DNA of 64,000 nt from Bradyrhizobium retamae. Its GTDB lineage: Bacteria; Pseudomonadota; Alphaproteobacteria; Rhizobiales; Xanthobacteraceae. Made by a program: the position numbers and the translations under genes. Positions within the stretch are counted from its first letter, which is position 1; each line of letters starts with the position of its first letter. The notes under the pieces are model-generated. The model saw only the letters and a program-made list of their open reading frames with translations, made no database searches and was not told where the DNA came from. Shown piece by piece: positions 1-64,000 of the stretch. The stretch lies in contig NZ_LLYA01000159.1 of assembly GCF_001440415.1 (NCBI RefSeq), positions 124,001-188,000 of the forward strand, in the 5' to 3' direction.

Positions 1-435
1 CCGGCCCCTAGCGATGATGACTTGCAACCGAGGCTAGCGGACAAGGAGTTCCCCGGGGCTTAAGAGGCATCGTGAATATAGGCTACCGTGAGCGCTAAAA
101 TTCTAGCGATCTCGTTCGTGATGCGCCGCACCCACACCAATCCCACGACTGTCATCATCCGCGAAAGCGGATTGATCCAGTGCGCCGTGACGGCTGTGGA
201 GACGGCACGGCCGCGGTCCGCATGCGCGGGACATGACGAGAGGAGGCAAAGAGATCGCGAGCCGATGCGCGTCGCTTTTGCTCATCGTTCGCGATTGCGC
301 AATGCGGGCTGCCGTCAACAAGCGGTCTGGTCCTGTCAATGCGCTGATACCACCCTCGCTTTCCGCATTTCCCAATCGCGATCAGATCGCGCTAGGATGG
401 GGCGAAAGTTGCATGGAAACTCCCAGGGAGCCGCA
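1..435. other. Intergenic stretch at window start, no gene recognised
   Basis: No reading frame here resembles a known protein. The long frame that continues into the downstream hydrolase has no family similarity before position 436, so I treat it as noncoding. A promoter for the hydrolase is presumably here, but I see no clear -35/-10 pair. Confidence 0.5.
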
Positions 436-1224
436 ATGCCGACAATCGATCGCGACGGGGTCCGCATCTATTACGAGGTTCACGGCTCCGGCCCACCGTT
501 GCTCTTGACCCACGGCTATTCATCGACCAGTGGGATGTGGCAGGGCCAGATCGCTGCCATGTCGAAGCATCACAAGCTCGTGTTGTGGGACATGCGCGGC
601 CACGGCCAGTCCGATTATCCCAGTGATCCCGCAGCCTATAGCGAAGCGCTGACGGTTGGCGACATGGCGGCGCTGCTTGACGCCGCCGGCACCGAGAACG
701 CAATCGTCGGCGGGCTCTCGCTGGGCGGCTACATGTCGCTGGCGTTCTACCGCGCCCATCCAAACCGCGTCCGCGCGCTGCTGATCATCGATACCGGCCC
801 GGGCTTCAAGAAGGACGAGGCCCGCGAGGTCTGGAACAAGCGCGCGTACGATACCGGCGATCGCTTCGAGCGCGAGGGCCTGGAGGTTTTGAAATCGGCC
901 AGCCGCGAACGCTCCAGCGTCACCCATCGCGATGCGTCAGGACTGGCGCGCGCCGCGCGCGGCATGCTGACCCAGCGCGACGCCCGCGTGATTGAATCAC
1001 TGCCCCATATCATGGTGCCGTCGCTGATCGTGGTCGGCGCCGACGACACCCCGTTCCTCGCCGCTTCCGACTACATGGCGGCCAAGATTCCGGGCGCGCA
1101 GAAGGTGGTGATCCCTGCTGCCGGCCACGCCGTCAACATCGACCAGCCGCAGGCCTTCATCGACGCGGTGCTGCCGTTCCTCGGCAGTCTTGATGCCAAG
1201 GCACCACGGAAGGCCGCGTCATGA
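436..1224 (+). CDS. alpha/beta-fold hydrolase
   Basis: A 262-residue single-domain alpha/beta hydrolase. The nucleophile elbow is GLSLGG with Ser95, the acid is probably Asp203 or Asp204 in GADDTPF, and the base is His231 in AAGHAVN; the early HG motif (LLTHGYS) forms the oxyanion region. There is no signal peptide, so it is probably cytoplasmic. The substrate cannot be read from sequence; the layout fits esterases, epoxide hydrolases and 3-oxoadipate enol-lactonase-like enzymes. I chose the ATG at 436, preceded by GGGAG, because the upstream in-frame extension shows no family similarity. Its stop overlaps the next start by four bases, so the two are probably co-translated. Confidence 0.85.
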   Translation: MPTIDRDGVRIYYEVHGSGPPLLLTHGYSSTSGMWQGQIAAMSKHHKLVLWDMRGHGQSDYPSDPAAYSEALTVGDMAALLDAAGTENAIVGGLSLGGYMSLAFYRAHPNRVRALLIIDTGPGFKKDEAREVWNKRAYDTGDRFEREGLEVLKSASRERSSVTHRDASGLARAARGMLTQRDARVIESLPHIMVPSLIVVGADDTPFLAASDYMAAKIPGAQKVVIPAAGHAVNIDQPQAFIDAVLPFLGSLDAKAPRKAAS

Positions 1225-1565
1225 AGGCAGCCGCGGTGGCCCTCGCCCTTATCGCAAGCAGCTTCACGCAAGCTGCCGCGCAGCACTTGCCGCCGATCGG
1301 CGGCCCCTACCCGCCACCGTTCACCGAGACGCTGTCGAACAACATCCCGCTGGCGTTCGGCATGGAGGCCGATGAAGCCGCACGCGCGCTCGGCGTCCCG
1401 CTCAATTACATCAGGGGCCGTCCGGGCGATGAAATCTTTCTTGCGTTCCGCAACGTCGGCGGCAGCGGGCTGTTTTACAAAAAGGACCGGCTCTATCTGC
1501 AATTTCGCAAGGGCAGGCTGGCCGGCTGGAAAGGCGACTGGGGTCACAACTGGATGTGGCAGTAG
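1221..1565 (+). CDS. small secreted protein of unknown function
   Basis: A 114-residue protein with an N-terminal signal peptide (Lys, then an Ala/Leu-rich core, cleavage probably after AAAQ near residue 21). The mature part is about 93 residues, has no Cys, and ends in a Trp/Gly-rich tail (GHNWMWQ). I recognise no domain. Its start overlaps the hydrolase stop (ATGA), which suggests one transcript. Export to the periplasm is inferred from the leader only. Confidence 0.7.
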   Translation: MKAAAVALALIASSFTQAAAQHLPPIGGPYPPPFTETLSNNIPLAFGMEADEAARALGVPLNYIRGRPGDEIFLAFRNVGGSGLFYKKDRLYLQFRKGRLAGWKGDWGHNWMWQ

Positions 1566-1617
1566 CCGCCCTCTCAGAACATCGATCTCGTGCAACTCAA
1601 ACGCAAATGGATGACCC

Positions 1618-2289
1618 GTGGGACAAGATATCGAACTGACGGCTTCGGACGGTTTCAAACTGGGCGGCTATCGCGCCGATCCCGCAGGTCGGCCGAAAGC
1701 GGCCATCGTGGTGATCCAGGAGATTTTTGGCGTCAACCACCACATCCGCTCGGTGTGCGACCGATTGGCGGGCGAAGGCTATGTCGCGATTGCGCCGTCG
1801 ATCTTCGATCGCACGCAACCGAACTTCCAGTGCGGCTATTCGCCTGACGAGATTGCAAACGCACGAAAGTTCATCGCCAATCCGGATTGGGCCGCGATGC
1901 TGCGCGACACCCAGGCCGCGATCGACGCCGTGAAAGATGTCGGCCCGGTCGGCATCATCGGCTTCTGCCTCGGCGGCAGCATCGCCTATGCGGCAGCGAC
2001 CAAGCTGTCGGGATTGTCTGCGGCGGTCGGCTATTACGGCGGCGCCGTCGTCCGCTTTGCCGACGACAAGCCGCAAGTGCCGACGCAATTGCATTTCGGC
2101 GAAAAGGACACTGGCATTCCGCTAACCGACGTCGAAGCCATCAAGGCCAAGCGGCCGGACGTCGAAGTCCATCTCTATCCCGGCGCGCAGCACGGCTTTC
2201 ACTGCGACGAACGCGCCAGCTATGACAAGGCCAGCGCCGATATCGCTTGGCCGCGCAGCCTGGCGTTTTTCGCCAAGCATTTGAAGTGA
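1618..2289 (+). CDS. dienelactone hydrolase family protein
   Basis: A 223-residue dienelactone hydrolase (carboxymethylenebutenolidase) family protein. The family triad is visible: Cys117 in GFCLGG, Asp164 in GEKDTGIP and His192 in GAQHGFH; the EIFGVN motif near residue 38 is also typical. Family members open dienelactones in chlorocatechol breakdown, but many chromosomal copies are housekeeping hydrolases of unknown substrate, and no catechol genes are nearby. The start is GTG at 1618; a nearby ATG at 1611 is out of frame. It probably belongs with the two upstream genes. Confidence 0.88.
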   Translation: MGQDIELTASDGFKLGGYRADPAGRPKAAIVVIQEIFGVNHHIRSVCDRLAGEGYVAIAPSIFDRTQPNFQCGYSPDEIANARKFIANPDWAAMLRDTQAAIDAVKDVGPVGIIGFCLGGSIAYAAATKLSGLSAAVGYYGGAVVRFADDKPQVPTQLHFGEKDTGIPLTDVEAIKAKRPDVEVHLYPGAQHGFHCDERASYDKASADIAWPRSLAFFAKHLK

Positions 2290-2302
2290 CGCCCGGAGGG
2301 CG

Positions 2303-2392
2303 TCATTCCGGGATGGTCCGCAGGACCAGACCTCAGGTGCGCAATTGCGCACCATAGTTCGATGATGCGCATCGCCCCGGAATGACGGCGTG
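2303..2392. repeat. Intergenic palindromic repeat (REP-like)
   Basis: The outer ends CGTCATTCCGGG and CCCCGGAATGACG are inverted repeats. Inside lie a GGTCC/GGACC hairpin and the palindrome GTGCGCAATTGCGCAC at 2337-2352. It sits between converging genes and may also end transcription. Similar ends and the same inner palindrome recur at 63551-63657. Confidence 0.7.
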
Positions 2393-2424
2393 AGATAGCT
2401 CGACGAGTGTCCTGCCCGGACGCC

Positions 2425-3432
2425 TCACTCACCCTTGACGCCGGTTGCCTTCACGACATCGGCCCACCGCTCGTAGTCGCGGCGCAGGACTTTCTCGAAG
2501 GTTTCCGCCGATCCGCCCACCGGTATGAGGCTGAGCGTCTCGATCCCGGCGACGCCCTCGGGCGAGGCGATGATGCGGGCGAGTTCGTCCGAAAGCTTCT
2601 TCACGATCTCCTTGGGCGTTGCGGCAGGCACGAACACGCCAAGCCAGCCTTCGATCTCAAAACCGGGGTAACCGAGTTCGGCCATCGTCGGCACGTCGGG
2701 CAACGCTTTCCTGCGCTTCTCGCCGCCAACCGCCAGCGCCCTGAGCTTGCCCGCCTTGATTTGCGAGCTCGCCGTGGTCAGGTCCTGGAACGCCGAGGTA
2801 ACCGTGTTGGCGAGCAAGTCGTTCGTCAGAGGAGCCGAGCCGCGATAGGGGACATGGGTCATGTCGATATTGGCGGTCTTCTTGAGCAATTCGCCGTAGA
2901 GGTGGGACGTCGTGGCGTTGCCGAACGTGCCGTAGGGCTTGCCGGGGTTCGCCTTGGCATAATCGATCAGCTCCTTGACGGACTTGATCGGCTGCTGCTC
3001 GGGAACCACCAGAACGATGGTCGACAGCGCGATCTGGGTGACCGGCGCGAGATCCTTGAAGACATCGTAGGGCAGCTTCGTAACGAGGCTCGGCGCCTGA
3101 ATGATCTGCGTGATGCCGACCAGCACGGTGTAACCATCTGGCTGTGCCTTGGCCACGTAGTCGTTGCCGACCACGCCGCCGCCGCCCGACTTGTTCTCCA
3201 CGAGGACGGTCTGCTTCCACGACTCCGACAGCTTGTTGGCAAGCAGACGGGCGAGCACGTCGGTGGCGCCGCCCGCGGGATACGGCACGACGAAGGTGAT
3301 GCGGCGGCTCGGATAAGGATCCGCCGCCGACACCGGATGCGAAGAGGCGCACAGGGCCGTCACAGCGATGGAAGCGAGCAACGCTGCCGCAGTCGCCGCG
3401 CGCACCACGCGGACCGGCAAGTGATAGTTCAT
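2425..3432 (-). CDS. Tripartite tricarboxylate transporter substrate-binding protein (TctC/Bug family)
   Basis: A 335-residue periplasmic binding protein of the TctC/Bug family. An N-terminal signal peptide (basic start, hydrophobic core, SAADPYPSR after the cleavage region) is followed by the family hallmark VPYPAGGATDVLARLL, the PDGYT segment and the DVPTMAELGYPGFE segment. Family members deliver carboxylates to TctAB membrane subunits; none is encoded here, so this is an orphan binding protein, as is common in Bradyrhizobium and Bordetella. I chose the ATG at 3432 because GGAG lies seven bases upstream of it and is too close to the ATG at 3438. Confidence 0.9.
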   Translation of the reverse strand: MNYHLPVRVVRAATAAALLASIAVTALCASSHPVSAADPYPSRRITFVVPYPAGGATDVLARLLANKLSESWKQTVLVENKSGGGGVVGNDYVAKAQPDGYTVLVGITQIIQAPSLVTKLPYDVFKDLAPVTQIALSTIVLVVPEQQPIKSVKELIDYAKANPGKPYGTFGNATTSHLYGELLKKTANIDMTHVPYRGSAPLTNDLLANTVTSAFQDLTTASSQIKAGKLRALAVGGEKRRKALPDVPTMAELGYPGFEIEGWLGVFVPAATPKEIVKKLSDELARIIASPEGVAGIETLSLIPVGGSAETFEKVLRRDYERWADVVKATGVKGE

Positions 3433-3784
3433 GGTCATACTCCGGATTGCAGGCACTCAACCGACAAACCGGAGCGCCTCGATTCAATGACGCGGGTTTC
3501 TACATCGCTGCAGCGCAAGATGGAACATGCTTTCGAACGCATTCGGCGCATAGCGCCAATTCATCGCACGCGAACATCCGGAATACGTGCGAAGCCGCAG
3601 TTCCGCCACTGCTGGTTAGAACTGCTCGCCGAAGTGGACCGCCTATATAAGGCAACACACAAAGTCTGCATCGATGCGAAACAAATGATGAGTTTTCCTG
3701 GTCAAATGCGAGGCATTTGCCTGACGCAAATGCTCAGGAAAGCAGCCCGATCGTGATGACGATTCAATGAAAGGGCGGCGGGTT
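3433..3784. other. Intergenic region with a short inverted repeat
   Basis: About 350 bases upstream of the TctC-type gene, with no supported gene. GCATTTGC at 3713-3720 and GCAAATGC at 3726-3733 form a perfect 8-bp stem with a 5-base loop, but no T-run follows on either strand, so I do not call it a terminator. The promoter for the binding-protein gene should lie here. Confidence 0.5.
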
Positions 3785-4537
3785 CTAGAACCAGCGCTCG
3801 CTGACCAGCACGGTATCGCCGGGGCTGACCGGGCTGCCGGGCGGAACGACGAAGCGTGACGTGCCGGACGCATCGGTGTGGGTGACCGTGACGCTGTCGC
3901 GGCGGGCGCGCGGCGAAAAGCCGCCGGCGATCGCCACCGCGCTCTCGACCGTCATGTTGGGGACGTAGGGATATTGCCCGGGTGCTGCGACCTCGCCGAG
4001 GATGAAGAATGGCCGATAGGCTTCGATCTCGACGGCGACCGATGGTTCCCTGATAAAGCCGGCGCGCAGTTTCGCTGAAATTTCCGCCGCCAGTCCCGCC
4101 GTGGTTCGGCCGCGCGCCCGCACCGACCCAATCAGCGGCATCGTGATCGCGCCGCCGGCGTCGATCGCGTAGGTGTTGGTCAGGCCCTCCTGGCCATAGA
4201 CGACGACGCGCAGCTTGTCGCCGGCATCGAGATGATAGGCCGCGTCGTATCGCACGGGCGCGGGTTCGGCATAGGCGGCAGGCGCGGCAACGACGGCGGG
4301 CGCCGGTGCCGTGCGTGGCGCCGCGGCAAAGGCGGCGCGAAGCGCGCCAATGGCGCCGCCACCGGAATCGACCGCGACCGTTCGCGGCGGCGGACTGTTG
4401 GGCTGGCCATAGGCCATCTGGTCGAGATCGCCTTGCGGCGCGACCGCAACCGGCCCGGTCGTGCGCATGCAGCCCGACAGCGCGAGCGCGGTGATGATCG
4501 CAGTGATCGGTATTCGAAACGCGCGCACAACCCGCAC
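3785..4537 (-). CDS. Polysaccharide export lipoprotein (Wza/GumB-like, Poly_export plus SLBB)
   Basis: A 250-residue outer-membrane polysaccharide export protein. The signal peptide ends in a lipobox LSGC with Cys23. A Pro/Ala-rich linker (about residues 30-95) leads to the Poly_export domain (YHLDAGDKLRVVVYGQ, about residues 100-180), then an SLBB-like segment (FFILGEVAAPGQYPY, about 175-240). Family members form the outer-membrane channel for capsule or exopolysaccharide with a Wzc-type co-polymerase. No glycosyltransferase, Wzy, Wzx or Wzc gene is nearby, so it is an orphan here. The start is GTG at 4537; no strong SD was found. Confidence 0.88.
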   Translation of the reverse strand: MRVVRAFRIPITAIITALALSGCMRTTGPVAVAPQGDLDQMAYGQPNSPPPRTVAVDSGGGAIGALRAAFAAAPRTAPAPAVVAAPAAYAEPAPVRYDAAYHLDAGDKLRVVVYGQEGLTNTYAIDAGGAITMPLIGSVRARGRTTAGLAAEISAKLRAGFIREPSVAVEIEAYRPFFILGEVAAPGQYPYVPNMTVESAVAIAGGFSPRARRDSVTVTHTDASGTSRFVVPPGSPVSPGDTVLVSERWF

Positions 4538-4639
4538 CTAGGCCATCCCTCAAAGCGAGACAGCGCTAGTCTTGCATCGGGTATGGTTAATAAACGGTTT
4601 TTTGGAAGGTGGAGTGAGCAAAGGGAGGGGATGACTCCC

Positions 4640-4672
4640 TCTCCCCGTTCTTCACGGGGAGAGGGAGAGAGA
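4640..4672. repeat. Inverted repeat of the CTCTCCCCG type
   Basis: CCCTCTCCCCGT and ACGGGGAGAGGG form a hairpin with a short loop between msrA and the Wza-like gene, both on the minus strand. The same arms occur at 32950-32985, so this is a short member of a family seen again in the window. Confidence 0.65.
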
Positions 4673-4680
4673 AGCAAGAA

Positions 4681-5337
4681 TCAAGCACTCACGCCGACAC
4701 CGATCGGGCAGGACACGCCGGTGCCGCCTAGCCCGCAATAGCCCGCCGGATTCTTGGCGAGATATTGCTGATGATAGTCCTCGGCGAAATAGAATTCGCC
4801 CGCCGGCGTGATCTCGGTGGTGATGGAGCCAAGGCCCTCCGCCGCCAGCGCCTTCTGGTACGTAGTCTTCGACGCGTCGGCGGCTTGGCGCTGCGCGTCC
4901 TCAAACGTGTAGATCGCCGAGCGATACTGTGTACCGACATCGTTGCCCTGGCGCATGCCCTGCGTCGGGTTGTGATTTTCCCAGAACGTCTTCAGGAGCT
5001 GCTCGTAGGTGATCTTCTTCGGATCGAACACGACCAGCACCACTTCGGTGTGACCAGTGCGGCCCGAGCAAACCTCTTCATAGGTCGGGTTGGGCGTATG
5101 CCCGCCAGCATAACCGACGGCGGTCGCATAGATGCCGTCGCCGAGCTCCCAGAACTTGCGCTCTGCGCCCCAGAAGCAGCCCAATCCAAAAACTGCTTGT
5201 TCGAGGCCCGCGGGATAGGGTGGCTGAAGCTTGCGGCCGTTGACGAAATGCGTGGTTGCGGTCGGTATCGGGGTGGCACGGCCCGGCAGCGCTTCGGCTG
5301 CGCTCGGCAACGCGGTGGTCTTGCGCATGAACAACAT
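4681..5337 (-). CDS. msrA: Peptide-methionine (S)-S-oxide reductase MsrA
   Basis: A 218-residue MsrA, which reduces methionine S-sulfoxide in proteins using thioredoxin. The catalytic motif GCFWG holds Cys54. The family blocks [33 protein letters not shown] and the C-terminal YCGLGGTG follow, and further cysteines near the C terminus (GYCG, VSCP) are candidate resolving residues. The roughly 45-residue N-terminal extension is usual for the longer MsrA type; I see no convincing signal peptide. The SD GGAGG lies six bases before the ATG at 5337. Confidence 0.96.
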
Positions 5338-5458
5338 GGAGCACCTCCAGGCGGGACATCGGCGGACGCGATGGCATCGGCCGATCGGACTTCTATATAT
5401 GTCTTTACGCCTGTTACCGCAGCCCTGTTACCCGACCCCGGGGCGGGCGCCGGCCGGG

Positions 5459-5776
5459 TTAGTCCCGCGAATAGCCGATCAACGGCTTGCGGGGCCGGAA
5501 CAGGATCATGAGCAGAATGCCGACCACGCCCAGCACGGCGAAAACCGGCTGGTCCAGCAGGACCTTCATGACACTGTTCCAGAGCCAGGGTGCGTTACCC
5601 TCGATCCAGGTCCGGAACGCAAGCTGGCTGGACTGATGGACGTCGTTCCAAAACTGGCCGAACCGGGTAAATCGCAGGGTCTGGTCGGCAACGAAACGGG
5701 CCCCGTCATAGACCATGAAGATGAATCCGCCGGCCAGAAGGAGCAGGCCTATAAGCCGGAAAAAACCGCGGATCAT
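5459..5776 (-). CDS. Small two-span membrane protein of unknown function
   Basis: A 105-residue protein with two predicted membrane spans: about residues 5-23 ([18 protein letters not shown]) and 77-92 ([16 protein letters not shown]). The segment between them is aromatic-rich and ends in a basic tail RPRKP. I recognise no family with certainty. It is divergent from rpsT and 120 bases from msrA. Confidence 0.7.
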
Positions 5777-5909
5777 GCGTCACCTTATATCTGTCGCCCC
5801 CAAAAGGCCGTCAGCCAATACCGGGAGCCCCCCGGAAATTCAACCTCGTCAGCACCTTACGCGCCCCGTTCCGCCGCCTTTTCTGGCCTTTCGGGGAGGC
5901 CGGAAAGCG

Positions 5910-5938
5910 TTGACGGTGCAGGATGCGCCCTCTATAAG
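5910..5938 (+). promoter_or_regulatory. Sigma-70 type promoter for rpsT
   Basis: The -35 TTGACG (5910-5915) and -10 TATAAG (5933-5938) are separated by exactly 17 bases. Transcription would start near 5945, giving a leader of about 205 nt before rpsT. S20 autoregulates in E. coli, so a structured leader would not surprise; that part is inference. Confidence 0.75.
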
Positions 5939-6149
5939 ACCCCCAATGGCGGCGGGCGCAATCCCGCCGCCGCTGTTCTTTGAGCAGCGCCGCTTGCGGG
6001 AGCACTTTGGCTTCCGTCCATGGCATCCTCAAGAACGGCTTAGGTTACGAACACCCTGGAAAATACAACCAGCGATCACGCAATTTGAACGGCCGGCGCG
6101 CTCAAGGGCCGACCACCCGAGCGATGACAGCCGAAGGATAGTTGAGAAC

Positions 6150-6416
6150 ATGGCCAATACGACTTCTGCCAAAAAGGCGACCCGCAAGATTGCCCGCCGC
6201 ACCATCGTCAACAAGTCGCGTCGCACCCAGATGCGCGGCGCGGTCCGGACCGTCGAGGAAGCGATCAAGAGCGGCGACCGCAATGCGGCGCTGGAAGCGA
6301 TGAAGAGCGCGGAACCAGAACTGATGCAGGCGGCGCAGCGCAACATCATTCACAAGAACAATGCGAGCCGGAAGGTGTCGCGCCTGACGCATGCGATCGC
6401 CAAGCTCGCGAAGTGA
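6150..6416 (+). CDS. rpsT: 30S ribosomal protein S20
   Basis: An 88-residue ribosomal protein S20, a primary 16S rRNA-binding protein of the small subunit. The typical basic start ([13 protein letters not shown]), the NKSRRTQMR block and the [14 protein letters not shown] block are all present at normal length. I chose the ATG at 6150, because the longer upstream frame runs through the promoter and leader. It stands alone between a strong promoter at 5910-5938 and an intrinsic terminator at 6440-6470. Confidence 0.97.
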
Positions 6417-6439
6417 ACTGACAGAAATAGATATTCGTC

Positions 6440-6470
6440 AAAAGCCCGGCGTCGCCGGGCTTTTCTTTTT
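6440..6470 (+). terminator. Rho-independent terminator of rpsT
   Basis: AAAGCCCGGC and GCCGGGCTTT form a 10-bp stem with loop GTC, followed by TTTTCTTTTT, 24 bases after the rpsT stop. Confidence 0.93.
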
Positions 6471-7738
6471 CTGCCACGCCGGCGCATGAGCACGAGCCCG
6501 AAATTCATTTTCGTTACAGACGTGCATCCTGTTGGATTTCGGACACACACCAAAGGCCGCGCGCCGGATCGACCGTGACAATTCAATTGCGTCGTTGCTG
6601 AGCGCCGGCTTGCGTGTCATATTTCGGGCACCCGTAGTTCTACGAGGTGCAGCTTAGCACCAGCGTTGTCATGCGCCTTTGCGAGAAACGCGATCGCGGC
6701 GGCTGACCTGATCAGACAACACCCGCCTCCTCCGCCGGCATCGCTCGCGTGAGTTACCCTGCAAAAGCAATTCCGAAAAGCTTCGTCTCGCTAATCACTT
6801 ATCCACATAGCGAGGAGAAGCGTTTTGAAAGTTGGTCTCGGTAACCAAGATTGTAACGGTTTCTTAAAATATTTTGCGCGTGCGGCGAAAATTGTCACGC
6901 TCGTTCGCACCGCGGGATTCTCTGCGCTGATTCAAAAACTTGGTGTGGAGTGTCGCATTTGCAGTGTTGCAACACAGCCGAAGAGTCACGCGACATCGTC
7001 GAATCACGGATTGTCAGAAATCACGCTTGGTGTATTTGTTACTCGTTCGCGACGCTCAAGGCTCTCCTGACCAGCGCGGTTTGAGACCCAAGAGCGACGT
7101 GCAAATCGGCGGCGGTGTGCGCGTTAGCGACGCTTTCCAAGCGAAGCTGAGTTGGTAACTCATAGCAATATGGGGACGGTTGTTCTGTGTCTAAATTTCC
7201 TGGCGTGGCGCTAACGTTTGAAGCGCGCTCTGGACAAGGGGAATAAGATGCTTGCCGACCATGCAGCGATTGGGAACGCGGAGCTCGTGAACGTGTTGAA
7301 GACGACAGACTGAGATACGCGGCGGACGCAGCGGTCGAGCAAGCGGATGTTCGGTAGCGGCAGACTGGCTTTGAAACACTGGTGATCTGGTTACTCGTCG
7401 CGCGCTCTCGCGGCGAGAGGGGGAGGTACTATGCTTTACGGAATCAACGCGACATTCAGCACGCTTATTTCCATCGAGACCGCTTCAGAATTCCTGAACA
7501 ACGTTTTTGGCAGTCCCCCTACGCGAGCTCCGCACCGAGCGTCGAGTACGCGCTGACCTCCCGGTAGCCTTCCACTCCATCCAGCCTTTGATCTGTGCAA
7601 CGGCGATTCCGCCGAACGTTAGATCTGTGCCTGGTGGTTGAAGCGCCGCGCCGAGGTCACGTCTGGCAGGAAATCCGCAAGGGTACCGTCAGCCGATTTC
7701 ACAAGACACCATTACTCATTCAGAAAAGTTCTCAAGCA
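6471..7738. other. Gene-poor 1.27 kb region upstream of dnaA, candidate oriC
   Basis: No convincing gene lies between the rpsT terminator and dnaA. It holds one exact DnaA box, an adjacent A+T-rich tract at about 6852-6880, and degenerate boxes (for example TGTGTCTAA at 7186-7194, two mismatches). Base composition is visibly less G+C-rich than the flanking genes. Position beside dnaA-dnaN-recF favours an origin, but several alphaproteobacteria start replication elsewhere (for example near hemE), so this is a candidate only. I found no clear dnaA promoter. Confidence 0.45.
6799..6807 (+). promoter_or_regulatory. DnaA box (perfect consensus)
   Basis: TTATCCACA, identical to the consensus DnaA-binding 9-mer, located 932 bases before the dnaA start and about 45 bases before an A+T-rich tract. 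Confidence 0.65.
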
Positions 7739-9169
7739 ATGACAAATATGGAACAGGATCGCTGGTCGCGCGTGAAGGGGCGGTTGCGGACGAGTGTGGG
7801 CGAGGACGTCTACACGAGCTGGTTTGCGCGCATGGACCTCGAAGGCGTGCAGGACGAAAGCGTCCATTTGTCGGTGCCGACCCGCTTCCTCAAGAGCTGG
7901 ATCCAGGCGCATTACGCCGACCGTGTCCTGACCTGCTGGCAGGCCGAGATGCCGGAAGTGCACCGGATCGACCTCACCGTGCGCACCGCGATGCGATCCG
8001 CTGCGCCCGTTAAGGAACCGACCGCGCCGGCCGACCAACGCCGTATCGAGCAGGCCAATGGCCGGCCCGCGCCTGAATTGCGTGCGACCGCCACTGCGCC
8101 GGTGTCCGCCAGCCATGATGCGCTCGGCGGCTCGCCGCTCGACCCGCGCCTGACCTTTGCAAGTTTTGTCATCGGTCGCTCGAATACCCTCGCCCATGCG
8201 GCGGCGCGCCAGGTTGCAGAAGGCCGCCGCGGCGATGCCGTGATGTTCAACCCGCTCTACATTCACGCCGGCGTCGGCCTCGGCAAAACCCATTTGCTGC
8301 AGGCCGTGACATGGGCCGGCAATTCGGGGAACGAGCGCAAGGTGCTTTATCTCACCGCTGAAAAATTCATGTACGGGTTTGTCGCTGCGTTGAAGACGCA
8401 GACGGCGCTGGCGTTCAAGGAGGCGCTGCGCGGCATCGACGTGCTCGTGATCGACGACCTGCAGTTCCTGCAGGGCAAATCGACCCAGGCCGAGTTCTGC
8501 CACACGCTGAACGCGCTGATCGATGCCGGACGACAGGTGGTGATCGCCGCCGACCGCCCGCCGTCCGATCTCGAAAGCCTCGACGACCGCGTGCGCTCGC
8601 GGCTGGCCGGCGGTCTCGTTGTCGAGATGGGCTCGCTCGGCGAGGAGCTGCGGCTCGGCATCCTGAAATCGCGCGTGGCGGCTGCGCGCGCGCATCATGC
8701 GAGCTTCGATGTGCCGGAGCCAGTGTTGGATTATCTGGCGCGCACCATCACCCACAACGGCCGCGACCTCGAAGGCGCCATCAACCGCCTGCTCGCCCAT
8801 TCCAAGCTCAACGCCCAGCCGGTGACGTTGGAAATGGCAGAGCGCGAAGTGCGCGATTTGATCCGTCCGCAGGAACCGAAGCGGATCAAGATCGAGGACA
8901 TCCAGCGGGTGGTTGCCCGGCAATACAATGTCAGCCGTTCGGATCTCTTGTCGTCGCGGCGGACCGCGAATGTGGTCCGGCCACGCCAGGTGGCGATGTA
9001 TCTGGCGAAGACGCTGACGCTGCGCTCGCTGCCCGAGATCGGGCGCCGGTTCGGCGGACGCGACCACACCACGGTGCTGCACGCCGTGCGCAAGATCGAG
9101 GCACTGGTGGCCCGGGACATCGCGCTGTCCGATGAGGTCGAGTCGCTGAAGCGGCAATTGCAGGAATAG
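7739..9169 (+). CDS. dnaA: Chromosomal replication initiator protein DnaA
   Basis: A 476-residue DnaA. Domain I is about residues 1-80 ([21 protein letters not shown]), followed by a variable linker to about 140. The AAA+ domain III has Walker A GVGLGKTH and Walker [11 protein letters not shown]. The C-terminal domain IV holds the DnaA signature [16 protein letters not shown] that binds DnaA boxes. I chose the ATG at 7739 (MTNMEQDRW), because the upstream extension lacks family similarity; no strong SD precedes it. The gene ends at a strong terminator and leads the dnaA-dnaN-recF set. Confidence 0.97.
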
Positions 9170-9215
9170 CGGCAGCAGGAATAGGAACCCCTTAAGGACC
9201 TAGCTCCTCCCCCGG

Positions 9216-9253
9216 CTCTCCCGCCCCTGTTCTCGGGAGCGGGAGAATTTTTT
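9216..9253 (+). terminator. Intrinsic terminator after dnaA
   Basis: TCTCCCGC (9217-9224) and GCGGGAGA (9239-9246) pair, with an inner CCC/GGG extension, followed by A and six T. This suggests that dnaN needs its own promoter in the remaining 190 bases. Confidence 0.8.
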
Positions 9254-9446
9254 CCTACCACCATTTTTCGCCGCAAAAGTGGGGGAACGGCGGTCTGCTC
9301 CCTTGCACCGGCGCCCCATCCGCGCCACCTTGCGGTCCCCCCGGGGGTTTGATCAAATCCGGTCGTGATCCGGCTTTTCGGGTTTCCAATGCCGCGGCGC
9401 TGCCTTGACGGGCCGCCCGGCTTTTCCATCTCTGGCGGATATTGCA

Positions 9447-10565
9447 ATGAAGGTCACCGTCGAACGCGCGCAACTGCTGAAATCGCTGGGTCACGTCCAT
9501 CGCGTGGTCGAGCGCCGCAACACCATCCCGATCCTCGGCAACGTGCTGGTCCGCGCCGAAAACGCCAGGCTGTCGCTGAAGGCGACGGACCTCGATCTCG
9601 AGGTGACCGAAACGCTGGCGGCGGAGACCGGAACCGCCGGCTCCACCACCGTGCCGGCACATATGTTCTATGACATCGTCCGCAAACTGCCCGACGGCGC
9701 GCAGATCGTGCTGGAGGCCGACGGCGACCGCTCGGTAATGGCCATCCGCGCCGGCCGCTCGCGCTTCACCCTGCAGACCCTGCCCGAAAGCGATTTCCCC
9801 GATCTCACCGCCGGCGACATGACGCATTCGTTCTCGCTCACGGCTGCCGACGTCAAGCGCCTGATCGACCGTACGCAGTTTGCGATCTCGACCGAAGAGA
9901 CCCGCTATTACCTCAACGGCATCTACCTGCACACGGCCGGCAGCGCCAAGGCCGCGACGCTGCGCGGGGTTGCGACCGACGGACATCGGCTGGCGCAGGT
10001 CGATCTGGCGCTGCCCTCCGGCGCCACCGGCATGCCCGGCGTGATCGTGCCGCGTAAGACGGTGGGCGAAGTGCTGCGGCTGATCGAGGACAGTGAAGCC
10101 GAAGTCAAAATCGAACTGTCGCAGGGCAAAATCCGCTTCACCCTCGGCAATGTCGTGCTGACCTCGAAGCTGATCGATGGAACCTTCCCGGATTATGGCC
10201 GCGTCATCCCGCAGAACAACGAAAAGGAACTTATCGTCGACAAGAAGGATTTCGAGGCGGCGGTAGATCGCGTGTCGACCATTTCGAGCGAGCGCGGCCG
10301 CGCCGTAAAGCTGGCGCTGTCCGCCGGCAAACTCGTGCTGTCGGTGACCAATCCGGATTCCGGCAGCGCCACCGAAGAGCTCGAAGTCGAATACGCCTCC
10401 GATGCGCTCGATATTGGCTTCAACTCGCGCTACCTGCTCGACATCGCCGCCCAGATCGAAGGCGAAGTCGCCGTGCTCCGCCTCGCCGACCCCGGCTCGC
10501 CGACCCTGGTGCAGGACAAGGACAATAAGGGCGCACTTTACGTGCTGATGCCGATGCGGGTTTAA
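9447..10565 (+). CDS. dnaN: DNA polymerase III beta sliding clamp
   Basis: A 372-residue beta clamp, a dimeric ring that tethers DNA polymerase III to DNA. The three repeated clamp folds cover about residues 1-120, 130-250 and 252-372. The N-terminal MKVTVERAQLLKSL, the central FAISTEETRYYLNGIY and the C-terminal end LYVLMPMRV, whose MPMR tail contributes to the partner-binding pocket, are all typical. Length is normal for the family. I chose the ATG at 9447 by homology; the preceding sequence lacks similarity. Confidence 0.97.
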   Translation: MKVTVERAQLLKSLGHVHRVVERRNTIPILGNVLVRAENARLSLKATDLDLEVTETLAAETGTAGSTTVPAHMFYDIVRKLPDGAQIVLEADGDRSVMAIRAGRSRFTLQTLPESDFPDLTAGDMTHSFSLTAADVKRLIDRTQFAISTEETRYYLNGIYLHTAGSAKAATLRGVATDGHRLAQVDLALPSGATGMPGVIVPRKTVGEVLRLIEDSEAEVKIELSQGKIRFTLGNVVLTSKLIDGTFPDYGRVIPQNNEKELIVDKKDFEAAVDRVSTISSERGRAVKLALSAGKLVLSVTNPDSGSATEELEVEYASDALDIGFNSRYLLDIAAQIEGEVAVLRLADPGSPTLVQDKDNKGALYVLMPMRV

Positions 10566-10601
10566 GGCGCTTTCTGTTCGCTCGCACAGTCACTAGATTG
10601 C

Positions 10602-10683
10602 GTCATGGCCGGGCTTGTCCCGGCCATCCACGTCTTGCGACCAGCAAGGACGTGGATGCCCGGGACAAGCCCGGGCATGACGA
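10602..10683. repeat. Large palindromic intergenic repeat between dnaN and recF
   Basis: Two arms of about 35 bases, one starting TCATGGCCGGGCTTGTCCC and the other ending GGGACAAGCCCGGGCATGA, are near-perfect inverted copies around a short centre. A related half-arm (TCAAGCCCGGCCATGAC) occurs at 31719-31735. The element ends only nine bases before the recF start. Confidence 0.75.
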
Positions 10684-10692
10684 AGGATAATG

Positions 10693-11829
10693 ATGACCCC
10701 CTCCCGCATCCATCGCCTGTCGCTCACACACTTCCGCAATTATCGCGCGGCGAGCGTGCAGGTGCGCGGCGATATGGTGGTGCTGGTGGGGCCGAATGGC
10801 GCTGGCAAGACCAATTGCCTGGAGGCGATCTCGTTTCTGTCGCCGGGACGCGGCCTGCGGCGCGCGACGCTGGAGGATGTCGCCGACAATCAGGGCGACG
10901 GCTCCTGGGCGGTGTCGGCCGAGGTCGAGGGCGCGCTTGGCCTGGCTACGCTCGGCACCGGCATCGATGCGCCGGCCGCGGACGCCGCCTCCAGCCGGCG
11001 CTGCCGGATCGACCGCGAGCCGGTGGGTTCGGCGGCCGCGTTTGGCGATCATTTGCGCATGGTGTGGCTGACGCCGGCGATGGACGGCCTGTTCCTTGGC
11101 GCTGCCTCGGAGCGCCGGCGCTTCTTCGACCGCCTGGTGCTGGCGATCGACAGCGAGCATTCCAGCCGCGTTTCCGCGCTGGAGCGCTCGCTGCGTTCGC
11201 GCAACCGTCTGCTCGAAGTGCGCAATTATGATGACCATTGGTGTGACGCGATCGAGCGCGAAACTGCCGAACTGGCGGTTGCGGTTGCCGCCACGCGCGG
11301 CCAGACGGTGACGAGACTGGCGGCGATGCTGCGTGAACGCGGCGCGGCTTCGGCCTTTCCGTCGGCGCAGATCATGCTCGACGGCTGGATGGAGAATGCG
11401 CTGGTCAATGAATCCGCAACCGCCGTGGAAGATCGCTACCGCGAGATGCTGCGCGCCGGCCGCGCCCGCGACGCCGCCGCCGGCCGCACGCTGGACGGCC
11501 CCCATCTCACGGACTTGCAGGTGATCTACGCGCCAAAAAACATACCGGCGCGCGACGCCTCCACCGGCGAGCAGAAGGCGCTGCTGATCGGACTGGTGCT
11601 GGCCCATGCCACGCTGGTCGCCGAGATGACCGGGATCGTGCCGCTGCTGCTGCTCGACGAAGTCGTCGCGCATCTTGATCCCGTCAGACGCAAGGCGCTG
11701 TTCGATGAACTCGCAAAGCTCGGCGCGCAGGTCTGGATGACCGGCGCAGATCCGGCGGCTTTCGTCGATATCGGCGCGGCCGGCGAGATTTTTGATGTCG
11801 AGTCTGGCCAGGTGAGCCGCCGCGCCTGA
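10693..11829 (+). CDS. recF: DNA replication and repair protein RecF
   Basis: A 378-residue RecF, an SMC-like ATPase that with RecO and RecR loads RecA at gaps. Walker A is GPNGAGKTN near residue 36, the ABC-type signature is STGEQKALL near 295, and Walker B is PLLLLDEVVAHLD near 322. Two ATGs are in tandem at 10690 and 10693; I prefer the second, five bases after AGGA. It follows dnaN after a palindromic repeat, in the classical dnaA-dnaN-recF order. Confidence 0.95.
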   Translation: MTPSRIHRLSLTHFRNYRAASVQVRGDMVVLVGPNGAGKTNCLEAISFLSPGRGLRRATLEDVADNQGDGSWAVSAEVEGALGLATLGTGIDAPAADAASSRRCRIDREPVGSAAAFGDHLRMVWLTPAMDGLFLGAASERRRFFDRLVLAIDSEHSSRVSALERSLRSRNRLLEVRNYDDHWCDAIERETAELAVAVAATRGQTVTRLAAMLRERGAASAFPSAQIMLDGWMENALVNESATAVEDRYREMLRAGRARDAAAGRTLDGPHLTDLQVIYAPKNIPARDASTGEQKALLIGLVLAHATLVAEMTGIVPLLLLDEVVAHLDPVRRKALFDELAKLGAQVWMTGADPAAFVDIGAAGEIFDVESGQVSRRA

Positions 11830-11957
11830 GGCCTGCGAACCGGCCTTGCTTGAACCAAATCCTGCATCGCAACGACTAGCGTTCGGAAGCGGCGTGACCA
11901 CGGCGCAGCCCTCGTGGCCGCGCGGCCGAAAATGGCCAATCAGTACCGGAGATGAAA

Positions 11958-14117
11958 ATGCCCAACACCAAGCGCCGGATCATCCCGGCCCGAAGACACC
12001 TGTTGCCGCTGATCTTCGCGATCGCCGCCGCGGCGCCGCTTACAGCCAGAGCCGACAGCGGCATCGTCGACGTCCGCACGCTGCCGCGCCTGGAAGGCGC
12101 CGTCGAAGATACATCTCGTATCCAGTCCTATGGCCTCAGCTACAGCGTTGGCACCGCCGTCGCGATCACGACCGAAGCCACCAAAAAACTGCTCGCTGAC
12201 GACGACTGGTTGCAGTTTTTGCGGCCGCTGGACGAGAAGAGCACCATCCTCACTTTCAAGAAAGCCCGGCAAGGGCTGAGCGTACGTTTCACCCAGGGCC
12301 TCGGCCATCCCGATCAATCCGTCGTGCACTACAACTCTGACCGGATCACCTCGAACGTACCATTCCCGCCCGAGGCCACCGGCATCGTGTTTGACCAGCA
12401 CCGGCCCTATCTCGGCTGCATCGCGCCTGCCGCCGTCGACGCGACGCTCGATTTCTTCCGCAAGGAGATGGCTGCGATCGGCTGGAAACAGCTGACCGCC
12501 GCCGATGCCGCGGCGCGATGGCCAAACGCGGAGTTCAGCGAGACCATCGAGAACGGCATCCGCGCCTACTACACCCATGATGATGCCGACGGTTTCTATC
12601 GGCAACGTCCGATCATGCTGACGCTGCAGCGGCGGAGCGACGGCCGGACCGGGGTTGAGATCCGGGTTGCGCCGTTCGCACTACCCCAGACACTGGAAGC
12701 CGATTCCGAAATGGCGGGCCTGCCCAAGCCGAAGCCGACCAAAACCGCGAAGAGCTTAGGCGGTCCCGATTCCGTCCGCCGCCAGCTTGAGGTCGCGGTC
12801 ATCGCCGAGCTTCCCGCAACGCTTGCCTTCTATCGCCGCGAACTCGCAAACCGTAACTGGAGCGAAGAGGCGAAGGGCGCGGTCGTTACGCCTGACAACG
12901 TCACGCTGAATTTCTCCTCCGCCGAGCAGACTGCAACGCTGACGCTCGGGCGCAAGTACGACCTGACCGTCGTCAGTTTCGTCACGCAGATGACGGAAGC
13001 GGCGATAGCCGCACGTGCGAGGGCGAAGAAGGAAGCCGACGAGAAGTTCATGAAGGACGCCGCTGCTATGGCGAAGCAGGTGATCGCCGCCGACGAGGCG
13101 CGGCGGGTTGCGCAAGCCGCCAATCTGTCGGATGCGCCGCTGCGTGCGCTTGCCGACAGTTCGACACCGGTGCCCTTGCCGGAGAATGCGGTGAACGTGA
13201 AATTCGACGGCGCCGACGGCAGGCTCGAGTTCAATTCCGCTTCCAGCGTGAAGGCGGTCGCAGCCTTTTATCGCAGCTCCCTGCAGCCGCAGGGCTGGAA
13301 GGAGAAGCCCTCTGTCATCAACCAACCCAATATGGCGCTGATGGAATTTTCCAAAGGCCGCAAGGCGCTGTCGCTGACCGTCATACAGATGGGCCCCAAG
13401 GTCCGCGTCAGCGCCAACGGATCGGCGCTCGTGATGGCAAACGTCGCATCGGAAGGCGCGAAGACGCCGGGCGGCTCGTCCGGCAAGGCCGTGGCAGAAG
13501 CGCTCGATCCCGATCCTAATTCCGCCTTGCCGGTGCCGAAGCAGCGCACCATGACTTCGATGGGTACCGGCAAAATGCCCGGCAGCGATGTCCCGTTCCG
13601 CAGGGAGCTGGAGGCCAGTATCCCAGCCGAACTCAACACGGTGCTCGCCTTCTATCGTAGCGAACTCGGCAAGCGCGGCTGGCAAGAGACCGAAGGTGCC
13701 ATTGTGAAGCCGGACCAGGCGCAACTGGCGTTCACCTCTCCCGATGGTCCGGCCACCCTGAAGCTCGGCCGCAGGAACGGCGAGATTACGGTCAATCTCG
13801 CACAAAAATATCCGGCGGCTGCCGCCAAGGCCGACGTCGTGCCGAAGCCGGGCCAATCAAAGCTGATATTCGGCAATATCGGCAAGCACGACGCCACAGT
13901 TTCGATCAACAAGCAGACGATCAAGATCGCCGCCGGCGCCGGCGGACCGCAATCGGCAAGGCCGCCAATGATCGATCTGCTGCCGGGCAAATACCAGTAT
14001 GCGCTGAAAATCGCGGGCGGGCCGGCGCGCAATAACCAGATCAAGATCGGGGCCGGCGACACCTGGGGCGTGATGATCGGGCTCGGCGGCGACGTGCTGC
14101 CGCTGCAGATGTACTGA
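11958..14117 (+). CDS. Secreted protein with repeated FYR..GW modules and a C-terminal beta domain; function unknown
   Basis: A 719-residue exported protein. A signal peptide (about residues 1-33, ending TARADS) is followed by at least four modules with the pattern of an acidic strand, a helix with FYR or FFR, then GW about nine residues later, then a strand ending in a basic TLGR-like turn. Clear copies sit at about residues 150-235 (DFFRKEMAAIGW), 275-345 (AFYRRELANRNW), 400-490 (AFYRSSLQPQGW) and 550-622 (AFYRSELGKRGW); a more divergent one may cover 48-130. A Lys/Ala/Glu helix lies near 350-385. The last 90 residues look like a small beta-sandwich (LLPGKYQYALKIAGG), similar in style to PEGA-type domains. 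I chose the ATG at 11958, six bases after GGAG. I know no function. Confidence 0.85.
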   Translation: MPNTKRRIIPARRHLLPLIFAIAAAAPLTARADSGIVDVRTLPRLEGAVEDTSRIQSYGLSYSVGTAVAITTEATKKLLADDDWLQFLRPLDEKSTILTFKKARQGLSVRFTQGLGHPDQSVVHYNSDRITSNVPFPPEATGIVFDQHRPYLGCIAPAAVDATLDFFRKEMAAIGWKQLTAADAAARWPNAEFSETIENGIRAYYTHDDADGFYRQRPIMLTLQRRSDGRTGVEIRVAPFALPQTLEADSEMAGLPKPKPTKTAKSLGGPDSVRRQLEVAVIAELPATLAFYRRELANRNWSEEAKGAVVTPDNVTLNFSSAEQTATLTLGRKYDLTVVSFVTQMTEAAIAARARAKKEADEKFMKDAAAMAKQVIAADEARRVAQAANLSDAPLRALADSSTPVPLPENAVNVKFDGADGRLEFNSASSVKAVAAFYRSSLQPQGWKEKPSVINQPNMALMEFSKGRKALSLTVIQMGPKVRVSANGSALVMANVASEGAKTPGGSSGKAVAEALDPDPNSALPVPKQRTMTSMGTGKMPGSDVPFRRELEASIPAELNTVLAFYRSELGKRGWQETEGAIVKPDQAQLAFTSPDGPATLKLGRRNGEITVNLAQKYPAAAAKADVVPKPGQSKLIFGNIGKHDATVSINKQTIKIAAGAGGPQSARPPMIDLLPGKYQYALKIAGGPARNNQIKIGAGDTWGVMIGLGGDVLPLQMY

Positions 14118-14122
14118 GCGCG

Positions 14123-16048
14123 CTATCGCGGCTTGCTCGCAGACGCCTCGCTGCCGAGCAAGCGGTCGATGATCGCCTCGATCAGGAATATCGATCCCCT
14201 CTCGGTCAGGTGTACCTGATCGCTCGCGGTGAGGTCGCCTGCTGCATCGCCAATGCGCGTCAGGCAACCCTGCGCGTTGCAAAGGACGTCCGACGCCGAG
14301 ATGAATTCCGCTCCGAGCGGCTCGAGCCTGCCGCGCATGATGGCATCGTAGGCGGTGGGCGGGATGCCGTTGGGCGAACGCTGCGGGATCAGCGTGCGAT
14401 GGAGCATGAAATATCGGAGCACTTCGGACGGAAGCCCGCGCCGCCACATCGGCACCCCACCCAGAACAACGACGCGGGCATTTGTCTCCCTCTTCAGCGC
14501 GGCCACCGTCTCGGCCACATTGTCGAGATGCTTTTCCCAGGTTCCGTGCAGCAATACGACGTCGGGCTTGATCTGCCGAACCAGCGACAAGACCTTGTCA
14601 TTCATCGCCCGGCAATTGGGCATCCTCGCAATATCTGCGTTCAGCGCCGGAATGCAGGAACTGGAGGTGAGCTGCGCAATGCCGAAGCCTCGCTCCTCCT
14701 GCGCTTTGCGCAGGCCCGGTAGCAGCGCGCCGGCGGTCGAATCGCCCCATATCAGAACCAGCGGACGCCGATCGCGCTCGACGCAGGTGTCGGCAAACGT
14801 CATTTCGCGGCTGAGATCGAGCAGGCATTCGCGAAACCGCCACTTGAAGCTCTCGGTCGTCACATTGGCCATCGCGCGGATTTCCGGCGGCAGCCGGAAG
14901 TCGAAGCCGCGCCCCCAGACGACCGCGCCACCTGCGACCGCGATCATCGCCATGGCTGCCCCAAGCCCGAGCATCTTGCGCCGGCTTGGGACGCCGAACC
15001 GGATCGGCATCTCGACAAACCGGTGAGTCGCCCAGGCCAGCAGCGCGCTCGCAAGCAATATCAATTCGCGTTCCGGCAAGGTCAGCGGACCGAATTTGAT
15101 CATCCCGCCGAACACCAATAGCGGCCAGTGCCAGAGATAGAGCGGGTAGCTGATCAGCCCGATCCACACCATTGGCGGGCTTGCAAGTAAGGCGCGGTTC
15201 ACCCAGGCCGCAGGCGATGACAGCAGAAGTGCGGTGCCTGCGACCGGCAACACCGCCCACCAGCCCGGAAAGGCGCGATGGCTGTCGAGGATCACGGCCG
15301 CCGCCGCGATCAGCGCCACGCCGATCCAGGCGCGCCTATCACTCGCTTTGACGCTGTGGCCGACCCTGTTCCAGCCGTACGCCAACGCCGCCCCGGTGAG
15401 CAATTCGAAGGCGCGCGTAAACGGCAGATAGAAGGTCGCAACGGGATTCGAGCCGATCAGCGCGACGTTGAGCAGGAAAGACCCGATGCCGAGCACCACG
15501 GCCATCGCCATGATGCTCATCCGCAGCCGGGCTGCGAGCATCAGCAGCAGCGGCCAGAACAGATAAAACTGCTCCTCGATGCCGAGCGACCACAGGTGCA
15601 GCAGCGGCTTCTTGGCGGATTCGACGTCGAAATACCCGGACTGCAGCAACAGCGCGATATTGGCCAAAAACGCTGCGCTGGCGAAACTGTCGCCGCCAAG
15701 CTGCGCGAAGGCTGACGGCAGCATCCAGAACCAGCCCATCACCAATGTCGCAGAGAGCACCACGATCAGTGCCGGGAAGATGCGCCGGATCCGCCGGTTG
15801 TAGAATTCGATCAGACTGAAGCGACCGAGTTCCAGTTCGCGCGCGACGATTCCCGTGATCAGGAAGCCCGAGATCACGAAGAACACGTCGACGCCGATGA
15901 AGCCGCCCGGCATGGCGTCCGGGAACGCATGGAAATTCAGGACCAGCATCACGGCGATGGCCCGGAGGCCGTCGACATCCGGCCGATATTTTGGGGAAGG
16001 CGAGGTCAATTGGAGGGCTAGCCCGGGATCGCTGTGGACGGCGGACAA
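14123..16048 (-). CDS. Membrane acyltransferase (OafA/YrhL type) with C-terminal SGNH domain
   Basis: A 641-residue two-domain O-acyltransferase. Residues about 20-365 form the multi-span acyltransferase-3 domain; YRPDVDGLRAIAV and the LLHLWSLGIEEQFYLFWP block with the family His/Glu motifs are present. Residues about 400-640 form a periplasmic SGNH domain with the Ser block WGDSTAGALLP and the DQVHLTERG block giving the Asp-His pair. Such proteins move acetyl groups across the membrane to O-acetylate polysaccharide, LPS or peptidoglycan; the acceptor is unknown. It converges on the repeat-module secreted protein with only five bases between stops. Confidence 0.93.
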   Translation of the reverse strand: MSAVHSDPGLALQLTSPSPKYRPDVDGLRAIAVMLVLNFHAFPDAMPGGFIGVDVFFVISGFLITGIVARELELGRFSLIEFYNRRIRRIFPALIVVLSATLVMGWFWMLPSAFAQLGGDSFASAAFLANIALLLQSGYFDVESAKKPLLHLWSLGIEEQFYLFWPLLLMLAARLRMSIMAMAVVLGIGSFLLNVALIGSNPVATFYLPFTRAFELLTGAALAYGWNRVGHSVKASDRRAWIGVALIAAAAVILDSHRAFPGWWAVLPVAGTALLLSSPAAWVNRALLASPPMVWIGLISYPLYLWHWPLLVFGGMIKFGPLTLPERELILLASALLAWATHRFVEMPIRFGVPSRRKMLGLGAAMAMIAVAGGAVVWGRGFDFRLPPEIRAMANVTTESFKWRFRECLLDLSREMTFADTCVERDRRPLVLIWGDSTAGALLPGLRKAQEERGFGIAQLTSSSCIPALNADIARMPNCRAMNDKVLSLVRQIKPDVVLLHGTWEKHLDNVAETVAALKRETNARVVVLGGVPMWRRGLPSEVLRYFMLHRTLIPQRSPNGIPPTAYDAIMRGRLEPLGAEFISASDVLCNAQGCLTRIGDAAGDLTASDQVHLTERGSIFLIEAIIDRLLGSEASASKPR

Positions 16049-18780
<2,732 letters not shown>

Positions 18781-18798
18781 GGCAGGACGCGCCCGCCC

Positions 18799-20097
18799 AT
18801 GCCGCCCATTCAGTACATCGTTGAAGGCGGCCACCGGCTGGCGGGAACAATCGAGCCATCCGGCAACAAGAATTCTGCGCTGCCGGTTATCGCGGCCGCC
18901 CTGCTCACCGAGCATCCGGTCACGCTGGAAAACGTGCCGCGGATCCGCGACACCGAAACGCTGGTCGAATTGATCCGCTCGGTCGGCGCTTCCGCCGAGT
19001 GGCAGGCGCGCAATACGCTTGCGATCCACGCCAAGGAGGTCCGCGCCGCCGATCTCGATCCTGAACTCTGCGCGCGGATCCGCGCCTCGATCCTGCTGGC
19101 CGGGCCGCTATTGGCCCGCTGCGGCGAGGTGGCGCTGCCGCCGCCCGGCGGCGACGTCATCGGACGCCGTCGTCTCGATACGCATTTTCTCGCCTTCGAG
19201 CAGTTAGGTGCCACCGTCACCGCCACCCACCGGCTGGAATTCCGCGCCTCCCGCCTCGTGGGTGCCGACGTCTTTCTCGACGAGCCGAGCGTTACGGCCA
19301 CCGAGAACGCGCTGGTCGCAGCGGTCGCCGCTCACGGCACCACATTCTTGCGCAACGCGGCCTCCGAGCCGCATGTGCAGGACCTCGCGCACTTCCTGGT
19401 CGCGCTCGGCGCCAAGATCGAGGGCATCGGCACCAACACCATCATCGTGCACGGCCCGGCGACGCTTGGCGGCGCAAGCTATTCGATCCAGCCCGACCAT
19501 ATCGAAGTCGGCTCGCTGATCGGACTTGCCGCGGTGACGCGCTCGCCGCTGCGCATCGCCAAGGCCGGCGTCGAGCATCTGCGCTCCATCCGGATGGGAT
19601 TTGAACGGCTCGGCATCGTCTGCGGCGTCGAGGGTGACGATCTCGTGGTGCCCTCGGGGCAAACCATGAAGATCCATGACGATTTCGGCGGCCATGTGCC
19701 GAAACTCGAGGACCAGCCGTGGCCGGCCTTCCCGGCCGACCTGATGTCGATTGCGATCGTGACCGCGACGCAATGCGACGGCGTCATCCTGATGTTCGAA
19801 AAGATGTTCGAGTCGCGGATGTTCTTCGTCGACAAGCTGATCTCGATGGGCGCCCGCATCGTGCTGTGCGACCCGCATCGCGCGATCGTGGCCGGCCCGA
19901 GCCGGCTGCGCGGCGCGCCGATGACTTCGCCCGACATCCGCGCCGGCATGGCGATGCTGCTGGCAGCGGTCGCGGCCGAAGGCACATCAACGATCAACAA
20001 CGCCGACCAGATCGAGCGCGGCTACGAGCGCATCGAGCAACGGCTCAACGCGCTGGGCGCGCGGATTACCCGAGTTCCGGCACGCGACGGCCATTAG
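18799..20097 (+). CDS. murA: UDP-N-acetylglucosamine 1-carboxyvinyltransferase, Asp-type
   Basis: A 432-residue EPSP-synthase-fold enzyme of the MurA family, which transfers enolpyruvate from PEP to UDP-GlcNAc in the first committed step of peptidoglycan synthesis. The substrate-site block PSGNKNSALPV (Lys-Asn pair) and the FPADLMS block with the catalytic Asp are present. At the loop where most MurA have GGCxIG with the PEP-binding Cys, this protein has GGDVIG with Asp119 (codon 19153-19155). Asp at this position is known from naturally fosfomycin-insensitive MurA of Mycobacterium and Chlamydia. A second, Cys-type murA may exist elsewhere in the genome; that is not visible here. No strong SD was found. 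Confidence 0.9.
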   Translation: MPPIQYIVEGGHRLAGTIEPSGNKNSALPVIAAALLTEHPVTLENVPRIRDTETLVELIRSVGASAEWQARNTLAIHAKEVRAADLDPELCARIRASILLAGPLLARCGEVALPPPGGDVIGRRRLDTHFLAFEQLGATVTATHRLEFRASRLVGADVFLDEPSVTATENALVAAVAAHGTTFLRNAASEPHVQDLAHFLVALGAKIEGIGTNTIIVHGPATLGGASYSIQPDHIEVGSLIGLAAVTRSPLRIAKAGVEHLRSIRMGFERLGIVCGVEGDDLVVPSGQTMKIHDDFGGHVPKLEDQPWPAFPADLMSIAIVTATQCDGVILMFEKMFESRMFFVDKLISMGARIVLCDPHRAIVAGPSRLRGAPMTSPDIRAGMAMLLAAVAAEGTSTINNADQIERGYERIEQRLNALGARITRVPARDGH

Positions 20098-20104
20098 AGC
20101 CTTT

Positions 20105-20127
20105 CGGTTCTGATTGAATCAGAACCG
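20105..20127. repeat. Perfect inverted repeat after murA
   Basis: CGGTTCTGATT and AATCAGAACCG are exact 11-bp inverted copies around one G, eight bases after the murA stop. It could end murA transcription, though no T-run follows directly. Confidence 0.65.
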
Positions 20128-20132
20128 AGCTC

Positions 20133-20222
20133 TAGATTCTTGTTTTGACGCGTTTTCTTGACGCGAACCGGTGTCCACCCCGGATCAAGTCCGGGGCAAG
20201 CTTTCGCTGGAAAACACTCTGG
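20133..20222. repeat. Dispersed repeat, copy 1 (TTTTGACGCGTTTTCTT type)
   Basis: Contains TGTTTTGACGCGTTTTCTTG, then ACGCGAACCGGT and CGCTGGAAAAC. The same order of blocks, slightly diverged, appears at 35720-35787. This copy carries an extra CCCCGGATC/GATCCGGGG-like hairpin insert. Confidence 0.7.
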
Positions 20223-20275
20223 GCTGCGGACGCCGGCGTCACTTTTTCGACCTTCGCCGGTGTTAGTCTGTTGCA

Positions 20276-21688
20276 ATGACTTCGCTCGATAAAATTGAAC
20301 GCGCAGCGATTGCGCCGCCCGCCTCTGCGGCCGTGCCCGGCCGTCACCTCGCGATTGAGTTTGCCGAGACGCTCAAACTCGCGGTGCCGATCGCGCTGAC
20401 CCAACTCGGGCAGATCGCGATGATGACGACCGACATTGCCCTGATCGGCCGTCTCGGCAGCGAGGCCATGGCTGCGGCCGCGCTGGCGCATACCGTCTTC
20501 TTTGTCAGCTTCACCTTCGGCATGGGACTGGTATCTGCCGTAGCACCCCTGGCGGCGCAGGCATTTGGCGCACGCAATCCGCATTTGATCCGGCGGTCGC
20601 TCCGCGTCGGCATGTGGGCTGCATTCCTGATGTCGCTGCCGATGATGGCGCTGTCGTTCTACGGCGAGCCGATCCTGTTGAGGCTGGGCCAGGCGCCGAC
20701 GGCTGCACGCCTCGCGCAAGAATATCTGCTCGGCCTGACCTGGAGCGTCTTGCCCGCGCTGTGGTTCATGGCGATTCGCGGCTTCATGAGCGCGGTCAAC
20801 CGACCCGAGCCGATCCTGTGGATCACGCTCGCCGCGATCCCGGCCAATGCGCTACTGGTCTATCTCTTGCTGTATGGCGCCTTCGGCCTGCCGCAGCTTG
20901 GCCTGTTCGGCGCGGGATTGGCGACCTCGATCGTCAATTTTGGCACATTCTTGGCGGGCCTCTGGTTTGCAGCACGGCGCCGCCCATTCCGAAAATTTCA
21001 GATACTCGGCCATTTCTGGCGCGTCGACTGGAAGCTGATGCGGCAGCTCGTTGTGATCGGAGCGCCGATCTCGCTCTCCTTCCTGCTCGAATACGGCCTG
21101 TTCGGCGCCGCGGGTCTGCTGATGGGCATCATCAGCACCACCGCGCTGGCGGCGCATCAGATCGCGCTGCAGGTCGCCGCCATCCTGTTCATGGTGCCGT
21201 TCGGCATCGGCATGGCCGCCACCGTGCGGGTGGGACACGCCATCGGCCGCGGCGACGCCGGCGCGGTGCGGCGTGCCGGCTACGTCGCAACCTGGCTCGG
21301 CATCGTACTGGCGGCGATTCTGACGCTCGCGGTGGTGATCAGCCGCTTCGGCATTGCGGAGATTTTTCTCGGCGAGAACACCGACGCGACGGCCGAGCTC
21401 TCGGCAACGCTGCTGCTGGTCGGATCGACCTTCTTCATCGCCGACGCCATCCAGACGATTGCCGCCGGCTCGTTGCGCGGCATGAACGACACGCGCGTGC
21501 CGCTATTGTTCGCGATCCTCAGCTATTGGCTGATCGGGTTCGCATGCGCCTACTGGCTCGGCTTCTGGACGTCGCTGGGCGCCGTCGGCGTTTGGAGCGG
21601 GCTCTCGGTCGGGACCGCTGTCTATGCCGTGCTTCTGGTGTTGCGCTTCCGGCTACTGGCGAGCAAGCCGCGGCGATGGCGAGCCTGA
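20276..21688 (+). CDS. MATE family multidrug efflux transporter (NorM-like)
   Basis: A 470-residue MATE transporter with twelve hydrophobic segments in two six-helix halves (about residues 30-245 and 250-465). Typical pieces are the first-helix run LAVPIALTQLGQIAMMTTDIALIGRLG, shown here only in part as key residues (Pro, Gln, Asp), VNRPEPILW after helix 6, and the second-half LEYGLFGAAGLLMG. The family exports cationic drugs and metabolites using Na+ or H+ gradients; the coupling ion cannot be read from sequence. It stands alone between intergenic repeats. Confidence 0.94.
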   Translation: MTSLDKIERAAIAPPASAAVPGRHLAIEFAETLKLAVPIALTQLGQIAMMTTDIALIGRLGSEAMAAAALAHTVFFVSFTFGMGLVSAVAPLAAQAFGARNPHLIRRSLRVGMWAAFLMSLPMMALSFYGEPILLRLGQAPTAARLAQEYLLGLTWSVLPALWFMAIRGFMSAVNRPEPILWITLAAIPANALLVYLLLYGAFGLPQLGLFGAGLATSIVNFGTFLAGLWFAARRRPFRKFQILGHFWRVDWKLMRQLVVIGAPISLSFLLEYGLFGAAGLLMGIISTTALAAHQIALQVAAILFMVPFGIGMAATVRVGHAIGRGDAGAVRRAGYVATWLGIVLAAILTLAVVISRFGIAEIFLGENTDATAELSATLLLVGSTFFIADAIQTIAAGSLRGMNDTRVPLLFAILSYWLIGFACAYWLGFWTSLGAVGVWSGLSVGTAVYAVLLVLRFRLLASKPRRWRA

Positions 21689-21885
21689 CCGCGAGCGCCA
21701 GTTGCGTATTGCGGCTGCGAAGTGATCCAAGCATGCGTTTTGCGAAGGCCATCATGCGCCGCACTCCGGATCTGCACAGCGCGCCTGTGCTAGACGACGT
21801 CAAGCACGGCTGGTGCCCGCGACGGGAGGCGGCTTGAAAGGTCAAGTTGGCCCGCCTACCCTGCCCGGCAGAACGAGGAAACACG

Positions 21886-23256
21886 ATGGCCCACGAAACC
21901 GAAACGCTCGCAGCCTATGTCGCCGACCTGAAATTTGCGGATATTCCGCCTGAGGTGCTGGAGCGCGCCAAGGTGCTGACGCTGGATTTCCTCGGCAGCA
22001 CGATCCGGGCGCGGCGCGATGCGGAATCCACGCCCTCGCTGCTGAAGATGCTGGAAGCGCTGGCGCTGGACGGCAAGGGCGAGGCCACTGTATTCGGCGA
22101 TGCGAAGACCTGGACGCCCGCGGTCGCCGCGCTGCTTAACGGCGCGCTCGGCCATTCCCTCGATTTCGACGACACGCATGCCGACTCCTCGCTGCATCCG
22201 AGCGCACCCGTGGTGCCGGCGGCGTTTGCGGTCGGCGAAATGGTCGGCGCATCCGGGCGCGACGTGCTGACCGCGATCGTGGCCGGCTATGAAGTGTGCT
22301 GCCGGCTCGGCAACGCGCTTGATCCGACCTCGCATTATGCGCGCGGCTTTCATCCGACCGCGACGGCGGGAACCTATGGCGCGGCAGCCGCGGCGGGGAA
22401 GCTGTTCGGCCTCTCAAAGCATCAGATCATCTCAGCCTTCGGCGTTTCTGGCAGCCAGGCCGCCGGCTCGCTGCAGTTTCTGGTCAACGGCGCGTGGAAC
22501 AAGCGCTATCAGGTCGGTGCCGCCGCGATGAACGGCGTCATCGCCGCCACGCTGGCACGCAACAATTTTGTCGGCTCGACCGAGTCGGTCGAGGGCAAGC
22601 ATGGCCTCCTCGTCGGCTACAGCGACGACGCTCATCCCGGCAAGGCGACAGCCGGCCTCGGCAAGACCTACGAGACGCTGCGGATCGGCGTGAAGCCTTA
22701 TCCAAGCTGCCGCTATACCCATGCCGCGCTCGATGCGCTGATCGCGATGCGCAGGGAGCACAATCTGACGCCGGACCAGATCAAGCGTGTCGAGATTGGC
22801 CTCCACCGCAACGGCATCACGCTGACCGGCGATGCCGCAACCAAGCGGCATCCGACCTCGATCGTCGGCGGGCAATTCTCGATGTTCTTCACCGGCGCGC
22901 TGGCGCTCGACCAGGGCCGTTTTGGTTGGGACGATTACGAGCGGCTCGGCGATGCCGCCGTCAATGCGCTCGCGGATAAATTTGACGTGGTGCAGGACGA
23001 TCGCCTGGAAATCGGCCGCACCCATCCCTTCGGTGCGCGCGTCTCGATCACCACCGACGACGGCGTCCATGAGCGGCTCTACGCCGATCCCTCCGGCGAG
23101 CCGGATACGTTTCCCGACGCGCAGGCGATGCAGCAAAAATTTCTCACGCTCGCCCGCCCCGTGCTGAACGGCCGCGCCGACCAGCTCGCCGACGCGATCC
23201 TGTCGCTGGAGCGGTTCGACCGCGTCGAGAAGGCCACGCAATTGGGGCGGCAGTAG
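21886..23256 (+). CDS. MmgE/PrpD family protein
   Basis: A 456-residue MmgE/PrpD-fold protein. Family features are the all-helical first domain (LDFLGSTIRARRDAEST), HSLDFDDTHADSSLHPSAPVVPA with the active-site Asp/His cluster, GSQAAGSLQFL and the VKPYPSCRYTH block. The family covers 2-methylcitrate dehydratase, cis-aconitate decarboxylase and iminodisuccinate epimerase, and stand-alone members like this often have unproven substrates. There are no prpB or prpC partners nearby. I chose the ATG at 21886, five bases after GAGGAA; the upstream frame extension has no similarity. Confidence 0.9.
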   Translation: MAHETETLAAYVADLKFADIPPEVLERAKVLTLDFLGSTIRARRDAESTPSLLKMLEALALDGKGEATVFGDAKTWTPAVAALLNGALGHSLDFDDTHADSSLHPSAPVVPAAFAVGEMVGASGRDVLTAIVAGYEVCCRLGNALDPTSHYARGFHPTATAGTYGAAAAAGKLFGLSKHQIISAFGVSGSQAAGSLQFLVNGAWNKRYQVGAAAMNGVIAATLARNNFVGSTESVEGKHGLLVGYSDDAHPGKATAGLGKTYETLRIGVKPYPSCRYTHAALDALIAMRREHNLTPDQIKRVEIGLHRNGITLTGDAATKRHPTSIVGGQFSMFFTGALALDQGRFGWDDYERLGDAAVNALADKFDVVQDDRLEIGRTHPFGARVSITTDDGVHERLYADPSGEPDTFPDAQAMQQKFLTLARPVLNGRADQLADAILSLERFDRVEKATQLGRQ

Positions 23257-23277
23257 CCGCAGCATGCACCGATCAGC

Positions 23278-23404
23278 CTCGTCCCGCTTGCGCGGCGAGG
23301 TCAGCGCGTAGCGCCGGGTAAGCGGGTATAGGTCTCCCCACGTTCTATGCTCGCGATGAGAGCCCCTCACCCCGACCCTCGCCACGCAAGGCGATGTCGA
23401 AGGT
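23278..23404. repeat. Intergenic repeat element, diverged
   Basis: CTCGTCCCGCTTGCGCGGCGAG, a GTAAGCGGGTATAGGT stretch and GAGCCCCTCACCCCGACCCT appear in the same order as in the element at 32836-32990, with several mismatches. Confidence 0.6.
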
Positions 23405-23487
23405 GGATAGCAGCATCGGATGGTCCGTTCACGCGGATTATCTCCGCCCGTCAATCTTGAATCGTTTCGTGGTTCAATTTCTGCCGA

Positions 23488-24053
23488 TCAGCGCTTCCAG
23501 CGATCGCGCGACGTCACCCAACGTTCATTGATCTTGCCGAAGAGATCGACCTCGCCATCCCTCCTCGCTCCCAATCGCCGCGCAACCGCTTGCGACGGTG
23601 CATTGATGGCTTCGATGCAATGAATGATCTCGTCGATCTCGAAGGTCGCGAACCCCAGTCGATCGACGCCCGCGCCGCTTCCACCGCGTAGCCCTTGCCG
23701 CGGTATTCGCGGTCGATGCCCCAGCCGACCTCAAAGCCCGGCCAGCCCGGCGGGCACCACGGCCCGACGCGGCCGATATAGCGGCGGCTCGATTTTTCCT
23801 CGATGGCGAACATGCCGAAACCGTGCAGCGCCCAATGCCCCGATATCACCGCAGCGTTGCGCCATCCGCCGATTTCGGTCGTGATCGCCTTGCCGTCGGG
23901 CGTGATGAAGCGCGCGGTATCGGGATCAGACAGCATCGCCGTATTCGCAGCAACGTCGCCGCCGCGCCATGGCCGCAGGACCAGGCGCGCGGTCTCGATG
24001 ACGGGACCATCGACCTTCAGGAGCTTGGCGCCGGGCTTGAGCAGAGGGATCAT
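23488..24053 (-). pseudogene. GNAT N-acetyltransferase, frameshifted near its C terminus
   Basis: A RimJ/RimL-type GNAT. The first part reads in one frame from the ATG at 24053: ETARLVLRPW, then the acetyl-CoA loop REYRGKGYAVEAARASIDW. Right after SIDW (about 23653) the frame loses the family pattern and would continue to a stop at 23514. Shifting by one base at the TGGGG run gives 54 stop-free codons with the expected GNAT ending (FATFEIDEIIHCIEAINAP, then RRLGARRDGEVDLFGK, NERW) down to a TGA at 23488-23490. One missing base therefore explains it. It may be a true pseudogene or a sequence error; the rest of the gene is intact. Confidence 0.82.
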
Positions 24054-24068
24054 TGGTTCATTATCCTA

Positions 24069-24190
24069 CGTCGTCCCTGCGAACGCAGGACCCATAACCA
24101 CCGTTGTCGATTGTTGGAGACGATATCCGCCTTTGCTGCCAAACGATAGGACTCGGGGTATGGGTCCCTGCGCTCGCAGCGCGACGACAT
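24069..24190. repeat. Intergenic inverted repeat (GTCGTCCCTGCG type)
   Basis: GTCGTCCCTGCGAACGCAGG with ACCCATA at the left end is mirrored by TATGGGTCCCTGCGCTCGCA and GCGACGAC at the right, around a spacer of roughly 60 bases. The shorter element at 27056-27091 uses the same arms. It lies between the divergent GNAT and pirin genes. Confidence 0.7.
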
Positions 24191-24256
24191 GCGGAGGCAT
24201 TTGAACGCAATCCCGCGATTCCTGCTATAATCGTCGCAAACATCAAGGAGTGCCCC

Positions 24257-25174
24257 ATGAGCTGGCAACCGTCCAACGATCCCGTGCTCGGCGATCCCAA
24301 AAGCTGCGACGCGCTCGACCTCATCATCGTGCCGCGCACCCGCGATCTCGGCGACGGATTTGCGGTGCGACGCGCGCTGCCGCATGGCAAGCGGCAGATG
24401 GTCGGGCCGTTCATCTTCTTCGACCATTTCGGCCCGGTGCAGTTTATGGCAGGCCGCGGCATGGACGTTCGACCGCATCCGCATATCGGACTTGCCACCG
24501 TCACCTATCTGTTCGACGGCTCGATCATGCACCGCGACAGCGAGGGCAACATTCAGGAGATCCAGCCCGGCGCGATGAACCTGATGACGGCAGGCCGCGG
24601 TATCGCGCATTCCGAGCGCACGCCCGATGTGCAGCGCCGCGATGGCCAGAAGATGCTCGGCCTGCAAAGCTGGATCGCGCTGCCGGCGGGCTCCGAAGAA
24701 ATCGCGCCGTCGTTCCAGCATTACGCGGCCGAAGCGCTGCCGACCGTGAAGGAAAGCGGGTTCACCTCGCGCATTATCGCGGGAAGCGGCTTTGGCGTGA
24801 AATCGCCGGTCAGCATGGTCTCGCCCTGGTTCTACGCCGAAGTGACGGCGCAGGCCGGGACCAGCGTGCCGCTCGACCCTGACCATGAGGAGCGCGCGAT
24901 CTACCTCGTCGACGGCGAAGTCGAGATTGCGAACGAGCGCTACGAGGGGCCGCGGCTCCTGATCTTCCGGCCCGGCGACCGCATCACGGTAAAGGCGGTC
25001 ACGCCGGTGCGGATGATGTTTCTCGGCGGCGACGCGCTGGAAGGCCCGCGGCACATCTGGTGGAATTTCGTTTCCTCAAGCAAGGAGCGGATCGAGCAGG
25101 CCAAACAGGATTGGAAAACCGGCCGGTTTGCAGCCGTTCCGCAAGAACATGAGTTCATTCCGCTGCCGGAGTGA
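24257..25174 (+). CDS. Pirin family protein
   Basis: A 305-residue two-domain cupin of the pirin family. The N-terminal cupin has the metal-site segment FFDHFGPVQF and RPHPHIGLATVTYLFDG, with the His residues of the HxH site, and GRGIAHSE. The C-terminal cupin holds ERAIYLVDGEVEI and FRPGDRI. Bacterial pirins bind iron and some have quercetin dioxygenase or regulatory activity; the role here is unknown. The SD AAGGAG is six bases before the ATG at 24257, which fixes the start and rejects a longer upstream frame that runs through the intergenic repeat. Confidence 0.93.
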   Translation: MSWQPSNDPVLGDPKSCDALDLIIVPRTRDLGDGFAVRRALPHGKRQMVGPFIFFDHFGPVQFMAGRGMDVRPHPHIGLATVTYLFDGSIMHRDSEGNIQEIQPGAMNLMTAGRGIAHSERTPDVQRRDGQKMLGLQSWIALPAGSEEIAPSFQHYAAEALPTVKESGFTSRIIAGSGFGVKSPVSMVSPWFYAEVTAQAGTSVPLDPDHEERAIYLVDGEVEIANERYEGPRLLIFRPGDRITVKAVTPVRMMFLGGDALEGPRHIWWNFVSSSKERIEQAKQDWKTGRFAAVPQEHEFIPLPE

Positions 25175-25243
25175 GCTATTGCTCCGCTTTCTCATTTGCC
25201 GCCTCGCGCTTGCACGAGGCCGCCTGTTCGAAAGCCTGACCAG

Positions 25244-26158
25244 ATGAACGCGATGCTCGCCAGCGAATTGCCCCTGCCCCAGATCGGCCGCGGCAAGGTG
25301 CGCGATATCTACGCCGTCGGCAGCGACTGCGTGCTGCTGCTGACCACCGATCGCATCAGCGCCTTTGACGTGGTGATGGCGGAAACCATCCCGATGAAGG
25401 GCGCGGTGTTGACGCAGATCAGCGCGTGGTGGTTCCGCCAGCTCGAAGGCGTGGTGCCGCATCACATGATCAGCGCCGACGCTGACGAAATCATCCGCAA
25501 GGTGCCTGGCCTGAAGGACCATCGCGCCGACATTCTCGGGCGCGCGATGCTGTGCCGGCGCACCACCGTGTTTCCGGTCGAATGCGTGATCCGCGGCTAT
25601 ATCTCCGGCTCCGCCTGGAAGGAGTACGCGGCCTCCGGCACGCTTGCGGGCGAGGAGCTGGCGGAAGGCCTGCTCGAAAGCGGCAAGCTCGAGCCGCCGA
25701 TCTTCAGCCCGGCGACCAAGGCCGAGACCGGCCATGACGAGAACATCACTATCGCGCGCATGCGCGAGATCGTCGGCGGCGACGTCGCCGAAAAACTCGA
25801 GAGCATGGCGCGCACGGTCTATAATTTCGGCGAGCGGATCGCCCGCCATCAGGGCATCATCATCGCCGACACCAAGTTCGAATTCGGCCGCGCGGCGGAC
25901 GGCCGCATCATCCTGATCGACGAGGTGATGACGCCGGATAGCTCGCGGTTCTGGGCGGCCGACGTCTACAGGCCCGGCCGGCCGCAGCCCTCCTTCGACA
26001 AGCAGCCGCTGCGCGACTATCTCGACGCCGAGCGCCATGCCGGCCGCTGGAACGGCGACGCCCCGCCGCCTCCGCTGCCCGACAGCGTGGTGGAGGCGAC
26101 GAGCAAGCGCTATCTCGAAGCCTACCGGCGCGTGACGGGGGATGAGTTGAATATCTAG
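25244..26158 (+). CDS. purC: Phosphoribosylaminoimidazole-succinocarboxamide synthase, long form
   Basis: A 304-residue SAICAR synthetase, which ligates aspartate to CAIR in purine synthesis. Visible blocks are the nucleotide-binding [46 protein letters not shown] and [14 protein letters not shown]. It is about 50 residues longer than the 254-residue bacterial form and resembles the roughly 300-residue type also found in fungi. Other Bradyrhizobium genomes carry two purC genes, as far as I recall; no other pur gene is nearby. I chose the ATG at 25244 by the family start. Confidence 0.94.
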
Positions 26159-26244
26159 CCGCGTCATTGCTGACGGCCTTGGGATTGCGTCACCCTCGCG
26201 TCTGATGCCAAGCTTCCGGGAAACAACATCCAGGGAGCGCCTCA

Positions 26245-27048
26245 ATGACCGAAGTCGATTCCGTGCTCGTCGAGCGTGATGGTCCGGTGACCATCGTTTC
26301 CATCAACCGTCCGCATTGCCGCAACGCCGTCGATGGCGCGACCGCGCGGAAACTCTACGACGCGTTTCTTGCTTTCGATGCCGACGAGAGCGCGTCGGTT
26401 GCGGTGTTCACCGGCACCGGCGGCTATTTCTGCGCCGGCGCCGATCTCAAGGCGGTGGCGGCGGGTGATCCCAATAAGCGGCGCGAGCTCGGCGGCCACG
26501 ATTCGATTGCGCCGATGGGGCCGAGCCGGCTGCGGCTGTCGAAACCGGTGATCGCGGCTGTGGAAGGCTTTGCGGTGGCCGGCGGCATGGAGCTTGCGCT
26601 ATGGGCCGACATGCGCGTGGTTGCGGAAGACGCGACCTTCGGCATCTTCTGCCGGCGTTTCGGCGTGCCATTGATCGATCTCGGAACCATCCGGCTGCCG
26701 CGGCTGATCGGCCATTCGCAGGCCATCGACTTGATCCTCACCGGCCGGCCGGTCGGCGCGCCGGAGGCGCTACGGATGGGGCTCGCCAATCGCGTGGTTG
26801 GCCGCGGCGAGGCTGCCGCACAGGCGATTGCGCTGGCGCGGGAGATCGCGCGCTTCCCACAAAAATGCCTGCGCGCCGATCGGCTGTCGGCGCTGCGGCA
26901 ATGGGATCTTGCGGAGGAGGAAGCGATTAGCAACGAAATGCGCGGCGGGCTGGAGGTGATCGGCTCAGGCGAAACGCTGTCGGGCGCGACGCAGTTTGCT
27001 TCCGGCGTGGGACGTCACGGCGCGTTTGCGAGTGACGCGAGCGATTGA
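26245..27048 (+). CDS. Crotonase / enoyl-CoA hydratase family protein
   Basis: A 267-residue crotonase-fold protein. It has the oxyanion segment FCAGADLKAV and VEGFAVAGGMELALWADMRV, with the first catalytic Glu (in GGMELA). The second hydratase Glu, which sits in the segment after the ACD-type motif, is replaced here: the local sequence FGIFCRRFGVPLIDLG has Cys or Leu where Glu is expected. A different crotonase reaction (isomerase, hydrolase or dehalogenase type) is therefore possible. AGGGAG lies nine bases before the ATG. It converges on the dehydrogenase gene with a palindrome between. Confidence 0.88.
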   Translation: MTEVDSVLVERDGPVTIVSINRPHCRNAVDGATARKLYDAFLAFDADESASVAVFTGTGGYFCAGADLKAVAAGDPNKRRELGGHDSIAPMGPSRLRLSKPVIAAVEGFAVAGGMELALWADMRVVAEDATFGIFCRRFGVPLIDLGTIRLPRLIGHSQAIDLILTGRPVGAPEALRMGLANRVVGRGEAAAQAIALAREIARFPQKCLRADRLSALRQWDLAEEEAISNEMRGGLEVIGSGETLSGATQFASGVGRHGAFASDASD

Positions 27049-27055
27049 TGCAACT

Positions 27056-27091
27056 GTCGTCCCTGCGAACGCATGCGAACGCAGGGACGAC
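27056..27091. repeat. Palindrome between converging genes
   Basis: GTCGTCCCTGCG and CGCAGGGACGAC are perfect 12-bp inverted arms around a 12-base loop, between two converging genes. It may act as a bidirectional terminator. Confidence 0.7.
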
Positions 27092-27104
27092 GAGAGAGTT
27101 TGGG

Positions 27105-28601
27105 CTATACCCCCGCCATCATCACGTATTTGATCTCGACATATTCCTCCATGCCGTGATGCGAGCCTTCGCGCCCCAAGCCCGATTCCTTGACGCCGCC
27201 GAACGGCGCCACTTCCGTCGTGATCAGCCCGGTGTTGACGCCGACCATGCCGGCTTCCAACGCTTCGGCGACGCGCCAGACGCGACCGAGATCGCGCGCG
27301 TAGAAGTACGATGCCAGGCCGAACGGCGAGTTATTGCACATCGCGATCACGTCGGCCTCATCCTTGAAGCGGAACACCGGCGCCAAGGGCCCGAAGGTCT
27401 CTTCACGCGCGACCAGCGCGTCGGACTTCACATTCGACAGCACGGTCGGCTCGAAGAAGCTGCCGCCGAGCGCATGGCGCTTGCCGCCGGTGACGACCTT
27501 CGCGCCGCCTTTGACGGCGTCATCGATATGCTTCTCAACCTTGAGCACCGCGTCCATGTTGATCAGGGGACCCTGCACCACGCCCTGCTCCGTGCCGTCG
27601 CCGATCTTCATCGCCGCGACCTTCTTGGAAAGCTTCTCGACGAACGCGTCGTAGATTTTGTCCTGAGCGTAGATGCGGTTGGCGCAGACGCAGGTCTGAC
27701 CCATGTTGCGGTACTTCGAGATGATCGCGCCCTCGACCGCGGCATCGATATCGGCGTCATCGAACACCACGAACGGCGCGTTGCCGCCGAGCTCGAGGCC
27801 GAGCTTCTTCACGCCAACGGCGGCCTGCTGGTAGAGGATCTTTCCGACCTCGGTCGAGCCGGTGAAACCGATAAAGCGCACGGCCGGATGCTCGCACAGC
27901 ACCTTACCGATCGCGGACGAATTGCCAGTGAGGATGTTGAACACGCCCTTCGGCACGCCGGCCTTTTCGGCGAGCGCGACCAGCGCCAGCGCGGTCAGCG
28001 GCGTTTCATTGGCGGGCTTGAGCACCACGGTGCAGCCGGCGGCCAGCGCCGGCGAGACTTTCCGCGTGATCATCGAGCACGGGAAATTCCACGGCGTGAT
28101 CGCGCCGCAGACGCCGATCGGCTGCTTGATGGCGAGCAGACGTGCATCCGGCCGCTGGGTCGGAATGGTCTCGCCATAGACGCGGCGGGCTTCTTCGGCG
28201 AAGAATTCGACATAGGCGCCACCGATATCGACTTCGCCGAGCGCTTCCGCCAGCGGCTTGCCTTGTTCTGACGTGAGGATCAGGGCGAGATCCTCGCGGT
28301 TTGCCGCGATCAGCTCGAACCACTTTCGCAAAATGTTGGAGCGCTGTTTTGCGGTGAGCTTGGCCCAGGCGGGGAATGCGCGCTCGGCGGCTTCGACGGC
28401 TTGCGTCGCTTCGGCCGTGCTGAACGCCGGGACTTTTGCGAGTTCGACACCGTTGACCGGATTGGTGACCGGGCGCGACGGCGTGCCGACCCAGGCGCCG
28501 TCGATGTAGCAGCGGTCGCGCAGCAGCGAGGAATCTTTCAGGCGGTCATGCAGCGAGGGCGTGGAGGTTTTTGAAGCGCGTGCGGCGACGGGCGGGTTCA
28601 T
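27105..28601 (-). CDS. gabD: NAD(P)-dependent succinate-semialdehyde dehydrogenase
   Basis: A 498-residue aldehyde dehydrogenase most like GabD, which oxidises succinate semialdehyde to succinate in GABA breakdown. Visible are the cofactor segment ITPWNFPCSMITRK, KPANETPLTAL, GFTGSTEVGK, the general base Glu in LELGGNAPFVVFDDAD and the nucleophile Cys in MGQTCVCANR; the C-terminal PFGGVKESGLGREGS is typical of SSADH. No gabT partner is near, so substrate assignment rests on family likeness only. The N terminus is about 15 residues longer than E. coli GabD. Confidence 0.92.
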   Translation of the reverse strand: MNPPVAARASKTSTPSLHDRLKDSSLLRDRCYIDGAWVGTPSRPVTNPVNGVELAKVPAFSTAEATQAVEAAERAFPAWAKLTAKQRSNILRKWFELIAANREDLALILTSEQGKPLAEALGEVDIGGAYVEFFAEEARRVYGETIPTQRPDARLLAIKQPIGVCGAITPWNFPCSMITRKVSPALAAGCTVVLKPANETPLTALALVALAEKAGVPKGVFNILTGNSSAIGKVLCEHPAVRFIGFTGSTEVGKILYQQAAVGVKKLGLELGGNAPFVVFDDADIDAAVEGAIISKYRNMGQTCVCANRIYAQDKIYDAFVEKLSKKVAAMKIGDGTEQGVVQGPLINMDAVLKVEKHIDDAVKGGAKVVTGGKRHALGGSFFEPTVLSNVKSDALVAREETFGPLAPVFRFKDEADVIAMCNNSPFGLASYFYARDLGRVWRVAEALEAGMVGVNTGLITTEVAPFGGVKESGLGREGSHHGMEEYVEIKYVMMAGV

Positions 28602-28718
28602 GGCGTACTCCTCGGATTTTCTTGAAGGATTGGCCCGAGTATAGGCCCGAACCGGCGGCGATGCATCGGCCGCAAACGCGGGTCTGCTTCAAGCTATCTT
28701 GAGGGTGACGGGGTCGTG

Positions 28719-29039
28719 TTACGCCGCGCCGCTCATATAGGTTTCGCGGCGGCCGATCATGCGCTGCGCGGCCGCCTTGGCGTCGGCTTTCGAGGAGGCT
28801 GCGCAGGTCCGGTACTCGAGATCGGGCAATTTGGCCGTGTCGCGGCGGCCGAACCAGGATCTGGAGCCGACCGCAAGTTGCGCCAGCGCCTGGGCGACGT
28901 TGTCGACCGCCTCGAAGGAGTGCAGCGCACCGGTGCCGGCGTAGCGGACTTCATAGAGCCCGGGGGTAATCGGCGCCTCGATGTTCTCGCCCCGTCCGGG
29001 ACGGGGATACCGCTTCCATTCACTCCAGGTCGAGATCAT
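28719..29039 (-). CDS. Small cytosolic protein of unknown function (PGLYEVRYAGTG family)
   Basis: A 106-residue protein starting MISTWSEWKRYPRPG. The segment EAPITPGLYEVRYAGTGAL resembles the opening strands of GIY-YIG-like folds (PGLYEV followed by a Gly-rich turn), and the ending DLEYRTCAASSKADAKAAAQRMIGRR is a short basic helix. I recognise it as one of a family of small proteobacterial hypotheticals, without a known role. I prefer the ATG at 29039, which follows GAGGGG by a few bases, to the ATG at 29081. Confidence 0.7.
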   Translation of the reverse strand: MISTWSEWKRYPRPGRGENIEAPITPGLYEVRYAGTGALHSFEAVDNVAQALAQLAVGSRSWFGRRDTAKLPDLEYRTCAASSKADAKAAAQRMIGRRETYMSGAA

Positions 29040-29389
29040 CGCGCCCCTCGCAATTTCCAAAACTACAACGATTTTCATCAAATCAATGCTGCAACCAGCA
29101 TCGTTTGTGCTGGAATCTGAACGCTTTACTGCAGAAAATCGGCGCCGGGAATCGCCGCGGAATCACGTTATCGTGGCTGCCCAAGGCGGTCACTGGCCGA
29201 GCTCTTCATCCACCGCGAATTGTGGCGAGGTGTTGCAGTTTTGTGCCGCCAGCCCGGCGCGCCTGCTGCCCACCCTCCTTGCTTATCACGAGATCGCGAC
29301 ATCGGCGGCGGCATCCGCCGAGCGCTTGCGGGATCACGCGGCCGGGAGGAAGATCGTTCCACTCCATAAAAACAAACGGGAGGTGACCC
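29040..29389. other. Divergent intergenic region, no gene seen
   Basis: 350 bases between the small minus-strand protein and the serine hydrolase. No reading frame has recognisable similarity. The right end carries a very strong SD, GGGAGGTGACCC directly before the ATG at 29390. Promoters for both genes should lie here, but I cannot place them. Confidence 0.5.
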
Positions 29390-30583
29390 ATGCGAGGCAA
29401 GGCCGAGATCGATCAGATTCTGCGTCAGAAATGCGAGGCGAAGGAAATTCCCGGCGTGGTCGCGATGGCGGCTACCGGGGGTGAGGTGATCTACCAGGGC
29501 GCGTTCGGCCAGCGCGACCTTTCCAAGGACGATGCCATTACCGCCGACAGCGTGTTCTGGATCGCCTCGATGACCAAGGCGATTACGACCGCGGCCGGCA
29601 TGCAGCTCGTGGAGCAAGGCAAGCTCTCGCTCGACGAGCCGATCGGAAAAGTGCTGCCCGACCTCGCCAGCCCGCAGGTGCTGGAAGGTTTCGACGCCAA
29701 TGGCGAGCCGAAGCTGCGTCCCGCGACGAAGCCGATTACGCTGCGTCATCTCATGACCCACACCGCCGGCTTCGCTTACAACATGTGGAGCGAGGTGTGC
29801 GCGCAGTATCTCGACAAGACCGGAACCCCGGCCATCACCACCTGCCAGAACGCCGCGCTGAAGACGCCGATCATGAGCGAGCCCGGCACGCGCTGGGAAT
29901 ACGGCACCAATATCGATTTCGTCGGCAAGGCGGTGGAAGCGGTGAGCGGCAAGCGGCTCGATGCCTATTTGCGCGACCACATGTTCACGCCGCTCGGCAT
30001 GAACGACACCGCTTTCAAGATCACCGACTCGATGCGCCAGCGGCTGGTCGGCATGCATGCCCGCGGCGCGGACGGCTCGCTGGCGCCGATCCCGTTCGAG
30101 CTGGAACAGGAGCCGGAATTCCACATGGGCGGCGGCGGCCTCTACGGCACGGCGGCCGACTACATCAAGTTCACCCAGATGATCCTCAGCAAGGGCCGCG
30201 GCAACGGCAACGAGGTGCTGAAGCCCGAGACGGTCGCGCTGATGAGCCAGAACCACATCGGCGATCTCACGATGGGCAAGATGGTGACGGTGGCGCCGAT
30301 CTACACCAACGACGTCGATCTCTATCCCGACATCGTCAAGAAGTGGGGGCTCTCGTTCCTCATCACCACCGCCCAGACGGCCGAGGGGCGCAGCGCCGGC
30401 AGCCTGGCCTGGGCCGGTCTCGCCAACACCTATTTCTGGATCGACCCGGCGCGCGACGTCGCCGGCGTCATCCTGATGCAGTTGTTGCCGTTCGCCGATG
30501 CAAAATGCCTGGAGGCCTTTGCGGGGTTTGAGCGCGGGGTGTATGCCGGGCTCGATGCCGGCAGCGGCCAACGGGCGGCGTAA
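29390..30583 (+). CDS. Serine hydrolase, class C beta-lactamase / esterase EstB family
   Basis: A 397-residue serine hydrolase of the beta-lactamase fold. The SxxK motif is SMTK with Ser60 and Lys63, and the second motif with the catalytic Tyr is WEYGTN. The third (KTG/HxG) position reads WAG in SLAWAGLANTY, as in many esterases of this family. There is no signal peptide, so a periplasmic beta-lactamase role is unlikely; cytosolic esterase or lactone hydrolase activity fits better. The strong SD GGGAGG supports this start. It is followed by 1.17 kb of noncoding repeats. Confidence 0.9.
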   Translation: MRGKAEIDQILRQKCEAKEIPGVVAMAATGGEVIYQGAFGQRDLSKDDAITADSVFWIASMTKAITTAAGMQLVEQGKLSLDEPIGKVLPDLASPQVLEGFDANGEPKLRPATKPITLRHLMTHTAGFAYNMWSEVCAQYLDKTGTPAITTCQNAALKTPIMSEPGTRWEYGTNIDFVGKAVEAVSGKRLDAYLRDHMFTPLGMNDTAFKITDSMRQRLVGMHARGADGSLAPIPFELEQEPEFHMGGGGLYGTAADYIKFTQMILSKGRGNGNEVLKPETVALMSQNHIGDLTMGKMVTVAPIYTNDVDLYPDIVKKWGLSFLITTAQTAEGRSAGSLAWAGLANTYFWIDPARDVAGVILMQLLPFADAKCLEAFAGFERGVYAGLDAGSGQRAA

Positions 30584-30711
30584 AAAGCAAGGAGGGCGGC
30601 GACGCTTCGTCGCGTGGTACGCCCTCACCTCCCCCACGCGTGTCATGCCCCGCGAAGGCGGGACATCCAGTACGCCGCGGCTTCTCGGCTCGATCATTTC
30701 TGCCACCGCAA

Positions 30712-30798
30712 CGTCATTGCGAGCGAAGCGAAGCAATCCATCGTGCCGCATATGCGGAAAGGTGGATTGCTTCGTCGCTGTCGCTCCTCGCAATGACG
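30712..30798. repeat. Inverted repeat (CGTCATTGCGAGCG type)
   Basis: CGTCATTGCGAGCGAAGCGA continuing to AGCAATCCA is mirrored by TGGATTGCTTCGTCGC and ending CTCGCAATGACG, with small mismatches and a central spacer of about 20 bases containing GCATATGC. Elements with these arms are widely scattered in proteobacterial genomes. Confidence 0.75.
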
Positions 30799-30829
30799 GC
30801 TGAGATCGATTCGCATTCATCTACTGACA

Positions 30830-31380
30830 TGCTTTCGCGATCTCGCGGCGCGTTCCGCCCGAGCTTTGCCCTTATCTTTCGCGCCCCAGAAAACAGAGGG
30901 CGCAGGGAAGACCGGGTGCGCGCTGCACCCGCGGTCTCGTGTGCAATTGCGCAAAAAGAACGCGCACACGAGCATACAGGTCCAGCGGAGAGCATCCGGC
31001 CTTCCCTGCGCAATGGTTTTACGGCGTACTTCGCGCTCTCCCTGGTGTGCGAATTCCTTTAGCCACCATCATCCGCGGATTGATGGATGGAGCTGGCCCG
31101 GTCGGGCCGGCACATCCTCCGCGGACTTGACACCAGCCACGGGTGCCAGGACCACACGACTTGGCCGTACGCGACACGCTCTTGCCAGAGGCCTCGACGG
31201 GCTTGGTACCCATCCGCCGAAGTCCGGCGAGAAGCGCTTTAGCATCGGTCGTCTGCGTGCCGTCCCTTCGCTCACGGACTCACAAGAGCCCGCCCTGCGA
31301 CGACGTTTGCGCGCCCGACGCTGCCGCGTCCACCGCACCCCGCCCCGCGTTTAGTGACGATCGCGAAACGCCCCTCTGAA
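30830..31380. repeat. Putative dispersed repeat of about 0.55 kb with a Y-shaped core
   Basis: This block has no credible gene, yet its sequence matches, from memory, a recurring noncoding segment in Bradyrhizobium and Rhodopseudomonas genomes that is often mis-annotated as tiny hypothetical proteins. Its core, 30900-31011, is an ordered inverted-repeat structure: an outer stem (30900-30910 with 31001-31011) enclosing two hairpins (30911-30935 and 30936-30972). Boundaries are approximate. Copy number needs a genome search. Confidence 0.55.
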
Positions 31381-31460
31381 GTGGGACGGGATGGCGCAAG
31401 TTGTAGGACTGATTTGGGTCAATCGTGAAGCGAATTATTTTTGCGGGAGGGGCGACTTTT

Positions 31461-31483
31461 GATTTGCGCGAGAGGGCAAATCA
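31461..31483. repeat. GATTTGC hairpin element
   Basis: GATTTGC and GCAAATC form a hairpin with a nine-base loop, nested in a wider pair CTGATTTG (31409-31416) and CAAATCAG (31477-31484). The T-run CTTTT lies on its left side, so on the minus strand it could terminate transcription from the PfkB kinase gene. Confidence 0.55.
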
Positions 31484-31754
31484 GTGCTGAGGCGATGTTG
31501 CCGCGAGCCGGCGCACAGGCCCGAACGCATTCACCGCTCGTTGGCCTCGCCCCGATCGAACTTGTAGTCGGCAGGAAGAATCCAATTGAGGGAGGCCAAG
31601 CGCTCTGCGCTTGATCGGAAGCCCGCGGACCAGCTCGTCGGGGCGATATCCGTACCGGCTAGGTCTTGCAGACATCCACGACTTGCACGCCCTCACTGAA
31701 GAAAGACGTGGACGGCGGGTCAAGCCCGGCCATGACGGGTGGAGCGGCCGTGGC

Positions 31755-32756
31755 CTACACCCCCAACCCGTTCTGCCCCGCCAGCTCCTTCAGCGACACC
31801 TGCGGCCGTGCCCCGATATGCTGGATCACCTCGGCTGCTGCCAGCGCGCCCAGCCGGCCGCACGTTTCATGGCTCGCCTCACGCACAAGCCCGAACAGGA
31901 AACCGGCAGCGAACAGGTCGCCGGCGCCGGTGGTGTCGACGAGCTTTTCGATCGGGAACGCCGGCGCCGCAACCATACCATCGGACGACACCACGACGCA
32001 GCCCTTCTCGCTGCGGGTGACGACGGCGAGTTTTGTGTCGGTGCGGAGCTGCTTCAGTGCGCCGTCGAAATCGGAGGTCTGGTACAGCGAATGCAGTTCG
32101 GCCTCGTTGGCGAACACGAGATCGACCGTGCGCTTACGCATCAGGTCGAGAAACTCGTCACGGTAGCGATCGACGCAGAACGAGTCCGACAGCGTCAGCG
32201 CCACCTGTCGGCCGGCGCCATGGGCGATGCCCGCGGCCTTGACGAAGGCTTCCTTGGCGTTTTGGGGATCCCAGAGATAGCCTTCGAGATAGACGATGCG
32301 GGAGGCCGCAATCTGCGCCTCGTCGATGTCGGATGGATTAAGGGCCTGCGCGGCGCCGAGATAGGTGTTCATGGTGCGCTCGCCGTCCGGCGTCACCAGA
32401 ATGTAGGAGCAGCCAGTCGCGGGGCCGTCGGACGCGGCTTTGGTTTCGAAGGCGACGCCAGCGGCACGGATGTCGTGGGTGTAGAGGCCGCCGATCTGGT
32501 CGCTCTTGACCTTGCCGACATAGGCGGCACGGGCGCCGAAATTGGCGATGCCGACAATGGTGTTGGCGGCCGATCCGCCCGACACCTCCGTCGCCGGCCC
32601 CATGTCGCGGTAGATCGAGGTGGCGCGGGCCTCGTCGATCAGCGCCATGCCGCCTTTGGTCATGCCGTGGTCGGCCAGGAATTTCTCATCGGTTTGTGCG
32701 AAGACGTCGAAAATCGCATTGCCGATAGCGAGAACGTCGTATTTTGCGTCAGTCAT
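31755..32756 (-). CDS. PfkB family carbohydrate/nucleoside kinase (adenosine kinase-like)
   Basis: A 333-residue ribokinase-fold kinase. It starts MTDAKYDVLAIGNAIFDV; the substrate segment VSGGSAANTIVGIANFG and the C-terminal PfkB signature DTTGAGDLFAAGF, with the catalytic Asp and the anion hole, are present. The NTYLGAA segment and the general layout are those of proteins annotated as adenosine kinase in alphaproteobacteria; substrate is inferred. I chose the ATG at 32756, because the longer upstream frame covers a repeat element and lacks similarity. Confidence 0.9.
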   Translation of the reverse strand: MTDAKYDVLAIGNAIFDVFAQTDEKFLADHGMTKGGMALIDEARATSIYRDMGPATEVSGGSAANTIVGIANFGARAAYVGKVKSDQIGGLYTHDIRAAGVAFETKAASDGPATGCSYILVTPDGERTMNTYLGAAQALNPSDIDEAQIAASRIVYLEGYLWDPQNAKEAFVKAAGIAHGAGRQVALTLSDSFCVDRYRDEFLDLMRKRTVDLVFANEAELHSLYQTSDFDGALKQLRTDTKLAVVTRSEKGCVVVSSDGMVAAPAFPIEKLVDTTGAGDLFAAGFLFGLVREASHETCGRLGALAAAEVIQHIGARPQVSLKELAGQNGLGV

Positions 32757-32835
32757 CCATCCGTCCTGTTTACGGCGTTGCGATGAGGCTCGGGCTACCA
32801 GATCGGCGTAGCGCCAGCAAGTGAAGCGGCTCCGG

Positions 32836-32990
32836 CAACTCGCCCCGCTTGCGGGGAGAGGTCGGAATTCAAGCGCAGCTTGAATTCCGGGTGAGGGGGT
32901 ACAGGTCCATCGATAGAGCTCTTTTCGCGGATGGAGCCCCTCACCCCAACCCTCTCCCCGTGAAAGGACGGGGAGAGGGAGAACCAAGCG
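32836..32990. repeat. Intergenic repeat element of the CTCTCCCCG family
   Basis: CTCGCCCCGCTTGCGGGGAG hairpin, then a GAATTCAAGC/GCTTGAATTC hairpin, then GAGCCCCTCACCCCAACCC and the CTCTCCCCGT/ACGGGGAGAG hairpin. Diverged relatives are at 23278-23404 and 4640-4672. It fills most of the gap between the divergent PfkB kinase and murJ genes. Confidence 0.72.
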
Positions 32991-33044
32991 CCAGCATGAT
33001 GGCTGGTAGTGTTTCCTTGCTTCTCGCTGCTATACACGCCTCCC

Positions 33045-34601
33045 ATGATCCGCTCTTTCCTCACGGTATCCTCGGGAACGCTGGCCTCGCGGCTGCTCGG
33101 ATTCGTGCGTGATTCGGCGCTCGCCGCGCTGCTTGGCGCGGGGTCTGTGGCGGATGCGTTCCTGGCGGCGTTTCAGCTCGTCAATGTGGTGCGAAGGCTG
33201 CTGACCGAGGGCGGACTGAACGCAGCGCTGGTGCCTTCATGGCTGCGCGTCCGAGAGGCCGGCGGCGTGGCGGCTGCGGCGGCATATGCCGGCCGCGTGC
33301 TCGGCACGATCACGGCTGTGTTGATCGTTGCCACGGCGCTGCTGGCGCTCGTCATGCCGCTCGTCATCACCGTGCTGGCGCCGGGATTTACGGGGCGCGA
33401 GAGCTTGCGGCTCGCCGTCGACAATGCGCGGCTGATGCTGCCCTATCTCGCCTTTGCCGGTCCGGTGACGGTGATGATGGCGCTGCTGAACGCACAGGGG
33501 AGATTTGCGCTGACCGCGTTTTCGCCGCTGCTGTTCAACATCGCGCTGATCGCAGTGATGGCCGTGCTGCTGGTCGTGCAGCCGGATGCCACGCGGTCCG
33601 CGCAGATCATCGCCGCAACCGTCGGCATCGCCGGGCTGTTGCAGCTCTCCGTGCTGGTGCTGCGCCGTGGCGAGAACATCGCGACACCCTTCCGCGTCTC
33701 GTTCGACAAGGAGATCCGCGGCTTTCTCGGCAAGGCTGTGCCGGGCATGATGGCATCGAGCGCGCCGCAATTGCTTGTCGTGGCCGGCGCGATCATCGCG
33801 TCCTCGTCGCCGTCGGCGGTGTCGTGGCTCTATTTCGCCAACCGGCTGGTCGAACTGCCGCTCGGCATTGTCGGTGTCGCGATGGGCACGGTGTTGATCC
33901 CGGAACTGACGCGCGCGGTGCGGGCTGAGGACCGCGCTGCCGTTGCTCACGCCGAATCCCGCGGCCTCGAGCTCGCGGTTGGCCTCGCGCTGCCCGCAAC
34001 GCTCGGCCTGATCGTGCTGAGCGAGCCGATCGTTCGGCTGTTGTTCGAGCATGGCGCGTTCACCGCCGATGACACCACAGCCACCGCCCGCGCGCTGATG
34101 TGGCTGACGCTGGCGTTGCCGGCGCATGTGCTGGTCAAGGCGCTGTCGCCGGCGTTCTTTGCACGCGAGGATACGATGACGCCGCTGACCGCCGCGCTGA
34201 AAGGCGTGGTGCTGGCGATCGCTTCTGCCTTCCTGTTCAGCCATTGGTACGGCACTGAGGGCATCGCGGCGGCCATTGCTGTTGGCGCCTGGAGCATGGC
34301 ATTCAGCCTGATCCGCGGCGGCGCGAAAGTCTTCGGGTTTTCGATCGATAGGGAAGCAAAACGGCGGTTGCCGCGCATCGCGCTGGCGGCGCTCGCCATG
34401 GGCGCGTTGCTGTGGCTTGCGACGCGGTCGCTGCCTTCCCTCACCTCGAGCGCACACGGCCTCGTGCAGGCCATCCTGCTGCTGGTCGTGATCTTGGCAG
34501 GAATTGCGATTTACGGCCTGCTCTTAAGGCTTTTCGGCGTCATCGGCTGGCGCGACGCGGTTAACGCCGTCAGGCAAACAAAGGGTAGCGGCTTGCGCTG
34601 A
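33045..34601 (+). CDS. murJ: Lipid II flippase MurJ
   Basis: A 518-residue MurJ/MviN, which flips lipid II across the inner membrane for peptidoglycan assembly. It has about fourteen hydrophobic segments. The first-helix block LASRLLGFVRDSALAALLGAG with its conserved Arg residues is present, as are the FQLVNVVRRLLTEGGLNAALVP block, LFEHGAFTADDT and SPAFFAREDTMTP. I chose the ATG at 33045 by the family start (MIRSFLTVSSGTLASR). trpS follows after 68 bases on the same strand. Confidence 0.96.
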   Translation: MIRSFLTVSSGTLASRLLGFVRDSALAALLGAGSVADAFLAAFQLVNVVRRLLTEGGLNAALVPSWLRVREAGGVAAAAAYAGRVLGTITAVLIVATALLALVMPLVITVLAPGFTGRESLRLAVDNARLMLPYLAFAGPVTVMMALLNAQGRFALTAFSPLLFNIALIAVMAVLLVVQPDATRSAQIIAATVGIAGLLQLSVLVLRRGENIATPFRVSFDKEIRGFLGKAVPGMMASSAPQLLVVAGAIIASSSPSAVSWLYFANRLVELPLGIVGVAMGTVLIPELTRAVRAEDRAAVAHAESRGLELAVGLALPATLGLIVLSEPIVRLLFEHGAFTADDTTATARALMWLTLALPAHVLVKALSPAFFAREDTMTPLTAALKGVVLAIASAFLFSHWYGTEGIAAAIAVGAWSMAFSLIRGGAKVFGFSIDREAKRRLPRIALAALAMGALLWLATRSLPSLTSSAHGLVQAILLLVVILAGIAIYGLLLRLFGVIGWRDAVNAVRQTKGSGLR

Positions 34602-34669
34602 TAGCCCCTGCGTGGCAAACGACGGCGCGAAACAGGCATCCGAAACAGGATCCTTGGGGAAGCTGACAA

Positions 34670-35722
34670 ATGGCTTTTGTTGAACGGGTTTTTTCGGGCG
34701 TCCAGCCGACCGGCAATCTGCATCTCGGCAATTACCTCGGCGCGATCGTCAACTTCGTGAAGATGCAGGAAACCCATAACTGCATCTATTGCGTCGTCGA
34801 CATGCACGCGATCACGATGGGCATGGACGTCTGGGGCGGCCCGGCGGAGCTGGCCCGCAACACCCGCGAGGTCACGGCGGCCTTCATCGCTGCCGGCATC
34901 GATCCGAACAAGCACATCGTGTTCAACCAGAGCCAGGTCGCCGGCCACGCCGAGCTGACCTGGATCTTCAATTGCGTGGCGCGGATCGGCTGGCTCAGCC
35001 GCATGACGCAGTTCAAGGAGAAGGCCGGCAAGGACCGCGAGAACGCCTCCGTGGGTCTCTACGATTATCCGGTGCTGATGGCGGCCGACATTCTGCTGTA
35101 CCGCGCCACCCATGTGCCGGTCGGCGAGGACCAGAAGCAGCATCTGGAGCTCTCGCGGGACATCGCGCAGAAGTTCAACAATGATTTCGGCGAGTCTATA
35201 CGCGGCCACGGCTTCAACGACGGCCTGTTCTTTCCGCAGCCCGAGCCCTTTATCACCGGCCCGGCAACGCGCGTGATGTCGCTTCGCGACGGCACCAAGA
35301 AAATGTCGAAGTCGGACGCCTCGGACAATTCGCGCATCAACCTGACCGACGACGCCGACCTGATCGCGCAAAAGATCCGGAAAGCCAAGACCGATCCGGA
35401 ACCGTTGCCGTCGGAGGAAAAGGGGCTGGAGAACCGGCCCGAGGCCGACAATCTCGTCGGCATCTATGCGGCGCTGGCCGAGCGCAGCAAATCCGACGTG
35501 CTGCGTGAATTCGGCGGCGGGCAGTTCTCCAGCTTCAAGAATGCGCTGGTGGAACTTTGCGTGGCAAAACTCTCGCCGATCGCCTCTGAGATGAAGCGGC
35601 TGGTCGCCGATCCCGGCCATGTCGACAAGATCCTGGTCGACGGCGCCGACCGCGCGCGCGTCCTCGCCGACGAAACCATGCGGGCGACGCGGGACATCGT
35701 TGGTTTCATCCGAAAGAGCTAG
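34670..35722 (+). CDS. trpS: Tryptophan-tRNA ligase
   Basis: A 350-residue class I aminoacyl-tRNA synthetase that charges tRNA-Trp. The HIGH-type motif is HLGN (residues 18-21) within [16 protein letters not shown], and KMSKS is at residues 211-215. The tryptophan-site region ([36 protein letters not shown]) is intact. The stop codon TAG at 35720-35722 lies at the edge of a dispersed repeat that follows directly. Confidence 0.97.
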
Positions 35723-35787
35723 AGATTCTCGTTTTGATGCGTTTTCTTCACGTGAACCGGTACCCACGTCGCTCGAAAACGCTATGG
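35720..35787. repeat. Dispersed repeat, copy 2 (TTTTGATGCGTTTTCTT type)
   Basis: Shares the ordered blocks AGATTCT, GTTTTGATGCGTTTTCTTC, ACGTGAACCGGT and CGCTCGAAAACGCTATGG with the element at 20133-20222. It begins exactly at the trpS stop codon. Confidence 0.7.
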
Positions 35788-35873
35788 CCATTGCGTTGCA
35801 ACAGCGTCGCCGCTTGTCGAGAGCGGCTGCGCCGTGGCAGCATGCGTCGGTTTGGCGCAGCACCGGGAAATGC

Positions 35874-36368
35874 ATGACCACCCAGCGACGAAGCTACGAG
35901 ACGGGTCACAAACCGAAATGCCTTGTCATCGTTGACGACACCGCGGAATGGGACCGCGCGGTGTATTACGCCAGCCGCTGGGCGGTGCGCGTCGGCGGCG
36001 GCGTGGTGATGCTGCGAATCATCGCGATCGAAGACCAGAACCAGCAATGGCTGGGTGTCGCCGACCTGATGCGCGCCGAGGCCGAGGACGCCGCCAATGA
36101 GGCGCTCGACCGCGCCTCCGGCCGCGCCAACGGCATCGCCGCGATCACGCCCGAACGGGTGATTCGCGAGGGCGATCCCACCACCCAGATTCTCGACGTG
36201 ATCGACAAGGACGTCGATATCTCGATGCTGGTGCTGGCGGCCAATCCGGGTCCCGAGGGGCCGGGGCCGCTGATCAGCATGATGGCCCAGGCCGCCGGCT
36301 CGTTCCCGATTCCTGTCGTCATCGTCCCCGGCGATCTCAGCGATTCCGAGATCGACGGGCTGTCTTAG
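35874..36368 (+). CDS. Universal stress protein (UspA family)
   Basis: A 164-residue UspA-fold protein. The first strand KCLVIVDDTAEWDRAV is typical, with the Asp that starts the nucleotide pocket. The mid-section has MLVLAANPGPEGPGPLISMM, and the end is FPIPVVIVPGDLS. The usual GxxGS loop that binds ATP is replaced by the GPEGPGP stretch, so ATP binding is uncertain. I chose the ATG at 35874, preceded by GGGAA, because the upstream frame covers trpS and repeat sequence. It sits between trpS and nfuA. Confidence 0.85.
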   Translation: MTTQRRSYETGHKPKCLVIVDDTAEWDRAVYYASRWAVRVGGGVVMLRIIAIEDQNQQWLGVADLMRAEAEDAANEALDRASGRANGIAAITPERVIREGDPTTQILDVIDKDVDISMLVLAANPGPEGPGPLISMMAQAAGSFPIPVVIVPGDLSDSEIDGLS

Positions 36369-36483
36369 GGCTTGATCTGGTTAGAGAATTTCTGATTTCT
36401 CCTCTTGACCGTGCGCCGGCGGTCGCCATCTGCTATGGGACACCCACGCGCCGGCCTTGAACCGGCGACGCCGGAGAAAACCA

Positions 36484-37053
36484 ATGTTCATTCAGACCGA
36501 AGCCACGCCCAATCCCGCCACCCTGAAATTCATACCTGGCCGCACCGTGCTCGACACCGGCACGATGGAATTTTCCAGCCGCGAAGCCGCCGCCCGGTCG
36601 CCGCTTGCGGAGCGACTGTTCGGCGTATCAGGCGTGTCCGGCGTGTTTTACGGCTACGATTTCGTCACCGTGACCAAGTCGGACGGCGATTGGCAGCACC
36701 TCAAGCCCGCGATCCTCGGCGCCATCATGGAGCATTACATGTCCGGCGCGCCGCTGCTCGCCGACGGCACCGCCGGCAATGACGAGGCGGCGGACGAGGA
36801 CGGCGAGTTCTTCAACGAGGCCGATGCCGATACGGTCGCGACCATCAAGGACCTCATCGAGACGCGGGTGCGGCCGGCAGTGGCCAATGACGGCGGCGAC
36901 ATCACCTTCCGCGGCTTCAAGGATGGCGTCGTATATCTCAACATGAAGGGCTCCTGCGCCGGCTGCCCGTCCTCGACGGCGACGTTGCAGCACGGCATCC
37001 AGAATCTGTTGAGGCATTTCGTGCCTGACGTGGTCGAAGTCCGGCCGATGTAA
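36484..37053 (+). CDS. nfuA: NifU-type Fe-S scaffold/carrier protein (Nfu)
   Basis: A 189-residue Nfu protein. The N-terminal Nfu_N domain (MFIQTEATPNPATLKFIPG) is followed by an acidic linker (near residues 97-115) and the C-terminal NifU domain with the CxxC cluster ligands Cys158 and Cys161 (GSCAGCPSS). Such proteins carry 4Fe-4S clusters to target enzymes. Length and layout match the mitochondrial/alphaproteobacterial NFU1 type rather than E. coli NfuA. I chose the ATG at 36484. Confidence 0.94.
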   Translation: MFIQTEATPNPATLKFIPGRTVLDTGTMEFSSREAAARSPLAERLFGVSGVSGVFYGYDFVTVTKSDGDWQHLKPAILGAIMEHYMSGAPLLADGTAGNDEAADEDGEFFNEADADTVATIKDLIETRVRPAVANDGGDITFRGFKDGVVYLNMKGSCAGCPSSTATLQHGIQNLLRHFVPDVVEVRPM

Positions 37054-37060
37054 GGGGACG

Positions 37061-37133
37061 CGAATGGCGAGTAGCGAGTGGCGAATAGAGACGGATATCG
37101 ATAGTCTATTCGCCACTCACCATTCGCTATTCG
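37061..37133. repeat. Inverted repeat between nfuA and tsaB
   Basis: CGAATGGCGAGTAGCGAGTG plus GCGAATAG on the left is the near-mirror of CTATTCGCCACTCACCATTC plus GCTATTCG on the right, around a 17-base centre. Arms are about 28 bases with few mismatches. It occupies almost the whole gap. Confidence 0.75.
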
Positions 37134-37140
37134 CCCCCTC

Positions 37141-37839
37141 ATGCTGATCCTTTCCATCGATACCGCGCTCGATGCCTGCGCCGCGGCCGTGCTCGACACC
37201 GGCGCGGGCGGTGTGATTGCCCGGGAATCGCAGGCGATGAAGCGCGGTCATGCAGAGGCGCTGATGCCGCTGATCGCGCGCGTCATGAAGGCGTCCGGCG
37301 TTGCCTTTGCCGCGCTCGACCGCGTCGCCGCGACGACCGGTCCGGGCAGCTTTACCGGATTGCGTGTCGGCCTGTCCGCCGCCCGCGGCATTGCCCTCGC
37401 CGCCGGCAAACCGGTGGTGGGCGTAACGACATTGACCGTGTTTGCCGCCCCCATCGTCAGCGAGAGCAGCGAACATCCCGTCATCGCCGCGATCGATGCG
37501 CGGCATGATCACGTCTATTTCCAGGTGCTGGGCGGCGACGGCAGTTCGCTGGTCAAGCCGAAGGTGGCGCCGATCGCCGAAGCGCTCGATGTGGCGCGCT
37601 TCGGCACGCCGCATCTGGTCGGCAATGCGGCCAACATTCTGGCCGAGCGCTGGCCGACCGATGCGTCGCAGCCTTTCAAAATCAATCAGCAGGCCGCGCC
37701 CGACATCGCTTGGGTGGCGTGGCTGGGCGCCGCGGTCAATCCCGAGAGCTCACCGGCACGGCCCTATTATCTGCGCGCGCCTGACGCCAAGCCGCCGAAA
37801 AGTCCGCTGACCGACGCATCGCAGCCGCCGGCATCATGA
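37141..37839 (+). CDS. tsaB: tRNA threonylcarbamoyladenosine biosynthesis protein TsaB
   Basis: A 232-residue TsaB, partner of TsaD and TsaE in making t6A37 in ANN-decoding tRNAs. The ASKHA-fold start MLILSIDTALDACAAAV, the RGHAEALMPLI helix and the TTGPGSFTGLRVGLSAARG block are all present. It overlaps rimI by four bases (ATGA), the usual tsaB-rimI pair in alphaproteobacteria. Confidence 0.95.
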   Translation: MLILSIDTALDACAAAVLDTGAGGVIARESQAMKRGHAEALMPLIARVMKASGVAFAALDRVAATTGPGSFTGLRVGLSAARGIALAAGKPVVGVTTLTVFAAPIVSESSEHPVIAAIDARHDHVYFQVLGGDGSSLVKPKVAPIAEALDVARFGTPHLVGNAANILAERWPTDASQPFKINQQAAPDIAWVAWLGAAVNPESSPARPYYLRAPDAKPPKSPLTDASQPPAS

Positions 37840-38321
37840 TGACATGGTTGACCGAATGGTGGGGCGGCGGCACTTCGGTGATCGAACCGGCCATTCCACG
37901 CGACGCGGCACGTTTGGCGCAACTGCACGGCGCATCGTTTCACCGCGGCTGGGGCGAAGGCGAATTCGAGGTGATGCTGACCGAGCGCAACACGCTCGTG
38001 CATCGTCTCAGGCTCGGACGCAAGATCATCGGCTTTGCGGTGTCGCGCATGGCGGCCGACGAGGCGGAGCTATTGTCGATCGCCATCGACGCGACTGAGC
38101 GTGGCCGTGGTCTGTCACGCAACCTGTTGCTGACGCATCTCGGCCATCTCGCCGGCCGCGGCGTGCGCAAGGTGTTCCTCGAGGTCGAAGAAAATAATCA
38201 GCCGGCGCGACGGCTGTACGAATGGGCCGGCTTCGAGGTCGTCGGCCGCCGGGAACGCTACTATCAGCAGCCGGGCGGGGAGCAATTGAATGCGCTTCTG
38301 ATGCGGCGTGACTTGTCGTAA
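37836..38321 (+). CDS. rimI: Ribosomal-protein-alanine N-acetyltransferase RimI-like
   Basis: A 161-residue GNAT acetyltransferase. The acetyl-CoA loop is ERGRGLSRNLL, and FLEVEENNQPARRLYEWAGFEVVGRRERYY is the typical RimI C-terminal part (key residues Glu, Asn, Tyr). RimI acetylates the N-terminal Ala of S18 in E. coli; coupling with tsaB supports the name, but other targets are possible. A second ATG lies one codon downstream. Confidence 0.92.
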   Translation: MMTWLTEWWGGGTSVIEPAIPRDAARLAQLHGASFHRGWGEGEFEVMLTERNTLVHRLRLGRKIIGFAVSRMAADEAELLSIAIDATERGRGLSRNLLLTHLGHLAGRGVRKVFLEVEENNQPARRLYEWAGFEVVGRRERYYQQPGGEQLNALLMRRDLS

Positions 38322-38373
38322 TATGCGCAGGGTGGCACAACAGCCCAGACCTGCTCTTCAAGGCCCCAAAGTC

Positions 38374-38823
38374 ATGCCCGTACTGAAATCCCCGTCTGCG
38401 CAAAAAAATACCGGCATCGAGGCTCGCTGCGCCGCCACCGGCATGCGCATGACCGAACAGCGCCGGGTGATCGCGCGTGTGCTTGCGGAATCGGCCGACC
38501 ATCCGGATGTCGAGGAGCTTTACCGGCGCTGTGTCGCGGTCGACGACAAGATCTCGATCTCGACGGTATATCGCACCGTCAAGCTGTTCGAGGATGCCGG
38601 CATTATCGAGCGGCACGATTTCCGCGAGGGCCGCGCGCGCTACGAGCAGATGCCTGACAGTCACCACGATCACCTGATCAATCTGCGCGACGGCAAGGTG
38701 ATCGAGTTCACCTCCGAGGAGATCGAGAAATTGCAGGCCGAGATCGCCCGCAAGCTCGGCTACAAACTGGTCGACCACCGGCTGGAGCTTTATTGCGTGC
38801 CGCTCGACGACGACAAATCCTGA
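38374..38823 (+). CDS. fur: Fur family transcriptional regulator (Fur/Mur type)
   Basis: A 149-residue ferric uptake regulator homologue. The winged-helix DNA-binding part has MTEQRRVIARVL and DKISISTVYRTVKLFEDAGI. The metal-site segment HHDH (His97, His98, His100) precedes LINLRDGKVIEF and the dimerisation part. In Rhizobiales close relatives respond to manganese (Mur) or, in Bradyrhizobium, to iron and manganese. There is no C-terminal CxxC zinc motif, as usual for this group. I chose the ATG at 38374 as the best family start. Confidence 0.93.
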   Translation: MPVLKSPSAQKNTGIEARCAATGMRMTEQRRVIARVLAESADHPDVEELYRRCVAVDDKISISTVYRTVKLFEDAGIIERHDFREGRARYEQMPDSHHDHLINLRDGKVIEFTSEEIEKLQAEIARKLGYKLVDHRLELYCVPLDDDKS

Positions 38824-38835
38824 TCGCGTGCCAAC

Positions 38836-39531
38836 GTGAACCCGAACTTCGATCTGGTCATCTTCGACTGCGACGGCGTGCTGGTCGACAGCGAGGTCAT
38901 TTCGTGCCGTGCGCATGCGGAAATTCTCAGCCGCCACGGCTATCCGATCACGTCGGAGCAGGTGTTTCACCGATTCCTCGGCCGCTCGGCACGTCAAGCC
39001 AACCTCGAAGTTGAGGCCGAACTCGGCCGCGCTCTGCCCGACGATTTTCATCTGCAATTGCGGGATGAGCTGTACCGGACGTTCGAAGCCGATCTGGAAG
39101 CGATACCGCACATTCATACCGCGCTCGATGCCATCACCCAGCCGGTCTGTGTGGCATCGAGCGGCTCGCATCAACGCATGCAAATTAGCCTAGGCCGCAC
39201 CAGGCTCTATGATCGGTTTGCGCCGAATATTTTTTCGGCCTCGCAGGTCTCTAACGGCAAACCCGCACCGGACCTGTTTCTGTTCGCGGCCGAACAGATG
39301 AACGTCGCGCCGGAACGCTGCGTCGTGATCGAGGACAGTGTTCCCGGCGTCACTGGCGGCCGCGCCGCTGGCATGACCGTGCTCGGTTTTCACGGCGGCA
39401 GCCATTGCCGCCCCGGCTATGGGGACAGGCTGCGCGATGCCGGAGTCGTCGCTGTTTTCGACGATATGCGGCAATTACCCGGGCTTATTGAGAAGATCGG
39501 GATTAAGGCAACACCGAACCGGGCTGTGTAA
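38836..39531 (+). CDS. HAD family phosphatase (beta-phosphoglucomutase-like)
   Basis: A 231-residue HAD hydrolase. Motif I is FDCDGVLVDSE with the nucleophile and acid Asp pair. Motif II is the Ser/Thr in VASSGS, motif III the Lys in NGKPAPDLF, and motif IV IEDSVPGV. A helical cap is inserted between motifs I and II, so it belongs to the phosphoglucomutase/phosphoglycolate phosphatase branch; substrate unknown. The start is GTG at 38836, 12 bases after fur, so co-transcription is likely. Confidence 0.9.
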   Translation: MNPNFDLVIFDCDGVLVDSEVISCRAHAEILSRHGYPITSEQVFHRFLGRSARQANLEVEAELGRALPDDFHLQLRDELYRTFEADLEAIPHIHTALDAITQPVCVASSGSHQRMQISLGRTRLYDRFAPNIFSASQVSNGKPAPDLFLFAAEQMNVAPERCVVIEDSVPGVTGGRAAGMTVLGFHGGSHCRPGYGDRLRDAGVVAVFDDMRQLPGLIEKIGIKATPNRAV

Positions 39532-39597
39532 TGAGAATCGGTCAATGTCTGCTTTGCTTCATAAAGCAGGATCTTCACCGACACCTTCGGTATGTAA

Positions 39598-39623
39598 GGA
39601 ACCACTGAATATCTGCGGACGTT
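39598..39623 (+). promoter_or_regulatory. Putative EcfG (general stress response) promoter
   Basis: GGAAC at 39598-39602 and CGTT at 39620-39623 are separated by exactly 17 bases. GGAAC-N16/17-CGTT is the consensus for the alphaproteobacterial sigma factor EcfG. It ends 51 bases before the ATG of the small secreted protein, on the right strand and with an SD (AGGAGG) between. Confidence 0.65.
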
Positions 39624-39674
39624 TTCCTGTATCCCTCATTTTGAGCGAGAGACAACCTCAAGCAGGAGGTTCAG

Positions 39675-40064
39675 ATGTCTACACGCATAGTGACCGCAGC
39701 ATTCGCCCTTATCCTCGCGTCGCCGGCGTTTGCTGATTGTAACCAGGAACTGAAGGCGCTCGAACCGAACATCGTTGCCGCGGGAACGGGCGCGAGCGAA
39801 TCGGGAATGCCGGGGACCAAGCACCAAGAGGAGGTTCTGGCCGGTAAACAAAAGAGCGCTGAGCCTGAAACCACGGGATCAACGGCAGCGGCCGTGCAGC
39901 CCACTTCACCGCATCAGGAGCAAGTCACTAGAAAGAGCAGCACCCAGAGCGCCGAACATGCCAACCAACTGATGGCCGAAGCCCGCAAGATGTCAGTGGC
40001 TGGCGACGAACAAGGGTGCATGAAGAAAGCGGCAGAACTCAAGGACGTCCTGGGAATCAAGTGA
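39675..40064 (+). CDS. Small secreted protein of unknown function, probably stress-induced
   Basis: A 129-residue protein with a clear signal peptide (cleavage probably after ASPAFA, residue 20). The mature part starts with DCNQEL, has a low-complexity Gly/Ser/Thr/Gln middle and a helical C-terminal end in which GDEQGCMKKAAELKDVLG is conserved-looking; Cys22 and the late Cys could form a disulfide. AGGAGG lies a few bases before the ATG. A candidate EcfG promoter lies upstream. I recognise no family; small exported proteins of this kind are frequent in EcfG regulons. Confidence 0.82.
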   Translation: MSTRIVTAAFALILASPAFADCNQELKALEPNIVAAGTGASESGMPGTKHQEEVLAGKQKSAEPETTGSTAAAVQPTSPHQEQVTRKSSTQSAEHANQLMAEARKMSVAGDEQGCMKKAAELKDVLGIK

Positions 40065-40331
40065 GCATCAGTTTGCCTGGTGCGCAAAACTTGCAATTCC
40101 CGGATCACTACTCTCGATTCGTTGGCTTTCGTGGTGGCGCGTAAGCCGGGCGAGCACCGCCGCTTTTGCTTCGACGGTAATCGGGCTGGCCATACCAGCG
40201 TGGGTGGTGGGTTTGCCGGCCCTCCTTGCCCCGAAATTGCCGCCTATCACGCTGGATTTCCGGCCCTTTAGCCTATACTTAAGCCCCGCGCCCGGATTTG
40301 GCGCCCATTCAAGCCCAACACCCAAGGTTCC

Positions 40332-41750
<1,419 letters not shown>

Positions 41751-41754
41751 ACCC

Positions 41755-42810
41755 TTGCCAAAAAGCGCATCGGATTCATCTTCGCTCGCTCCCAGCCGCA
41801 AATTTGATCGCGACATGCAAATTCCGCCCGAGACCCAGGTCGTCATCGATTTCGACGACAACCGCGCCGCTTCTGCCCTCGTCGGCCCTTACGGCCAGAA
41901 CCTGGCGCTGGTCGAACGGCGGCTCAGCGTTGTGGTCGATTCCCGCGGCAACCATATCACCATCGCCGGCTCGCGTGACGGCTGCGACGCCGCACGGCGC
42001 GTGCTGGAGACGCTCTATTCACAGGCCGTGCAAGGCCACGACCTCTCGCAGGGCGAAGTCGAAGGCGCGATCCGCGCCGTCCTCTCGCAGGGCTCGCTGT
42101 TCGAGTTCGACGCCAAGACCGCAAAGCCCTCGTTCGAGACCATCAACCTGCGCAAGCGTCCGGTGCGCGCCCGCACCGCGGCGCAGGATTCCTACATCCG
42201 CGCGCTGAAACGCCACGAATTGGTGTTCGGCATCGGCCCGGCGGGCACAGGCAAGACCTGGCTTGCGGTGGCGCATGCCGCGCAATTGTTCGAACGCAAG
42301 GAAGTCGATCGCATCATCCTTTCGCGGCCTGCGGTCGAGGCCGGCGAGCGGCTCGGCTTTCTGCCCGGAGACTTGCGCGAAAAAGTCGATCCTTACTTGA
42401 GGCCGATCTACGACGCGCTGTACGACCTGATGGACGCGCGAGTGGTGGAACGTGCATTGCAGGGCGGAGAAATCGAGATCGCGCCGCTGGCCTTCATGCG
42501 CGGCCGCACCCTGACCAACGCCGTGATCATCCTCGACGAAGCGCAGAACACCACGTCGATGCAGATGAAGATGTTCTTGACCCGGCTCGGCGAGAACAGC
42601 CGGATGATCGTCACCGGCGATCCATCGCAGGTCGACCTGCCGAACGGACAGGCTTCGGGGCTTGCCGAGGCCTGCAAGCTGCTCGACAACGTCGAAGGCA
42701 TTGCGCAGGTGAAATTCACCGCGGAAGACGTCATCCGCCATGAACTCGTGGCGCGGATCGTCGCCGCCTATGAGGGATTGCCGCAAAAACCGGCAACCGG
42801 AAAATCTTGA
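41755..42810 (+). CDS. phoH: PhoH family ATPase (YbeZ type)
   Basis: A 351-residue PhoH-like protein. An N-terminal KH-like segment (about residues 25-95, VGPYGQNLALVERRL) precedes the ATPase core with Walker A GPAGTGKTW and Walker B VIILDEAQNTT, then TGDPSQVDLP. YbeZ works with YbeY in rRNA processing and translation. The start is TTG at 41755, nine bases after GGGAG; an internal ATG at 41815 would remove 20 poorly conserved residues and is possible. ybeY starts inside its stop codon. Confidence 0.94.
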   Translation: MPKSASDSSSLAPSRKFDRDMQIPPETQVVIDFDDNRAASALVGPYGQNLALVERRLSVVVDSRGNHITIAGSRDGCDAARRVLETLYSQAVQGHDLSQGEVEGAIRAVLSQGSLFEFDAKTAKPSFETINLRKRPVRARTAAQDSYIRALKRHELVFGIGPAGTGKTWLAVAHAAQLFERKEVDRIILSRPAVEAGERLGFLPGDLREKVDPYLRPIYDALYDLMDARVVERALQGGEIEIAPLAFMRGRTLTNAVIILDEAQNTTSMQMKMFLTRLGENSRMIVTGDPSQVDLPNGQASGLAEACKLLDNVEGIAQVKFTAEDVIRHELVARIVAAYEGLPQKPATGKS

Positions 42811-43397
42811 CCGCAAACTCTTCGCGCCCGGACCTGCCGCCGGCAGGCCGGGGCCGCAACCCCAACATTGCAATGCAAACCGCTGGAACGCTCGTGTCCT
42901 CCGTCCTTCCCCTCACCGAAGTTCTCGTCGTCGCCGATTGCTGGCAGACCGAGCCGGAGGCCGAGGCGGTGATCCATCGCGCCATTAATGCGGCGGCCGA
43001 AATCGCCGATGCCGACGTCGGCGATACGGAACTTGCGGTCATGCTGACCGACGATGCCGGAATCCGCACGCTGAACAGCAACTGGCGCGGCATCGACAAT
43101 CCCACCAACGTGCTGTCGTTTCCGGCGCTGCAGCCGGCCGCGGGTGCGCCTGCGGACGCGCCGCGTATGCTCGGTGATATCGCCATCGCCTATGAGACCA
43201 CCCGGAAAGAGGCCGATGAGGAAGAAAAGCCGTTCGATCATCACCTCAGCCATCTTGCGGTTCACGGGTTCCTGCATTTGATCGGGTACGACCACGAGAA
43301 GGACGACGACGCCGAAGCCATGGAGGGTCTCGAACGGGAGATTCTCGCGCAGCTCGGCATTCCCGATCCGTATGCGGACCGGGAGCGGATGGACTGA
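42807..43397 (+). CDS. ybeY: Endoribonuclease YbeY
   Basis: A 196-residue YbeY, a zinc-dependent RNase involved in 16S rRNA 3' end maturation and ribosome quality control. The metal site HGFLHLIGYDH gives His153, His157 and His163. NVLSFPALQP and LGDIAIAYETTRKEA are typical. The TTG start at 42807 overlaps the phoH stop (TTGA); an internal ATG at 42873 is the alternative and would remove 22 unconserved residues. Confidence 0.94.
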   Translation: MTANSSRPDLPPAGRGRNPNIAMQTAGTLVSSVLPLTEVLVVADCWQTEPEAEAVIHRAINAAAEIADADVGDTELAVMLTDDAGIRTLNSNWRGIDNPTNVLSFPALQPAAGAPADAPRMLGDIAIAYETTRKEADEEEKPFDHHLSHLAVHGFLHLIGYDHEKDDDAEAMEGLEREILAQLGIPDPYADRERMD

Positions 43398-43398
43398 A

Positions 43399-44517
43399 AT
43401 GCCGGACTCCGACCCTATACAGGATAACCCGCGCGACATGCGCAACTTGCCGGTGGTGGTGCAGGAAGGCGAGGTGCTGCGTCCGAGCGCCGAGAGCTGG
43501 CTGATACGGGCAATCCGCACGCTGTTCGGCTGGAGGGGAGGATCGGTGCGCGCCGATCTTCAGGTCGTGCTCGATACGTCCACCCCCGACGATGCCGGCT
43601 TCTCCGCCATCGAGCGCACCATGCTGCGCAACATCCTCGGCCTCAACGAGCGGCGCATCGCCGACGTGATGGTGCATCGCGCCGACATCATCGCGGTCAA
43701 GCGAGATATTCCGCTCGGCGAATTAATGAGCCTGTTCGAGAGCGCGGCGCATTCGCGGCTCGTGGTCTACAACGAAACACTCGACGACCCCGAAGGCATT
43801 GTTCACATCCGCGACCTGCTGGCGTTCATGACCGCGAAAGCGCGCCTCGGCGATACCGCCAAGCCCAAGCGCAAGAAGCCGTTCCCGGCGGGGCTCGACC
43901 TGCGGGCGGTCGACCTCGCAATGCCGCTGGCCGAGGCCAACATCATCCGCAAGCTCCTGTACGTGCCGCCGTCAATGCGGGCGATCGATCTGCTGGCGCA
44001 GATGCAGGCCTCGCGCATCCACTTGGCGCTGGTGGTGGACGAATATGGCGGCACCGACGGGCTGGTCTCGATCGAGGACATCGTCGAGCAGATCGTCGGC
44101 GAAATCGACGACGAGCACGACAGCGATGAGCCGCCATCGATCGTCCGCCAGGGAGATAACGCCTTCATCGCGGATGCCCGCGCCAGCCTCGAGGATGCGC
44201 GCAAGATGATCGGCGAGGAATTCGTGACCGGCGAGGCGAGCGAGGAAGTCGCTACCCTCGGCGGCTATCTGGTGTCCCAGGTCGGCCGGCTGCCCGTGCG
44301 CGGCGAGGTCATTGCCGGTCCGGGCAATTTCGAGATCGAGGTACTCGATGCCGATCCGCGGCGGGTCAAGCGGCTGCGGATCGGGATCCGGAAAGAACGC
44401 CCCGTGGCGCGCGCGACGCGCGAGCGAAGCCGCCGCGAGGCCGCGCCCGACGCCAGCGCGCCGCCGACCAATGACAATACGCCGCCGGCCTCCGGCGATG
44501 GAGCCGGCTCGCAGTGA
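43399..44517 (+). CDS. corC: CBS-domain protein of the hemolysin C / CorC family
   Basis: A 372-residue soluble CBS-pair protein (YbeX/CorC type). The leader segment MLRNILGLNERRIADVMVHRADI precedes two CBS motifs (about residues 90-215, containing LVVDEYGGTDGLVSIEDIVEQIVGEI with the typical DEYGG). A CorC_HlyC domain (about 235-325) follows, then a charged Arg/Ala/Pro tail. There are no membrane spans. In E. coli the gene sits between ybeY and lnt and has been linked to magnesium/cobalt efflux and apolipoprotein acylation; the exact role is unsettled. I chose the ATG at 43399, just after the ybeY stop. Confidence 0.92.
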   Translation: MPDSDPIQDNPRDMRNLPVVVQEGEVLRPSAESWLIRAIRTLFGWRGGSVRADLQVVLDTSTPDDAGFSAIERTMLRNILGLNERRIADVMVHRADIIAVKRDIPLGELMSLFESAAHSRLVVYNETLDDPEGIVHIRDLLAFMTAKARLGDTAKPKRKKPFPAGLDLRAVDLAMPLAEANIIRKLLYVPPSMRAIDLLAQMQASRIHLALVVDEYGGTDGLVSIEDIVEQIVGEIDDEHDSDEPPSIVRQGDNAFIADARASLEDARKMIGEEFVTGEASEEVATLGGYLVSQVGRLPVRGEVIAGPGNFEIEVLDADPRRVKRLRIGIRKERPVARATRERSRREAAPDASAPPTNDNTPPASGDGAGSQ

Positions 44518-46124
44518 TCCCAACCAGCAAATTCCGCGTCGCGGGACTTTCGATCATCCTGGCCTGGGGCTGGAAGCGCGCAGCGATCGCGCTCGTCGCC
44601 GGCGCAATGTCGGCTCTTTCGATGGCGCCGTTCAACGCCTGGCCGGTGCTGTTTGTGACGTTTCCGGTCGTGGTCTGGCTGATCGACGGCGCGGCGGCCG
44701 GAAAATGGCGCGGGGTGCCAGCGGCGGCGATGGCGGGCTTCTGGTTCGGGCTCGGCTATTTCGTCCCCGGGCTCTACTGGATCGGCAACGCCTTCCTGGT
44801 CGACGCGCCGACCTTTGCCTGGTTGATGCCGTTCGCGGTGCTCGGCCTGCCGGCCTATCTCGCCTTGTTTCCGGCGCTCGGCTTTGCGCTGGCGCGGCTG
44901 ATCTGGACGCGGGATGCGTCGCGGGTTCTGGCGCTCGCGATCGGGCTCACGGTCAGCGAATGGCTGCGCAGTTATCTGCTATCGGGATTTCCCTGGAATG
45001 CCTTCGGCTACGCGCTGTCGGAGCCCTTGGCGCTGGCGCAGGCGGCGTCGCTGATCGGGCTGTGGGGCATGACCTTCCTCAGCGTCGCGATCTTTGCCAG
45101 CCCGGCGGCGCTGATCGACGGTTCATCGCGCGGCCGCAAGCCCTGGATCGCGCCGGTGGCGGCGCTCTTGCTGCTCGCGGCGATGGGAATTTACGGCGCC
45201 GTGCGGCTGTCGCTGCAGCCGACGGCCCTGACCAAGGTCAAGCTACGTATCATGCAGCCGAACCTGCAGCAGGACGTCAAATTCAACTACGGCGCCAAAG
45301 CGGAGGTGATGCAGAAATACCTTGCTCTGTCCGACCGCGCTTCAGGCCCGCAGTCCACCGGCGTGCGCGACGTGCAGATCCTGATTTGGCCGGAATCGGC
45401 TTTCCCGTTTTTCCTGACGCGCGAAGCCGACGCGATGGCACAGATCGCCGAGCTCCTGCCCAAGGGTACGGTGCTGATAACCGGCTCGGTGCGCGCTCCG
45501 GACACCCCGCCCGGCGTGCGCGTCTCCCGTGCCTATAACTCGATCTATGTGATCGACCATGACGGTGGTGTGCTGTCGGTCTACGACAAGCTGCATCTGG
45601 TGCCGTTCGGCGAGTATCTGCCGTTTCAGGAATGGATGGAGAAGCTCGGCTTCGTGCAGCTTACAAAAGTCCACGGCGGCTTCATTCCGGGCACGCGCCG
45701 CCGCGCGATGGAGATACCGAATGCGCCGCGCGCGCTACCGTTGATTTGTTATGAGGCGATTTTTCCCGGAAATGTTGCAGCGCGTGACGACCGCCCCGGC
45801 TGGATCGTCAACCTGACCAATGACGGCTGGTTTGGAAATTCAACCGGCCCCTACCAGCACCTGCAGCAGGCGCGGCTGCGTGCGATCGAGGAAGGTCTGC
45901 CGATGGTGCGCGCCGCCAACACCGGCATCTCGGCGGTGATCGATCCCTCGGGACGAATTGTGGCGCAGCTCGGCCTCGGCATCGAAGGCGTGCTGGATGC
46001 CAGCCTGCCGTTCGCGCTGTCGCCGACGGTTTATGCTCGCCTTGGAGATATCCCGGCGGCCGTGATTGTGGCCGCAGCCTTGTTGGTCGTCGTCAGACGC
46101 CGCGTTGCGAAGCACGCTGCCTGA
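44514..46124 (+). CDS. lnt: Apolipoprotein N-acyltransferase
   Basis: A 536-residue Lnt, which adds the third acyl chain to lipoproteins in the inner membrane. Residues about 1-225 hold six or seven membrane spans. The periplasmic nitrilase domain carries the triad Glu294 (WPESAFPF), Lys359 (YDKLHLVPFGEYLP) and Cys412 (LICYEAIFP). A last span lies near 507-527. GTG at 44514 overlaps the corC stop (GTGA). Confidence 0.96.
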   Translation: MIPTSKFRVAGLSIILAWGWKRAAIALVAGAMSALSMAPFNAWPVLFVTFPVVVWLIDGAAAGKWRGVPAAAMAGFWFGLGYFVPGLYWIGNAFLVDAPTFAWLMPFAVLGLPAYLALFPALGFALARLIWTRDASRVLALAIGLTVSEWLRSYLLSGFPWNAFGYALSEPLALAQAASLIGLWGMTFLSVAIFASPAALIDGSSRGRKPWIAPVAALLLLAAMGIYGAVRLSLQPTALTKVKLRIMQPNLQQDVKFNYGAKAEVMQKYLALSDRASGPQSTGVRDVQILIWPESAFPFFLTREADAMAQIAELLPKGTVLITGSVRAPDTPPGVRVSRAYNSIYVIDHDGGVLSVYDKLHLVPFGEYLPFQEWMEKLGFVQLTKVHGGFIPGTRRRAMEIPNAPRALPLICYEAIFPGNVAARDDRPGWIVNLTNDGWFGNSTGPYQHLQQARLRAIEEGLPMVRAANTGISAVIDPSGRIVAQLGLGIEGVLDASLPFALSPTVYARLGDIPAAVIVAAALLVVVRRRVAKHAA

Positions 46125-46371
46125 GATTTGCACATGACCGAGTTGTCACTGGTTTACTAAAAACGCTGCGTGCGCGGTTCCACCAGTTGACAGACAGCCT
46201 GCGATTCGCTTTCTGCGCTTGCAAGCCAAAAACGACAACCAGTCACTTCCGTTGCTCAGATCGTCCGCAATTCTACCCGATCTTCCGAGCAGGATATGAC
46301 GGTACCGGCGCGCCTGAGGCATAGAATTTCCACTGCCTCATTCCCGGCGCGCAATCCTAGGAGTGATGCAG

Positions 46372-46788
46372 ATGTCCACCAAAGCGCCCAATCCGGTCGA
46401 CAAATATGTCGGCAGCCGCGTCCGGATGCGCCGCATCATGCTGGGCATGAGTCAGGAAAAGCTCGGCGAAGCGCTCGGCCTCACGTTCCAGCAGGTTCAG
46501 AAATACGAAAAAGGCACCAACCGGGTCGGCGCCAGCCGCCTGCAGCAGATCTCCGAGATTTTGCAGGTGCCGGTGTCGTTTCTGTTCGATGGCGGGCCGA
46601 GCGGTATAGCGAATACGGATGGGTTTGGTGACGGCGCCTCTCCGGCCTACGTGTCCGATTTCCTCGCGACGTCAGAGGGTCTGGCGCTGACACGCGCGTT
46701 CACGCGCATCACCGATTCCAAAATGCGCCGCTCCATCGTCGACTTGGTCGAGCAGATCGCGTTGCGGGACGGCCCGGACCCGCGCTGA
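46372..46788 (+). CDS. praR: XRE-type helix-turn-helix regulator, PraR-like
   Basis: A 138-residue regulator. The helix-turn-helix is at about residues 18-72 (GSRVRMRRIMLGMSQEKLG, LTFQQVQKYEKGTNRVGASRLQQI), followed by an acidic-hydrophobic dimerisation tail. This is the PraR/PhrR family of Rhizobiales, normally found just downstream of lnt; PraR affects quorum sensing, biofilm or symbiosis genes in Rhizobium and Azorhizobium. The name rests on sequence likeness and location. Among the starts GTG 46363, ATG 46366 and ATG 46372, the last is eight bases from AGGAG and best placed. Confidence 0.85.
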   Translation: MSTKAPNPVDKYVGSRVRMRRIMLGMSQEKLGEALGLTFQQVQKYEKGTNRVGASRLQQISEILQVPVSFLFDGGPSGIANTDGFGDGASPAYVSDFLATSEGLALTRAFTRITDSKMRRSIVDLVEQIALRDGPDPR

Positions 46789-46911
46789 TTTTTATCCCGC
46801 ACCGGTTTGAGAATTTCGTATTCCGGAATATGCAGTCATTTCGCGCCTGCATTGGCGCGGGCCCACGATGTGCAATTGCGCATCTGGGCATGACGCCGTA
46901 TCGGATACGCC

Positions 46912-48039
46912 ATGACGACAACCAATCCCTTCGATTCCGCGCCAATCCTCGAGGGCATTCGCCGCTGGGTCGAAATCGAGAGCCCGAGCGAAGCGCCTGA
47001 GCACGTCAACAAGCTCGCCGACCTCGTCGCTCAAGGCTATCGCGGCCTGCCCGCGACGGTAGAGCGGATCGCCGGCCACTCCGGCTGCGGCGATCACCTG
47101 GTGGCGCGCTCGTCATGGGGGCAGGACGCACCGGGAATCCTGGTGCTGAGCCATCTCGACACGGTGCATCCGCTTGGATTCATCGAGCGGCTGCCATTCC
47201 GGATCGAGGGCGACAGCGCATTCGGCCCGGGCATCTACGACATGAAGGGCGGCGCCTATCTCGCCTACCATGCGTTTCGGCAAGTCTGCGCCGACGGTGC
47301 GCGGCCGCCGCTCGGTATCACCCAACTCTATGTCTCCGACGAAGAGATCGGCAGCCCGACCTCGCGCGCGCTGATCGAGGCCGAGGGACGGAAGGCGAAA
47401 TATGTGCTGGTTACCGAACCGGCGCGTGACGATGGAAAGGTCGTCACCGGACGCAAGGGCGTTGGTCGCTTCGAGGTCTTCATCAACGGCGTGCCCTCGC
47501 ATGCCGGCACCCGGCCGGAGGACGGCCGGAGCGCCATCCGCGAACTCGGCCATGTCATTCAAACGCTGGAGGCGATGAACGACCTTGCACGCGGTATCAC
47601 CGTCAATGTCGGCGTGGTCCGCGGCGGCACTAGGCCGAACGTGATCGCGGAAGAGGCATATGCCGAGGTCGATTTGCGTGTGCCGACGATGGCCGATTCC
47701 GACGAGCTCGTTGCCAGAATCCTCAATCTGAAATCGCGCAGCGATGGCGTCACGATCAAGGTGATCGGCGAGCTGAATCGGCCGCCTTACGAAAAGAGCA
47801 ATGCCGGCGCTGCACTTTACGAGCATGCCAGGACGATTGCGGCGGAGATCGGCTTTGATCTGGTCGACACCTCGACCGGCGGCGGCTCCGACGGCAATTT
47901 CACCGCGCGGCATACCGCGACCCTCGATGGCCTTGGCGTCGACGGCCGGGGCGCGCATACCCACTACGAGCAGATGTACGTCTCCTCGATCGAGCCGAGG
48001 GCGCGGCTGCTGTTCCGGCTGTACCAGACGCTGCGATGA
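46912..48039 (+). CDS. M20 family metallopeptidase (ArgE/CPG2-like)
   Basis: A 375-residue zinc-dependent M20 hydrolase. Metal and catalytic motifs are HLDTVHP, FGPGIYDMKGG, SDEEIGSPTS (with the catalytic Glu) and GAHTHYEQ. The dimerisation domain has VPSHAGTRPEDGRSAI. It resembles carboxypeptidase G2 and ArgE-type enzymes, so the substrate is probably an N-acyl amino acid or a glutamyl conjugate. There is no signal peptide; CPG2 has one. Its stop overlaps the trmB start (ATGA). It occupies the place where metK is found in many other Rhizobiales. Confidence 0.93.
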   Translation: MTTTNPFDSAPILEGIRRWVEIESPSEAPEHVNKLADLVAQGYRGLPATVERIAGHSGCGDHLVARSSWGQDAPGILVLSHLDTVHPLGFIERLPFRIEGDSAFGPGIYDMKGGAYLAYHAFRQVCADGARPPLGITQLYVSDEEIGSPTSRALIEAEGRKAKYVLVTEPARDDGKVVTGRKGVGRFEVFINGVPSHAGTRPEDGRSAIRELGHVIQTLEAMNDLARGITVNVGVVRGGTRPNVIAEEAYAEVDLRVPTMADSDELVARILNLKSRSDGVTIKVIGELNRPPYEKSNAGAALYEHARTIAAEIGFDLVDTSTGGGSDGNFTARHTATLDGLGVDGRGAHTHYEQMYVSSIEPRARLLFRLYQTLR

Positions 48040-48779
48040 TATCCGCCCCGAACGATACGGAAGATCGCGGCACCCCGCCCGATGACGGCGCGGCTACGCA
48101 TGCGCGCGGCTCATTCTTCGGCCGCCGCAAGGGCCACAAGCTCCGCATCCACCAGGCCGACCTGATCGACAAACTGCTGCCGCATCTCGCGCTCGACATT
48201 GCAACGCCTGCGCCGGAGCGGCTTGCCGATCTGTTCGATGGCCAACCTACGGATGTCAGGCTCGAGATCGGATTCGGCGGCGGCGAACATCTGATCGCGG
48301 AAGCGCGGGCCTATCCAAACATCGGGTTCATCGGCTGCGAGCCTTATGTGAACGGCATGGCCAAGATCCTGACGCAGATCGAGGCACACAACATCGGCAA
48401 TATCAGGCTCTATGCCGGCGACGCTGCGGAATTGCTGGCCTGGCTGCCGCCGCGGTCGCTGACGCGGGTCGACCTGATCCATCCCGATCCCTGGCCGAAG
48501 CGGCGGCACTGGAAGCGGCGCTTCGTGCAGGACGCAACGGTGAGGGCGATGGCGCGCATTCTCAAGTACGGCGGTGAATTCCGTTTCGTCAGCGACATCG
48601 ACGATTACTGCGCCTGGACGCTGGCGCATCTGATGCGTTCGCCGGATTTTGTCTGGACCGCCGAGCGCGCCGCCGACTGGCAAAAGCCCTGGGACGGCTA
48701 CACCATGACGCGCTACGGCCGCAAAGCCGAACGCGAGGGAAGAGTGGCGGCGTATCTGCGGTTTCGGCGGGTCGGCTAG
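48036..48779 (+). CDS. trmB: tRNA (guanine-N7-)-methyltransferase
   Basis: A 247-residue TrmB, which makes m7G46 in tRNA. The SAM-binding loop is LEIGFGGGEHL, and the family signature LIHPDPWPKRRHWKRRF is followed by EFRFVSDIDDY; the RRKGHKLR segment in the basic N-terminal part is usual for alphaproteobacteria. It overlaps the M20 gene by four bases. A 67-base gap separates it from the next small gene. Confidence 0.95.
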   Translation: MISAPNDTEDRGTPPDDGAATHARGSFFGRRKGHKLRIHQADLIDKLLPHLALDIATPAPERLADLFDGQPTDVRLEIGFGGGEHLIAEARAYPNIGFIGCEPYVNGMAKILTQIEAHNIGNIRLYAGDAAELLAWLPPRSLTRVDLIHPDPWPKRRHWKRRFVQDATVRAMARILKYGGEFRFVSDIDDYCAWTLAHLMRSPDFVWTAERAADWQKPWDGYTMTRYGRKAEREGRVAAYLRFRRVG

Positions 48780-48846
48780 CGGGAACCTTTTTGAGCCTGG
48801 ATGCTTGAGTCCACCGCTTGCGGGGCGACGAATTTGAGAGGCGGTA

Positions 48847-49077
48847 ATGGTCCTGATGGGACTTGGCGCGCTCCTCGTTATCGGCGGACTCCTGTATATG
48901 GCGCGCACCACTATTTGGCGGGGACCGCTTAGCGGCCGGGATTCCGCCGGACCGGTTCGCCAGACGTTGGAGCCGCCACAGCGCAGCGTGCGATTCTTGG
49001 GGCTTGGCGAGAATTGGCCGGGCATCCTCCTTATGGCCCTCGGTGGAGTTCTGTTGGTGTCGGGGGCCAGTTTCTAG
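48847..49077 (+). CDS. Small two-span membrane protein, unknown function
   Basis: A 76-residue protein with two hydrophobic segments, about residues 1-18 and 59-74, joined by a polar loop (SGRDSAGPVRQTLEPPQRS). GAGAGGCGG lies a few bases before the ATG. I recognise no family. Coding is supported by the good SD and the sensible two-span topology only. Confidence 0.55.
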   Translation: MVLMGLGALLVIGGLLYMARTTIWRGPLSGRDSAGPVRQTLEPPQRSVRFLGLGENWPGILLMALGGVLLVSGASF

Positions 49078-49111
49078 CCCTGATGAGCAAGCTTGAATCA
49101 ATGTGCTCCGT

Positions 49112-49149
49112 CACCCCGGTATGAACGCGATCGCGTTCACCCTGGGGTG
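49112..49149. repeat. Nested palindrome between converging genes
   Basis: CACCCC (49112-49117) and GGGGTG (49144-49149) enclose GGT...ACC and the perfect palindrome GAACGCGATCGCGTTC. It may serve as a bidirectional terminator; no T-runs flank it. Confidence 0.6.
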
Positions 49150-49225
49150 GCCGCGCGCAGCGCGGCCCCCGACGGGCGACGGCCACTCGGCGGCCCGATC
49201 CCCCGTTCTATTTCACCGTTACGCG

Positions 49226-50134
49226 CTAGCGCTCGCGGCTCCACGGGAAGAGATTGGCCGGGAAGTCCGCGGCGTAGCGGTGTCCTTTCCGCAGGCGGGG
49301 TTCTTGCTGCGGAGGGTTGGTATCCGGCTCCACCACTTTCCGGTACAGATGCCAGGTGGCATGACCGAGCACCGGCAGAACGACGGCGAGACCGACGAAG
49401 ACCGGCAACGAACCGGCAACCAGCAGCGCCGCGACGATCAGCCCCCACCCGGCCATGGCAACCGGATTCATCATGACCGCCCGCAGCGACGTGCGGATGG
49501 CGTCGATTGCAGTCGCATGGCGGTCGAGCATCAACGGAAACGACACAACACTGACGCACAGCGCCACGACCGCGAACAGGAAGCCGACGCCGCAACCAAT
49601 GATGATGAGCGACCATCCGTCCGATGTCGTTAGCACGCGCGTTGCAAAGTCAGGGATGCTCGCGGCCGGAGCGTGGCCGAAGATCTCAACGTAGATTGCG
49701 TTCGCTGCGCCGATCCAGGCCCCGAACAGAACTAGCAGGAGCACGCCGAGTTCGATCATGGCGCCGAAAGCCGGAGCGCGCAGCACGGAAAACGCATCCC
49801 ACGCGCCGACTTCCTCGCCGCGCTCGCGGCGGCGGCTGAGCTCGTAGAGACCAATCGCGGCAAAGGGTCCGATCAATGCAAACCCGGCTGCCAGCGGAAA
49901 CAGTAGCGGCAATACTGAATAGCCAAGGACCAGCCTGAACAGAAAGATACCGAGAACGGGATAAATCACACACAGGACAACCGCGTGACTTGGCATTGCA
50001 CTGAAGTCTTCCCAGCCCAGGCGCAGCGCCTCGCGCAGGTCGGACAGATTGATTTTGCGAACGGGATATGTGGCGGCATCGCCGAATACGTGCCGTGCAA
50101 CTTTTGAGATATTGTCGGAATACACAGTGGCCAT
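49226..50134 (-). CDS. DUF2189 family integral membrane protein
   Basis: A 302-residue membrane protein with six hydrophobic segments. Family pieces are VRKINLSDLREALRLGWEDF near residue 25, PLLFPLAAGFALIGPFAAIGLYELSRRRERGE, and the late VLPVLGHATWHLYRKVV. Members are of unknown function. It is divergent from the cytochrome oxidase operon and 534 bases from its first gene, so a link to oxidase assembly or regulation is possible but unproven. I chose the ATG at 50134, 14 bases after GGGAGGG in a poor position, because the frame before it has no similarity. Confidence 0.85.
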   Translation of the reverse strand: MATVYSDNISKVARHVFGDAATYPVRKINLSDLREALRLGWEDFSAMPSHAVVLCVIYPVLGIFLFRLVLGYSVLPLLFPLAAGFALIGPFAAIGLYELSRRRERGEEVGAWDAFSVLRAPAFGAMIELGVLLLVLFGAWIGAANAIYVEIFGHAPAASIPDFATRVLTTSDGWSLIIIGCGVGFLFAVVALCVSVVSFPLMLDRHATAIDAIRTSLRAVMMNPVAMAGWGLIVAALLVAGSLPVFVGLAVVLPVLGHATWHLYRKVVEPDTNPPQQEPRLRKGHRYAADFPANLFPWSRER

Positions 50135-50668
50135 GGACGCACCCTCCCGTGCTGAAAGTCGCGGCAGCGAAACGACGCGCTTTCCAGGCACGCGTGTCCG
50201 CCCTCTGCGAGAAGCGCGACCGAGCCGAGTACGGCAAACCCTGGTCCAACGAAGGAGCTTAGCCGGACGAAACTTGTCGCGACCTGCCCAACAAGCTTAG
50301 CGCTATGGGACCCAGACAGCGCTCACGGTTCGGTGAACTGTGCACGTTCACGGGCATTTCGCACTGCGTCATCAACCGATTGTGCTGGCCGACGCTCGGC
50401 AGCTCGCGGCATCCGCGCAGCGCGCTTGACGCTCAAGTGATCTATTGACGCAAGCGCCGACGCGTACCATCCTCCTCTCTGACGCCCAAGGATCTGAATG
50501 GAACCGGTCGTAACGTGTGCTCGGTGCCACGTTTGGATATCGCGACCGGTCAAAGTGGGCGAGGCAAGACGCACGGCGATGGCGCATGTGAAGTCAGCCA
50601 TCGAGAGGGATGCGGGCTCCGCCCTTTGATTCGTCTCCGTTGCCTTTGATGGCAAGGAGGAATGAGGG
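50135..50668. promoter_or_regulatory. Divergent region upstream of the cytochrome oxidase operon
   Basis: 534 bases without a supported gene. It probably holds the promoters of the DUF2189 gene and of the cox operon. A near-match to an EcfG promoter (GGAAC at 50500-50504, 17 bases, then CGGT) lies 144 bases before coxM; one mismatch makes it doubtful. A minus-strand frame at 50323-50655 has no recognisable similarity. Confidence 0.45.
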
Positions 50669-51502
50669 ATGGCTGTCGCTATCGTACTGCTTCTGGTCGC
50701 CGTCGGCTCGGTGCTGTTTCACATCTACAGCCCGTGGTGGTGGACGCCGATCGCCACCAACTGGCGCTACATTGACGACACGATCAATATAACCTTCTGG
50801 ATTACCGGGGCGGTCTTCTTCGCGGTCATCGCGTTCATGGCCTATTGCGTCTTCCGCTTCCATCACAAGGAGGGAAGGCAGGCAGCCTACAATCCCGAAA
50901 ACAAAAGGCTCGAATGGTGGCTCACAGTAGGGACCGCCATCGGCGTTGGCGCCATGTTGGCGCCCGGCCTGGTGGTCTGGCACCAGTTCGTCACGGTTCC
51001 TGCAGACGCCACCGAAATCGAAGTCATGGGCCAGCAATGGAACTGGAGCTTCCGCCTCCCCGGCAAGGACGGCCGGATGGGTACAACCGATGTTCGCTAC
51101 GTCAGCTCCGACAACCCGATGGGCTTGAACCCCGACGATAAGCATGGGCAGGACGACGTTGTCATCGCAAGTGACGACTTGCACCTGCCCGTCGGGAAGC
51201 CGGTCAAGGTTTTGCTTCGCTCCCTTGATGTGCTGCACGATTTCTATGTGCCCGAGTTCCGCGCCAAGATGGACATGGTCCCGGGCATGGTCACCTATTT
51301 CTGGATGACCCCGATCCGAACCGGAACGTTTGATGTTCTCTGCGCCGAATTATGCGGCACTGCCCACGCGCAGATGCGCGCCAAAGTCATCGTCGACGAA
51401 GAGAGCGACTATCGGGCCTGGCTCGAGAAGCAGAAGACGTTTGCGGAATTGTCGGGCCGAAGCGCCGTTAAAAGGGCAACGTACGAATCCGGCGGCAAAT
51501 AA
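50669..51502 (+). CDS. coxM: Cytochrome c oxidase subunit II (alternative oxidase)
   Basis: A 277-residue subunit II. It has hydrophobic segments at about residues 2-19, 41-63 and 83-100, then the periplasmic cupredoxin domain with the CuA ligands His190 (LHDFYVPEF), Cys225 and Cys229 (CAELCGTAHAQM), Glu227, His233 and Met236. It receives electrons from cytochrome c and passes them to heme a in subunit I. A strong SD (AAGGAGG) precedes the ATG. It leads a five-gene oxidase operon that matches the coxMNOP set of Bradyrhizobium japonicum in order and size, from memory. Confidence 0.94.
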   Translation: MAVAIVLLLVAVGSVLFHIYSPWWWTPIATNWRYIDDTINITFWITGAVFFAVIAFMAYCVFRFHHKEGRQAAYNPENKRLEWWLTVGTAIGVGAMLAPGLVVWHQFVTVPADATEIEVMGQQWNWSFRLPGKDGRMGTTDVRYVSSDNPMGLNPDDKHGQDDVVIASDDLHLPVGKPVKVLLRSLDVLHDFYVPEFRAKMDMVPGMVTYFWMTPIRTGTFDVLCAELCGTAHAQMRAKVIVDEESDYRAWLEKQKTFAELSGRSAVKRATYESGGK

Positions 51503-51587
51503 GAAAGGCTGCTTCGAAGAAGATAGATTGGGCGCGCAAGACTCTCTGATCGCGCCCTGATGGAAGAAGCGACCGGGAGGTAAGTCG

Positions 51588-53363
51588 ATGGTCGATGTCC
51601 CGTATGACAGAATCGCAGACGTTCCGCCTGCCGAAGTGCCGGAGGTTGAGCTCTATCACCCCAAAAGCTGGTGGACGCAGTACGTCTTTTCGCAGGACGC
51701 CAAAGTCATCGCCATCCAGTACTCGCTGACGGCGACGGCAATCGGGCTAGTGGCTTTGGTGCTGTCGTGGCTGATGCGGCTGCAATTGGGATTTCCTGGC
51801 ACATTCTCCTTCATTGATGCGAACCAATACCTCCAGTTCATCACCATGCACGGCATGATCATGGTGATCTACCTGCTCACGGCGTTGTTCCTTGGAGGCT
51901 TCGGCAACTACCTGATCCCGCTGATGGTCGGCGCCCGGGACATGGTCTTCCCCTATGTGAACATGCTGAGCTACTGGGTCTATCTGCTTGCAGTCCTAGT
52001 GCTGGCCTCGACGTTTTTCGTGCCCGGCGGGCCGACCGGCGCCGGCTGGACGCTGTACCCACCGCAGGCGATTCTCTCCGGCACTCCAGGACAGGATTGG
52101 GGCATCATTCTCATGTTGACCTCCCTGATCCTGTTCATCATCGGCTTCACCATGGGTGGGCTGAACTACGTGGTGACCGTGCTGCAGGCGCGCACGCGCG
52201 GCATGACGTTGATGCGCATGCCCCTGACGGTGTGGGGCATCTTCACGGCAACCGTCATGGCGCTGCTGGCCTTCCCGGCGCTGTTCGTCGCCTCCGTCAT
52301 GATGCTGTTCGACCGTCTCCTCGGAACCAGTTTCTTCATGCCGGCGCTCGTCGAGATGGGTCAGCAGTTGAAGTATGGCGGCGGCAGCCCGATCCTGTTC
52401 CAGCACCTGTTCTGGTTCTTCGGTCATCCTGAAGTCTATATCGTCGCCCTGCCCGCCTTCGGCATCGTTTCCGATCTGATCAGCACGCATGCGCGAAAGA
52501 ACATCTTCGGCTATCGCATGATGGTTTGGGCGATCGTGGCGATCGGCGCGCTCAGCTTCATCGTATGGGCGCACCACATGTATGTGAGCGGCATGCACCC
52601 GACTTTCGGGTTCTTCTTCGCCACGACGACGCTCATCATCGCCATCCCGACCGCCATCAAGGTCTACAACTGGGTGCTGACCCTGTGGCGCGGTGACATT
52701 CATCTCACGGTCCCGATGCTGTTCGCCCTCGGCTTCATCATCACGTTCGTGAACGGCGGGCTCACCGGTCTCTTCCTCGGCAACGTCGTCGTCGACGTCC
52801 CGCTTTCAGATACCATGTTCGTCGTCGCGCATTTCCACATGGTGATGGGCGTGGCGCCTATCATGGTTGTGCTGGGCGCGATCTATCATTGGTACCCCAA
52901 GGTAACGGGACGGATGCTGGATGATTGGATGGGCAAGTTTCATTTCTGGGTCACGTTCCTCGGTGCCTATCTGATCTTCTTCCCCATGCATTATCTCGGG
53001 CTGCAGGGAGTCCCGCGCCGTTATCACGACCTTGGCGAAGCGGCGTTCATCACGCCGTCGGTCCATACGCTCAACGCCTTTATCACCGTTGTGGCTTTGA
53101 TCGTGGGCTTCGCCCAGATGGTGTTCCTGTTCAATCTTGTCTGGAGCTATTTCAAGGGCCGTCCGTCCGGAGGCAATCCATGGCGGGCGACAACACTGGA
53201 GTGGCAGACGCCGGAGACCCCGCCCGGGCACGGCAACTGGGGCAAGGAGCTCCCGGTGGTCTATCGCTGGGCGTATGATTACAGCGTGCCAGGTGCCAAG
53301 GAAGATTTCATTCCGCAGAACCAGCCGCCGGCGACACGGGCCGTCCAGGGAGCCGCGACGTGA
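51588..53363 (+). CDS. coxN: Cytochrome c oxidase subunit I (heme-copper oxidase, type A)
   Basis: A 591-residue catalytic subunit with twelve core spans. The CuB/crosslink motif is FGHPEVYI (His280, Glu282, Tyr284), with CuB histidines in WAHHMYVSGMHP and heme ligands in VAHFHMVMG. D-channel residues Asp118 and Asn125 are in the NYLIPLMVGARDMVFPYVN region. The K-channel Lys358 is in IPTAIKVYNW. With Glu282 present it is an A1-type proton-pumping oxidase. GGGAGG precedes the ATG. The stop overlaps the next gene (GTGA). Confidence 0.97.
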   Translation: MVDVPYDRIADVPPAEVPEVELYHPKSWWTQYVFSQDAKVIAIQYSLTATAIGLVALVLSWLMRLQLGFPGTFSFIDANQYLQFITMHGMIMVIYLLTALFLGGFGNYLIPLMVGARDMVFPYVNMLSYWVYLLAVLVLASTFFVPGGPTGAGWTLYPPQAILSGTPGQDWGIILMLTSLILFIIGFTMGGLNYVVTVLQARTRGMTLMRMPLTVWGIFTATVMALLAFPALFVASVMMLFDRLLGTSFFMPALVEMGQQLKYGGGSPILFQHLFWFFGHPEVYIVALPAFGIVSDLISTHARKNIFGYRMMVWAIVAIGALSFIVWAHHMYVSGMHPTFGFFFATTTLIIAIPTAIKVYNWVLTLWRGDIHLTVPMLFALGFIITFVNGGLTGLFLGNVVVDVPLSDTMFVVAHFHMVMGVAPIMVVLGAIYHWYPKVTGRMLDDWMGKFHFWVTFLGAYLIFFPMHYLGLQGVPRRYHDLGEAAFITPSVHTLNAFITVVALIVGFAQMVFLFNLVWSYFKGRPSGGNPWRATTLEWQTPETPPGHGNWGKELPVVYRWAYDYSVPGAKEDFIPQNQPPATRAVQGAAT

Positions 53364-54064
53364 GCGCCATCATCCTGTTCATGGCGGTGATAGCGGTCAT
53401 CATCGGATGGTGGCTGTCGCAGCAACGGCTGACAGCCAAACCCTGGCTGGAAGAAGGTTCGATCGATCACTTCCCGGGCACGGGAGCAATGACCCTGCCG
53501 GCGGCGAAGATCGGACTGGGAGTGTTTCTCGCGGTCGCCAGTTCGTTGTTCGCCCTTTTCATGAGCGCTTATTCCATGCGCATGAACATGGTCGACTGGC
53601 GGGCGCTACCCGTGCCGGGGCTGCTGTGGTTCAACACCGGCGTGCTGGTCGTGAGCAGCGTCGCGCTGCAATGGGCATACGTGGCCGCGCGCAGAAACAA
53701 TATGGACGGTGTAATCGTCGGCCTTTGCGCAGGGGGAGCATCTGCCGTAACATTCCTGGTTGGGCAACTGCTGGCGTGGCAACAGCTAAGGGCCGCGGGC
53801 TATTTCATCGCGTCCAATCCAGCCAATTCCTTCTTTTACATGATCACCGCGGCGCACGGGCTGCACCTGATGGGCGGTCTGGTGGCGCTCGGCAGAACCA
53901 CTGCCAAGGTTTGGCGCGGCGCTGAGATGCCCCAGGTGCGCCTGAGTGTGGAGCTCTGCACGATCTACTGGCATTTCCTGCTGTTGGTCTGGCTGGTCTT
54001 GCTTGGTCTGTTGACGGGCTGGACCGATGAATTCGTCGACATCTGTCGCCGGCTGCTCAGCTAG
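53360..54064 (+). CDS. coxO: Cytochrome c oxidase subunit III-like protein (first copy)
   Basis: A 234-residue membrane protein of the subunit III fold. It has an N-terminal span (residues 2-18) and a large loop, then spans near 51-72, 83-106, 115-135, 152-172 and 195-220. The subunit III signatures FFYMITAAHGLHLMGG and IYWHFLLLVWLVL are present. GTG at 53360 overlaps the coxN stop. A second subunit III gene follows, as in coxMNOP of B. japonicum. Confidence 0.88.
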   Translation: MSAIILFMAVIAVIIGWWLSQQRLTAKPWLEEGSIDHFPGTGAMTLPAAKIGLGVFLAVASSLFALFMSAYSMRMNMVDWRALPVPGLLWFNTGVLVVSSVALQWAYVAARRNNMDGVIVGLCAGGASAVTFLVGQLLAWQQLRAAGYFIASNPANSFFYMITAAHGLHLMGGLVALGRTTAKVWRGAEMPQVRLSVELCTIYWHFLLLVWLVLLGLLTGWTDEFVDICRRLLS

Positions 54065-54075
54065 GGAGAGACCAG

Positions 54076-54798
54076 ATGGCAGAGACGGTGCTGACAAACC
54101 CCGGAAAAACGCCGGCGCAGACTGCCGGCTGGAAGGGTATCGCCGCCGACTGGTCGTCGGATCAGCGCGCCTTCAAGAATGTCTCTTGGGGGAAGGCCAT
54201 GATGTGGATCTTCCTCCTGAGCGACACCTTCATCTTTAGCTGCTTCCTGCTGTCGTACATGACGGCGCGAATGTCCACGACCGTGCCGTGGCCGAATCCG
54301 AGTGAGGTGTTCGCCCTCACGATTGGCGGACACCATATCCCCCTTATCCTGATCGCCATCATGACCTTCGTCCTGATCAGCAGCAGCGGGACGATGGCGA
54401 TGGCCGTCAATTTCGGCTACCGACGCGATCGCGTCAAAACCGCAGTCTTGATGCTGGTCACAGCGGCACTTGGCGCAACGTTCGTCGGAATGCAGGCCTT
54501 CGAATGGACCAAGCTGATCACGGAAGGCGTGCGGCCCTGGGAAAATCCCTGGGGCGCACCGCAGTTTGGCGCAAGCTTTTTCATGATCACCGGATTCCAC
54601 GGCACTCACGTGACGTTCGGCGTGATTTTCCTGATCGCCATCGCGCGAAAGGTCTGGCGGGGAGACTTCGACGTCGCAAGGCGCGGCTTCTTCACGAGCA
54701 GAAAGGGACACTACGAGATCGTCGAAATCATGGGCCTCTACTGGCACTTTGTCGATCTCGTGTGGGTGTTCATCTTTGCCTTCTTTTATCTTTGGTGA
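54076..54798 (+). CDS. coxP: Cytochrome c oxidase subunit III-like protein (second copy)
   Basis: A 240-residue subunit III homologue. It has five hydrophobic segments; the family residues lie in WIFLLSDTFIFSCFLLSYM, FEWTKLI, SFFMITGFHGTHVTFGVI (His pair) and the C-terminal GLYWHFVDLVWVFIF. It is closer to the classical subunit III signature than the preceding gene. GGGAGAG is placed well before the ATG at 54076; the two genes are 11 bases apart. Confidence 0.92.
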   Translation: MAETVLTNPGKTPAQTAGWKGIAADWSSDQRAFKNVSWGKAMMWIFLLSDTFIFSCFLLSYMTARMSTTVPWPNPSEVFALTIGGHHIPLILIAIMTFVLISSSGTMAMAVNFGYRRDRVKTAVLMLVTAALGATFVGMQAFEWTKLITEGVRPWENPWGAPQFGASFFMITGFHGTHVTFGVIFLIAIARKVWRGDFDVARRGFFTSRKGHYEIVEIMGLYWHFVDLVWVFIFAFFYLW

Positions 54799-54807
54799 GG
54801 TCGGCGC

Positions 54808-55209
54808 ATGACAAACGTGGCAGTACATCTGGAAGCAGAACAACCTTCGCTGCAAACCCATGCGCATGATGCAATCGCAGCTCCAGCCGCGCACGAAAAG
54901 GGCCAGCAGCATCCGATCAAGCTCTATCTCGTGGTCTGGGGCTGGTTGTTCGTCCTCAGCGCCTGCTCGTATCTCGTCGACTACTTCGGCTTACACGGCT
55001 ATCTCAGGTGGTCACTGATCCTGTTGTTCATGATGTTGAAGGCGGGCCTGATCGTCGCCGTCTTCATGCATATGGCCTGGGAGCGGCTGGCCCTGGTCTA
55101 CGCCATCATGCTGCCGCCGGTGTTGGTGCTGGTGTTCGTGGCCATCATGGTGTTCGAATCCGACTACACGCACCTCATCCGGGTCCTGTTCTTCGCCTCC
55201 CCGACGTAA
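54808..55209 (+). CDS. Cytochrome c oxidase subunit IV family protein
   Basis: A 133-residue protein. A polar His-rich N terminus (about residues 1-36) is followed by three spans (about 40-60, 68-88, 96-116). The pattern [27 protein letters not shown] is that of prokaryotic subunit IV proteins, in which Lys and the MHM motif recur. It lies ten bases after the second subunit III gene and completes the oxidase. Confidence 0.88.
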
Positions 55210-55280
55210 TCAGCTTTGCTTCGTATCGGAGGTGCTTCAACACGTCGCCAGTTCGCTTGCAACAAGGGGGCATCAGTCTC

Positions 55281-56192
55281 ATGCAAACCAATCGTTCAAT
55301 TCTCCTTCGCGGGAGGTATGCCACGGTCGGGGATTATGTCGCGCTGACAAAGCCGCGCGTCATGTCGCTCGTCGTCTTTACGGCACTCGTCGGTCTCATG
55401 GTCGCGCCCGGCGACATCGATCCATTCGCCGGTATGGCTGCCATTCTTTGCATAGCTGCCGGAGCTGGCGCCGCAGGTGCTCTCAATATGTGGTACGACG
55501 CCGACATCGATGCGGTGATGGCGCGTACCGCCATGCGTCCCATTCCTGGCGGCCGCGTATCTCGCTCGGAAGCATTGGTTTTTGGACTGACGCTCGGCGT
55601 GTGTGCCGTTCTGGCTCTCGGCACTTTGCTGAACTTGGCCGCGGCTGCGCTGCTTGCTTTCACAATTTTCTTTTATGTCGTCGTCTACACGATGTGGCTC
55701 AAGCGCCGAACACCGCAGAACATTGTCATTGGCGGTGCTGCTGGCGCACTCCCTCCGGTGATCGGCTGGGTTGCTGCCACCGGAAATGGCGGGATCGAAC
55801 CGCTCATCCTGTTCCTGATCATCTTCCTTTGGACGCCACCTCACTTCTGGGCACTGTCGCTCAATCTTGCCGGAGAATATACCCGGGCCGGCGTGCCGAT
55901 GCTGCCGGTCGTAGCCGGCAGGGCGGAGACAGGACGCCAGATTCTTCTCTACAGCGTTTTTCTCGCTCTGATCTCACTGCTGCCTTGGGCGCTGGGGTTC
56001 GCCGGAGCGATTTATGGCGCGGCTGCGGCGATCCTTGGGGCGATCATGGTTTTTCTTTCATCGCAGGTACATCGAAGCGACGATAAGCAACGGCGGCCTG
56101 CTCGTCGGCTGTTTGCGTTCTCTATACTCTATCTGGTTCTTCTGTTTGGCGTGCTGCTGATGAATGCTACACCCTACGCTCAGCCCCGCTAG
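55281..56192 (+). CDS. ctaB: Protoheme IX farnesyltransferase (heme O synthase)
   Basis: A 303-residue UbiA-superfamily prenyltransferase that adds farnesyl to heme b, giving heme O on the way to heme A. The Asp-rich motif [19 protein letters not shown] and the second motif [11 protein letters not shown] with the loop [10 protein letters not shown] are typical. Eight to nine spans are visible. It follows the oxidase genes by 71 bases, which suggests a dedicated copy for this oxidase; heme A synthase and CuA/CuB chaperones are not encoded here. I chose the ATG at 55281 by the family start. Confidence 0.95.
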
Positions 56193-56240
56193 AACGAAGT
56201 CCGCCGCTACACGCAATGACGCCGGCGGCCGGCGAGGCCG

Positions 56241-57311
56241 TTACCGCGTTTTCCAGAACTCGACGACGCGCTGGGCGGTCATGGGCATCAGGCGCACGTA
56301 GTTCACACGCGCGCTTTCGATGTCGGCAGGTGATGCCGTCCGGTTCGGACCGAGCCGAAGGATGATCAGCGCGCGCACCGTCGCCCATTCGAGATCGATG
56401 GCCTTGCCGGCGATCAGGATCGGATCGTAGCGATCGCCGCTGATCAGGCGGTCGAGGGTTTCGATCTTGACGCCGGTCAATGCCGACAGCGCGGCGATCG
56501 ATTCCTCGTATTTGAAGGCCCTGGCAAAGTTGAGCAATGCGCCTTCGCCGAGTGCGCCTTCGCGATGAAGTTTCAGCACCGTGCGCTGCGCCGGCACAAA
56601 GTCGCGTCGCTCCTCACGTTCGGACGGGCCGGTGATGGCAGTCATTGCCTGCTTGATATCGGCCTGCCGCTCGGGCTTGACGACTTGGAACAGGCGGCGA
56701 CGGATGACGTCAATGGAGCCGGAGAGCAACTCCTTCAATTGCGTAGGTGACAGATCGTCGCGCTGGCCGAGCCTGATCGTCAGCACGCCGTCCTGGCCGG
56801 CGCGCTTGATCAGCGTCGAATAGCCCTCCGATGAAAAGGCCGCGCCCGCATTGCCGGCGGCGAGCCTGACCACCGCTCGGTCGCCGCGGGCGACCATGAC
56901 GTCGGTGAGATCGGCCGAAAGCGTCGGCCGCTCCGCCATCGCCAGCAGATGACCCTGGCCCTTCATGGACGCAATTTCGAGCAGCATCTTTTCGTCGATG
57001 ACCGGCGAGCGGCGCAGCAACGGGCCTGCAATGGCGATTTCATCCTCATGAGCGAGTTGGCCGACCAAGCCACGGGGCGCATTCGCCAGCGTCGACAAGC
57101 GCTCGGCCAACTCGGCGCGCGCCTCGATCTCGGCATGTGGAACGAGGCTGGTCAGAACGCCGTCGAAAAAATCGACGTGATCGGGGCGGAAGCTTGCCGC
57201 CCCCTGCAGGAAAAGCTCGCTGATACGACGCGCGGCGTCGGCGCGGCGCTTGGGGTCGCCACGACTGACAATGTCGTCGAGTTCCGGGATCAGCGATGTT
57301 GAAACAATCAT
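56241..57311 (-). CDS. DUF2336 domain-containing protein
   Basis: A 356-residue soluble, mostly helical protein of the DUF2336 family. It starts MIVSTSLIPELDDIVSRGDPKRR; the family stretch with VAHEDE-like (QLAHEDEIAIAGPLLRRSPVIDEKML) lies near residues 85-115. Repeating helical pairs resemble HEAT-like folds. The function is unknown; the family is nearly restricted to alphaproteobacteria. I chose the ATG at 57311, with AGGTGGG upstream. It converges on ctaB and is divergent from rimP. Confidence 0.88.
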   Translation of the reverse strand: MIVSTSLIPELDDIVSRGDPKRRADAARRISELFLQGAASFRPDHVDFFDGVLTSLVPHAEIEARAELAERLSTLANAPRGLVGQLAHEDEIAIAGPLLRRSPVIDEKMLLEIASMKGQGHLLAMAERPTLSADLTDVMVARGDRAVVRLAAGNAGAAFSSEGYSTLIKRAGQDGVLTIRLGQRDDLSPTQLKELLSGSIDVIRRRLFQVVKPERQADIKQAMTAITGPSEREERRDFVPAQRTVLKLHREGALGEGALLNFARAFKYEESIAALSALTGVKIETLDRLISGDRYDPILIAGKAIDLEWATVRALIILRLGPNRTASPADIESARVNYVRLMPMTAQRVVEFWKTR

Positions 57312-57358
57312 AAACCCACCTAAACCGGCCAAAATTGGCGGGTTTTCGGGAAATCTAG

Positions 57359-57601
<243 letters not shown>

Positions 57602-57648
57602 TAGGCCTGGCCTAAACCCATGCAAGTAAGACGCTTTTGACCCTGGAC

Positions 57649-58413
57649 ATGACCGATCCAACTGCTGTTCCCGAGGATGCCGACCTCTTGGCCGAGCCCC
57701 GTCTCGTCGTCGAGCCGGGCGTGGCGGCGCGGGTGTCGGCCGTTGCCGGCCCGGTTTTGCAGGGAATGGGCTACCGGCTGGTCCGGATCAAGATTTCCGG
57801 CGAGGCCGGATGCACCGTCCAGATCATGGCGGAGCGGCCCGACGGCTCGATGCAGATCGAGGATTGCGAGGCGATCTCGCGGGCGCTGTCGCCGGTGCTC
57901 GACGTCGCCGATCCGATCGAGCGCGCCTACCGTCTGGAGATTTCATCGCCCGGCATCGACCGCCCGCTGGTGCGCCGCTCCGATTTCGAACGCTACGCCG
58001 GTCATCTCGTGAAGATCGAAATGGCGGTCGCCCATCAGGGCCGCAAGCGCTTCCGTGGTACGCTCGCCGGTGTCGAAGGCAATGCCGTGCGGCTACATCG
58101 GGATGACACACGCGCGGACGAAAATGGCGACGTGCTCCTGGTGATGGAAGACATCTCCGACGCCCGGCTGGTTCTGACCGACGAGTTGATTGCTGAATCG
58201 ATGCGGCGCGGCAAGCAAGCCGAGCGCGAGTTGAAGCAGAATCTCGGGCTGACGCCGCCGCCTCCGCCGCACGCAAAGAAGAGTGATCCGGCCAAAAGCA
58301 ACAAACCGAAGCCGAAGCCCGGCAAAAAGCTGGAGCCGACGAATACCAAGAAACACCGCCTCGCCGCAGAAAGACTGCGCAGAGGCGAGATCGATCCTAC
58401 CGAAGGAGACTAG
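57649..58413 (+). CDS. rimP: Ribosome maturation factor RimP
   Basis: A 254-residue RimP, needed for 30S maturation. The N-terminal domain ([19 protein letters not shown], about residues 20-105, with [10 protein letters not shown]) leads into [23 protein letters not shown] and a C-terminal SH3-like domain (about 110-180). A Lys/Pro-rich tail (about 195-245) is longer than in E. coli RimP and usual for alphaproteobacteria. I chose the ATG at 57649 in place of the TTG at 57637. nusA follows three bases after its stop. Confidence 0.95.
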
Positions 58414-58416
58414 GTC

Positions 58417-60027
58417 ATGGCAGTCAGTGCCAACAAACTCGAGTTGCTGCAGATCGCAGACGCGGTCGCCCGCGAAAAGTCGATCGACCGCGGCATCGTG
58501 ATCGCCGCGATGGAAGACGCCATCGCCAAGGCGGCCCGCGCCCGTTACGGCAGCGAGACCGACGTTCACGCCGAGATCGACGCCAAGAAGGGCGAACTGC
58601 GGCTGTCCCGCCACATGCTGGTGGTCGATCACGTCGAGAACTCGGCGAACCAGATTTCGTTGGCGGACGCGCAGCGCGCCAATCCGGGCGCCCAGGTCGG
58701 CGACACCATCGCCGACACCCTGCCGCCGCTGGAATATGGCCGCATCGCCGCGCAATCCGCCAAGCAGGTGATCGTGCAGAAGGTGCGCGAGGCCGAACGC
58801 GACCGGCAATACCAGGAATTCAAGGACCGCATCGGCGACATCGTCAACGGCGTCGTCAAGCGCGTCGAATATGGCAGCGTCATCGTCGATCTCGGCCGCG
58901 GTGAAGCCATCATCCGCCGCGACGAAATGCTGCCCCGCGAGGTGTTCCGCAACGGCGACCGCGTCCGCGCCTATATCTTCGATGTCCGCCGCGAAACCCG
59001 CGGACCGCAGATCTTCCTCTCCCGCACCCATCCGCAGTTCATGGCCAAGCTGTTCGCGCAGGAAGTGCCGGAAATCTACGACGGCATCGTCGAGATCAAG
59101 GCGGTGGCCCGCGATCCCGGCTCGCGCGCGAAAATCGGCGTGATTTCCCGGGATTCCTCGGTGGATCCGGTCGGCGCCTGCGTCGGCATGCGCGGCTCGC
59201 GCGTGCAGGCGGTGGTGAACGAACTGCAGGGCGAAAAGATCGACATCATTCCGTGGTCGCCCGACATCGCGACCTTCGTCGTCAACGCGCTGGCGCCCGC
59301 CGAAGTCGCCAAGGTCGTGATCGACGAGGACCGCGAGCGGATCGAGGTCGTGGTTCCCGACACCAACAACCAGCTCTCGCTGGCGATCGGCCGGCGCGGA
59401 CAGAACGTGCGCCTCGCTTCGCAGCTCACCGGCTGGGATATCGACATCCTCACCGAGCAGGAAGAATCCGAGCGCCGTCAGGCCGATTTCGAGAACTCGA
59501 CCCGCGTTTTCATGGAAGCGCTGAACGTCGACGAAGTGGTGGGTCAGTTGCTGGCATCCGAAGGCTTCACCTCGGTCGAGGAACTGGCGCTGGTCGATGC
59601 CAAGGAATTGGCCGGCATCGAGGGTTTCGATGAGGAAACCGCCAACGAGCTGCAGAGCCGGGCGAGAGAATATCTGGAGCAGCTCGAAACCGAGCTGGAA
59701 AACAAGCGCAAGGAACTCGGCGTGGAAGATGCAATGAAGAAGGTCCCTGGCGTGACCTCGAAGATGCTGGTGAAGTTCGGCGAAAACGACATCAAGACGG
59801 TCGAGGATCTGGCGGGCTGCGCCACCGACGATCTGGTCGGCTGGACCGAGCGCAAGGAAGGCGGCGAGCCGACCAAGCATCCCGGCATTCTCGACGCCAA
59901 CGAGATCTCGCGCGAAGATGCGGAAGCCATGATCATGCAGGCTCGCGTCATTGCCGGCTGGATCACCGAGGCCGAACTCGCCAAGCAATCCGAGACGGCT
60001 GAAGCCACCGAAGACCAGACGGCGTAA
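58417..60027 (+). CDS. nusA: Transcription termination/antitermination protein NusA
   Basis: A 536-residue NusA that binds RNA polymerase and modulates pausing, termination and antitermination. The N-terminal RNAP-binding part is about residues 1-130. The S1 domain ([19 protein letters not shown]) lies near 135-200, and KH1/KH2 follow at about 205-345 ([34 protein letters not shown]). C-terminal helix-hairpin-helix acidic repeats ([17 protein letters not shown] and the [13 protein letters not shown] part) follow. The length is typical of alphaproteobacteria. Confidence 0.97.
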
Positions 60028-60102
60028 TGCGGGTGTTCCGCAAAACCGAAACTCTTTTCTGCGCGCAGACCGTGCGCAGATGACTGGAGCCATCAAACAG
60101 GC

Positions 60103-60786
60103 ATGCTCGCTTTGGCTGACCCCGATCTCGACCATGGGCCGCGGACCGACAAGTCCGCGACCATGCGGATGTGCGCGGTCAGTCGCGAGGTCCGTCCGGT
60201 CGACGAGCTGATCCGGTTCGTTGTCGCCCCCTCGGGCGAGGTGATCCCCGATTTGAAACGCAAGCTGCCCGGCCGCGGCCTCTGGGTTTCGGCCTCGCGC
60301 CGGACGGTTGCGGAAGCGGTACGGCGTCACCAATTTAACAGAGGGTTCAAGCGCGACGTCCGGGTCGCGGCGACCCTTCCCGCCGATACCGAGGCACTGC
60401 TGGAACGAAGCTGCACCGAGGCACTGGCCATGGCGGCCAAGGCCGGTCAGGTGGTTTCCGGCTTTGCCAAGGTCGAGGGCCTGCTCGAACAGGGCAAGGC
60501 CGCAGTCCTGATCCACGCTTCCGACGGCGCGGCCGACGGAATCCGCAAATTGGACGCGATCGCCGGGCAAAGGGGCCGAAATATCGGTGAATCGCGAGAT
60601 TTGCCGATTGTTACTGCTTTAACCTCGGCACAATTGGATTTGGCACTGGGCCGGTCAAATGTGATACATGCTGCGCTGCTCGCGGGCCCGGCGAGCAAGA
60701 CGTTCCTGTCGCGCTGCCAGATCCTGGTTCGATACCGGACGGACGACGACGACAAGACCGGGATGGCGGCCAGAAATTCTGACTGA
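60103..60786 (+). CDS. YlxR-like RNA-binding protein fused to an L7Ae-like domain
   Basis: A 227-residue protein. The N-terminal YlxR/DUF448 domain (about residues 20-95, with RMCAVSREVRPVDELIRFV and KLPGRGLWV) is followed by an L7Ae/L30e-like RNA-binding fold (about 110-205, with AAKAGQVVSGFAKVEGLL and ALTSAQLDLALGRSNVIHAAL). Firmicutes encode these as separate genes between nusA and infB; the fusion is normal in alphaproteobacteria. The exact role in ribosome or RNase P function is not settled. Confidence 0.92.
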   Translation: MLALADPDLDHGPRTDKSATMRMCAVSREVRPVDELIRFVVAPSGEVIPDLKRKLPGRGLWVSASRRTVAEAVRRHQFNRGFKRDVRVAATLPADTEALLERSCTEALAMAAKAGQVVSGFAKVEGLLEQGKAAVLIHASDGAADGIRKLDAIAGQRGRNIGESRDLPIVTALTSAQLDLALGRSNVIHAALLAGPASKTFLSRCQILVRYRTDDDDKTGMAARNSD

Positions 60787-60861
60787 CGAAGATTGGTTCC
60801 GAAGACCTGCTTTAATGACGGTGCGGAAACCGCACAACGCTAACGAGATTAGGACTGCTGA

Positions 60862-63510
60862 ATGGTTGATACCAAAACGCCTGGCGACAAGACTTTGAGT
60901 GTTCCGACCAAGACCTTGACGCTGAAGCCGCGGGTCGAGACGGGCACCGTGCGCCAGAGCTTCAGCCATGGCCGGACCAAGCAGGTCGTGGTCGAAAAGC
61001 GTGGCAAGCGCCGCGTCGGCGGCGACGCGCCCCCCACTGAGACGCAAGCGCCCGAGCCGGCCGCCGCCAAGGCGGCGCCCGCTGCGAAAGCCCCCCTCTC
61101 CCGCCCTGCAGCAACGCCGGGTGCCGCGCGCGGCGGTTCGGGCGTGGTGCTGCGAACGCTGACGGAAGACGAGCGTTCCGCGCGCGCCAGCGCGCTGGCC
61201 GACGCCAAGATGCGCGAAATCGAAGAGCGCCGCCTGGCCGAGGAAGAGGCCAAGCGCCGCGCTAGCCGTGAAGGCATCGAACAGGCCGAACGCGAGGCCG
61301 CCGAAGCCCGCCGCAAGGCTGAGGAAGAACGGCACCGCCTGGAAGAGGAAGCCAAGCGCAAGGCCGAAGTCGAGGCCAAGAAGCGATTTGGCGAGACCGA
61401 GGCCAAGCCCGCGGCGACACCGGCACCCGCCGCAGCGCGACCCGCCGCAGCCCGCCCGGCCGGCGCCCGTCCGGCGGCAGTGCCGCCCGCGCGCGCCCCG
61501 GGCGTTGCCGCCGACGGTTCCGATGAAGACGAAGGTCCGCGTCTCGTTCGGCGTGGGCCCGGCGGCGCCATGCGCCCCGCAACCCCTCCCAAGACCACCC
61601 ACAAGCCCGGCCCACAGAAGGAACGCGGCCGCCTGACGGTGGTCACCGCGCTCAATGACGACGTGCGCGAGCGTTCGATCGCCTCGTTCCGCCGCCGCAC
61701 CCAGCGTCTGAAGGGCCACGCCTCCAATGAGCCAAAGGAAAAGCTGATCCGCGAGGTCACGATCCCGGAAGCGATCACCATCCAGGAACTCGCCAACCGC
61801 ATGTCGGAGCGCGCCGTCGACGTCATCCGCCTGCTGATGAAGCAGGGCGCGATGCACAAGATCACCGACGTGATCGATGCCGACACCGCGCAGCTGATCA
61901 CCGAGGAAATGGGCCACTCCGTCAAGCGCGTCGCCGCCTCTGACGTGGAAGAGGGCCTGTTCGACGTCGTCGATGATTCCACCGATACCGAACCGCGCTC
62001 GCCGGTCGTCACCGTGATGGGCCATGTCGACCACGGCAAGACCTCGCTGCTCGACGCGCTTCGTCACGCCAATGTGGTGTCGGGCGAAGCCGGCGGCATC
62101 ACCCAGCATATCGGCGCCTACCAGGTGACCTCGCCGGAAAGCGGCAAGAAGATCACCTTCATCGATACGCCCGGCCACGCCGCGTTCACCGCGATGCGTG
62201 CGCGCGGCGCCAAGGTCACCGATATCGTGATCCTGGTGGTGGCGGCCGATGACGGCGTCATGCCGCAGACGGTGGAGGCGATCAACCACGCCAAGGCGGC
62301 GAAGGTGCCGATGATCGTGGCGATCAACAAGATCGACAAGCCGGACGCCAAGCCGGAACGCGTGCGCACCGAACTCTTGCAGCACGAGGTTCAGGTCGAA
62401 TCGTTCGGCGGTGAAGTCGTCGACGTCGAGGTCTCCGCCAAGAACAAGACCAATCTCGACAAGCTGCTCGAAATGATCGCGCTGCAGGCCGAGCTTCTCG
62501 ACCTCAAGACCAATTCGGAGCGGCCTGCCGAAGGCACCGTGATCGAAGCCAAGCTCGATCGTGGCCGCGGCCCGGTTGCGACCGTGCTGGTCCAGCGCGG
62601 CACGCTCAAGGTTGGCGACATCATCGTGGCCGGCGCCGAAATGGGCCGTGTCCGCGCGCTGATTTCCGACCAGGGCGAGAACATCGACGAAGCCGGCCCC
62701 TCGGTGCCGGTCGAGGTGCTCGGCTTCAACGGCCCGCCGGAAGCCGGCGACCGCCTTGCGGTGGTCGAGAACGAAGCCCGCGCCCGCCAGGTGACGAGCT
62801 ATCGCGCCCACCAGAAGCGCGAGAACGCCGCTGCCTCGATTTCCGGCATGCGCGGCTCGCTCGAGCAAATGATGTCGCAGCTCAAGACCGCGGGCCGCAA
62901 GGAATTCCCGCTGATCGTCAAAGCCGACGTGCAGGGCTCGCTCGAAGCCATTTTGGGTTCGCTGGAAAAACTCGGCACCGACGAAGTCGCCGCGCGCATC
63001 CTGCACGCGGGCGTCGGCGGCATCTCCGAATCCGACGTCACGCTGGCGGAAGGCTTCAATGCCGCGATCATCGGCTTCTCGGTGCGTGCCAACAAGGAGG
63101 CCGCGGCTGCCGCCAAGCGCAACGGCATCGAGATCCGCTACTACAACATCATCTACGATCTCGTCGACGACATCAAAAAGGCGATGTCCGGCCTGCTCGC
63201 GCCGACGCTGCGCGAAACCATGCTGGGCAATGCGCAGATCCTGGAAGTGTTCAACATTTCCAAGGTCGGCAAGGTCGCCGGCTGCCGCGTCACCGACGGC
63301 ACCGTGGAGCGCGGCGCCAATGTTCGCCTGATCCGCGACAACGTCGTCGTGCACGAAGGCAAGCTTTCTACGCTGAAACGCTTCAAGGACGAAGTGAAGG
63401 AAGTGCAGTCCGGCCAGGAATGCGGCATGGCGTTCGAGAATTACGGCGACATGCGTGTCGGCGACGTCATCGAATGCTATCGCGTGGAGACGATCCAGCG
63501 CTCTCTGTAA
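60862..63510 (+). CDS. infB: Translation initiation factor IF-2
   Basis: An 882-residue IF-2, the GTPase that places initiator tRNA on the 30S subunit. The N-terminal region begins with [23 protein letters not shown], then a long Ala/Glu/Lys/Arg-rich coiled segment (about residues 95-185) and a basic Pro/Ala linker. An IF2_N domain is near 300-355 ([17 protein letters not shown]). The G domain has G1 GHVDHGKTS near residue 388, G3 DTPGHAAFT and G4 NKID. Domains II-IV finish with the fMet-tRNA-binding end. No internal start is obvious. Confidence 0.98.
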
Positions 63511-63511
63511 G

Positions 63512-63540
63512 TCCAAGTCTTACGGAGAGCTTGGAATTTT
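63512..63540 (+). terminator. Weak terminator-like hairpin after infB
   Basis: TCCAAG (63512-63517) and CTTGGA (63530-63535) form a 6-bp stem with a 12-base loop, followed by ATTTT. The stem is weak, and rbfA follows, so some read-through is expected. Confidence 0.4.
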
Positions 63541-63550
63541 GAACTAAACC

Positions 63551-63657
63551 GTCATGCCCCGCCTTGTGCGCAATTGCGCACTGGGGTGGGGCATCCAGTA
63601 GCCATCGCAATTAGCAGCACGGAATACTGGATCACCCGCTGTCGCGGGTGATGACGA
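63551..63657. repeat. Composite palindromic repeat between infB and rbfA
   Basis: Left half: ATGCCCCGCC and GGGTGGGGCAT enclose the palindrome GTGCGCAATTGCGCAC (63566-63581). Right half: CCAGTA and TACTGG flank a spacer, then ATCACCCGC TGTC GCGGGTGAT. The left half parallels elements at 30643 and 2303. Confidence 0.7.
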
Positions 63658-63675
63658 CAATTGGGATTTCGACAA

Positions 63676-64000
63676 ATGCCCCGCCACCACAATAAGGGTT
63701 CCGCTCCCGGCGGCTCGCAACGACAATTGCGCGTCGGCGAAACGGTGCGCCATGCGGTCGCCGACATTCTATCGCACGGTAACGTGCACGACCCCGACCT
63801 CGAAGGCCACATCATCACCGTTCCCGAGGTGCGAATGTCGCCGGACCTGAAACTCGCGACGATTTACGTGATGCCGCTCGGTGGACGCGACACCGACGTC
63901 GTGATTGCGGCGCTCGAACGCAACAAGAAGTTCCTGCGCGGCGAGATCGCGCATCGCGTTAACTTAAAATTTGCTCCCGACCTTCGCTTTCGCGTCGACG
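63676..64000 (+). CDS. rbfA: Ribosome-binding factor A, 5' part (cut by window end)
   Basis: The first 108 codons of RbfA, a cold-adaptation and 30S maturation factor. It starts [13 protein letters not shown]; the KH-type fold follows with [38 protein letters not shown] and [22 protein letters not shown] (key residues Arg, Pro, Leu). The frame is open to the end of the window. It comes after infB in the usual order, separated by a repeat element. Confidence 0.93.

Follow-up and report, generated by a model that had tools for sequence, protein, structure and literature searches.

A dispersed intergenic unit of Bradyrhizobium as a candidate gene for a large structured non-coding RNA

The HEARO/OMEGA RNAs of the IscB/IsrB elements are large, structured and dispersed, and are often found without a protein gene. 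OLE, ROOL and GOLLD are further large RNAs found by covariation; PMC12286853 gives the function of GOLLD and ROOL as unknown and locates the GOLLD genes in phages and prophages, frequently close to tRNA islands. Nearer to the bacteria treated here, the available passages of PMC5082802 describe Br-REP1 and Br-REP2, dispersed intergenic palindromes of the same bacteria, and mention, among results given as data not shown (Hahn et al.), that Br-REP2 is surrounded by a larger repetitive element in this group of bacteria. The same passages report the BjsR/Bjr sRNAs, some of them with RpoD-type promoters, of which BjsR5, 6, 7 and 10 occur in 2-4 imperfect copies. MITEs are short non-coding units that are present or absent at orthologous sites.

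In this study I analysed a 64,000-nucleotide stretch (the window) of contig NZ_LLYA01000159.1 from Bradyrhizobium retamae, a member of an important soil and symbiotic genus. With a probability of about 0.65, a unit in this window belongs to an undescribed family of genes for large structured non-coding RNAs; the genes disperse as cassettes, with copies under selection, and the RNAs probably act in trans. Like the HEARO/OMEGA RNAs, its predicted product is large and structured, but relaxed Rfam scans of 3 and of 10 loci gave only sub-threshold matches and one tRNA outside the RNA; no IscB/IsrB/TnpB-type nuclease was recognised by eye among the flanking proteins of L117-L135, and a transposase-like protein adjoins L124. 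With OLE, ROOL and GOLLD it shares the covariation, whereas it lacks an Rfam match and is present in tens of chromosomal copies per Bradyrhizobium genome. In the window, 0 families of Rfam 15 exceed their gathering score, which rules out a known Rfam family and therefore also the Rfam Bjr sRNA families that had been suggested for comparison. The BjsR/Bjr sRNAs differ in their lower copy numbers, and are set apart here by description, not by sequence. From Br-REP1 and Br-REP2 the unit differs in being more than 10 times longer; Br-REP1 has 0 matches in the window at up to 3 mismatches, and a 16-nt piece of Br-REP2 has only two matches, at chance level (1083 and 24335), none of them in the unit. 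Because the tested Br-REP strings are absent from the unit, I do not equate it with the larger element around Br-REP2; by eye, a Br-REP-like sequence abuts the 3' edge of some copies in the complete genome of a relative (G368). The unit departs from MITEs in its RNA covariation and constraint, and in having no visible terminal inverted repeat or target duplication. No published description was found in the open literature searched by sequence words and by topic, although one may exist elsewhere; the accessible part of PMC4842269 names no repeat.

As the earlier note had assumed, the surroundings are free of genes, with no codon-usage gene call between 29390-30583 (plus strand) and 31755-32756 (minus strand). 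Its estimate of about 0.55 kb for the repeated segment is slightly small, as is seen from the first line of the feature list below. Within the genomes G368 and G232, 28 of the 40 best paralogue pairs end between -308 and -334 and between +53 and +70 around the core. In the order of the predicted RNA, the features of the window copy are:

30834..31493, minus strand: whole dispersed unit (RNA gene and upstream region, 0.5-0.66 kb); six orthologues match from 30834 and stop at 31446 (G031) or at 31486-31497 (the other five), and their flanks differ.
31400..31429, minus: promoter-like pair, -35 TTCACG (31424-31429), -10 TACAAC (31400-31405), spacer 18; 8/12 consensus positions, shuffle p 0.22, not significant.
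~31392 down to ~30834, minus: predicted RNA, with approximate ends.
31338..31390, minus: P1 hairpin at the RNA 5' end, with the conserved loop motif GATCGTCAC (plus strand GTGACGATC, 31354-31362); helix 1 of the full-length alignment A3, 88.2% paired, four pairs with double changes.
31330..31336, minus: 5' strand of P2, GCGGUGG in the RNA, from alignment A3.
31037..31038, minus: site occupied in other copies by an IS110-family element or its end, intact in the window; placed by comparison of copies, good to 1-2 bases.
31010..31016, minus: 3' strand of P2, CCAUUGC in the RNA, which closes the central domain; 7 pairs, 99.6% paired in 35 copies.
30895..31016, minus: core with a three-way (Y) junction, covariance model R1, 133.4 bits on the minus strand.
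30998..31011, minus: 5' arm of the outer stem; 14 pairs with the 3' arm.
30936..30972, minus: hairpin C, CUCGUGUGC/GCACACGAG; 9 pairs, 99.2% paired in 44 Bradyrhizobium-type copies, four pairs with double changes.
30914..30930, minus: hairpin B, GGGUGC/GCACCC; 6 pairs.
30900..30913, minus: 3' arm of the outer stem (GCGCAGGGAAG plus ACC); the same 14 pairs, 99.8% paired in 32 cores, four with double changes.
30882..30900, minus: short hairpin after the core; helix 21 of A3, 81.9% paired, one pair with a double change.
30842..30863, minus: 3'-terminal hairpin, CUCGGGCGG/CGCGCCGCGAG; helix 22 of A3, 88.5% paired, six pairs with double changes.

All segments of the Y-shaped structure that drew attention to this locus are present: GCGCAGGGAAG at 30900-30910 is the reverse complement of 31001-31011, GGGTGC (30914-30919) is complementary to GCACCC (30925-30930) within 30911-30935, CTCGTGTGC (30936-30944) is complementary to GCACACGAG (30964-30972), and TTGCGCAA is located at 30947-30954. 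The 122-base core (30895-31016) has folding z-scores of -6.2 on the plus and -9.2 on the minus strand, with 0 of 200 shuffles reaching the observed value on either strand. However, the lowest-energy fold of this single core is not the Y but one long hairpin, on both strands. Copies were compared in core-only and anchored alignments rather than in whole-locus alignments with flanks. The first (A1, the basis of model R1) holds 44 Bradyrhizobium-type cores from 59 loci with a core match, of which 15 were excluded as truncated, duplicate or near-identical (L018, L024-L033, L035, L037, L041, L054); the duplicates L024, L026 and L029 were also left out of a further comparison. The second (A4) holds 32 cores selected for diversity, 19 from other genera and 13 of the Bradyrhizobium type.

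Under the R1 structure with its 37 pairs, 96.4% of the cells in A1 are paired, and 62 cells show double changes as compared to 20 in shuffles, a count that here and below tallies sequences, not events. The 7 doubly changed pairs of A1 are reached by 18 of 500 shuffles, and all but one of its covariation measures are clearly above the shuffles. In A4, 99.8% of the cells are paired and 56 cells are doubly changed (18.6 in shuffles); cells paired, double-change cells and the covariation score exceed all 500 shuffles, while the remaining two of the five measures, doubly changed pairs (6 vs. 5.6) and pair types (13 vs. 12.3), do not. Covariation is present in the outer stem and in both hairpins, and the substitutions between copies preserve the stems rather than break them, in line with the proposed selection for structure.

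The possibility that the core is one long imperfect hairpin, built on the helix ACCUGU/GCGGGU, derives its appeal from the energy calculation and from the 44 Bradyrhizobium-type copies, where the region of this helix (helix 2) is 91.8% paired. It appears rather improbable once other genera are considered, as all 19 non-Bradyrhizobium cores are unable to form three of its six pairs, and this mispairing rules it out as a family-wide fold outside Bradyrhizobium. Hairpin B of the Y, on the other hand, is paired at all six positions in 32 of 32 cores, with double changes at two of them (G-C to A-U and U-A to C-G). The wider family thus decides for the Y as the predicted fold, and in Bradyrhizobium, where both folds are possible, they may exist as alternative states or as a switch.

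The Y is conserved across the family, but it is only the 3' core of a larger predicted RNA of the minus strand. The alignment A3 comprises 35 full-length copies, selected for diversity, in 755 columns, and its 119 pairs in 22 predicted helices are 90.8% paired. Pairs changed on both sides number 52, as compared to 30.0 in shuffles (sd 2.9) and 17-22 when slid; double-change cells number 297 vs. 96 in shuffles, and all five covariation measures exceed all 500 shuffles, in a test that favours the structure, since it was predicted from A3 itself. Compensatory changes of the kind seen in structured non-coding RNAs are thus present beyond the controls over the full length. Hairpin C is only 70.2% paired in A3, because its columns are shifted (misaligned) between groups. 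P2, with the consensus GCGGUGG pairing with CCAYYGC, varies on one side only in A3, and the last two bases of its 3' strand can alternatively extend the outer stem. Most copies whose upstream sequence is long enough carry the loop motif GATCGTCAC of P1, at about 190, 270 or 340 nt ahead of the core. A full copy would be a 0.5-0.66 kb intergenic cassette with a promoter position, encoding an RNA some 0.4-0.56 kb long. In this RNA the 5' hairpin P1 with its conserved loop would be followed by a central domain that varies in length and is closed by the long-range helix P2, by the Y core, and by two 3' hairpins.

RNA tolerates G.U pairs, and a DNA palindrome has no reason for a strand preference. 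When the outer stem and hairpin C of A1 are read as minus-strand RNA, the departures from Watson-Crick pairing are 56 G.U (one pair supplies 30 of these) and 6 A.C, and in A4 they are 18 and 0. The minus (RNA) strand is the more stable one in 43 of 44 copies, with a mean advantage of 10.3 kcal/mol. R1 scores the window core at 133.4 bits on the minus and 59.8 bits on the plus strand, and at each of the 22 places in the B. retamae genome one strand reaches 79.6-140.6 bits and the opposite strand 46.9-60.2 bits. The predicted product is thus an RNA of the minus strand, and a plus-strand RNA is ruled out by the asymmetry of G.U over A.C together with the model scores. The earlier note had left the choice between a small RNA and a mobile element recognised as folded DNA; as the departures are G.U on one strand, the RNA is favoured, although at 0.4-0.56 kb with 22 predicted helices it is not small. 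A DNA-level palindrome of the REP, ERIC or MITE kind, recognised as a cruciform or as single-stranded DNA and without a functional RNA, would account for a palindromic, intergenic, high-copy sequence that often adjoins REP-like palindromes and is the target of an IS110-family element, much as REPs are reported as targets of several insertion sequences in the available part of PMC1525189. However, I consider this explanation to be most implausible, as it does not predict one-sided G.U counts of 56:6 and 18:0, covarying helices spanning 0.5 kb, or the consensus promoters that other genera have at a constant position ahead of P1.

As the earlier note proposed, the segment is a dispersed Bradyrhizobium repeat and not a single-copy sequence. 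A DNA search found 52 matching pieces in the B. retamae genome, and R1 places the unit at 22 locations there, one of them inside the window. The complete genome of G368 contains 54 copies, whose better strand scores 100.9-133.7 bits, besides a single weak additional match. By DNA search, 37 of 40 congeneric genomes match, with copy counts that are lower bounds as about 20 candidates were scored per genome. Searches over 40 genomes had stricter filters, at the cost of weak matches. Within the GTDB family, R1 finds the unit in 49 of the 149 genomes sampled and in 17 of 47 sampled genera; some of these genomes have just 1-2 matches. A sample of the order gave 6 positives among 199 genomes, all of the own genus, one same-family genome without a match, and 0 matches in the 192 genomes outside the family, a status taken from the sort order of the listing, in which 173 were not individually displayed. 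Among the matches listed, most of the named records that carry the P1-loop pattern belong to Bradyrhizobium, besides Afipia, Rhodopseudomonas and various MAGs. The P1-loop motif is also observed in one record entitled Frankia sp. RB7 and in MAGs that bear the names of other groups (L265, L225, L264 and others), where contamination or misnaming is possible. Five genomes of genus g123 (G260, G299, G320, G338 and G354) have 19-24 mostly weak R1 matches each, with best E values of 6e-7 to 2e-9, and these are perhaps a divergent high-copy subfamily. No phage record matches and plasmids yield one weak partial match, which speaks against phage or plasmid cargo. Separately, the P1-loop pattern occurs in two IMG/VR contigs (L316, L317), possibly prophage flanks.

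Comparison of orthologous sites, with orthology resting on one or both flanking genes, shows that the window site is occupied in B. retamae and in six further genomes (G038, G424, G023, G459, G031 and G393). In G039 the copy lacks about 280 bp at the RNA 5' end, in G232 it is interrupted at the IS110 site, and in G454, G435, G391, G389 and G033 no match to the unit is found, with a spacer as short as 105 bp in G033. Similarly, the copy at L006 is missing from G001, G003, G004 and G010. Occupied and empty orthologous sites are what characterises MITEs, and as they differ between species the unit disperses; new copies would arise at new sites. Truncated copies exist, and identity between paralogues in G368 reaches 97%. 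Inspection of 22 copies by eye showed neither a terminal inverted repeat nor a target duplication, the spacers being too different for exact empty-site joins. Despite its 54 copies, G368 has no match to RVT_1, so this reverse transcriptase is not needed today; nor is there a positive association, as RVT_1 is found in 15 of the 49 genomes with the RNA and in 38 of the 100 without it. These two observations rule out a SINE-like retroposon driven by RVT_1 or a reverse-transcriptase partner.

Constraint was assessed in seven orthologues of the window copy (21 pairs), leaving out G039 with its lost 5' part. The 74 core positions paired in R1, the disputed helix included, differ in 12 of 1554 comparisons (0.8%), as compared to 6.8% for unpaired core positions, 8.0% for the rest of the RNA, 13.6% upstream and 23.5% in the 3' part. 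At fourfold-degenerate sites of the neighbouring gene, the five genomes measured show 10-26% difference from B. retamae, with G023 and G459 lacking a count as their flank is unalignable. Most orthologues of the window copy thus appear to be under strong constraint, which is not expected of a dead insert. Gene conversion is a caveat to this, yet the orthologues keep the same core variant.

Alternatively, the unit may be a selfish mobile element whose RNA fold serves its own spread only, without benefit to the host, comparable to group II introns, OMEGA/HEARO RNAs or a SINE-like retroposon. The occupied and empty sites and the near-identical paralogues fit such an element just as they fit a dispersing RNA gene; the truncated copies add to this, and the two broken copies (G039, G232) among nine window-site orthologues count against a host function. 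I nevertheless regard a purely selfish element as unlikely, since most orthologues keep their stems at 0.8% difference where fourfold sites reach 10-26%, RVT_1 is absent from G368 and not positively associated with the unit over 149 genomes, and neither terminal inverted repeats nor target duplications were visible by eye.

The unit is presumably transcribed. I tested 68 rows for a sigma-70-like promoter before P1, each against 200 mononucleotide shuffles, and counted as significant those reached by at most 5% of them, which applies to 15 rows. Outside Bradyrhizobium 11 of 18 rows pass, corresponding to 10 of 16 distinct loci; their promoters match the consensus at 10-12 of 12 positions (p 0-0.025), and the -10 element ends 8-10 nt before a fixed point near P1; L131 has a perfect TTGACA/TATAAT pair, and 6 of the 16 distinct copies fail. 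In Bradyrhizobium only 4 of 50 rows reach p <= 0.05, roughly chance level, and this, together with the 8/12 match of the window promoter (p 0.22), counts against a family of RNA genes with their own promoters as the best reading.

With respect to genes, the unit is intergenic throughout: in a set of 104 cores that are distinct in sequence but include some orthologues, none shares more than 20 bases with a called gene. That the segment is easily mistaken for tiny genes, as had been suspected, agrees with its wealth of open frames. These are somewhat longer than in shuffles (median 130 vs. 109 amino acids, 93 copies), which counts against a non-coding RNA, yet no reading frame is common to eight orthologues (one partial), stops being present in five (G393) or six (the other seven) of the six frames. 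This rules out a protein-coding repeat, and recognition of the unit would clear spurious small-gene annotation. A cis-acting leader, attenuator or 3' UTR structure of the neighbours would suit the intergenic location, and where an upstream gene was called it points toward the unit in 42 of 64 cases and away in 22 (40 copies have none in reach). However, such a role is very improbable in view of the next downstream gene, which is on the same strand in 48 of 99 copies and on the opposite one in 51, of distances to the neighbouring gene from about 110 nt to more than 1000, and of the unit's own promoter position. Because of this promoter position, the varied gene neighbours and the lack of a preferred orientation to the next gene, I infer that the RNA of the proposed family acts in trans, either within a ribonucleoprotein or as an RNA-only particle, and not on its neighbours; no partner protein was found. 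L117 and L121, and likewise L124 and L133, are copies from different genera located beside the same kind of gene, as judged by eye. Of the 54 copies in G368, 36-39 have the RNA running in the direction of replication (p 0.02-0.0015, with the terminus set at 3.3-4.0 Mb), which is only suggestive. In 17 of 20 stretches sampled there, the GC skew is consistent with an origin near coordinate 1, where a GyrB-like frame is found, and a terminus near 3.8 Mb.

The original observation was correct, and its interpretation mostly right but too small. If the unit functions as a large RNA, one of the very common non-coding sequences in Bradyrhizobium genomes has been overlooked, for which a concrete candidate with consensus, strand, approximate ends and promoter is now available; if it is selfish, it would be a structured-RNA mobile element without a visible enzyme. 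Both possibilities are relevant to the question of why large ornate RNAs are maintained in bacteria. Tentatively, and with more doubt than belief, it may represent a new class of large bacterial RNA, in which the gene itself is a promoter-carrying, dispersing cassette that spreads without reverse transcriptase and is domesticated copy by copy, so that in the Bradyrhizobium/Rhodopseudomonas/Afipia group an abundant particle, whether a ribonucleoprotein or an assembly of RNA alone, is produced from tens of related RNA genes in each genome.

The site at 31037-31038, intact in the window, carries the end of an IS110-family element at the identical position and orientation in 6 of the 22 copies in the B. 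retamae genome (L012, L013, L016, L018, L021 and L022), and the same site is used in two other genomes, at L080 (G181) and L082 (G232). In L012 a broken transposase start is present (DEDD_Tnp_IS110, E 1.1e-11), and several contigs end at this site. It looks as if an IS110-family element targets the putative RNA gene site-specifically. Unrelated REP-like palindromes (GTCATTGCGAGCGAAGCGAAGCAATCC, GTAGGGTGGGTGGAGCGAAGC and Br-REP-like ones) are often located within some tens of bases past the RNA 3' end, as at L075, L091, L104, L105 and L334, and in the window at 30712-30800.
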